A stretch of DNA of 33,931 nt from Terriglobia bacterium (lineage in GTDB: Bacteria; Acidobacteriota; Terriglobia; 20CM-2-55-15): assembly GCA_036496425.1 (NCBI GenBank), contig DASXLG010000291.1:1-33931 (forward strand), written 5' to 3'. A program made the translations under genes and the position numbers. The notes below the pieces were generated by a model. The model had not been told where the DNA came from and did not search any database. It saw nothing but the letters and a program-made list of their open reading frames with translations. Shown piece after piece: positions 1 through 33,931 of this stretch (position 1 is the first letter of the stretch; each line of letters begins with the position of its first letter).

Positions 1-28
1 ATGATCCAACCGGCAATAGACTTAAAGC

Positions 29-1954
29 TTAAGAGATCTGCTGGGCGAGCTGATTGACGACCGAATCGTTGATCTTGATCTGCTTGCCGGTTTCCATCCG
101 CTTCTTCACTTCCTGAATGTAGGCGTTGAAATATTCGTCGCGCCTTTCCGGCAGCATCTCGTTGCGAACCATATCCAGCGACTTCTTCATCTCGTCAGGA
201 CTGATTTCCTTGCGTTCCTTGACATCGAAAGCCAGGGTTTTGCCTGCCACCGTTACCGGTGAGCCGGGTTTGCCCAGCGGCAGCGTGAACATTTCCTTAT
301 CCAGTTCTGCGATCGAACCGAATTCGGGGAGGGATGCGCCGCGGGTCAGCATGTCGCTGGTTTTCACATCAGCGCCGACGGCCTTTGCCGCAGCGGCCAG
401 GTCCTTTCCGCTCTTCAGCATGTCCTCAATCTGCTTCGCCTTGTCCGCCGCAAGCTGCTTGGCTTTTTCGGTCTTGACGTCTTCCGCGACCTTGGACCGA
501 GCCTCATCGAATGATGCCGGATGAGACGGAGCAATGTCGCTGAGCTGCGGAACGACGAAGCCGCGATCCACCTGAACTGCAGTTCCAATCTCCCCCTTGG
601 CCATCCCGAACATCTTTTTTTCGAGTTCGGCAGCGTTGCCGAGTTCGGGGATCGGTGTGCCTTGCTCCACGAGAGGCGTTTCTTTGACCTGTGCGTTGTA
701 CTTCGCGGCGACCGCGTCGAGGTTCTTGTTATTCACAAGATCCACCGCAATCTGCTGAGCCAGGTCGCTCGCTTTCTGTTCGGCCTTGCGCGTTTCCACG
801 ATCGGACGGATGGCTTCCTTCATTTCCTCGAAGGGCCGCACCCGCGCTTCCTGTTTGCCGTTCACTTTGATGATATGGATACCGGCCTGTGACTGCACCA
901 GGTCGCTGATTGCACCGACACCCAGGCTGAAGGCCACTTTTTCAAACTCCGGAACCATCTGTCCGCGTCCGAAATCGCCCAGATCGCCGCCGCTCTTGGC
1001 CGTGGCGTCTTCGGAATACTCCTTGGCCAACATGCCGAAGTCTTCACCCTTCTTGGCGCGTTCCAGCACCATCTGGGCTTTCTCTTTGATTTTTGCAATC
1101 TCTTCAGGGGTCTTTCCCTGCGTCTTGAAGAGGATGTGCTGGGCCTTCACGCGCTCCGGAAGCGTGTACTCGTTTTTATGCTGCTCGTAGTACTGGCGAA
1201 GTTCATCGTCCGTGACTTTGATATCGGCCCGCAGTTTAAGCGATTCGAGAAAGATGTACCTGGCTTTCCGTTTTTCCGGGACCGTGTACTTCGCCTTGTT
1301 TTTCTCGTAATAGTCTTTCTCGTCCTGATCCGAAACCGTGACTTTGCTTTCGAGCTTGGATGCATCGATCACAAAGTAATCGAGTTTGGCCTTTTCGTTA
1401 CGGCGTTTGTATTCCTCTTCCACATCTTTGTCGCTGACACTGACGGCCGCCGTGATAAAGCTTTTCAGCTTGTCGGTGAGAATCTCGTTTGCGACATTGG
1501 ACTCAAAGTCTTCAACGGTGAGATTGTTTTGAGCCAGGATCGCCTGATAGCGGTCCTGGCCGATGAACGCGCCGTTCTCCCGGAAAACAGCGTTTTCCAG
1601 AATCTTTTGTTCGATTTCCGCGGGCGTGACATTCAAACCCAGACGTTTTGCTTCCTCGGTAACCACGTGGCGGGTGACGAGGGCATCCATGATCTGGCGG
1701 TCGAACCGGAATGCCTTCAACATCTCGGGGTTGATCTGGCCGCGCATGCGATCGACATAATTTCGATATGCCGTCTGAAATTCCTTTGCACTGATGCTAT
1801 CGTGGCCAATCGAGGCGACGTCGCCGGTCAGATTAACGCTTGGGAGGTCTCCTAACGGGATGTACAGGGCCACCAGACTGACGCTGAAAACGAATATGAG
1901 GATGATCCAGATCCACTTCAGGTTCGATTGCTGGCGCCTCATGAAATCCAACAT
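29..1954 (-). CDS. ppiD: PpiD/SurA-type periplasmic peptidyl-prolyl isomerase, membrane anchored
   Basis: A 641-residue foldase expected to assist folding of exported and outer-membrane proteins. The N-terminus (MLDFMRRQQSNLKW) is followed by one membrane segment at about residues 12-34, placing the rest in the periplasm, as in PpiD. A SurA_N-like helical region covers roughly 45-190. A parvulin (PpiC) domain lies at about 265-365, with the family features VKAQHILF, a GGDLGDFGRG loop and GIHIIKV. Degenerate rotamase-like segments and a Lys-rich helical tail follow. I chose the ATG at 1954 rather than one 28 codons upstream because GGAGGA lies 6 nt before it and the membrane anchor then starts correctly. 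It is divergent from mreB. The family is clear; the exact name (PpiD versus another SurA_N protein) is less so. Confidence 0.88.
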   Translation of the reverse strand: MLDFMRRQQSNLKWIWIILIFVFSVSLVALYIPLGDLPSVNLTGDVASIGHDSISAKEFQTAYRNYVDRMRGQINPEMLKAFRFDRQIMDALVTRHVVTEEAKRLGLNVTPAEIEQKILENAVFRENGAFIGQDRYQAILAQNNLTVEDFESNVANEILTDKLKSFITAAVSVSDKDVEEEYKRRNEKAKLDYFVIDASKLESKVTVSDQDEKDYYEKNKAKYTVPEKRKARYIFLESLKLRADIKVTDDELRQYYEQHKNEYTLPERVKAQHILFKTQGKTPEEIAKIKEKAQMVLERAKKGEDFGMLAKEYSEDATAKSGGDLGDFGRGQMVPEFEKVAFSLGVGAISDLVQSQAGIHIIKVNGKQEARVRPFEEMKEAIRPIVETRKAEQKASDLAQQIAVDLVNNKNLDAVAAKYNAQVKETPLVEQGTPIPELGNAAELEKKMFGMAKGEIGTAVQVDRGFVVPQLSDIAPSHPASFDEARSKVAEDVKTEKAKQLAADKAKQIEDMLKSGKDLAAAAKAVGADVKTSDMLTRGASLPEFGSIAELDKEMFTLPLGKPGSPVTVAGKTLAFDVKERKEISPDEMKKSLDMVRNEMLPERRDEYFNAYIQEVKKRMETGKQIKINDSVVNQLAQQIS

Positions 1955-2019
1955 AAACGGTCCTCCAAAACGACTATGGTAACAGAATTTAGGAGTGATA
2001 CCGTGGGGGAATGGATTTC

Positions 2020-2028
2020 TGGTATGAT
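2020..2028 (+). promoter_or_regulatory. Candidate extended -10 promoter for the mre operon
   Basis: TGGTATGAT matches an extended -10 (TGn plus TATGAT) and lies about 90 nt before the mreB ATG in the ppiD-mreB divergent region. No good -35 is visible at the usual distance, which extended -10 promoters tolerate. Confidence 0.35.
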
Positions 2029-2117
2029 GCACAGACATCTCGGTCTCAACCCCTGCCCGGTAGGTGCTTGATCGAATTAAGATTTCTCCTCAAGAACTAA
2101 GGAGCCCAAAAACTTCC

Positions 2118-3143
2118 ATGAACTTTCGCCCGCTGTTTAGTTTGTTTTCCAGCGATCTTGCCATCGATCTGGGCACAGCGAATACTCTGGTGTACGCCAA
2201 AGGCCGTGGCATCGTCGTCAACGAACCCTCCATTGTTGCCATCAACAAACTCACAAACCAGCCGGAAGCTGTCGGTAAGGAAGCCAAGGAAATGCTTGGA
2301 AGGACTCCGGGCAACATCGTCGCCATACGGCCGATGAAAGACGGCGTCATCGCCGACTTCACGGTCACGGAGAAGATGCTGACGTATTTCATCCAGAAGG
2401 CCCACAGCCGGAAGGTATTGGTTCACCCGCGAATCGTGATCGGCGTACCGTCAGGAATCACGCAGGTCGAGAAGCGGGCCGTACAGGACTCGGCGTATCG
2501 CGCAAAGGCGAGCGAGGCCCATCTTGTCGAACAGGCAATGGCGGCCGCCATCGGCGCCGGACTGCCGGTCACGGAACCATCGGGAAATATGATCGTCGAC
2601 ATCGGCGGCGGTACCACGGAAATTGCCGTCATTTCCTTGTCGGGCGTGGTTCACAGCCGTTCCGACAAAACCGCCGGCAACGAGATGGATGAAGCGATTA
2701 CGCAATACATAAAAAGGAAATACAACCTGCTCATCGGTGAGCGTACAGCGGAGCAGATCAAGATCGAGGTCGGATCTGCTTATCCGTTGGAGCAGCCCCG
2801 CACGATGGAAATCAAAGGGCGCGATCTGATGGAAGGGGTTCCGAAAAGCGTGATCGTCTCGGACGAGGAAATCCGCGAGGCTCTCGATGAGTGCATCAAC
2901 ATCATTGTGAATTCGATCCGCGTCGTGCTCGAGCGCACGCCGCCCGAACTCTCGGCAGATATCGCCGATCGCGGCATCGTGCTTGCCGGCGGAGGTGCGC
3001 TGATCAAGAACCTCGACAAGCGGATACGTGAAGAGACCGGGCTGCCCGTAACGTTGGCGGAAAATCCATTGTCGTGCGTGGTTCTGGGTACAGGTAAGAT
3101 GTTAAGCGACTTCGATCTGCTGAGAAAAATCGCGATCAACTAA
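2118..3143 (+). CDS. mreB: Rod shape-determining protein MreB
   Basis: Bacterial actin homologue of 341 residues. It polymerises on the inner face of the cytoplasmic membrane and positions the elongation machinery for lateral-wall peptidoglycan synthesis. Actin-fold nucleotide-binding motifs are intact: DLAIDLGTANTLVY near the N-terminus (phosphate 1), DIGGGTTEIAVIS (phosphate 2) and GIVLAGGGALI (adenosine). The ATG at 2118 gives the usual short amphipathic start (MNFRPLFSLFSSDLA). A GTG further upstream would add an uncharacteristic tail, and AAGGAG lies 14 nt before the chosen ATG. First gene of mreB-mreC-mreD-mrdA-rodA, the standard elongasome order. A rod shape is inferred for the host. 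Confidence 0.97.
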   Translation: MNFRPLFSLFSSDLAIDLGTANTLVYAKGRGIVVNEPSIVAINKLTNQPEAVGKEAKEMLGRTPGNIVAIRPMKDGVIADFTVTEKMLTYFIQKAHSRKVLVHPRIVIGVPSGITQVEKRAVQDSAYRAKASEAHLVEQAMAAAIGAGLPVTEPSGNMIVDIGGGTTEIAVISLSGVVHSRSDKTAGNEMDEAITQYIKRKYNLLIGERTAEQIKIEVGSAYPLEQPRTMEIKGRDLMEGVPKSVIVSDEEIREALDECINIIVNSIRVVLERTPPELSADIADRGIVLAGGGALIKNLDKRIREETGLPVTLAENPLSCVVLGTGKMLSDFDLLRKIAIN

Positions 3144-3151
3144 CAACTTGG

Positions 3152-4018
3152 ATGAGCCGAACCGTTGTCGAATCCAAAAAACCTGTCTGGATCGTGCTTG
3201 CGGCTGCTCTCATCATTCACACCGGCCTCATTTCGCTGCAGGGCCGGCGCCGCATCGACACGAGTTTTGTTCGAATGTGGATTCTCGACTCGCTGGCTCC
3301 GATGGAGAAGCTCGTCGACCGGTCCTCATACGGCGTTCTCTATGTGTGGGACCACTACATCGCGCTGATCGGCCTTCACGACGAAAACCAGCGTCTGAAA
3401 CATGAAAACGACGAGCTTCGTATGCAGATTGCGGGCAATCACGAAGCCGTGCTCGAAGCGAATCGGGTGCGGGCGCTCGCCGGTCTCCAGGATTCCGGGA
3501 TCGGCAAGACGGTGGTGGCCCGGGTCATCGGCCGCGACGCTTCAAGGAGCCAGACCGTGACGATCGACAAAGGACGCGCCCACGGAGTGAAACCCGATTC
3601 CGCGGTGATCACCGCGGATGGAATTGTGGGACGCGTGATTCAGTCCAGCAATTTCTTTTCGATCGTGCAATTGATTACGGACTCTCAGGGCGCGGTCGGC
3701 GTAATGCTGGAATCCACCAGGCGGCAGGGCATCGTTCGCGGCACCGGCGGCGTTGAGCTGGATCTCGATTACATCGATGACGACAACGAACTGAAAGCGG
3801 GAGACAAATTCCTGACGTCCGGGCAGGATCGGATTTATCCCAAAGGCCTGCCGATGGGCATCATCACCAATGTCGGCAACCGTCGCGCCGGGGGGCTGAT
3901 CCGGGCAGTGCAAATCCGCCCCACTGCCGATCTCGGCCGTTTGGAAGATGTTCTGTGCATCACGGAGAGGTCTCAAGCTGTCGATGCCGATCCGGTTTAC
4001 GGGCCGCCGGCGCCATGA
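3152..4018 (+). CDS. mreC: Rod shape-determining protein MreC
   Basis: MreC, 288 residues, the periplasmic scaffold that links MreB and MreD to PBP2 and RodA. It has a short cytoplasmic N-terminus, one membrane helix at about residues 10-28, a coiled coil at about 75-110 (HDENQRLKHENDELRMQ), and then the beta-rich MreC domain with the typical TVTIDKGRAHGVKPDSAVI and FLTSGQDRIYPKGLPMG segments. It starts 8 nt after the mreB stop with no strong Shine-Dalgarno, so translation is probably coupled to mreB. Length and order are normal. Confidence 0.95.
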   Translation: MSRTVVESKKPVWIVLAAALIIHTGLISLQGRRRIDTSFVRMWILDSLAPMEKLVDRSSYGVLYVWDHYIALIGLHDENQRLKHENDELRMQIAGNHEAVLEANRVRALAGLQDSGIGKTVVARVIGRDASRSQTVTIDKGRAHGVKPDSAVITADGIVGRVIQSSNFFSIVQLITDSQGAVGVMLESTRRQGIVRGTGGVELDLDYIDDDNELKAGDKFLTSGQDRIYPKGLPMGIITNVGNRRAGGLIRAVQIRPTADLGRLEDVLCITERSQAVDADPVYGPPAP

Positions 4019-4040
4019 ACACTCGATGTTGAATAAGTAG

Positions 4041-4568
4041 ATGGCGACTGACTATTCCATGACTCGAATCAGCACGCTTGCGATCATCGGAAAGTTCGCG
4101 ATCGCGCTGATTGCCGTGGTCGTCACTCAAGGCATTTTATCCTTTAAATTCAAGGTCTTCGGGTACTTTGACCTGCCCCTGATCTGCTCCGTCTTTTACG
4201 GTTTTACCCTGGGTAACCCGATTGCATCGATCCTGATCGGCAGTTCGCTCGGCCTCATGCAGGACAGCCTTTCGGGCGCCGTTCTGGGCGCCAACGGCTT
4301 GAGTAAGACACTCATCGGGTTCTTCGCCGCTTCTGCCGTGTCCAAGTTCGCCGTCGATCAGCCGATTACCCGCATTTTTGCTTTGTTTTTGTTTAGCATA
4401 GGGGATGGCATACTGGTTACTATTCTTGGTTTAATGGTGAGTCCAACAGGATCGAGCGCGATCTATAGTGGCGCACTGGGCAGATGGCTACTATCAGCGA
4501 CATTCAATACGCTGCTTGGACTGGTTTTATTCGGATATCACGACCGGTGGACCGATGCTAGAACGTGA
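4041..4568 (+). CDS. mreD: Rod shape-determining protein MreD
   Basis: MreD, about 175 residues, a polytopic inner-membrane protein with five or six predicted helices that completes the MreBCD complex. The segment SILIGSSLGLMQDSLSGAVLGANGLSKTLIGF matches the conserved family region in which a membrane loop carries Gly, Gln/Asp and Ser/Leu residues. The start at 4041 (MATDYSMTRIS) has no clear Shine-Dalgarno; the ATG at 4059 is an alternative. The 3' end overlaps mrdA by 14 nt, consistent with coupled translation in one operon. Confidence 0.9.
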   Translation: MATDYSMTRISTLAIIGKFAIALIAVVVTQGILSFKFKVFGYFDLPLICSVFYGFTLGNPIASILIGSSLGLMQDSLSGAVLGANGLSKTLIGFFAASAVSKFAVDQPITRIFALFLFSIGDGILVTILGLMVSPTGSSAIYSGALGRWLLSATFNTLLGLVLFGYHDRWTDART

Positions 4569-6384
4569 AGAGGCGTCGCTGCTTCGTTGGCGCGCAAGTT
4601 TCATCTCATATTGTTTCATTGCAATCCTGTTTGTGCTTGCATTCGGTTTCTGGAACGCTCAAGTCGTGCAGTCCGGATATTACGAGCAGCGCGCGGAAGA
4701 AAATCGAATCCGGCAAATTCCGCTGCGCGCGCCACGCGGCCGTATCTTTGATCGTTTCCATCGGGTTCTTGCCGACAACCGGCCTTCATACGACATCATT
4801 CTGATTCGCGAGAACAGTCCTCACACGGTTGAACAGACCGCCGCCATGCTTGCCGAAGGCGTCACCATGTCGAAGGACGAGCTGATGGACCGTATCAACC
4901 ACAAGAAACACGATCCGAAATTCCGGCCCATCATTCTGAAGGAAGATGTTTCCGTAGGCGACATCGCATACGTGAAGGCGCATAAGTACGAACTGCCGGA
5001 AATCAGCATCGAACTGCAGCCGCGCCGCCGTTATCTGCAGGATCAAATGGCGGCACATGCCATGGGGTATGTTGGAGAAGTCACCGAGGCCGAGCTGGCG
5101 ACGCCGGATTTCGTGGACTTCAAATCGGGCGACCAGGTTGGAAAGACAGGTCTGGAACGCGAGTACAACAATGTGCTCGTCGGGAAGGACGGATTCAAGC
5201 GGGTCATCGTCAACAACTTCGGCCGCGAAATGGGAAAGCTGGATGAAGAACCGTTCACCGCGGGCAACGACTTGATGACGACGATCGATCTCGATCTGCA
5301 GCGCGCCGCAGAAGACGCCGTCGGCGATCAGATGGGCGCGGTTGTGGCGCTCGATCCGCGAAACGGCGAAATTCTCGCGTTCGTGAGTAAGCCCGCCTAC
5401 GATCCCAATCTGTTTGCCACGCGAATTTCCGCGGCGGATTACCGCAGCCTGGCGGACGACCCGCGTAAACCGATGCTCGACCGCGCCATTCAAAGCAAGT
5501 TTGCGCCGGGCTCGGTATTCAAGGTTTTCGAGGCGGCTGCCGCCCTCGAGGCAGGAACTTTGAATCCATTGCGTACCATTTTCTGTGGCGGCTCCGAAGT
5601 GTTCTACGGGCGCTCCTTTGCATGTGACAAGCACCACGGAACGCTCGACCTGCATGAAGCAATTGTCCATTCATGCGACATCTATTTCTATAACGTCGGA
5701 AAAGAACTGGGAATTGATAATATTTCGACATACGCGAAAATGATGGGACTCGGACGAAAGACCGGCGTGGACTTACCCAATGAAGAGACAGGCCTGATTC
5801 CGTCTCGGGAATGGAAGCTGAAGGCATTAAAAGCGAAGTGGTATGAAGGCGAAACGATCTCTGTCGCCATCGGACAGGGCTATGTCAACATCACTCCAAT
5901 TGAGGTCGCTTGGGCCATGGGTGGACTCACGACCGGCGGCCGCCTGAAGCAGCCACATCTGGTTAATCCGCAAGAGTTGAAAAAGCTTGGATTCCCGGCT
6001 AATGAGGTGGTCGAAGAAGACTACCCGATTCAGGAATCCACCGTCGACTTCGTGACGCAAGCCATGTGGGGCGTGGTCAACGAACAGGGTGGCACGGGAG
6101 GTAACGCGAGGGTCAACGGTTTCGAAGTGGGCGGGAAAACCGGAACGGCGCAGATTGTGGGCGGAAAAGACGCCGGAAAGACTAATAAAGACCGCAGAGA
6201 AAATGCATGGTTCGTCGGATTCGCGCCATATCGGAATCCGGAGATTGTCGTAGCCACAATCATTCAGAACGGCGGGTGGGGCTCCGAAGCGGCCGCGCCG
6301 GTTGCGCACGCCGTCCTGGACACGTATTACAAAAAGAAAATCGGGCAATTCGATGGCAAGCTGGCCACGATTGCGGCGAAATGA
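4555..6384 (+). CDS. mrdA: Penicillin-binding protein 2 (elongasome transpeptidase)
   Basis: PBP2, 609 residues, the peptidoglycan DD-transpeptidase paired with RodA in lateral-wall synthesis. One membrane anchor lies at about 18-38, followed by the dimerisation domain (APRGRIFDRFHRVLADNRPSY) and the transpeptidase domain. All active-site motifs are present: SVFK with Ser320 and Lys323, SCD at 373-375 (PBP2 proteins use SxD rather than SxN) and KTGT near 528. The ATG at 4555 gives the usual short cytoplasmic tail; an ATG 29 codons upstream lies deep inside mreD and is unlikely. The start overlaps the end of mreD. Confidence 0.95.
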   Translation: MLEREEASLLRWRASFISYCFIAILFVLAFGFWNAQVVQSGYYEQRAEENRIRQIPLRAPRGRIFDRFHRVLADNRPSYDIILIRENSPHTVEQTAAMLAEGVTMSKDELMDRINHKKHDPKFRPIILKEDVSVGDIAYVKAHKYELPEISIELQPRRRYLQDQMAAHAMGYVGEVTEAELATPDFVDFKSGDQVGKTGLEREYNNVLVGKDGFKRVIVNNFGREMGKLDEEPFTAGNDLMTTIDLDLQRAAEDAVGDQMGAVVALDPRNGEILAFVSKPAYDPNLFATRISAADYRSLADDPRKPMLDRAIQSKFAPGSVFKVFEAAAALEAGTLNPLRTIFCGGSEVFYGRSFACDKHHGTLDLHEAIVHSCDIYFYNVGKELGIDNISTYAKMMGLGRKTGVDLPNEETGLIPSREWKLKALKAKWYEGETISVAIGQGYVNITPIEVAWAMGGLTTGGRLKQPHLVNPQELKKLGFPANEVVEEDYPIQESTVDFVTQAMWGVVNEQGGTGGNARVNGFEVGGKTGTAQIVGGKDAGKTNKDRRENAWFVGFAPYRNPEIVVATIIQNGGWGSEAAAPVAHAVLDTYYKKKIGQFDGKLATIAAK

Positions 6385-6388
6385 TTTT

Positions 6389-6472
6389 ATTGGAGATTCG
6401 AAATCGGAAGTTCGAAATTGGAGATCGGATTTCAAATTTCCAATTTCGAATCTCTAATCTCGAATCTCCAAT
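6389..6472. repeat. Palindromic repeat, family C copy 1
   Basis: Two 37-nt arms are complementary with about five mismatches, separated by a loop of about 9 nt. Each arm is built from a roughly 14-nt unit related to GGAGATTCGAAATT. It fills the mrdA-rodA gap in the middle of the operon, so it must be transcribed and would form a long hairpin. A degenerate relative lies at 22530-22558. Confidence 0.85.
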
Positions 6473-6490
6473 AGTTATAGGATTGTTTGA

Positions 6491-7594
6491 ATGATCGTTC
6501 CCCTCAAGTCGAAGCGTTTCTGGCAGGACTTCGACTGGCTTTTGCTGGCTGCCGCGTTGCTGCTGTCGGTTATCAGCATCACCGAAATCTACAGCGCCAC
6601 CATGGCGCAAGGCGCATCGACGTACAGCCTCCGTCAATTGGCGTGGGTGGCGTTCGGCGTCGTTTGTTTATTTGTCATTTCTGCGATCGATTATCACCTC
6701 ATTTCGGAACACGTTCCGTGGCTGTATGTGCTCGGGCTCGGCGCTTTGCTCTATACGCTGGTCCTCGGTCATCGCGTTTCCGGCTCGAAAAGCTGGGTCG
6801 GATTCGGATCTCTGGCGTTTCAGCCCTCGGAATTGATCAAAATGATTGTCGTGGTTGCTCTGGCGAGATACCTGTCGGAGCTGCGAAGCAGCAAGTACAT
6901 GACGTTCGCGCAGATTGTCAAAGCCTGCGCGATTGTTATGGTTCCGATGGGACTCATTCTGCTGCAACCGGACCTGGGGACTACGCTGACCTATCTGCCG
7001 GTGATCGCCGTCGGGCTGTTTGTCCGCGGCATACGGCCGGTCGCGCTGGTTTCTCTGGTTCTGGGGTTTGTTCTGGTCCTTCCGGTTTCGTGGATGGTTC
7101 TGAAGCCGTATCAGAAGGAACGTATTTTGACTTTCATGGATCCCGATAGAGATCCCCTCGGCAAGGGCTACCAGGTGACGCAATCGAAGATTGCGATCGG
7201 CTCCGGTGGACTGCTCGGCAAGGGGGTGTTTCGCGGATCTCAAAACACCTTGGGATTTTTGCCAACCCGCCATACCGATTTCATTTTTTCGGTCGTGGGA
7301 GAGGAGTTAGGGTTCGTCGGCGTCATGACCACGCTTGGTCTGTTGTCGTTCATCATTTTCCGGTCGGTATACAATGCGCAGACGGCGCGCGACAATCTGG
7401 GGCTGTTTATTGTGATGGGCGTTGTCGGAGTTTTCTTTTTCCACCTCATTGTCAATGTCGGAATGGTGATCGGATTCATGCCGACTACCGGGATACCGCT
7501 TCCGTTCCTGAGCTATGGGGGATCGTCTGTCCTGAATGCTTATGTTGCTTTGGGGCTGGTGATGAGCGTCCGCCGCTGCCGTTACGTGAATTGA
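6491..7594 (+). CDS. rodA: Peptidoglycan glycosyltransferase RodA (SEDS family)
   Basis: RodA, 367 residues, the SEDS lipid-II polymerase that works with PBP2. It is polytopic, with about ten hydrophobic segments. Family motifs are SKSWVGFGSLAFQPSELIK, LLQPDLGTTLTYLP (the Asp-containing loop), GKGYQVTQSKIAIGSGG, FLPTRHTDFIFSVVGEELGF and the C-terminal GIPLPFLSYGGSS. AGGA lies 8 nt before the ATG. Separated from mrdA only by the family C palindrome. Normal length; last gene of the elongasome operon. Confidence 0.95.
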   Translation: MIVPLKSKRFWQDFDWLLLAAALLLSVISITEIYSATMAQGASTYSLRQLAWVAFGVVCLFVISAIDYHLISEHVPWLYVLGLGALLYTLVLGHRVSGSKSWVGFGSLAFQPSELIKMIVVVALARYLSELRSSKYMTFAQIVKACAIVMVPMGLILLQPDLGTTLTYLPVIAVGLFVRGIRPVALVSLVLGFVLVLPVSWMVLKPYQKERILTFMDPDRDPLGKGYQVTQSKIAIGSGGLLGKGVFRGSQNTLGFLPTRHTDFIFSVVGEELGFVGVMTTLGLLSFIIFRSVYNAQTARDNLGLFIVMGVVGVFFFHLIVNVGMVIGFMPTTGIPLPFLSYGGSSVLNAYVALGLVMSVRRCRYVN

Positions 7595-7602
7595 CCGGAG
7601 CA

Positions 7603-7611
7603 TGTTATATT
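7603..7611 (+). promoter_or_regulatory. Candidate extended -10 promoter for the RNase E/G gene
   Basis: TGTTATATT (TGn plus TATATT) lies just after the rodA stop. A start near 7618 would give a 5' leader of about 228 nt before the RNase E/G ATG. No convincing -35 is seen. Confidence 0.4.
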
Positions 7612-7845
7612 GCGGTTCAGGCGCGGTTTGACCATTTTTATTGATTCAGCGAACGTGGACGTTCGCTATTTAACTAACGCGTCAAAGATTTAAAAAAAGT
7701 TTTGGCCCGTTTAAGAGTTGAGCAGGATGAGATTTCCCGCTCCTCCGGGCACAGGAGTTTTCCATGACAATACGTGACATTTGCCTTGCGGCGAGGTGTC
7801 TCGACGTGTCCCTGTGCGGCGCCATAAACGGGCACAGGAGTTCCG
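7612..7845 (+). promoter_or_regulatory. Structured 5' leader of the RNase E/G gene
   Basis: It contains a perfect 9-bp inverted repeat, AGCGAACGT at 7648-7656 and ACGTTCGCT at 7659-7667. The 13-nt block GGGCACAGGAGTT occurs at 7747-7759 and again at 7830-7842, each a few nt before an ATG (7764 and 7846). CCTGTGC at 7811-7817 is fully complementary to GCACAGG in both copies, so only one Shine-Dalgarno can be paired at a time. In E. coli RNase E represses itself through its leader; a similar switch here is inference. Confidence 0.45.
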
Positions 7846-7922
7846 ATGCAGAAAGAATTGATCATCTCCACGACACAGCAGGAGACCAAACTCGCCATCC
7901 TGGAGGACGACGAGCTCGTTGA
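7764..7922 (+). CDS. Possible 52-codon leader ORF upstream of RNase E/G
   Basis: An ATG preceded by the same GGGCACAGGAGTT block as the RNase E/G start opens a 52-residue frame beginning MTIRDICLAARCLDV. It runs past the RNase E/G ATG in another frame and stops at 7922. It resembles no protein I know, and its C-terminal third is constrained by the overlapping gene. It may act only through its translation, opening or closing the downstream start, or it may be chance. Confidence 0.22.
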   Translation: MTIRDICLAARCLDVSLCGAINGHRSSDAERIDHLHDTAGDQTRHPGGRRAR

Positions 7923-10128
7923 GTTTTACATCGAGCGCTACCGCTCCCAGGGTATCGTCGGCAACATCTATAAGGGCAAGGTCACAAAGGTCCTGCCCGG
8001 GATGCAGTCCGCATTTGTAGACATCGGTCTGGAGCGCGATGCGTTCCTCTATGTTTCCGACTTTTTCGAAGATATCGAAGAATACGACAAGATCGTTTCG
8101 ACGGTTGAAGACGAAGTCGCTCAACTGCAGGAGGGCGGACGTGGAAAAGCAGCACCGCTGCCGCCCGTCCAACCGGTAGCTGCCGCCCCGTCTATTCCCG
8201 CTCCGTCTGTTCCCGCTCCGGGCCCTGCTGCGGCAGATGCAGAAGAGTCTGAAGAAGCGGAGCCCGCTGCGGAGGCCGTCGTCCCTGTCGCTGCTATCCA
8301 GGCTCTGCCCGGAGAATCGCTGGGCGAAGGTGAACGCGAGCGTCCCAGTGGCCCTCCCGCGCCGGATGAATTCGAGCGGCGCGGCCGTGACGGCGGACGA
8401 GGCCGCCGGGACCGTGGAGACCGTGACCGTGATCGTGACCGCCGCGGTCCAAAGAAACCGAAGATTCCCTCCTTTGAAAACAAGTCCTATGAAAGCCGTC
8501 CGGAAGAGCGCACCTTTAGCAGCAAGCTGGAAGCGCTGCCGGGCGAATCCCTCTCGAAGGTATCTCACCGCAGCGAACCCGGGCCCGAAGCGGAAGAGGA
8601 CAGGAATGCGCCGCTCGGCGCCGTCGCAGAAGAGCCGCCTTCGGAGGCGGGTTCCGACGCGCCGCATGCCGAACATTCTCCGGCTCAGCGCGAGGCCGCA
8701 TTTCCAGCCGCGCCCGAGCAAGGTGAACAGAAGAGTTCGCCCCATAAAGATGAAGAAGGCAGTGCGCGTATCACCGATCGTTCGGACAATTTTCCGTTCG
8801 CGCATCGTTCTTCGAATCGCCGCCCCCGCCGAGGACGTGGCGGGCCAGGCGGACCCGGCGGACCTGGCGGGCCACCGCCCGCAAGAATCGACGAGCACCG
8901 AATCAGCAGCGGCTCCCCGAAAGCCGGCCCGATGATTTCCGAACTGCTCCGCGAAGGTCAGGAGATCCTGGTACAGGTTTCAAAAGAACCCCTGGGTAAG
9001 AAGGGCGCGCGTATCACTTCGCATATCGCGCTGCCGGGACGATATCTCGTCTATATGCCGACCGTCGATCATGTCGGAGTCTCACGCAAGATTGCCTCCG
9101 ACGAAGAGCGCTTGCGCCTGAAGCGGGTCATCCACGAAAACCGGAACGGTCTGCCGGGCGGCTTCATTGTCCGCACGGCTGCCGAAGGCCGCGGTGAAGA
9201 CGAATTCGTTCAGGATATCCGCTTCCTCGGCAATCTCTGGACCGACATTCGCGCGAAAAGCGAGAAGAAATCCGCGCCGGCGCTGATTCATAGCGACCTG
9301 AACCTCGTGCAGCGGCTGCTTCGCGATCAACTCTCGCAGGATTACCGCGCCATCCGGCTCGACAACGAGGCCGAATTCGCAACCGTCCTGGATTTCGTAA
9401 GCAAATTCCAGCCTGCGCTCGTCAATCGCGTGAAGCTGCACGTCAAGGACACGCCGATTTTCGAAGAGTACGGCTTAAACAGCGAAATCGATAAGGCGCT
9501 GCGGCCGAAAGTCTGGCTGAAGTCGGGCGGTTACATCGTGATCAACCAGACCGAAGCGCTTGTCGCCATCGATGTCAATACCGGGAAGTTCGTCGGGAAG
9601 TCCAACCGGCTCGAAGATACGATCGTCCGGACCAACGTCGATGCGGTGCATGAAATCGTCCGGCAGATCCGTCTGCGGAATCTCGGCGGGATCATCGTCG
9701 TCGATTTCATCGACATGGAAGAGAAGAAAAATCGCCAGCGTGTGATGGCCGCGTTGGAGGAAGCCGTGCGGGCCGACCGCGTCCCTTCCAAGATTCTTCA
9801 GTTCAATGATTTCGGCCTCGTCGCGATCACCCGCAAGCGGACGCAACCGTCGCTGGAGCGAACCATTTGCCGTCCGTGTTCGTATTGCAACGGCGCCGGC
9901 TGGTCCAAAACGCCGGAAACGATCTGCTACGAGATTCAACAGGAAATCAAGAAGATGGTGCACATGTTTGACGGCAAGGAGATCACGGTTCGCGTCAATC
10001 CGGAGATTGGTAAAGCCCTCAAGAGCGGCGAATTCGTATCATTGAATGAGATCGAGGATTGGACGAAGAAAGATATCGTTGTGAAATCCGATCCGCTGCT
10101 TCACGAGGAACATTTCGACATTTTCTAG
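7846..10128 (+). CDS. rng: Ribonuclease E/G with a large insertion in the S1 domain
   Basis: A 760-residue Rne/Rng endoribonuclease that cleaves single-stranded AU-rich RNA in mRNA decay and rRNA/tRNA processing. The N-terminus (GIVGNIYKGKVTKVLPGMQSAFVDIG) begins the S1 RNA-binding domain, which resumes only at about residue 363 (ISELLREGQEILVQVSKEPL). The roughly 265 residues between are low complexity: Pro/Ala runs, an Arg-Asp tract, two ALPGESL motifs and a Gly-Pro tract. The DNase I-like catalytic domain keeps both metal-binding aspartates, Asp576 (VAIDVNTGK) and Asp620 (VVDFIDME), followed by a Cys cluster CRPCSYC at about 675-681 like the zinc link. AGGAG lies 5 nt before the ATG. No long C-terminal degradosome scaffold is present, so RNase G fits the core; the insertion could be the partner-binding region. 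Confidence 0.93.
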   Translation: MQKELIISTTQQETKLAILEDDELVEFYIERYRSQGIVGNIYKGKVTKVLPGMQSAFVDIGLERDAFLYVSDFFEDIEEYDKIVSTVEDEVAQLQEGGRGKAAPLPPVQPVAAAPSIPAPSVPAPGPAAADAEESEEAEPAAEAVVPVAAIQALPGESLGEGERERPSGPPAPDEFERRGRDGGRGRRDRGDRDRDRDRRGPKKPKIPSFENKSYESRPEERTFSSKLEALPGESLSKVSHRSEPGPEAEEDRNAPLGAVAEEPPSEAGSDAPHAEHSPAQREAAFPAAPEQGEQKSSPHKDEEGSARITDRSDNFPFAHRSSNRRPRRGRGGPGGPGGPGGPPPARIDEHRISSGSPKAGPMISELLREGQEILVQVSKEPLGKKGARITSHIALPGRYLVYMPTVDHVGVSRKIASDEERLRLKRVIHENRNGLPGGFIVRTAAEGRGEDEFVQDIRFLGNLWTDIRAKSEKKSAPALIHSDLNLVQRLLRDQLSQDYRAIRLDNEAEFATVLDFVSKFQPALVNRVKLHVKDTPIFEEYGLNSEIDKALRPKVWLKSGGYIVINQTEALVAIDVNTGKFVGKSNRLEDTIVRTNVDAVHEIVRQIRLRNLGGIIVVDFIDMEEKKNRQRVMAALEEAVRADRVPSKILQFNDFGLVAITRKRTQPSLERTICRPCSYCNGAGWSKTPETICYEIQQEIKKMVHMFDGKEITVRVNPEIGKALKSGEFVSLNEIEDWTKKDIVVKSDPLLHEEHFDIF

Positions 10129-10136
10129 AGACGAAT

Positions 10137-11537
10137 ATGGCTGAACCGTTTGATGTCGCGGTCATCGGATCAGGTCCCGGCGGGTATGTTGCAGCTATCC
10201 GCGCGGGGCAGCTCGGGCTCAAGGCCGCCGTTATCGAGAAAGACTCCCGATACGGCGGCACTTGCCTTCTGCGTGGCTGCATTCCCACCAAAGCATTGCT
10301 GCGCGACGCTCATCTTTTTCAGGAGATCAAGCGGGCAAAACAGCAGGGCTTGTTCAAGACCGGCGATGTCGAGATCGACTGGGCGAAGATCCAGGATCGA
10401 AAGAACGATATCGTCGATAAAAACGCCAAAGGCGTCGATTTCCTCTTTCGCAAGAACAAGGTCACGGTATTCAAGGGCTACGGCACGATTGTCAGCCCGG
10501 CAAAAATCCTGGTGAAGGGCGACAGCGCTTCAACCGAAGTCGAGGCAAAGAACATCATTATTGCCACGGGTTCCGAAGCGAAATCGCTGCCCGGGTACAA
10601 CTTCGACGAAAAGAACATCCTCAGCAACATCGGAGTTCTCGAGCTCAAAGAGGTACCGAAATCCATGCTCATCGTCGGGAGCGGCGCCGTCGGCGTGGAA
10701 TTCGCTTCGATTTACAACAGTTTCGGTACCAAGGTCATCCTGATTGAAGTGCTGCCGAATATGGTCCCCGTCGAAGACGAGGAAGTATCCAAGGAACTGA
10801 AACGCGTCTTCACGAAGAAGGGCATCGAAGTCTATACCAAAGCCAGACTCGAGAGCGCACAGGTTAAGGATGGCGCCGTCGAAATCACGTTTCAAACCGA
10901 AAAGGGCGAGGTCAAGAAATACACCGTCGACAAGATGCTGATGGCGACCGGCCGCGGTCCGAATTCAGCCAACATCGGGCTCGACAAGCTTGGTGTAGCG
11001 ATGGAGCGCGGGTTTGTAAAGGTTGACCCGTATATGGAAACCAGCGTGAAGGGCGTCTACGCCATCGGCGACGTGACGCCTTCACCTCTGCTTGCGCATG
11101 TCGCTTCCCAGGAAGGCATCGTGGCCGTTGAAAAGATCGCCGGCAAGCATCCCGTGCCCATCAAGTACAACCAGGTGCCGGGATGTACGTATTGCGATCC
11201 CCAGGTTGCGAGCGTCGGGCTCACCGAAGCCAAAGCCAAAGAAGCCGGGCACACCGTCAAAGTCGGAAAATTTCCATTTACCGCGGTTGCCAAGGCCAAA
11301 ATCGAAGACGCATCCGAAGGCTTCGTCAAGATCGTTGCGGATGCAAAATACGGCGAAATCCTGGGCGCCCACATGATCGGAAATTCGGTGACGGAGATGA
11401 TCGAAGAAGTTGTCGCTGCGATGGCCCTTGAAGGCACTGTAGCAGACCTGGTGAATGCCATCCACGCGCATCCCACTCTGACCGAAGCCACACACGAAGC
11501 CGCCGAAGCGGTATTCGGCGCCGCGATCCATATTTAG
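10137..11537 (+). CDS. lpdA: Dihydrolipoyl dehydrogenase (E3)
   Basis: A 466-residue flavoprotein disulfide reductase that reoxidises dihydrolipoamide to lipoamide with NAD+ in 2-oxoacid dehydrogenase and glycine-cleavage complexes; cytoplasmic. FAD-binding GSGPGGYVAAIRAGQLG lies at the N-terminus. The redox-active pair is Cys43 and Cys48 (GGTCLLRGCIPTK). NAD-binding GSGAVGVEFASIY, the second FAD motif (GVYAIGDVTPSPLLAHVA) and the dimer-interface HAHPTLTEATHEA with the catalytic His-Glu are all present. The ATG at 10137 starts directly with the FAD strand, 8 nt after the RNase E/G stop. lipA, which makes the cofactor, is next. Confidence 0.96.
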   Translation: MAEPFDVAVIGSGPGGYVAAIRAGQLGLKAAVIEKDSRYGGTCLLRGCIPTKALLRDAHLFQEIKRAKQQGLFKTGDVEIDWAKIQDRKNDIVDKNAKGVDFLFRKNKVTVFKGYGTIVSPAKILVKGDSASTEVEAKNIIIATGSEAKSLPGYNFDEKNILSNIGVLELKEVPKSMLIVGSGAVGVEFASIYNSFGTKVILIEVLPNMVPVEDEEVSKELKRVFTKKGIEVYTKARLESAQVKDGAVEITFQTEKGEVKKYTVDKMLMATGRGPNSANIGLDKLGVAMERGFVKVDPYMETSVKGVYAIGDVTPSPLLAHVASQEGIVAVEKIAGKHPVPIKYNQVPGCTYCDPQVASVGLTEAKAKEAGHTVKVGKFPFTAVAKAKIEDASEGFVKIVADAKYGEILGAHMIGNSVTEMIEEVVAAMALEGTVADLVNAIHAHPTLTEATHEAAEAVFGAAIHI

Positions 11538-11541
11538 AAAA

Positions 11542-11615
11542 CGGAAGATTAAGAAGCACAAGAAGCACAAGAAAAGGACGCCTTTTCTTGTGCCTCTTGT
11601 GCTTCTTGTGTTCCG
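11542..11615. repeat. Palindromic repeat, family A copy 1
   Basis: Left arm from about 11551 and right arm from 11581 pair over 27 nt with one G-U, around a 3-nt loop (ACG, 11578-11580). The arms are tandem 9-nt units related to CACAAGAAG. It is the only A copy between tandem genes (lpdA and lipA), and its end touches the lipA promoter region. Confidence 0.92.
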
Positions 11616-11622
11616 TCCCCTG

Positions 11623-11628
11623 TATACT
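11623..11628 (+). promoter_or_regulatory. -10-like hexamer abutting the lipA start
   Basis: TATACT ends 7 nt before the lipA ATG and no Shine-Dalgarno lies between. A start 7 nt downstream of the hexamer would fall on the ATG itself, giving a leaderless mRNA. The -35 region is inside the family A repeat and is a poor match. Confidence 0.4.
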
Positions 11629-11635
11629 TCGAATA

Positions 11636-12502
11636 ATGAGCAACCGTCCGGACTGGCTGAAAGTACGAATTCCCGGCGGCGACAATTACATGGAGGTCCG
11701 CCGCATCCTCCGCTCGCACAAGCTCAACACCATTTGTGAGGACGCGATGTGTCCGAACATCGCGGAATGCTGGGGCAAGCACCGGACCGCTACTTTCATG
11801 ATCCTCGGCGATATCTGCACGCGCGCCTGCGCCTTCTGCGCCGTCACCAGCGGAAAACCCACGGAACTCGATTTGTTGGAGCCGGGTAGAGTGGCGGCTG
11901 CAATCGCCGATCTCAAACTGAAGCACGCCGTGATCACTTCCGTCGATCGCGATGATCTCCGGGATGGCGGCGCCTCGATCTTCGCCGAAACAGTCCGCCA
12001 GATTCGGCGGCTCGACTCCAATGTGAAGGTCGAACTGCTCACGCCGGATTTTCAAGGTTCACTCGATTCCGTGCGAACGATTATCGATGCTCGGCCGGAT
12101 ATTTTCTCCCACAACGTCGAGACGGTGCGCCGGTTGTACCCCGGAATCCGTTTCAAGTCCGATTACACGACGTCGTTTGGATTGTTGAAGTCCGCAAAGG
12201 AAATGAATCCGCTGATCTTCATTAAGACCGGCATCATGCTTGGACTCGGCGAGGAGAAAGAGGAAATTCTCGAGCTGTTACACCATGCCGTCGATGCCGG
12301 TGTTGATATTCTGACAATCGGGCAATACTTGCGGCCCTCTATGAAGCATGCCGAAATCAAGAAGTATTACCATCCCGATGAATTCGCCGAACTCGGGCGT
12401 ATTGGGCGCACCCTCGGCATTCGTTGGGTTTTCTCAGGTCCGCTCGTCCGCAGTTCCTATCACGCCGAGGACGTCTTCGATCAAATGATGGCGCAGCCGT
12501 AG
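11636..12502 (+). CDS. lipA: Lipoyl synthase
   Basis: A 288-residue radical-SAM enzyme that inserts two sulfurs into protein-bound octanoyl groups to make lipoyl cofactor for the 2-oxoacid dehydrogenases served by LpdA. The auxiliary cluster cysteines are Cys34, Cys39 and Cys45 (CEDAMCPNIAEC). The radical-SAM CxxxCxxC is Cys61, Cys65 and Cys68 (CTRACAFC). The C-terminal RSSYHAED supplies the serine that ligates the auxiliary cluster. A longer frame opens upstream, but it only translates the family A repeat, so the ATG at 11636 (MSNRPDWLKVRIPGGDNY) is chosen. The stop TAG lies in the outer arm of repeat A copy 2. Confidence 0.96.
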   Translation: MSNRPDWLKVRIPGGDNYMEVRRILRSHKLNTICEDAMCPNIAECWGKHRTATFMILGDICTRACAFCAVTSGKPTELDLLEPGRVAAAIADLKLKHAVITSVDRDDLRDGGASIFAETVRQIRRLDSNVKVELLTPDFQGSLDSVRTIIDARPDIFSHNVETVRRLYPGIRFKSDYTTSFGLLKSAKEMNPLIFIKTGIMLGLGEEKEEILELLHHAVDAGVDILTIGQYLRPSMKHAEIKKYYHPDEFAELGRIGRTLGIRWVFSGPLVRSSYHAEDVFDQMMAQP

Positions 12503-12594
12503 AGGCGAAGAAAAAAGGAACACAAGAAGCACAAGAGGCACAAGAAAGGTGTCCCTCTCTTGTGCTTCTTGTGTTCCGTTTTTCTTCCCCTCTA
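12500..12594. repeat. Palindromic repeat, family A copy 2, a probable bidirectional terminator
   Basis: The core stem of 21 bp (GGAACACAAGAAGCACAAGAG, from 12517) is extended outward by GAAGAAAAA against TTTTTCTTC and finally by TAGAGG against CCTCTA. Those last six bases hold the lipA stop and, on the other strand, the VOC gene stop. On both strands the core hairpin is followed by a T-rich run (GTTTTTCTTC on +, TTTTTTCTTC on -), the form of a two-way intrinsic terminator between convergent genes. Confidence 0.92.
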
Positions 12595-13596
12595 CAAGTT
12601 CGGGTCCGCGCTTCCCACAAGCTCAAGATTGAGCCCGTTGGGATCTTTGACGAAAACGTTGCGGATGGTATCGCTCCACTCCACGAGTTCTGCATTGCGC
12701 GACAGCACGCGCCCGTTATTCTGTTTGATCTTCGCAAGCAACTCCCGGATGTGTCCGATACGGAGCGCCATGCCGGAGGCGTTGGGGTCGGTGACGCGAA
12801 GATCGAATGCTTTTCGCGGCACGCCTTTGATTTCGATCATCTCGATGCGGGCTTTGCTGCCGGAGATCAGTCCGCCGGCCGTGCGATAAGACGCCGCTTT
12901 CGGCAGTCCCATCAGATCGAGCGTCGCCTGGTCATTGGAGAATGATTTGTCGGCCTGCAGGTCAAGGCCGAGAATGCCGTTCCAGTATTTGAGAGTCTCG
13001 TCCACGTCCCGAACCGTCAGCGCCATGATCGCGCCGATCACGGGGCCCTGAGGTGAATCGGGGGCAGGCGTTCCCTGAATCGCCTCGACGAAGTAGCCGT
13101 CCGGATCGCGCATGATGATGGCCCTGGTCTTACCGATCGACGTTTGAACCATCACCGGTTCGCCGCCCTTCGTGATAATCGGAGCGTTCTCTTTTTTCGC
13201 CGCCGCCACGATGGAATCGAGGTCGCGGACAATGATCTTCATCATCGGCGCGCCCGGGTCCGCGATATCCGGCCGCTGGTTCAGCGTTCTTTCGATGTTG
13301 CCGAACTGCGTCAACTCGAAGCTGAAGGCGCCGCTCAGTTGCGTCATGGCGACCTGCAAGGTGGCGCCGGGCGAGTTCGTCAGAATCTGCGGGCCTGTGC
13401 TCTGAAACGGGGCCACGCGGCCGTTCACACTGAAAACTGCCTGATAAAACGCGAGCGTTTTGGCGGCATCGTTCACCGAATGAATGGCGTGCATCAAACC
13501 GATCACGCCGGTCTTGTTGGTCGGATTGGGCACCGGCGCCTGAGCGCTGGCAAGAACGCTGGCAACTAGAACGGACGCGGCGGCAAGAACACGCAT
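12592..13596 (-). CDS. Secreted two-domain VOC (glyoxalase/bleomycin-resistance fold) protein
   Basis: 334 residues with an N-terminal signal peptide (MRVLAAASVLVASVLASAQA), so probably periplasmic. Two VOC domains follow, at about 25-165 and 180-330. The first keeps a candidate metal pair: His in LMHAIHSV and Glu in GYFVEAI. The second starts IMALTVRDVDETLKYW without the first His but ends LNLELV. Substrate unknown; VOC proteins include dioxygenases, isomerases and binding proteins. AAGGAG lies 6 nt before the ATG. It is a full-length, diverged paralogue of the gene at 19266-20285. Confidence 0.85.
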   Translation of the reverse strand: MRVLAAASVLVASVLASAQAPVPNPTNKTGVIGLMHAIHSVNDAAKTLAFYQAVFSVNGRVAPFQSTGPQILTNSPGATLQVAMTQLSGAFSFELTQFGNIERTLNQRPDIADPGAPMMKIIVRDLDSIVAAAKKENAPIITKGGEPVMVQTSIGKTRAIIMRDPDGYFVEAIQGTPAPDSPQGPVIGAIMALTVRDVDETLKYWNGILGLDLQADKSFSNDQATLDLMGLPKAASYRTAGGLISGSKARIEMIEIKGVPRKAFDLRVTDPNASGMALRIGHIRELLAKIKQNNGRVLSRNAELVEWSDTIRNVFVKDPNGLNLELVGSADPNL

Positions 13597-13658
13597 GAAC
13601 TTCTCCTTTATGGTTGCGTCCGCTGAGAATACGCTGACAAGGCTGCCGAAGACAAACG

Positions 13659-13753
13659 GTTTAGCCGCAGATGACGCGGATGACGCAGATGGGGCGCCTC
13701 ATCAGTAGTTTTTTGCGCCACATCTGCGTCATCCGCGTCCTCTGCGGCTAAAC
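13659..13753. repeat. Palindromic repeat, family B copy 1
   Basis: Arms of 39 nt match with two mismatches, beginning GTTTAGCCGCAGATGACGCG on the left with the complement ending at 13753; the loop is about 17 nt. The arm is tandem 9-nt units related to CGCAGATGA. It lies in the divergent region between the VOC gene (-) and a small membrane protein gene (+). Confidence 0.93.
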
Positions 13754-13789
13754 AAACGAGAAAGGTGGATGTCGGCCGTTACTTTTTGC

Positions 13790-13795
13790 GATACT
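13790..13795 (+). promoter_or_regulatory. -10-like hexamer before the small membrane protein gene
   Basis: GATACT ends 9 nt before the ATG at 13805. The only GGAG is 3 nt from the ATG, too close for normal use, so a very short leader or leaderless mRNA is possible. Confidence 0.3.
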
Positions 13796-13804
13796 TCGGA
13801 GTCC

Positions 13805-14269
13805 ATGAAAGAAAAACTTCAGTTTGTGCGCCTGCCGATTGTCCTTTTTGTGATCTTTTTCGTGGGCAGGCTGGCGCTCGGCGCTGCGATGGGCGTCAAT
13901 AAGCAAACCTACGACCTTGCTAACCGATTGTTCTCGATGGTCATTCTCGAAGTTCACGTCGGCTTGCTGTGGGGCGCTGTCGGCCACCGCTATCGGGGAT
14001 ATGGAATCGGCGGTTCGATGACGGCGGTGGTTTTCGCAGTCATTGCGGCGCAGATTCTGATCTTTGTGGGAACGGCCTTTTCCTACATCGCTGGCGTCAA
14101 CACCCTCTTCAATTTTGGAGCAGCGCTGAATCAACCCGGAGCCACGCTCTTATTCGGACCTGCCATGGTTGCGCGCACGATCACGTTCATCGCTAATTGC
14201 GTGATCGGCGCCATTGCCGGCGCCATCGGCTGGGCATTGGGAGCACTCGTTCCCGCCCGCGTCGAATAA
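13805..14269 (+). CDS. Small polytopic membrane protein of unknown function
   Basis: A 154-residue hydrophobic protein with four likely membrane helices, at about 8-28, 40-58, 70-98 and 120-148. Short charged loops and a Gly/Ala-rich last helix (CVIGAIAGAIGWALGALVP) are visible. I recognise no domain. The ATG at 13805 (MKEKLQFVRLPIV) gives a normal positively charged membrane start; an upstream start would add 12 residues. It converges on the amidase gene 2 nt away, leaving no room for a separate terminator. Coding is supported by the coherent helix pattern. Confidence 0.7.
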   Translation: MKEKLQFVRLPIVLFVIFFVGRLALGAAMGVNKQTYDLANRLFSMVILEVHVGLLWGAVGHRYRGYGIGGSMTAVVFAVIAAQILIFVGTAFSYIAGVNTLFNFGAALNQPGATLLFGPAMVARTITFIANCVIGAIAGAIGWALGALVPARVE

Positions 14270-14271
14270 CC

Positions 14272-16218
14272 TCACGGTTCACCGGGCAGCGGGCCGAACT
14301 CCGGCGGCGGCTGCCGGTGCCTCGTGGCTGTCTCGTAAGCGGAGGCGATGCGCAACAGCATTGCCTCATCAAATGGACGTGCAATGAAGTCGACGCCGAC
14401 CGGCAAACGCGCCGGGATCGGGCCGGTAAGGCGTGTGCCGCCGTCTGCGTCCCGCTCACGATCCCACACCTGCGTGGTAAATCCAGCGGGCACTGTGATG
14501 GCGGGAAATCCCTGCTGGCCGATAAGGGACCAGCCGATGGGATTGCGGCCATTCGCCACCGGCTCGCGCGGCGAAGTGAGCTTTCGCGGAGGAACGGTGG
14601 ACATCGGAGACGCCAGCGCATCGAGCCGCTGTTCCTGCATACATTGCAAAAGCAGATTTTGAAGGGCAAATCTTGTCTGGAGACGTCCCGACGTGTCGAG
14701 TACGGTGGCGCGCTCCGCCTGCTCCCGCGCCTGTTTGCGATCCGGAAAATTCGGATCATTGTAGAACCGCGCCTTCGAAATCAGGTCCGCATTGCTTTTG
14801 ATGTTTACATCGCCGCGCTCCTGTAGATACCGGTTGATCATGTATTTGCCTTCGCCCTGGGCGCCAAGTCCGTTGAGTGTACGGAGCGAGAGATCCGCCG
14901 GGACTTCTTCCGGGTCGGCGTGCATGCGCAGAAGTGAGGCAATCTGATCTGTAGCCGGCTGGCCGGCGGCGTTGACAGGGAACTGCGTCCGGTATTGCCG
15001 CGTGAAAGCAGAGTCCAGGAGCTCCGGCGCATAACGAGGGATGCAGGTTTGAAATAATGCGCCCTCGGGGCCGGGATCGACGATGGTTGCGCCAAGCTTG
15101 CGGAGATCGCCGATGGCGCGCTCCACGATATCGATACTCTCCTCATCCGCCTTCGAGAAGAGCTTTTTGCTCATGTACTCCCGGATAACGCCGATCCGCA
15201 GGCCATCCAGACGGGTTGTCGAGGCGAAATCGGAATACGGTTGCGCAGACTTTCGGCTAACGCTGAAGGCCGTGAGCGCATCACCAGGATCGTAGCCCGC
15301 GATCACGTTCAATATCTTTGCCGCATCTGGAACACTACGGCAGATCGGACCGGTACGCATGCTCAGGCCGGCGCCCATCATTCCCTTGCGGCTGACAAGT
15401 TCCTCTGTCGGCGCCAGGCCCACCAGGCTGTTCACCGAGGCGGGCCAACGGATCGACACAACGGTTTCTTCGCCGATCGCGCAGGTCACGAGGTTTGCCG
15501 CGACAGAACTTGCTGAGCCTGCGCTGGACATTCCCGGCTCGCGCTCCGTGTCGTAGGGATTGCAGAAGGTTCCGCCAAATGAACTGCGTGCGCCATCAAC
15601 GGCATATTCCGCCAGATTGGCCTTCCCGAGAATGATCGCTCCGGCGTCCCGCAGCCGCTTGACAAACGTCGCATCGGCCGGCGGGCGATCGTTGGCATAG
15701 TCCGCGTCGGCTCCCGACGTCGTGCGCAGGTCGAATGTGTCGTACTGGTCCTTGATGGCCATGACGACTCCCTGGAGCGGGCCAACGAGTTTGCCGGTCT
15801 GCCGGAACTGCCGGTCCTGGGCGGCCGCCACTTCCAAAGCATCCGGCATGTTGGGATTCGCATCGGCGATGTCCGTCATGCTGCGTGCTTTGCGGTCGTC
15901 GAAACCCCAGGCTTTCCGCGTTGCCGGCCTCAGATTGAGCGTCGAGAGCGCGTTGATCTGACGCGCGTGCGGAATGGTCGTTATGGGACCGAGAATTCCC
16001 ATCGTCTCGTTCACGCAAGTGTTGTTGTACGCCTTGATGCGCTTCAGATAGAGCTCGACCAGACCACTCGTGGTGATCTGTTTCGCCTGAATCGCCCGCT
16101 GGATGCTCGTGATCGTCGCTTCCTGCAGATGAAACTTCGCCGGAGGTTGCTGTGCGCCCATGCCGACGCACAGGACACAGAGAATAAGCAGTGTTGCGGC
16201 TTGAAAGGGTTTGAGCAT
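14272..16218 (-). CDS. Secreted amidase (amidase signature family)
   Basis: 648 residues with an N-terminal signal (LKPFQAATLLILCVLCVGMGAQ), then an amidase-signature hydrolase, so probably a periplasmic or exported hydrolase of carboxamides. The Ser-cisSer-Lys triad can be placed: Lys in VVMAIKDQYDTFD, the cis-Ser region GMSSAGSASSVAANL, and the nucleophile Ser in EETVVSIRWPAS. The usual GGSSGGSA and TDTGGSIR forms are altered here, so substrate range cannot be inferred. The C-terminal IGWSLIGQQGFPAITVPAGF is typical. No Shine-Dalgarno precedes the ATG; TATCCT lies 6 nt before it. GatA is unlikely because of the export signal and the absence of gatB and gatC. Confidence 0.87.
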   Translation of the reverse strand: MLKPFQAATLLILCVLCVGMGAQQPPAKFHLQEATITSIQRAIQAKQITTSGLVELYLKRIKAYNNTCVNETMGILGPITTIPHARQINALSTLNLRPATRKAWGFDDRKARSMTDIADANPNMPDALEVAAAQDRQFRQTGKLVGPLQGVVMAIKDQYDTFDLRTTSGADADYANDRPPADATFVKRLRDAGAIILGKANLAEYAVDGARSSFGGTFCNPYDTEREPGMSSAGSASSVAANLVTCAIGEETVVSIRWPASVNSLVGLAPTEELVSRKGMMGAGLSMRTGPICRSVPDAAKILNVIAGYDPGDALTAFSVSRKSAQPYSDFASTTRLDGLRIGVIREYMSKKLFSKADEESIDIVERAIGDLRKLGATIVDPGPEGALFQTCIPRYAPELLDSAFTRQYRTQFPVNAAGQPATDQIASLLRMHADPEEVPADLSLRTLNGLGAQGEGKYMINRYLQERGDVNIKSNADLISKARFYNDPNFPDRKQAREQAERATVLDTSGRLQTRFALQNLLLQCMQEQRLDALASPMSTVPPRKLTSPREPVANGRNPIGWSLIGQQGFPAITVPAGFTTQVWDRERDADGGTRLTGPIPARLPVGVDFIARPFDEAMLLRIASAYETATRHRQPPPEFGPLPGEP

Positions 16219-16224
16219 GACAGG

Positions 16225-16230
16225 AGGATA
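16225..16230 (-). promoter_or_regulatory. -10-like hexamer abutting the amidase start
   Basis: TATCCT on the minus strand ends 6 nt before the amidase ATG with no Shine-Dalgarno between, consistent with a leaderless transcript. The best -35 at 17 nt is TTCGCT, weak. Confidence 0.3.
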
Positions 16231-16258
16231 GAAGAAGTCGGGCGCAAAGCGAAAGTAT

Positions 16259-16287
16259 TTGACACGGATTCCGGGCAGGAATAACTA
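16259..16287 (+). promoter_or_regulatory. Possible promoter for the TonB_C protein gene
   Basis: A perfect TTGACA lies at 16259-16264. At 17-18 nt spacing the -10 is only a weak match (TAACTAT, 16282-16288). TATACA at about 16302 is an alternative -10. The gene's GGAG Shine-Dalgarno follows. Confidence 0.3.
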
Positions 16288-16322
16288 TGGCGATAACCGT
16301 TATACAAAGATTGGAGTTCGAT

Positions 16323-17051
16323 ATGCCGAAACGCGCTCTCGCATTCGCGATACTTTCCATCTTCGTTCTGGCAGGTATTGAATCGTCGGCGTTCGCTGCG
16401 CTACAGGATCAGAACGCCGAGCTCGCCGGAATAATAACGGATGCTTTCAGCACAGATTTGCCCGCTGTGGCTGTGACAGCGACGAATTTAGAAACCGCGG
16501 TTAGGCGCGTCACGCTGACAAACTCCGGCGGTATCTACCGGTTTCGGAGCATCGTGCCCGGCAAATACAGATTGAGCGCAACCCTTCCGGGGTTCCGGCC
16601 GCGCGTCTACAACTCGGTGTCGTTGGCCTTGTCGCAACATGCTCAGCTCCATTTCGCGCTACTGCCAAGTCCGGATTCGTCGCCTCTGCCGGAGACTTCG
16701 GACGCTCCCGCCGTTTTGCAGGAACTTCAGCCACAGTTGTTTGCGGAGCCCGCTCCGTCGTCATCTCCTCGCATTCGTGTCGCCGGTTCCGACATGGATG
16801 AAAGACTCGTTGGCCGTGTTCCACCGATTTATCCCGTAGAGGCCAGGGCCGCGCGCATCGTTGGTGCCGTTATCCTTGAAGTGGAAGTGTCGAGCGGCGG
16901 AATCGTCGGCAACGTCCGTATTGTTTCGGGAAATCCTCTTTTGAGACAGGCGGCGATTGAAGCCGTCAAACGGCGGTTCTATCGCCCGGTGATGCTCAAC
17001 GGTAATCCTGTTGACGTCATCACAACCGTGACAGTGAACGTTCCGGAGTGA
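16323..17051 (+). CDS. Exported carboxypeptidase-regulatory-like / TonB C-terminal domain protein
   Basis: 242 residues. A hydrophobic export signal or anchor lies at about 5-25 (ALAFAILSIFVLAGIESSAFA). An Ig-like carboxypeptidase-regulatory domain follows at about 30-115 (GIITDAFSTDLPAVAVTATN, then GGIYRFRSIVPGKYRLSATLPGF). After a Pro/Ser-rich linker comes a TonB_C domain at about 155-242 (PPIYPVEARAARIVGAVILEVEV and AAIEAVKRRFYRPVMLNGNPV). TonB_C normally delivers energy to outer-membrane transporters, but the classic Pro/Lys periplasm-spanning region is missing. The ATG at 16323 follows GGAG by 6 nt. A role with TonB-dependent carboxypeptidase-regulatory outer-membrane proteins is inference. 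Confidence 0.82.
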   Translation: MPKRALAFAILSIFVLAGIESSAFAALQDQNAELAGIITDAFSTDLPAVAVTATNLETAVRRVTLTNSGGIYRFRSIVPGKYRLSATLPGFRPRVYNSVSLALSQHAQLHFALLPSPDSSPLPETSDAPAVLQELQPQLFAEPAPSSSPRIRVAGSDMDERLVGRVPPIYPVEARAARIVGAVILEVEVSSGGIVGNVRIVSGNPLLRQAAIEAVKRRFYRPVMLNGNPVDVITTVTVNVPE

Positions 17052-17064
17052 CCGCTTCGACGGG

Positions 17065-17158
17065 GAAAGGGCGGGAAGGAACACAAGAAGCACAAAAGGC
17101 ACAAGAAAGACCTGTCGCCCTTGTGCCTTTTGTGCTTCTTGTGGTTCCTTCCCCTTTC
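17065..17158. repeat. Palindromic repeat, family A copy 3
   Basis: Inner arms of about 31 nt (GAAGGAAC, a one-base bulge, then ACAAGAAGCACAAAAGGCAC) pair around a loop of about 15 nt, and GAAAGGG/CCCTTTC extends the stem. It separates the convergent TonB_C and OsmC-like genes; its right end touches the OsmC-like stop codon. Confidence 0.92.
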
Positions 17159-17633
17159 AGTGGCCGGGATCGATCCGCCATGATGACGTGATCTGTATCG
17201 CGGCCCGCAGGCTGCGGTACACCGGGCATTTGTCGATATAGAAGCCGTGGACGCGTTCCACCGTTTCGCGATTGGTTTCCGGGGTCCGCAAAGTGAAGTA
17301 CGCATGAATACGGCGGATGACGAGCACGCCGTCCTCTGTTTCGATTTCCCCTCTGACGTCCGCGGACAGCAGCCCGCCTCCGGCATCGATTTTGCGCGCT
17401 TCCAGCGCGCCCCCGAAGGTTCCGAGCATTCAGCCGGCGGCTGCGGCCACGACATAATCGATCGTGGCCGCATGAGGCTCCGTGATCTGGCTCTCGTCGA
17501 TGCCGTAGTGCTTTGCAATCGCGCCGTGAACGCTGAACCTGACAAGCTGCTCTTCGCCAGGCAGCTTCGCGATTCGCAGCGGGCCCTTCTGTCGCTCGAG
17601 CCAGATGTTTGAAACATACACGATGGGTGACAT
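17157..17633 (-). CDS. OsmC-like peroxiredoxin, candidate selenoprotein (in-frame TGA read as Sec)
   Basis: Read through one TGA at 17430-17432, the frame gives 158 residues with the full OsmC-like pattern: HAATIDYVVAAAAG, then the TGA at position 68, then MLGTFGGALEARKI, VLVIRRIHAYFTL and VERVHGFYIDKCPVYRS. OsmC-family peroxidases reduce organic hydroperoxides with two cysteines. The second is Cys136 in DKCPV; the first normally stands exactly where the TGA is. Selenocysteine replacing this cysteine is known for some OsmC-like proteins. No frameshift is needed, because both halves share one frame. A hairpin suited to a SECIS follows the TGA. Alternatives are a nonsense mutation or a sequencing error. 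It begins 36 nt after the upstream hypothetical gene on the same strand. Confidence 0.75.
17394..17410 (-). promoter_or_regulatory. Candidate bacterial SECIS hairpin
   Basis: On the minus strand GCGCGCT (17410-17404) pairs perfectly with AGCGCGC (17400-17394) around a GGA loop. The first loop G is the 27th base after the TGA. Bacterial SECIS elements are hairpins just downstream of UGA with G in the first loop positions, so sequence, spacing and loop all fit. GC-rich coding DNA can form such hairpins by chance. Confidence 0.6.
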
Positions 17634-17669
17634 GCTTCCATCATACGCGTCCGCGTTATGAAGGGCAGT

Positions 17670-18221
17670 TTAATTGAAACGGCGGTACAGCGTGCGCACC
17701 TTGTCCTTCATCTCTTTCGAAGGTTGCCAGAACCGGTAGCGTTCGTTCGCGCCGAGACCGTTGCCGCCGTCGAGCCAGCTTTCGATTTGATATAGAAGGA
17801 ATGGTTTCAGCCGGCATCCGGCCCAAACCGCGTGGATGTGCGGAGGCCCCGTCCAGCCATCCTGGCCGTTCTTCCTATACCAACCCGCGAGGCCAACGGC
17901 GGCGAGATCCGCCAGCAGTGACTTGATCTGAGTTTCCGTCAGGCACCGCACACTGATATCGGCCGCCGCTGTGTAAGCGATTCCAGCAATGGTCACGTCC
18001 GTGTCGTGGACGTTACCTCGATCCGCCGAATGATTGATGCCTTGAGTGATCCGATGCACCAGGTCCAGGCTGCGCAAAGCGGCGTAAGCATCGGGATGCA
18101 GTCCTCGCGGATGCGCGGGATTCAGCTTGCACTTCGCATTGGGCTGCCACGGAAAATTCTGACCCCAGGCAGGAGCCACGCTCCAGATCATCCAAATCCA
18201 CAGGAACCAGGTTCTACCCAT
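17670..18221 (-). CDS. Secreted hypothetical protein
   Basis: 183 residues with a signal peptide (MGRTWFLWIWMIWSVAPAWG), so probably periplasmic. I do not recognise the family with confidence. It has a cluster of potential metal ligands, VHDTDVTIAGIAYTAAADIS and GPPHIHAVWAG, that vaguely recalls the His/Asp and His-x-His arrangement of M15-type DD-peptidases; that is a guess. The ATG at 18221 is chosen over a frame start 61 codons upstream because GGAG lies 6-7 nt before it, the signal peptide then begins correctly, and the upstream part overlaps the SDR gene. It lies between the SDR and OsmC-like genes with gaps of about 37 nt each, probably one transcript. Confidence 0.68.
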   Translation of the reverse strand: MGRTWFLWIWMIWSVAPAWGQNFPWQPNAKCKLNPAHPRGLHPDAYAALRSLDLVHRITQGINHSADRGNVHDTDVTIAGIAYTAAADISVRCLTETQIKSLLADLAAVGLAGWYRKNGQDGWTGPPHIHAVWAGCRLKPFLLYQIESWLDGGNGLGANERYRFWQPSKEMKDKVRTLYRRFN

Positions 18222-18258
18222 AGAAAGCTCCAGTGAAGATATTTTGGGGCTTTGTCCC

Positions 18259-19071
18259 CTAATTCGTGGCGGCGCCGCGCGCGATCCACTCTTCGTCGGA
18301 CATGGCGAACCGGCGTTGAATGTATGCTTCAGCATCTGGTCCGGCGGTGTGACGAAATTTCCAGGAGCCGCTTTCGATGATTTCGAGAATCTTTTCGGCG
18401 ACAACGGATGTCGGGGTTGGTTGCTCCGCCAGGGCGGCAGAGAAAAGCCCGGCCATGCGGCGCCCCTGGGGATAAGCCGAGGCGTCCGGTTCGCTCGCGA
18501 TTTCTCGAGACATGCCCGTATCGATAATGCCTGGTTCGACGACGGCGACCCGGATATTGAACACCTTCGCTTCCTGCGCCAGGCCCTCGCTCATGGCCTC
18601 AAGCGCCCATTTCGAGGCGGCATATGCCGTTAGGGGCGGGGAAGCAATGCGTCCGCCGACCGAGCTCACATTAATGATGCAGCCGCTTTTCCGCCGCCGC
18701 ATTTCCGGCATGACCGCCTGGATGCAACGCACGGCGCCAAAGTAGTTGGTTTCTATGAGCGCCCGGAATTCGGATATGGGCAGTTCCTCGATTGAGCCGC
18801 GTCGCGCGATACCGGCATTATTAATAAGGATGTCGATCGGCCCATGTTCGCCTTGGATCGCGCCGACCGCTTCGCTGACGGAAGCATCGGAGTTCACATC
18901 CAGTGCAGAGTTCCGGATAGTTAAGCCTTCTTTTTCAGCAGTGTCCGTCAATTCGCACGACCGGCTCAGGTCGCGCATGGTTGCATGGACAATGTAACCG
19001 GAACGCGCCAGCAAAAGCGACGTGGCGAGGCCGATCCCTTTATTCGCTCCTGTAATCAATACTGATCGCAT
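18259..19071 (-). CDS. Short-chain dehydrogenase/reductase (SDR)
   Basis: A 270-residue classical SDR, an NAD(P)-dependent oxidoreductase in the cytoplasm. The cofactor-binding TGANKGIG is at about 6-13, NNAG (INNAGIARRG) at about 85, the catalytic Ser in NVSSVGGRI and the YAASK catalytic Tyr/Lys at about 150-155. The HATMRD after the second strand suggests NADP preference. Substrate unknown. No Shine-Dalgarno precedes the ATG; TAAAAT lies 7 nt before it, so transcription may start at the ATG. Probably the first gene of a three-gene unit with the hypothetical protein and the OsmC-like gene. Confidence 0.9.
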   Translation of the reverse strand: MRSVLITGANKGIGLATSLLLARSGYIVHATMRDLSRSCELTDTAEKEGLTIRNSALDVNSDASVSEAVGAIQGEHGPIDILINNAGIARRGSIEELPISEFRALIETNYFGAVRCIQAVMPEMRRRKSGCIINVSSVGGRIASPPLTAYAASKWALEAMSEGLAQEAKVFNIRVAVVEPGIIDTGMSREIASEPDASAYPQGRRMAGLFSAALAEQPTPTSVVAEKILEIIESGSWKFRHTAGPDAEAYIQRRFAMSDEEWIARGAATN

Positions 19072-19078
19072 GGAGCGG

Positions 19079-19084
19079 ATTTTA
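19079..19084 (-). promoter_or_regulatory. -10-like hexamer abutting the SDR start
   Basis: TAAAAT on the minus strand ends 7 nt before the ATG. At 17 nt further upstream TTCCCA matches the -35 at four of six positions. No Shine-Dalgarno. Confidence 0.42.
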
Positions 19085-19126
19085 CGGCAGAAGCATCTCG
19101 TTGGGAAGACGCCTCAATTCCCGTCT

Positions 19127-19233
19127 AAGAAGTTTTAGCCGCAGATGGCGCGGATGACGTAGATGGAGCGAAAAAAAGGACTTATGATGCGCCCTATCTG
19201 CGTCATCCGCGTCATCTGCGGCTAAAACTTCTT
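19127..19233. repeat. Palindromic repeat, family B copy 2
   Basis: Arms of about 45 nt begin AAGAAGTTTTAGCCGCAGAT and end with the complement at 19233. They pair with a few mismatches around a loop of about 20 nt. The 9-nt units (CGCAGATGA, CGCGGATGA) match copy 1 at 13659-13753. It fills the divergent gap between the SDR (-) and VOC (+) genes. Confidence 0.93.
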
Positions 19234-19252
19234 TGGAAGTGTATCCTGGCAT

Positions 19253-19258
19253 TATACT
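19253..19258 (+). promoter_or_regulatory. -10-like hexamer abutting the second VOC gene
   Basis: TATACT ends 7 nt before the ATG at 19266, the same hexamer and spacing as at lipA, with no Shine-Dalgarno. The -35 is weak. Confidence 0.42.
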
Positions 19259-19265
19259 GCGCGGC

Positions 19266-20285
19266 ATGAATCTCAAGTTCACCATTGTGCTTTCCTTTGC
19301 AGCATTGTTGCTGCCTCTTCGGCTGTCTGCACAAACCACGCCGGTGGTGCAACTTCAGAACCTGGCGCATGCCGTCGATAGCCTCGACAAAACAGTGCCG
19401 TTCTACCGCGACGTGATCGGGCTTCCCGTGAATGGTCCGCGCGACCCGCTCGCCCAGCAACCCCAGGCGATCGATGACGACATGTCACGGTTCACCGCAA
19501 CCAAAGGCGCAAAATTCCGCGGGGCCACATTCCGGATTCCGAATGCAGCCTTCGGATTCGAATTGACGGAGTTCAGTGGGGTCGCGCGCAAGAGCAGTAC
19601 GCCTCAACTTCAGGACATCGGCGCCGCGACGCTGGTGTTGGAAGTGCGTGACATGGACAGGATGGTGGAGAAGCTCAAGTCCGCGCATACCGTGATTGTC
19701 ACCGCAGGTGGCTCCCCCGTGAATCCATCCGGCAATGCTGCGAGCAGAATGCGGGAGTTGCTCATTCGCGATCCCGACGGCTTTTTCATTGAGCTGATGC
19801 AGCCGGATCCGATTCCTGCGGGCGCCCAGGGAACGACAGGCGGCATTCTGGGAGGCTCGGTGAGTCTGTCGATTGAGGATTCGGCGAAGACCGTATCGTT
19901 TTTGCGCGCCGCGATCGGCTTCAACGCCAGGCCTACCGGCCAACTGGGCACGAATCCGGTCGTCGCAAATCTCATCAACCTCCGGGGTGCGCAATGGCGC
20001 ATCACGCACGGCACCATTCCCGGCACAACGCTCGACTTCGGTCTCATCGAATATGCAGGTGTACCGCGAGCGAAGTTTGGGCTCGGCGCCGAAGATCCGG
20101 GCTCTCCCGCGTTCACGATGGTCGTCGGTAATATCGACGCCGCGCTCGAGCAATGGAAGAAGGCAGGAGGTAGTGTGCTTTCGACCGGCGGTCAGGCCAT
20201 CAAACGCGCCAACGGCGCGGGCAACGTTTTTGTCCGCGACGTCAATGGCTTCGCCTGGGAACTGATTCAGCGGGCCGGCCAATAA
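19266..20285 (+). CDS. Secreted two-domain VOC protein, paralogue of 12592-13596
   Basis: 339 residues with a signal peptide (MNLKFTIVLSFAALLLPLRL then SAQ) and two VOC domains, at about 28-185 and 195-338. The first domain has a candidate His (NLAHAVDSLDKTVPFY) and Glu (GFFIELMQ). The second lacks the first His (GGSVSLSIEDSAKTVSF) but ends FAWELIQ. It aligns along its whole length with the other VOC protein (RDPDGFFIELMQ against RDPDGYFVEAIQ), so they are old paralogues. The ATG at 19266 is chosen because the signal peptide starts there. Substrate unknown. Confidence 0.86.
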   Translation: MNLKFTIVLSFAALLLPLRLSAQTTPVVQLQNLAHAVDSLDKTVPFYRDVIGLPVNGPRDPLAQQPQAIDDDMSRFTATKGAKFRGATFRIPNAAFGFELTEFSGVARKSSTPQLQDIGAATLVLEVRDMDRMVEKLKSAHTVIVTAGGSPVNPSGNAASRMRELLIRDPDGFFIELMQPDPIPAGAQGTTGGILGGSVSLSIEDSAKTVSFLRAAIGFNARPTGQLGTNPVVANLINLRGAQWRITHGTIPGTTLDFGLIEYAGVPRAKFGLGAEDPGSPAFTMVVGNIDAALEQWKKAGGSVLSTGGQAIKRANGAGNVFVRDVNGFAWELIQRAGQ

Positions 20286-20301
20286 GGTGCCCGACGGGAT
20301 C

Positions 20302-20398
20302 GGGAACGGAACACAAAAGGACACAAGAAGCGGGGTTCGCAAAACCCATTTTCTTGTGCTTCTTGTGTTTTGTTTGCGCTTTTTGTGCTCCGCTCCCT
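20302..20398. repeat. Palindromic repeat, family A copy 4 (diverged)
   Basis: GGGAACGGAACACAAAAGG on the left pairs imperfectly with the right arm ending GCTCCGCTCCC. ACACAAGAAGC pairs with GCTTCTTGTGT inside, and the right arm carries an extra segment of about 10 nt. It lies between the convergent VOC and M13 genes. Confidence 0.85.
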
Positions 20399-20401
20399 GC
20401 G

Positions 20402-22444
20402 CTACCAGATCCGCACGCGGTCTTCCGGTTTGATGAAGAGCTTGTCGCCATTCTTCACGTTGAATGCGGCATACCAGCTGTCCATATTGCGTTCCGGGAT
20501 GGAACCGCGAGCCGCGACCGGGGAGTGAGGATTGGTGAGCACCAGATTTCGAAGCGCGTCGTCGCGTTCGATTCCGCGCCACACTTGAGCGTGAGCCATG
20601 AAGAAACGCTGATCGCCGGTGAAACCGTCAATCACAGGCGCGTCTTTGCCGTTCAGTGAGAGTTTATAAGCGGTGTCGGCCATTTCGAGGCCGCCGAGAT
20701 CGCCGATGTTTTCCCCCATCGTGAGCTTGCCGTTGACGCAAACGCCCTCCAGAGGGCAGAAGGCGCTGTACTGTGCGGCGAAGCGCTCCGTCTGGGCCAG
20801 GAACTTCTTGTTCGTTTCGGGCGTCCACCAATTCCGGATCTTTCCGGTCTCGTCGTATTCGCGTCCCTGATCGTCGAAACCATGGCCCATTTCGTGACCG
20901 ATAACCGCTCCGATCGAGCCATAGTTCACGGCCGGATCGGCATTCGGGTCGAAGAAAGGCGGTTGCAGAATCGCGGCGGGAAACGTGATCTGATTCATCA
21001 ACGGATCGTAGTATGCGTTTACGGTTTGCGGGTTCATGCCCCATTCCGCTCTGTCCACCGGCTGATTCAACCGCGCTACCTGCCGGTTCCACTCGAACTT
21101 GCGCGCATTGCGGACGTCTTCGAAGATTTTGCCCGGTTCGATTGTCAGCGCGGAGTAGTCGCGCCACTTTACGGGATAACCGATGCGCGGATCGAAGGTG
21201 GCCAGTTTTTTCTCGGCTTCGGCGCGCGTTTTTTCGTCCATCCACGGTAGCGTCTTCAGCCGCTCGCCCAGTGCGGTTCGCAGATTCGCCACCAGCTGGT
21301 CCATTTTGGCCTTGTTCTCCGGCGGAAAATACTTTGCGACATAGAGTTCGCCGACAGCCTCGCCGATCTGACCGTTGACCAGATTCACGCCGCGTTTCCA
21401 GCGGTCGCGCTGCGCTTCGATGCCTTCCAGTGCCTTCGAATAGAAGTTGAAGCTGGCTTCATCCAAAGCCTTTGGAAGGTACGACGCGTAGTCGCTGGCG
21501 ATGTGGAAGGCCAGGTACTTCTTCCATGTCTCGACAGGCTCGGTGTCGAGCAGCTTCGCGCCGTCGCGTAAGGCCGTCGTTTCGTTGACGACGAAGTGCT
21601 GAACGCGGCCGAGGCCCGCGACATCCAGCATGGGATCCCAGTCGATCGCCGGGATCATCTTTTTGAGCCCTGCGCGATCCACTGGATTGTTCGTTGCCTT
21701 CACATCGCGCTGGCGTTCGGGCTGCCACTGGACGGTCGCCAATTTGGTTTCCAGGGCGATCACGGCATCCGCCGCCGCGGACGGCTTCGCATCGCCGACG
21801 AGCTCGAAAACTTTGGTGACGTAGTTTTTATATGCGCTGCGGTAGGTATCGAAGTGATCGCCCTTGTTGAGGTAGTAATCCCGGTCCGGCATTCCCAGAC
21901 CCGACTGCGTGACGCCGACCGTGTATTTGGTGGGATCGGCGGGATCCGGAAAGATGTACAGGCCGGCCGGGCCGGAGTAATCGGGGTTCCCCATGAGCTT
22001 GACGATGTCGGCCTTGGTTTTCGCGTTGCCGATGGCATCGAAATCCGCCTTCAGCGGCTCGACGCCCCGCTTTTCGATTGCCGGCTGATCCATCCAGGAG
22101 TTGTAGAAGTCCACGACCTTCTTCTGAACCGAACCCGGCGCCGGCTGCGTCTTTGCCAGTTCATCGAGCAGCGCATGGACGTCGCTCTCCGATTTATCAG
22201 CCAGCGCGTCGAACACGCCGTAGCTGGCTTTGTCCGCCGGGATCTTGAAGGTCGAAAGCCACTTCCCGTTAACGTATTTGAAGAAGTCGTCACCCGGCTT
22301 CACCGAAGAATCCATTACCGCGGTATCGATTCCGAAGTTTCCGAAAGCGGCCTTCGGCGCCGCCTGTGGCGGTGCGGGTTTTTCCGAACTACATCCGGAC
22401 AGCAGGGCAAAGAACAAAACGATCATCGGCAGAAGCCGTCGCAT
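20402..22444 (-). CDS. M13 family metallopeptidase, lipoprotein
   Basis: A 680-residue neprilysin/PepO-type zinc endopeptidase. The N-terminus carries a lipoprotein signal with lipobox LLSGC, so it is anchored in the envelope. The M13 N domain begins VKPGDDFFKYVNGKWL. The zinc site HEMGH lies at about 516-520 (GAVIGHEMGHGFDDQG), the third ligand in ENIGDLGGLEMA, and the NAYYDPLMNQITFPAAIL segment is typical. It ends VRIW; many family members end CxVW. The ATG at 22444 follows GAGGTG by 5 nt and is preferred to a TTG one codon upstream. Probable role is breakdown of exported peptides. Confidence 0.93.
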   Translation of the reverse strand: MRRLLPMIVLFFALLSGCSSEKPAPPQAAPKAAFGNFGIDTAVMDSSVKPGDDFFKYVNGKWLSTFKIPADKASYGVFDALADKSESDVHALLDELAKTQPAPGSVQKKVVDFYNSWMDQPAIEKRGVEPLKADFDAIGNAKTKADIVKLMGNPDYSGPAGLYIFPDPADPTKYTVGVTQSGLGMPDRDYYLNKGDHFDTYRSAYKNYVTKVFELVGDAKPSAAADAVIALETKLATVQWQPERQRDVKATNNPVDRAGLKKMIPAIDWDPMLDVAGLGRVQHFVVNETTALRDGAKLLDTEPVETWKKYLAFHIASDYASYLPKALDEASFNFYSKALEGIEAQRDRWKRGVNLVNGQIGEAVGELYVAKYFPPENKAKMDQLVANLRTALGERLKTLPWMDEKTRAEAEKKLATFDPRIGYPVKWRDYSALTIEPGKIFEDVRNARKFEWNRQVARLNQPVDRAEWGMNPQTVNAYYDPLMNQITFPAAILQPPFFDPNADPAVNYGSIGAVIGHEMGHGFDDQGREYDETGKIRNWWTPETNKKFLAQTERFAAQYSAFCPLEGVCVNGKLTMGENIGDLGGLEMADTAYKLSLNGKDAPVIDGFTGDQRFFMAHAQVWRGIERDDALRNLVLTNPHSPVAARGSIPERNMDSWYAAFNVKNGDKLFIKPEDRVRIW

Positions 22445-22764
22445 CAAAACACCTCACAATAAAGGGGGATCCAATGAAGAGTTTACCAGTACTGCTCCAG
22501 GAGATCAGGCCGTAAATGACGCCAGATTCGAAATTTGGGATTCGGAATCCGGAATTTCCACAACGCGGAACGATTGGCCTCGGTATCCTGGAAAAGTAGT
22601 AAAGCCCCGCTTGTGACGGTTTAACGTATAGAGCCGCAGTTCTCAATCAGGATTTTCGTCACTCTGGTGTTGATGGCTTCGGCTGTGGGGATGGCGACGA
22701 AATGGGTGCGGGCGCCGTACACGGTGGCACGGGTGCAAGAGAATTCGCTCGCTCACGCGTCGGC
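22445..22764. other. Intergenic stretch between the M13 gene and otsB
   Basis: About 320 bp with no convincing gene. It holds the M13 Shine-Dalgarno, the degenerate family C palindrome at 22530-22558, and a minus-strand open stretch of about 43 codons (about 22624-22752) with a protein-like composition (GARTHFVAIPTAEAIN). That stretch follows the otsB stop in the same frame behind a TGA and lacks a clear start; it could be a remnant. Confidence 0.5.
22530..22558. repeat. Palindromic repeat, family C copy 2 (degenerate, short)
   Basis: GAAATTTGGGATTC pairs with GAATCCGGAATTTC around one G, with two mismatches. The words GATTCGAAATT and GGAATTTCC relate it to the family C palindrome at 6389-6472. 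Confidence 0.55.
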
Positions 22765-23604
22765 CTAACGCAGACCGTACGCGGCACGCTCCGCCAGGGC
22801 AGGAAGATCTCTCGTGATCATCCCTGGCAGGTGCTGTAGGAATGTCAGGACGCCATCCGGACTTTTGACATAGTACCGAGCCTTGGACGAGGGGTCATCC
22901 ATTCCTACTTTGATCGTTACGCTGTGCGGCAACACCTTAAAAGCGTCTTCATCCGTTGTGTCGTCGCCCACGTAGAGGGCGGCTGACGCATCGCAACCCA
23001 GTTGCTCGATAATCCAACGGACTGCATGCCCCTTGTTCCACGCTTGCGCCGGCCTCAATTCCAAAACCCGCTTGCCCTCGGTCATATGAAGCGTATCGCC
23101 TGCGGCAGCGATTTCTTCGCTCACAGCGGCGCGCACGCGATCGACCAAAGCAACGGGTGCCAATCGAAAATGGACGCTGGCGGTCAATCCCTTGAATTCG
23201 ACCAGCACCCCCGGAATGGGCCGCAGACGCGATTGTAATCGCACGCACACATCTTGAACGAGGTGAATACAGTCTTTGGCACCTTCATGTACGAACTCCA
23301 GGCCCAGCCCCGAGATCTCCAGTCCGTGATTGCCGGCGTAGACGAGGTTCACATCCTTCACGATACTTCTCAGATCGTTGAGGCTCCTGCCGCTGACAAC
23401 GGAAACCAGGTATCGCGATTCCCGCGTCAGGGCTGCAATGGCACGCCGCGCCTGCGGTTTGAGCCGCGTCATCTTAGGCGTCCTGGTGATATGGGCCAGC
23501 GTTCCATCGAGATCCAGGAATATTCCGATCCTTTCCCTGTGCGCCAGCTGGCTGCGGACTTCATCAAGATTATTAAACAGATACTTGGGCTTGGAATGCT
23601 TCAC
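22765..23604 (-). CDS. otsB: Trehalose-6-phosphate phosphatase
   Basis: A 279-residue HAD-superfamily phosphatase that removes phosphate from trehalose 6-phosphate, the second step of the OtsAB pathway; cytoplasmic. HAD motif I is FLDLDGTLA at about 28-36, motif II is SGRSLNDL, the conserved KGHAVRWI supplies the Lys, and motif IV is GDDTTDEDAF. It starts with GTG at 23604, supported by AAGGAGGA 7 nt upstream. The start lies inside otsA, overlapping by 32 nt, so the two are translationally linked. Trehalose serves as osmotic and desiccation protectant. Confidence 0.95.
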   Translation of the reverse strand: MKHSKPKYLFNNLDEVRSQLAHRERIGIFLDLDGTLAHITRTPKMTRLKPQARRAIAALTRESRYLVSVVSGRSLNDLRSIVKDVNLVYAGNHGLEISGLGLEFVHEGAKDCIHLVQDVCVRLQSRLRPIPGVLVEFKGLTASVHFRLAPVALVDRVRAAVSEEIAAAGDTLHMTEGKRVLELRPAQAWNKGHAVRWIIEQLGCDASAALYVGDDTTDEDAFKVLPHSVTIKVGMDDPSSKARYYVKSPDGVLTFLQHLPGMITRDLPALAERAAYGLR

Positions 23605-25099
23605 TCGCTGCTCCTCCTTGAAGTTTTGTCAATTCGGTCACGAATGAGCTGGCCCAATTGAATATGTTGGTTTCGGCGAGGTACTCTCGCATTGTATTGA
23701 GTCTGGCGGCTTTCTCGGCGGGGCGCATCGAAAGAGCCCGATGAATGGCGTTTGCGAAACTTTCGCGATCGAACGGATTGATCAACACCGCATCATGGAG
23801 TTCCCTTGCCGCTCCGGTAAACTGACTCAGGAGCAGCACTCCCCCTAAGTCGCCGCGAGCCGCCACGTATTCCTTCGCGACGAGGTTCATTCCATCATGC
23901 AGCGACGAGACGATGAGCACATCCGCTAATTTGTACAGCGCCAGCACTTCGTGGTAATCGAATGCCCTGCCGACGAAGACGATAGGTTCCCAGCCATTGA
24001 CGGAATGCTTCCAGTTGATCTGCTCGACGAGATGCCCGATCTCGTCATTCATTTCCTTATATTTCGTGATGTGTATCCGCGACGGAGAACCCACTTGAAC
24101 GAACACAAATCGCCCTTTGTAGTCGGGATATTTCTCGAGCAGCCGCGAGATGGCGAGCAGCCGCTCGGGGATACCTTTGGTGTAATCGATCCGGTCGACG
24201 CCAGCGATGACAGTCATGCCTTCCAAACCAAGCTCATTCACCAATTTATGGGCAATGGCCGCGACGGCCGGCTGCTGGACATCCGCAGACATACCGTCGA
24301 AGTCGACACCAATCGGAAATGGACGCACTCGTGTCCGGTGGCCCTTACGGGTGACGCTGGTCCGGTCCTGGTCGGTGTGCGAATCAATCTCTCTGGCGCA
24401 GGTCGCCAGAAAATTATCAGCATGGTAGCGCAGTTGGAATCCCAGAAGGTCGTTCGCCAGAAGTCCGTCGAGTATCTCTTCCCGCCAGCTGCATATGCGG
24501 AATGCTTCGGGATTCGGCCATGGAATGTGCCAGAATTGTCCGACGACAAGGTCCGGCCGGGCCTCCTTCAGATATTGCGGTAACAGGCTGAAGTGATAGT
24601 CCTGAATCCATATAAAGGCTTTGTCATTCCGGATCTCCTCAAGAACGGCGTCCGCAAACTTCCGGTTCACGAGACGATAGGTGTCCATGTCTTCAGCCCG
24701 GAATATGGGCCGCACAAACGAGATGTGGCAGAGCGGCCACAGAGCTTCATTGGAAAATCCGTAATAGTAGCCGGCGACTTCTTCCTTTGAAAGCCACACC
24801 CGCTTCAAAAGGTATTCGGGACGCTCGGATGGCACCTCGACGATGCCGCGATCATTCGACATGCTGCGATCGGCGCTGCCGTCGCCATGAGCCACCCATA
24901 GGGCGTGACACACTTTCGCCACGGGCTCCAGGCCGGTCACCAAACCGCTCACGGCACGTTTCGTTACGATCCGGCCTTCCCGCAAATGATGCGCGTACGG
25001 TTGCCGGTTAGACACGATCACGAGCCGGTGATCGGCAAATCGTTTATTGATGATTTCCTGAAGGCCGGTCTGACTTGACATCGGCGGATATAGCGTCAT
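23573..25099 (-). CDS. otsA: Trehalose-6-phosphate synthase (GT20)
   Basis: A 508-residue glycosyltransferase that makes trehalose 6-phosphate from a nucleotide-glucose donor and glucose 6-phosphate. GT20 hallmarks are LVIVSNRQPYAHH, WIQDYHFSLLPQYL, FWHIPWPNPEAF, the donor-phosphate-binding GVDRIDYTKGIPERL and HDGMNLVAKEYVA. Length is slightly above the roughly 470 residues of E. coli OtsA because of an N-terminal extension of about 20 residues. The ATG at 25099 has GGGAG about 10 nt upstream; an in-frame ATG six codons later is an alternative. It overlaps otsB and follows a small membrane protein gene by 54 nt. Confidence 0.95.
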   Translation of the reverse strand: MTLYPPMSSQTGLQEIINKRFADHRLVIVSNRQPYAHHLREGRIVTKRAVSGLVTGLEPVAKVCHALWVAHGDGSADRSMSNDRGIVEVPSERPEYLLKRVWLSKEEVAGYYYGFSNEALWPLCHISFVRPIFRAEDMDTYRLVNRKFADAVLEEIRNDKAFIWIQDYHFSLLPQYLKEARPDLVVGQFWHIPWPNPEAFRICSWREEILDGLLANDLLGFQLRYHADNFLATCAREIDSHTDQDRTSVTRKGHRTRVRPFPIGVDFDGMSADVQQPAVAAIAHKLVNELGLEGMTVIAGVDRIDYTKGIPERLLAISRLLEKYPDYKGRFVFVQVGSPSRIHITKYKEMNDEIGHLVEQINWKHSVNGWEPIVFVGRAFDYHEVLALYKLADVLIVSSLHDGMNLVAKEYVAARGDLGGVLLLSQFTGAARELHDAVLINPFDRESFANAIHRALSMRPAEKAARLNTMREYLAETNIFNWASSFVTELTKLQGGAASEAFQAQVSV

Positions 25100-25153
25100 T
25101 TGCGCGACTCTCCCTTCCAGAATTCCGTTCCGTTTAATGGTTCGAAATTGCGG

Positions 25154-25429
25154 CTAGCAGAGCAAAACGCAAATCATCGATAGCAGCAGGCGTGGTTTAC
25201 GCTTGGTTGGAGCGTCACGATACCATTGAGATGCAGCCTGCAGCGGCCGGCAGAAGAAGAGTGAAAAGACGAGAATCAGCGCGGTGGCCGACAAAAGCGC
25301 AAAGATAATCCACTCTATAAACAGGTATGCGATGGGCGTCGGTGTCACCGGGGAAAGAACGTCGAGGACGAATGCACACAAGGCGAGAAGAAGGATCAGC
25401 AGCGCCAGTTTTGCGTGACGTTCGTTCAT
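25154..25429 (-). CDS. Small two-helix membrane protein
   Basis: 91 residues with two hydrophobic segments (about 6-26 and 34-58) and a basic C-terminal stretch (RDAPTKRKPR) that should lie in the cytoplasm. No family recognised. The ATG at 25429 (MNERHAKLALLILLLALCAF) gives a compact membrane start; an upstream extension of 37 codons would carry non-membrane sequence through the promoter. It has its own candidate promoter with the -10 8 nt before the ATG. Immediately upstream of otsA, so it may be the first gene of the trehalose transcript. Confidence 0.6.
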   Translation of the reverse strand: MNERHAKLALLILLLALCAFVLDVLSPVTPTPIAYLFIEWIIFALLSATALILVFSLFFCRPLQAASQWYRDAPTKRKPRLLLSMICVLLC

Positions 25430-25437
25430 TGCTGGGC

Positions 25438-25467
25438 AGTGTATCCCATATGCTGCAGAACATTCAA
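25438..25467 (-). promoter_or_regulatory. Candidate promoter for the small membrane protein and otsAB
   Basis: On the minus strand TTGAAT (25467-25462) is followed after 18 nt by TACACT (25443-25438), which ends 8 nt before the ATG at 25429. A palindrome ATATCGT/ACGATAT with a 3-nt loop (25474-25490) sits just upstream of the -35 and could be a protein-binding site. Confidence 0.42.
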
Positions 25468-25616
25468 TGGCAGATATCGTGAAACGATATGCAGTGGTAA
25501 GCAGGGACAGACATTCTGGTGATCGCCGCATGGAAATCATCGGTTTGCGGCAGTGCGTGGAGACGTGCTTCGCATACGGAAAGCCGTTTCTCTACATCCG
25601 GCACTTCGAGTGTCAT
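25464..25616 (-). CDS. 50-residue ORF coupled to recQ
   Basis: An ATG overlaps the recQ stop in the 4-nt ATGA arrangement typical of coupled genes. It opens a 50-residue frame, MTLEVPDVEKRLSVCEARLH followed by ALPQTDDFHAAITRM and a Cys/His-rich end (HCISFHDICH). The first half could be a short helix. No homologue recognised. The coupling and composition support a real gene, but the length does not exclude chance. Its 3' end overlaps the candidate promoter of the next gene. Confidence 0.42.
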   Translation of the reverse strand: MTLEVPDVEKRLSVCEARLHALPQTDDFHAAITRMSVPAYHCISFHDICH

Positions 25617-27817
25617 GCCGGCGGCGCAGCGGCAGCGAGGCTCTCCAGATGAGCGACGACGATCCGGATCTGGTCGTAAGGCACTTTCTCCTGAAGCCTG
25701 TCGTAGATTGGTTTCAGGTAGACCGTTCCCAGCCCATTTGCCGCTTCGGCGACCTTTATATAGGTCTCACCGTCGACCCAGGCATCGACGCGCTCCACTT
25801 TCCGGGCCTTGATGAACTCGACCAGATAGCCGCAGGCGGTGCTTGACGCGCGTTCGGTGCGGGCAGCCACTTCCTGGAGGCTTTCACCGCGGGCGAACAT
25901 TTCAAAAGCAATCGCTTTAGCGTCATTCGGTTTGCGAGGTTCGGAGGGAGCTGTCCGCTTGCGATCGTCCTTCGCGGGAACGTCGTTATTTAACGTCAGG
26001 CCGTGACTTTTGCAGTATTCGCCGAGCGCGCCGAGGAATCTTTCGCCGAGGTCCGCGGCTTTCTTCTCGCCGATACCGCGAACGTGGAGCAGCGCGCTGG
26101 CCGAGCCGGGCCGCAGCCGCGCGAGGTCTCGAAGGGTGGCATCGCTGAACAGCACGAACGGCGGGACGCCCCGGTCGTCGGCGATATCGCGGCGGAGTTT
26201 GCGAAGGGTTTCGAACAGGCCGCGATCGACGCCTTCCCAGGACTCCTCGTCGAAGCGTGTCTTTCGAACTTTCGTCTTCGGCTCCAGAAGCTGCACGGGA
26301 CGCTGTCCGCGCATGACAGCCCAGGCCGCTTCGTTGAGCTTGAGGACCGGGCGGTCTCCCGGGGTTCGTTCGAGCAGGCCGCCGTCGACGAGCTGGTAAA
26401 CAATATTGGTCAGAGCCTTCCGCTCGGTGCCCTGCATGAGGCCATATGTCTTGACCTGCTGATGACCCCATCGGCGGATACGGTCGGTATCCGCGCCCAG
26501 CAGCACGTCGATGATGTGTTCGGCGCCGAAACGCTCGCCCGTGCGCGCGACACAAGACAGGATCTTCTGTGCCGTTACCGTGCCTTCGCGAAGTCCTTCG
26601 ACCTCGTTCAGGCAGACATCGCAGGCGCCGCACGGGCGGTCCGGCAGAGACTGGCCGAAATACGCCGAGAGCTGGCGATGCCGGCATTGAACGCCTGAAC
26701 AGAGCCGGCGCATATGATCGAGTAAAGTCCGGGAAGATTCGATGATGTCCTCCGGAGCCTCGGCATTCGCGGCCGCCTTTTCGATCAATGATTCCCAGCG
26801 CATCGCGTCCGCTGCGGAATACAGAAGGACGCACTCGGCTTCGAGCCCGTCGCGTCCGGCCCTCCCGGTTTCCTGTTGGTAATGCTCGATCGATTTCGGC
26901 ATGGCGGCATGGACGACCACGCGAACATCGCTCCGATCGATGCCCATGCCGAAGGCGACCGTCGCTACCACAACGTCGACGTCTTCGGACGCGAACTTGT
27001 CCTGAGCCTGACGGCGGTCGCCTGCATCCATTCCGGCATGATAGAAGACGGCGCGTACGCCTTTCTCGACCAGACTTCCGGCGATTCTTTCGGTGTCCTT
27101 GCGGCTGATGCAGTAGACGATGGCGGCTTCGCCCGAATGCCGGCTGAGGATCTCGCGCAACTGGACCTCGTCGTCCGTGCGCTGGATGATGCGATAGACG
27201 AGATTGGGCCTGTCGAACGTTCCGACGAGCACTGCAGGGTCGCGCAACTGAAGCTGCTTGACGATGTCCTGGCGCACCCGTTCGGTCGCCGTCGCCGTGT
27301 AAGCGTGAATGCTGGCCCGGGGAAACCGGCTCTTGAGCTCGGAGAGCTGGCGGTATTCCGGACGGAAATCGTGCCCCCAGTGGCTGATGCAATGCGCTTC
27401 ATCGATGGCAAATGCCCTCACTCCGGCATTCTCGATGAGCTGCAGGAACCGTGCAGTGAGCAGCCGCTCGGGCGCGACAAAGACCAGGCGGTAGTGTCCG
27501 TCGGCGATCTGCTCTTCGATCGAGCGCACAGCGCTATACGGCATGCCGCTGTAAAGCGCCGCCGCGGGATAACCGCATTCCCGAAGACCGTCGACCTGGT
27601 CCTTCATCAGGGAAATCAGCGGAGAGACGACAATATCCGTCCGGCCCGCCAGCTCCGGCGGAACCTGGTAACAGAGGGATTTGCCTCCCCCGGTCGGCAT
27701 CACTACCAGTGAATCCTGGTGCTCCAGGCCCGCGCGGATCGCCTCGTCCTGAAGAGGACGGAGTTCCGAAAAACCCCAGTAACGCTTTACGGTCGAGAGG
27801 ATCGCGTCAGTAGACAT
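25613..27817 (-). CDS. recQ: ATP-dependent DNA helicase RecQ
   Basis: A 734-residue 3'-5' DNA helicase of recombination and repair; cytoplasmic. Walker A is PTGGGKSLCYQVP at about 42-55, the DEAH box is AIDEAHCISHWGHDFRPEY and helicase motif VI is HYQQETGRAGRDG. The four zinc-binding cysteines are in CRHRQLSAYFGQ and then PCGACDVC. RQC follows, then an HRDC domain at about 535-615 (ALLHVRGIGEKKAADLGERF). The last roughly 110 residues carry a helix-turn-helix-like segment (GESLQEVAARTERASSTACG) seen in some RecQ proteins but not E. coli RecQ. ATG at 27817; TAAAAT lies 6 nt upstream and no Shine-Dalgarno is seen. A TTG one codon earlier is less likely. Confidence 0.95.
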   Translation of the reverse strand: MSTDAILSTVKRYWGFSELRPLQDEAIRAGLEHQDSLVVMPTGGGKSLCYQVPPELAGRTDIVVSPLISLMKDQVDGLRECGYPAAALYSGMPYSAVRSIEEQIADGHYRLVFVAPERLLTARFLQLIENAGVRAFAIDEAHCISHWGHDFRPEYRQLSELKSRFPRASIHAYTATATERVRQDIVKQLQLRDPAVLVGTFDRPNLVYRIIQRTDDEVQLREILSRHSGEAAIVYCISRKDTERIAGSLVEKGVRAVFYHAGMDAGDRRQAQDKFASEDVDVVVATVAFGMGIDRSDVRVVVHAAMPKSIEHYQQETGRAGRDGLEAECVLLYSAADAMRWESLIEKAAANAEAPEDIIESSRTLLDHMRRLCSGVQCRHRQLSAYFGQSLPDRPCGACDVCLNEVEGLREGTVTAQKILSCVARTGERFGAEHIIDVLLGADTDRIRRWGHQQVKTYGLMQGTERKALTNIVYQLVDGGLLERTPGDRPVLKLNEAAWAVMRGQRPVQLLEPKTKVRKTRFDEESWEGVDRGLFETLRKLRRDIADDRGVPPFVLFSDATLRDLARLRPGSASALLHVRGIGEKKAADLGERFLGALGEYCKSHGLTLNNDVPAKDDRKRTAPSEPRKPNDAKAIAFEMFARGESLQEVAARTERASSTACGYLVEFIKARKVERVDAWVDGETYIKVAEAANGLGTVYLKPIYDRLQEKVPYDQIRIVVAHLESLAAAAPPA

Positions 27818-27823
27818 CAAAGC

Positions 27824-27829
27824 ATTTTA
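27824..27829 (-). promoter_or_regulatory. -10-like hexamer abutting the recQ start
   Basis: TAAAAT on the minus strand ends 6 nt before the recQ ATG; no Shine-Dalgarno and no good -35. Confidence 0.33.
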
Positions 27830-27845
27830 CGATGAACTCGATAAC

Positions 27846-28061
27846 TCAACGGCGGGATGGCGCAGGCTCCAACGGGATGCTTTTCTGTCCAGGTTTCCAA
27901 AAGCCGCGCGCCGACGCTCGCAGGAACTCGACGCTGACCGGTTCCCGATCATCGCCATAGGAAATGACGAGCCCTCCCGGTTCTTCGATCGCGTCGACCG
28001 GCGGCCCTGACCGAACAATTATAGTCAGAACATCGGCCTCCTCGTCGTATTCAACTCGCAT
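27846..28061 (-). CDS. DUF2283 family protein, likely antitoxin-like partner
   Basis: 71 residues matching the small DUF2283 fold: VEYDEEADVLTIIVRSG, then GGLVISYGDDREPVSVEFLRASAR. These proteins are often encoded next to DUF4258 genes, and the pair is thought of as toxin-antitoxin-like, though function is not settled. The ATG at 28061 shares its A with the last base of the upstream DUF4258 TGA (TGATG) and has GGAGG 4 nt upstream, supporting translational coupling. Intact, unlike its neighbour. Confidence 0.8.
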   Translation of the reverse strand: MRVEYDEEADVLTIIVRSGPPVDAIEEPGGLVISYGDDREPVSVEFLRASARGFWKPGQKSIPLEPAPSRR

Positions 28062-28325
28062 CACGCCTCCCAGTAACGGTGAATTCGGCTTGTCCGATAG
28101 ACTGTCACAATCGTTCGTGCGCCTTCAACTTCAAAGAACGGCCCGCGCAGCAGGCCGCTTTCGAACCTGCTTTGCGCTACCCATAAGTCGGGCATGCCCG
28201 GTCACGATTTGTTCTGGACGGCGGATGAGGGCTTCGACTTGCCCCTGAGTGACCCCACGCTTTTTGGACCACTCTATGAGTCTGCGCCTTGCGTGGTCGG
28301 TCCATACAACTTCCACAGAACCCAA
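28061..28325 (-). pseudogene. DUF4258-like toxin-type gene with a single-base frameshift
   Basis: The 5' part reads VEVVWTDHARRRLIEWSKKR and VEALIRRPEQIVTGHARLMG, the DUF4258 pattern, up to AKQVRKR. That frame then ends early after 64 codons. Dropping one base near 28155 (in CGGCC) restores LLRGPFFEVEG, ARTIVTVYRTSRIHRYWEA and a TGA that overlaps the DUF2283 ATG, giving an ordinary 87-residue protein. This could be a true mutation, a sequencing error or, less likely, programmed shifting. The start is uncertain: TTG at 28325 or GTG at 28316, neither with a clear Shine-Dalgarno. Confidence 0.72.
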
Positions 28326-28581
28326 AAGGCAAGTGTGCTGCCGGAAAACTCGCTTTGAAGCCGCTGAAAAGGAAGGAGAACGTCCGACAATTGTCGCGAT
28401 GTCGCCGATTCACTGGTCGCATAAACTTCGGACTTCTGAATTGGCAGCGGCAGCCTGCAATAACCCTCCGCTCCCGCTTCGGCCCACGGTATCGTTCAGG
28501 CCTCACAGCCTGTCGCGCATGCGATACAAGATGTAACACTACAATGCGTAACAAGAAATCACATGCTATGAAACCCAGCGC

Positions 28582-29592
28582 TCACGCGCTCCACATCTCC
28601 TCAATCTCCCGCATGACGGAGGCCGGAGAAATATTTTCGATCGGATTGGCGCGCAAGAAGCGGGAGCGCTCTCCGGTCGGGCGAAAGTGTTCGGGATAGC
28701 CGACACTGAAGAGTCCCAGCGTCGGGACGCCCACGGCCGGTCCGATGTGCATCGGGCCGGTATCGTTACTGACGAGGACATGGGAGCGCGCGATCAGCGC
28801 CGCGAGTTGCGGGATCGACACGTCCGTGAAGACGGATATACGGTCCTGCGCTGCGCACAGGCGCGCCACTTGTCGCGCGCTTTCCGATTCCGGCAATCCC
28901 GCCAGCACAGCGACCGATGCTCCGAACTTCTCGATTACGAAATCCGCGACACGTGCGAAATGTGCTGCCGGCCATCTGCGGACCGCAACCGGAGCGCCGA
29001 CGTAGAGCGTGACGATCTTGCCGCCGGGAACAGCTTCCGCAGCCCATGCGCGCTCCGCTTCCGGTATGACCAGGGGCGCATCGCATAGCACCGCTTCCGC
29101 TTTTCTGTCTTGCGCCGCCGCCGCCGCCACGAGCCGAAACATTTCGGCCACATGAAGTTGCTTGTCCTCGAGAACAGGCGGCAGGTTAAAACACCACGAC
29201 AGGTACGCTTTCCGGTAGCGCTTCATGCCGAGCCGGTACCGGGCCCCCGACAGCCTTGCCAGAAGGTTCGTCTCGCGAAAGCTGAGAAAGTCGATCACCA
29301 GATCAAAGCGGCGCCGGCGGATATCCGCAACCAGCCTGGCCATGGCGCTCAATGTGCCAAGGATCGGGCCGTCCCGCATGGTCAGCCGGTCCACCGTAAT
29401 CACTTCATCAACGTAGGGACACATCCCGGCGAGCGGAGCGCAGCGCTCGTCGGTCAGGAGCGTGAGCCGCGCGGCGGGATAGGCGGCTTTCAAACGTCCG
29501 AGCGCAGGAAGCAACAGGACGACGTCGCCAAGACGCATGAAGCGGATGGCCAGAATTTGCCTGGGAGGATCAGTTTCGAGAAATTGCCGCAT
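28582..29592 (-). CDS. Glycosyltransferase family 9 (heptosyltransferase-like)
   Basis: A 336-residue GT9 protein, the family of ADP-heptose:LPS heptosyltransferases (WaaC, WaaF, RfaQ-like) that build lipopolysaccharide core on the cytoplasmic side of the inner membrane. Visible motifs are ILAIRFMRLGDVVLLLPALG at the N-terminus, ARLTLLTDERCAPL, and the donor-site SNDTGPMHIGPAVGVPTLGLF at about 275-295. The acceptor cannot be named from sequence. The ATG at 29592 lacks a clear Shine-Dalgarno. No other LPS genes are adjacent; it is divergent from an MFS transporter. Confidence 0.87.
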   Translation of the reverse strand: MRQFLETDPPRQILAIRFMRLGDVVLLLPALGRLKAAYPAARLTLLTDERCAPLAGMCPYVDEVITVDRLTMRDGPILGTLSAMARLVADIRRRRFDLVIDFLSFRETNLLARLSGARYRLGMKRYRKAYLSWCFNLPPVLEDKQLHVAEMFRLVAAAAAQDRKAEAVLCDAPLVIPEAERAWAAEAVPGGKIVTLYVGAPVAVRRWPAAHFARVADFVIEKFGASVAVLAGLPESESARQVARLCAAQDRISVFTDVSIPQLAALIARSHVLVSNDTGPMHIGPAVGVPTLGLFSVGYPEHFRPTGERSRFLRANPIENISPASVMREIEEMWSA

Positions 29593-29659
29593 GCGCCAGA
29601 TGTCTAATTATCACTTTTCTGGGGAACGGCCGCGCAAAAGCGTTATCCTCCCGAGTTAA

Positions 29660-30997
29660 ATGAGCAGCAGCAACAATCCACCTTCCATCCGTCTCATCGC
29701 GTTTGCGAGTCTGATCGGCACCACAATCGAATGGTACGACTTCTTTTTGTATGGTACGGCGGCGGCGCTCGTACTCAACAAGCTGTTCTTCCCGACATTT
29801 GATCCCATAAGCGGCACACTCGCAGCATTGGCGACATACTCCGTGGGTTTTGTCGCGCGGCCGGTCGGCGGCGTCGTCATCGGGCATTACGGCGACCGCA
29901 TCGGCCGGAAATCGATGCTCGTCCTGACGCTGGTCTTGATGGGTCTCGCGACGTTCCTGATCGGATTGCTGCCGACCTATGCGGTGATCGGGCCGCTGGC
30001 GCCGGCGCTTCTGGTTTTTCTGAGGTTCGCTCAAGGATTCGGCGTCGGCGGAGAATGGGGAGGGGCGGTCCTGATGGCCGTCGAACATGCACCGCCAGGG
30101 AAGCGGGGATTTTATGGCAGCTGGCCGCAGATCGGCGTGCCCGCGGGCCTCTTGATCGCCAATTTCGTCTACCGGCCGCTCTCGCGAATGCCGCAGGACG
30201 CGTTTCTGGCCTGGGGATGGCGTGTGCCGTTCATCCTGAGCATCGTGCTGGTGGCCGTAGGCCTTGTTATCCGCATCCGGATTCTGGAGACGCCGGCGTT
30301 TACCCGGATGAAAGAAACGAAGCAGGAGTCCCGCCAGCCGATTCTCGAAGTATTGAAGCGTTATCCGAAAGAAGTGCTCCTGGCGATGGGCGCAAGGCTT
30401 GCGGAAAATGGCGCGTTCTATCTGTATACGGTATTCGTGCTGGTCTACGCCACCCAGCACGTGCACATGGATGCGAGCATCGTGCTGGGCGCCCTGATTC
30501 TGGCCGCTGCCGTGGAACTCGCTGCGATTCCGATGTACGGCGCGCTGACCGACCGTATCGGCCGCAGGCCGGTTTATCTGTGGGGCGGCATCATGACGGC
30601 GCTGCTCGCGTATCCGACATTTCGAATGATCGATACGGCGTCACCATGGATGGTTCGCTTGTCGCTTCTACTGGCGTTGTCTCTGAGCCATGCCGCAATG
30701 TATGCCCCGCAAGGCGCTTTCTTCTCCGAACTTTTCGGGACTCATGTCCGATACAGTGGAGCCTCGCTGGGCGCGCAGCTTTCATCGGTGCTCGCCGGCG
30801 GCCTTTCGCCGCTGATCGCGACATCCCTGCTGCAGCATGGATTTGGCCGCGGCGCGCTGTCGCTCTATTTGATCGGAATGGCTGTGATCACAATTGTGGC
30901 GGTGCTGGTGGCGACCGAGACGATGCATCACGATTTAGGGGCAGAAACACAAGAAGCACAAACGCAACACAAGCAGCGCAAGATGACTCCTGCCTGA
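29660..30997 (+). CDS. MFS transporter, metabolite:H+ symporter (MHS) type
   Basis: 445 residues with twelve predicted membrane helices. The start IRLIAFASLIGTTIEWYDFF and the loop-2/3 motif GHYGDRIGRKSML place it in the MHS group (ProP, KgtP and ShiA relatives), which import organic acids or osmolytes with protons. LRFAQGFGVGGEWGGAVLM and the second-half GALTDRIGRRPVYLWGG are also typical. The substrate cannot be assigned. No Shine-Dalgarno; TATCCT lies 10 nt before the ATG. The last roughly 15 residues (TQEAQTQHKQRKMTPA) are encoded by the left arm of repeat A copy 5, so the original C-terminus may have been replaced. Confidence 0.88.
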   Translation: MSSSNNPPSIRLIAFASLIGTTIEWYDFFLYGTAAALVLNKLFFPTFDPISGTLAALATYSVGFVARPVGGVVIGHYGDRIGRKSMLVLTLVLMGLATFLIGLLPTYAVIGPLAPALLVFLRFAQGFGVGGEWGGAVLMAVEHAPPGKRGFYGSWPQIGVPAGLLIANFVYRPLSRMPQDAFLAWGWRVPFILSIVLVAVGLVIRIRILETPAFTRMKETKQESRQPILEVLKRYPKEVLLAMGARLAENGAFYLYTVFVLVYATQHVHMDASIVLGALILAAAVELAAIPMYGALTDRIGRRPVYLWGGIMTALLAYPTFRMIDTASPWMVRLSLLLALSLSHAAMYAPQGAFFSELFGTHVRYSGASLGAQLSSVLAGGLSPLIATSLLQHGFGRGALSLYLIGMAVITIVAVLVATETMHHDLGAETQEAQTQHKQRKMTPA

Positions 30998-31036
30998 CTG
31001 ATCTTGTGTCTCTTGTGCTCCTTGTGTTCCGGTTCC
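30938..31036. repeat. Palindromic repeat, family A copy 5
   Basis: The left arm (AACACAAGAAGCACAA onwards, about 30945) pairs imperfectly with the right arm ending CTTGTGTTCCGGTTCCC at 31037. The left arm has diverged more and contains the end of the MFS gene; the right end abuts the recR stop. It sits between convergent genes. Confidence 0.85.
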
Positions 31037-31633
31037 CTACAGTTCGCGCCGGCCTTCCAACGCCTTCGCCATGGTTACCTCGTCGGCATATTCCAGATCG
31101 CCGCCGACGGGCAGACCCAATCCAAGCCGCGTGACGCGGATTCCGAGCGGTTTGATCAGGCGGGAAAGATACATTGCCGTGGTTTCGCCTTCGACGTTGG
31201 GATTGGTTGCGACGATGACCTCTTCAACCGTGCCGGCCTGGAGCCTTTTCAGAAGCGAAGCGATGGCGAGTTGATCCGGACTTATGCCTTTGAGCGGTGA
31301 AATGGAGCCCATCAGGACGTGATAGCGTCCTTTGAATTCGTGCGTCTTTTCGACAGGAAGAATATTGTTCGATTCCTCGACCACGCAGAGCACGCTATCG
31401 GAGCGCGAAGGGTGCGTGCAGAACTGGCACGGGTCGACGTCCGTCAGGTTGTTGCAGGTCGAGCAGCGGCGGATGGACCGCTTCACTTCGAGGATCGTTT
31501 CCGCAAGCGCCGTGGCATCCGTCTGATCCATTTTCAAGACGAAGAACGCGAGGCGCTGCGCGGATTTCGTGCCGATGCCGGGAAGTTTCTTGAATTGTTC
31601 GACGAGCCGGCTGACGGGTTCTGCGACGTCCAT
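31037..31633 (-). CDS. recR: Recombination mediator RecR
   Basis: RecR, 198 residues, which acts with RecF and RecO to load RecA onto gapped DNA. It has an N-terminal helix-hairpin-helix (LPGIGTKSAQRLAFFVLK), a four-cysteine zinc finger CSTCNNLTDVDPCQFC and a TOPRIM domain (CVVEESNNILPVEK). Normal length. Its ATG follows the ybaB stop directly (TAGATG), so it is translationally coupled. Confidence 0.97.
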   Translation of the reverse strand: MDVAEPVSRLVEQFKKLPGIGTKSAQRLAFFVLKMDQTDATALAETILEVKRSIRRCSTCNNLTDVDPCQFCTHPSRSDSVLCVVEESNNILPVEKTHEFKGRYHVLMGSISPLKGISPDQLAIASLLKRLQAGTVEEVIVATNPNVEGETTAMYLSRLIKPLGIRVTRLGLGLPVGGDLEYADEVTMAKALEGRREL

Positions 31634-31942
31634 CTAGAGCAGGCCGGGAATTTTGAGGCCGCCGGCAAGGCCGCCAAGCTGGCTCTGCATGGTCTCGTCG
31701 ACCTTGCGGATGCCTTCATTGACCGCCGCGACGATCAGATCCTGCAGCATGTCCTTATCGCCGCCGGCGAAGACCTCGGGGTCGATCTGAATCGAGATCA
31801 GCTGTTTCTGGCCGTTCATCTTGACCGAAACCATACCGCCGCCCGCCGTCGCGTCGACCACCGTCGACTCCATCTGCTTCTGCAGCTTCTCCTGCATCTG
31901 CTGGGCTTGTTTCATCATCTGCTGGATATTCATGTTGTTCAT
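31634..31942 (-). CDS. ybaB: YbaB/EbfC nucleoid-associated protein
   Basis: A 102-residue DNA-binding protein of the YbaB/EbfC family, which forms a dimer and binds the nucleoid. The N-terminal Gln/Met-rich helix ([20 protein letters not shown]) and the [20 protein letters not shown] strand region are diagnostic. It lies 2 nt after dnaX and directly before recR, the usual order. It starts MNNMN; the second Met is an alternative start. Confidence 0.95.
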
Positions 31943-31944
31943 AG

Positions 31945-33618
31945 CTATTCCTCTTTCGCGGGTTTGACCTGGGCCAGATCCCCACGGAAAACCTGCAGAA
32001 ATCGTTGCACCAGAGGCTCGTCTTTGGCGGTCTCCGCAGCCGCGCCATCTTTCTGCTGCGTCTCCTTCATTATAAGAGACACGGAAACGGGTTTACCAAT
32101 CAGATCGCCGGCGGCGGCATCCAGCACGTTCTGGTGTTCTTTCGATTGCAGCATCGCGAGCACGGTGCTGTTGCCGATAATGACTCGAACCGTATCGCCG
32201 TCACGCTCGATGCGCTCCGACTTCTGGAGATAAACGGCCGTTGTCGCCAACCGGTCTTCGACGCGGCGGGTGAAGACATCGGCGAATGTAGATGATTCGG
32301 GCGTGCCGGAAGCCGGAGGCGCCGCTGCTTGCTCTGTTTTCCGCGGCGGGGGTGCGGGTGAAGCCGGCGGCGGTGTTGGTGAAACCGGTGTCGGTGAAAC
32401 CGTTCTGGTCGGCGGCGTTCGGGGTGGGGCCGGCGTCCGCACCGGAGCTGGAGCCTTTGCTGGTGCCGGCCTTGGAAGCGGGTTACCCGATCCCCCGGCT
32501 TTGACGTCCCGCAGGACCTCCTCGATATCGCGAACGTAACCGACCTTTGCCAGCTTCACAAAGCCGACTTCCAGATGGAATCTGGGCTGAGCCGTCCAGC
32601 GCAGGTCGCTTTCGATCCGCAGCAGCATGTCGAAGAAGCGGATCAGATCCTGTTCCGTAAAAGCCGCCGAGCGCTCCGCCAGAGAGCGTTTCTCGTCGGC
32701 GCTTCCGATCACCTTGTCTTCCAGGCCGAGTTTGGTGACGAGCAGGTCGCGGATGCGGCCGATAAACTCGCGCACGAACTGCTGGAGATTCAGGCCCTGA
32801 TCGACCACGATTCCGACATTTTCGAGCAGACCTCTGGAGTCGCGGCTGGCCAGGCTGTCGATGCTTCGATCGAGAATGTCGCTCGGGATGAATCCCAGAA
32901 CGTCGCGGACGTCTTCATCGACGACATCCTGACCGCTGAAGGAAATGATCTGGTCCAGCAGCGATTGCGCATCCCGCATGCTGCCTTCCGATGCCTTTAC
33001 GATATAACCCAGAGCCCGGTCATCGATCTTCACGCCTTCGCGTTCGCCGATCCGGCGCAGGTGCGCGTGAATTTCCGCAGGTGGAATGGTTCTGAAAATG
33101 AACTGCTGGCAGCGGGAGAGGATCGTGGCGGGAAGCTTGTGCCGCTCGGTTGTCGCCATGATGAACACGACGTGCGGAGGAGGTTCCTCGAGAATCTTCA
33201 ACAAGGCGTTGAAAGCCGACGTCGAGAGCATGTGCACTTCATCAATGATGAAGATTTTGTACCGGCTCCGGGCAGCGGCGTACTTGGCGCTTTCTCTCAA
33301 CTCGCGGATATTGTCGACACCGGTATTGGATGCCGCATCGATCTCGAAAACGTCGATCGATTTGCCGGACGCGATCTCCTGGCATGAGGGACAGGTGTTG
33401 TCCGGGGTGATGGTCGGGCCCTTTTCGCAATTCAGGCCCTTCGCAAGGATCCGCGCCGTTGTCGTTTTACCCACGCCGCGCGGGCCGGAGAACAGGTAGG
33501 CATGGCCGATGCGCTCCATCTGGATCGCATTCTGCAGCGTCTGCACGATCGGCTTCTGGCCGACGACATCTTCAAAAACCTGCGGCCGGAATTTTCTGGC
33601 GATGACCTGGTAGTTCAT
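31945..33618 (-). CDS. dnaX: DNA polymerase III subunit gamma/tau
   Basis: A 557-residue clamp-loader ATPase. Walker A is [12 protein letters not shown] at about 43-55, Walker B is FIIDEVHML, and sensor 1 lies in [22 protein letters not shown]. The zinc module reads LNCEKG, then DNTCPSCQ: three cysteines, with Asp where the first Cys of the usual triplet stands. A Pro-rich linker at about 375-440 leads to the C-terminal tau-like domain. I see no A-run slippery site, so a frameshifted gamma form is not supported. First protein gene of dnaX-ybaB-recR. Confidence 0.96.
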
Positions 33619-33681
33619 TAAAGAGAAATCCGAGTGAAATGAAAAAACTTCGAATGATGCAATGGTGAAATAGCTAACCCA

Positions 33682-33787
33682 GCAGGCCAGGGGGATACTG
33701 TGTCACATTGGTTTACCCGATACCGTTGCTTCCTTCCGGACCTGGCGGGGTTTTCGAGCTCCAATTGCACAGCCCCCCAAAGCCTGC
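33682..33787 (-). ncRNA. ffs: Signal recognition particle RNA (small bacterial 4.5S type)
   Basis: The minus strand carries the near-invariant domain IV hairpin, CCAGGTCCGGAAGGAAGCA, which binds Ffh. Flanking arms GCAGGC/GCCTGC, GGGGG/CCCCC, CTGTG/CACAG and CAATTGG/CCAATG close the rod, setting the ends at about 33787 and 33682 (106 nt). Its place between tRNA-Ser and dnaX is common in bacteria. Confidence 0.95.
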
Positions 33788-33813
33788 TCGGCCGGCGGCA
33801 GGGGCCGCCTGAG

Positions 33814-33900
33814 CGGAGAGAGTGGGATTCGAACCCACGGTGGAGTTACCCCCACACACGCTTTCCAAGCGTGCTCCTTAAACCACTCGGACACCTCTCC
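33814..33900 (-). tRNA. tRNA-Ser (anticodon GGA)
   Basis: An 87-nt class II tRNA. The acceptor GGAGAGG pairs with TCTCTCC (one G-U), followed by discriminator G; CCA is not encoded. The anticodon loop CTTGGAAAG gives GGA, reading UCC/UCU. The long variable arm and the T-arm GTGGGTTCGAATCCCAC are typical for serine. It is not tRNA-Sec. Confidence 0.96.
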
Positions 33901-33912
33901 GGAGTGATGATT

Positions 33913-33921
33913 AGATTAGCA
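33913..33921 (-). promoter_or_regulatory. Candidate extended -10 for tRNA-Ser and ffs
   Basis: TGCTAATCT on the minus strand (TGn plus TAATCT) lies 12 nt before the tRNA 5' end. The -35 would fall beyond the window edge. Confidence 0.35.
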
Positions 33922-33931
33922 GAAAGCGAGA

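Follow-up and report, generated by a model that had tools for sequence, protein, structure and literature searches.

An OsmC-like gene of Terriglobia with a conserved in-frame UGA that probably encodes selenocysteine, and its relatives in Acidobacteriota and Chloroflexota

Introduction

Does the in-frame TGA that parts two minus-strand reading frames in a Terriglobia genome end one protein, or does it specify the catalytic residue of a single, longer one? The question is raised by the locus studied here, which lies in the window, by which we mean the whole 33,931-nucleotide stretch of DNA that was analysed (contig DASXLG010000291.1 of assembly GCA_036496425.1). A first-pass annotation made from the letters alone had joined the two frames into an OsmC-like protein and proposed that the UGA is decoded as selenocysteine (Sec), noting that OsmC-like selenoproteins had been reported from environmental sequence data. 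The literature agrees with that statement: three such sequences with the motif UxxT were described from the Sargasso Sea metagenome (PMC1088965) and five from the GOS metagenome (PMC2398784), and OsmC-like selenoproteins appear in recent reviews (PMC9312934, PMC13188914). Since these proteins have been known since 2005, the kind as such is not new. Selenoproteins are easily missed in annotation, where UGA is taken as a stop. On comparative sequence evidence, the product of this gene is predicted to have the OsmC fold, and its codon 68 very probably specifies Sec.

A single reading frame with a TGA at the first catalytic position

The gene occupies positions 17157-17633 on the minus strand and runs in one frame from its ATG through the internal TGA to a terminal TGA (17157-17159, minus), which ends the selenoprotein frame; with the internal codon read as U, the product has 158 residues. 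The part upstream of this codon (17433..17633, minus; residues 1-67) is kept across relatives, with few non-synonymous changes between relative pairs, and the part downstream (17157..17429, minus; residues 69-158) is traversed by the match to the Pfam OsmC model and is under purifying selection in relatives. The match itself (PF02566) spans residues 59-150 with an E-value of 1.5e-11 and a score of 45.1 bits, well over the cut-off of 27.5, placing the product in the OsmC superfamily; together with the translation, it upholds the earlier claim that two same-frame minus-strand ORFs parted by one TGA (17430-17432) jointly make a 158-residue OsmC-like protein.

Translated through the UGA (17430..17432, minus), the putative Sec stands in the context ...VVAAAAG-U68-MLGTFGGAL...DKCPVYRS.... 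In an alignment of the family profile with solved structures, U68 matches the Cys of AAHAGCF, the first catalytic one of Thermus OsmC (1ukk), and C136 matches the second, that of EGCPVSR. The TGA does stand, as first proposed, at the first conserved Cys of the fold, and the Cys of DKCPVYRS, encoded at 17226..17228 on the minus strand, is the second, resolving one, forming with P137 an invariant C136-P137 column. The redox-Cys homologues at the UGA column are 1ukk, by its first Cys, and a natural homologue in which the codon is TGC (locus L104). Across 39 aligned family members the invariant residues are R20, H36, D59, U68, G71, T72, C136 and P137, among which R20 and D59 may, we presume, match the Arg and Glu near the catalytic Cys of Ohr. 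The family motif can be written U[ML]xGT, with a G at +3 and a T at +4 from the Sec, both invariant in the same 39 members.

A search of the window's own assembly with PF02566 recovered four OsmC genes, and the gene at 17157-17633 is the sole one with an internal TGA. One paralogue from the same genome (L009) has a Cys at the corresponding place, in ...GACTSMT..., and its second Cys in ...EHCPVHRTL, the classical two-Cys arrangement. An ORF of 221 codons in another frame of the minus strand (16979-17644) overlies both the selenoprotein gene and the repeat that follows it; a Pfam search of this ORF returned zero matches and we take it as spurious, and it could be chosen by a gene caller over the true selenoprotein gene.

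Conservation of the TGA among relatives

With relatives in the phylum sample counted at an E-value of 1e-8 or better, 32 of 396 Acidobacteriota genomes (about 8%) carry a match; there are 33 matches in all, each with a single internal TGA. In the sample from Chloroflexota, the phylum of a SAR202 match, 38 of 400 genomes (about 9%) have a match. The TGA lies at the identical codon in 67/67 UGA-containing copies extracted from the two phyla, a set that takes in the window gene; relatives with a TGA at the same codon, which the first-pass annotation had named as something to look for, are found in both. An in-frame TGA in 33/33 phylum relatives, in the same column across 67 loci, is far beyond chance. 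Among named records, MAGs of Acidobacteriota give the best matches (63-67% identity); other matches, at about 52-53%, come from a SAR202 cluster bacterium and from an uncultured member of the Chloroflexi.

In relatives the gene is under purifying selection to either side of the TGA: among ungapped relative pairs the ratio of non-synonymous to synonymous changes is 0.0-0.35 before the UGA and 0.04-0.25 after it, the L029/L030 pair being left out of the downstream comparison on account of an indel. The site-spanning relatives that lack the TGA number only two, L104 (genome G779), with TGC for Cys, and L105 (genome G703), with TGG for Trp. The N-terminus of L105 is disrupted, for which reason we regard this copy as perhaps an error or a decaying gene. 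In L104 the hairpin described below is broken (GCGCUGAUCGCCCGC), and tRNA-Sec is still present in the genome. In a quick FastTree tree with midpoint rooting, L104 is nested within Sec sequences, adjoining L103 with a support of 0.93, so that for this one case the tree points to Sec to Cys as the likely direction of change.

A SECIS-like hairpin downstream of the UGA

The RNAalifold consensus of the region following the UGA contains a hairpin resembling a bacterial SECIS element (bSECIS; 17394..17410, minus), with a 6-bp stem of GCGCGC paired to GCGCGC and an apical loop UGGAA. Its arms occupy alignment columns 23-28 and 34-39, equivalent to window positions 17410-17405 and 17399-17394, and the stem begins 19 nt past the UGA, the loop following that codon at a distance of 25 nt. 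These dimensions (6 bp, UGGAA, 25 nt) fit the bacterial SECIS model of PMC13188914, which specifies a stem of 4-16 bp, a loop of 3-9 nt with a G in its first two positions, and a distance of 16-37 nt from the UGA.

The sequence after the UGA aligns across all relatives without a gap. Over 38 distinct sequences, 94.7% of stem cells are paired and 13 cells have both partners changed, where shuffles give 2.9; when slid registers of the hairpin were tested on the same 38 sequences, none approached the common one. At the common register the stem is weaker in two loci, L047 and L050. The compensatory exchanges are of the types C-G/U-A and G-C/A-U, with a further C-G version in L108, and they can be followed at the level of codons. 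GTG (Val) at codon 79 goes with GCA at codon 76 in 10 of 11 cases; L040 and L051 have GTG at codon 76 and GCA at codon 79; and L110, from the other phylum, shows the same exchange of codon-79 GTG with codon-76 GCA again. Such exchanges are telling because they tie synonymous and non-synonymous sites together. Codon choice in the hairpin is restricted, with Leu77 encoded by CTG in 40/40 loci, compared with 43% of Leu codons elsewhere in the same genes, and Ala76 by GCG or GCA in 36/36 and never by GCC or GCT, which make up 56% of Ala codons elsewhere.

Sec decoding genes in the genome

The genome of the window encodes the machinery that Sec insertion would call for. A tRNA-Sec was found both with Rfam (68.5 bits) and by ARAGORN (tRNA-SeC, anticodon TCA), alongside SelA (527 bits), SelB (378 bits) and SelD (364 bits), completing the set of sel genes for which the first-pass annotation had suggested a search. 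The SelD gene (G000:C219:2750-3670; L024, L073) has an in-frame TGA of its own, within ...YARSAGUAGKLGPG..., and judged from this sequence SelD is itself a probable selenoprotein, as would be expected if Sec decoding works in this genome. A SelD with Sec at that place is well known. The assembly is a draft of 407 contigs with 4.2% estimated contamination; contamination of the bin is an unlikely source of the sel genes, the GC content of their contigs (55-57%) being close to the 57.5% of the window and the neighbours of selD, ParB-like and ATP-synthase-like genes named by eye from their translations, being ordinary chromosomal ones.

Of the 32 genomes in the phylum sample that carry the gene, 30 have a clear tRNA-Sec; of the 364 that lack the gene, 208 do (Fisher p 1.6e-5, genomes treated as independent). 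In the two remaining genomes with the gene, G116 and G253, tRNA-Sec was not found at the cut-off and the candidate matches were tRNA-Ser; because both have SelA, we suspect that their tRNA-Sec may lie in assembly gaps.

Alternatives to Sec decoding

Three other readings of the internal UGA have to be weighed against these data. Were the codon a nonsense mutation or an assembly error, the locus would be a pseudogene or would conceal a miscalled TGC or TGT, and the fragmentation of the source genome into 407 contigs might be held in favour of this. The same TGA is, however, shared by 67 loci of two phyla, from many genomes that were each assembled independently, which leads us to reject this reading, and the purifying selection that flanks the codon in both directions and the conserved hairpin leave it scarcely any credit. 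Translation might instead stop at the UGA and restart at an adjoining ATG (TGAATG), giving two proteins, and an ATG does directly follow the TGA in 18 of 40 loci, the window gene among them. In the other 22 the TGA is followed by CTG, CTA or CTC, which are not usual start codons, and it is this CTN in over half of the relatives that decides against a restart. Such a product boundary would, moreover, fall inside one continuous predicted helix of the OsmC fold (residues 57-78), and the second Cys is meaningful only jointly with the first catalytic position, so we hold the two-protein reading to be very improbable.

The presence of UGA in a conserved gene would equally be explained by a genome-wide reassignment of the codon, for example to Trp or Gly. 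Against this, the gene itself ends in UGA at a length near that of relatives ending in TAA or TAG, and the only relative that has a sense codon here in an unbroken frame (L104) encodes Cys; we reject reassignment on these two grounds, and with a dedicated tRNA-Sec and SelA, SelB and SelD encoded in the genome it is exceedingly unlikely. Decoding of the UGA as Sec, as originally put forward, is thus the reading supported at the sequence level by the conserved TGA, the sel genes and the SECIS-like hairpin with its compensatory changes.

Predicted fold and function

AlphaFold2, run with the family alignment, returned a model with a mean pLDDT of 95.3 and a pTM of 0.87, in which a long central helix (residues 57-78) runs unbroken through residue 68. 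Foldseek and VIA-align gave full-length matches to OsmC and Ohr proteins, with VIA Z scores of 14.6 for 2onf, 13.9 for 1ml8, 12.9 for 1ukk and 12.4 for Pseudomonas aeruginosa Ohr (1n2f), and the model is a confident prediction of the OsmC/Ohr fold. The two-Cys OsmC/Ohr peroxidases (1ukk, 1qwi, 1n2f, 2onf) share this fold with the window protein (VIA Z 12-15) as well as both catalytic positions; they differ from it in having Cys where the first position is here very probably Sec, and in sequence, with an identity of about 9-18%.

These observations suggest a model where SelB and charged tRNA-Sec would decode UGA codon 68 as selenocysteine, insertion being directed by the hairpin whose stem lies 19 nt past the codon, and where Sec68, in the long central helix, would replace the peroxidatic Cys of OsmC/Ohr, with Cys136 as the resolving residue. 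By analogy with the OsmC/Ohr family, Sec68 would reduce a hydroperoxide, a Se-S bond would then form between Sec68 and Cys136, and a cellular thiol would re-reduce the enzyme. On the same analogy, the protein is probably a hydroperoxide reductase, an assignment that we make with some reserve. The inserted Sec might alternatively act on another thiol or selenol substrate, such as a disulfide or a persulfide, a proposal that bears on the functional half of the interpretation only and that we consider possible though tentative. In keeping with it, the window protein scores far under the cut-offs of the OsmC model (15.2 bits vs 85.8) and of the SACOL1771 model (12.4 vs 166) and has no match to the Ohr model TIGR03561, and no conserved gene neighbour or operon partner that might name the reductant was seen by eye at the seven loci with flanks. 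The retention of both catalytic positions and of the predicted OsmC/Ohr fold weighs on the other side, in favour of hydroperoxide reduction.

Relation to known OsmC-like selenoproteins

The protein resembles the marine OsmC-like selenoproteins in its membership of the OsmC superfamily (COG1765/PF02566), in having Sec for the redox Cys and in the bacterial SECIS element downstream. It differs from them in the motif as printed: the marine proteins have UxxT, with T at +3, whereas here G is at +3 and T at +4. The NCBIfam model NF041052 (OsmC_like_Se, OsmC-related (seleno)protein) belongs to the same Pfam superfamily and is likewise named as Sec-containing, but the window protein scores 11.8 bits, far short of the 95 that the model requires, and the best E-value among 39 lineage members is 1.1e-6; the lineage therefore appears to lie beyond existing models. 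The SelD of the same genome, although also UGA-containing, is part of the Sec machinery and not an OsmC protein. In the literature searched, coverage of which was partial, we found no paper that assigns an OsmC selenoprotein to Acidobacteriota or to Chloroflexota.

From these sequence comparisons, the relatives look like a second OsmC lineage outside current models, with Sec in nearly every member. We consider it reasonably probable that Acidobacteriota and Chloroflexota share a separate OsmC lineage that is almost always Sec-containing, is covered by no model and would tend to be split or missed by gene callers; the Cys forms would be rare and derived, as the position of L104 inside the Sec sequences suggests, and Sec would then be the rule and not a sporadic substitution. 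A new family model would recover OsmC-type selenoproteins from soil and aquatic bacteria, and a clade in which Sec is nearly universal and the Cys form rare and derived offers a natural test of the benefit of Sec over Cys.

Other features of the window

Imperfect intergenic palindromes of AAGAAGCACAAGAGGCACAAG / CTTGTGCCTCTTGTGCTTCTTGTG occur at 17073-17152, 11551-11620, 12499-12595, 20305-20397 and 31003-31026, five matches at three or fewer mismatches where none is expected, and the copy at 17073-17152 lies directly 3' of the selenoprotein gene. A second intergenic palindromic repeat (TTTAGCCGCAGATGACGCGGATGACGCAGATG...) is present in two copies, at 13659-13753 and 19127-19233, that are 88% alike over 93 nt, and a tRNA-Ser (GGA) gene lies at the contig end (33813-33900, minus).
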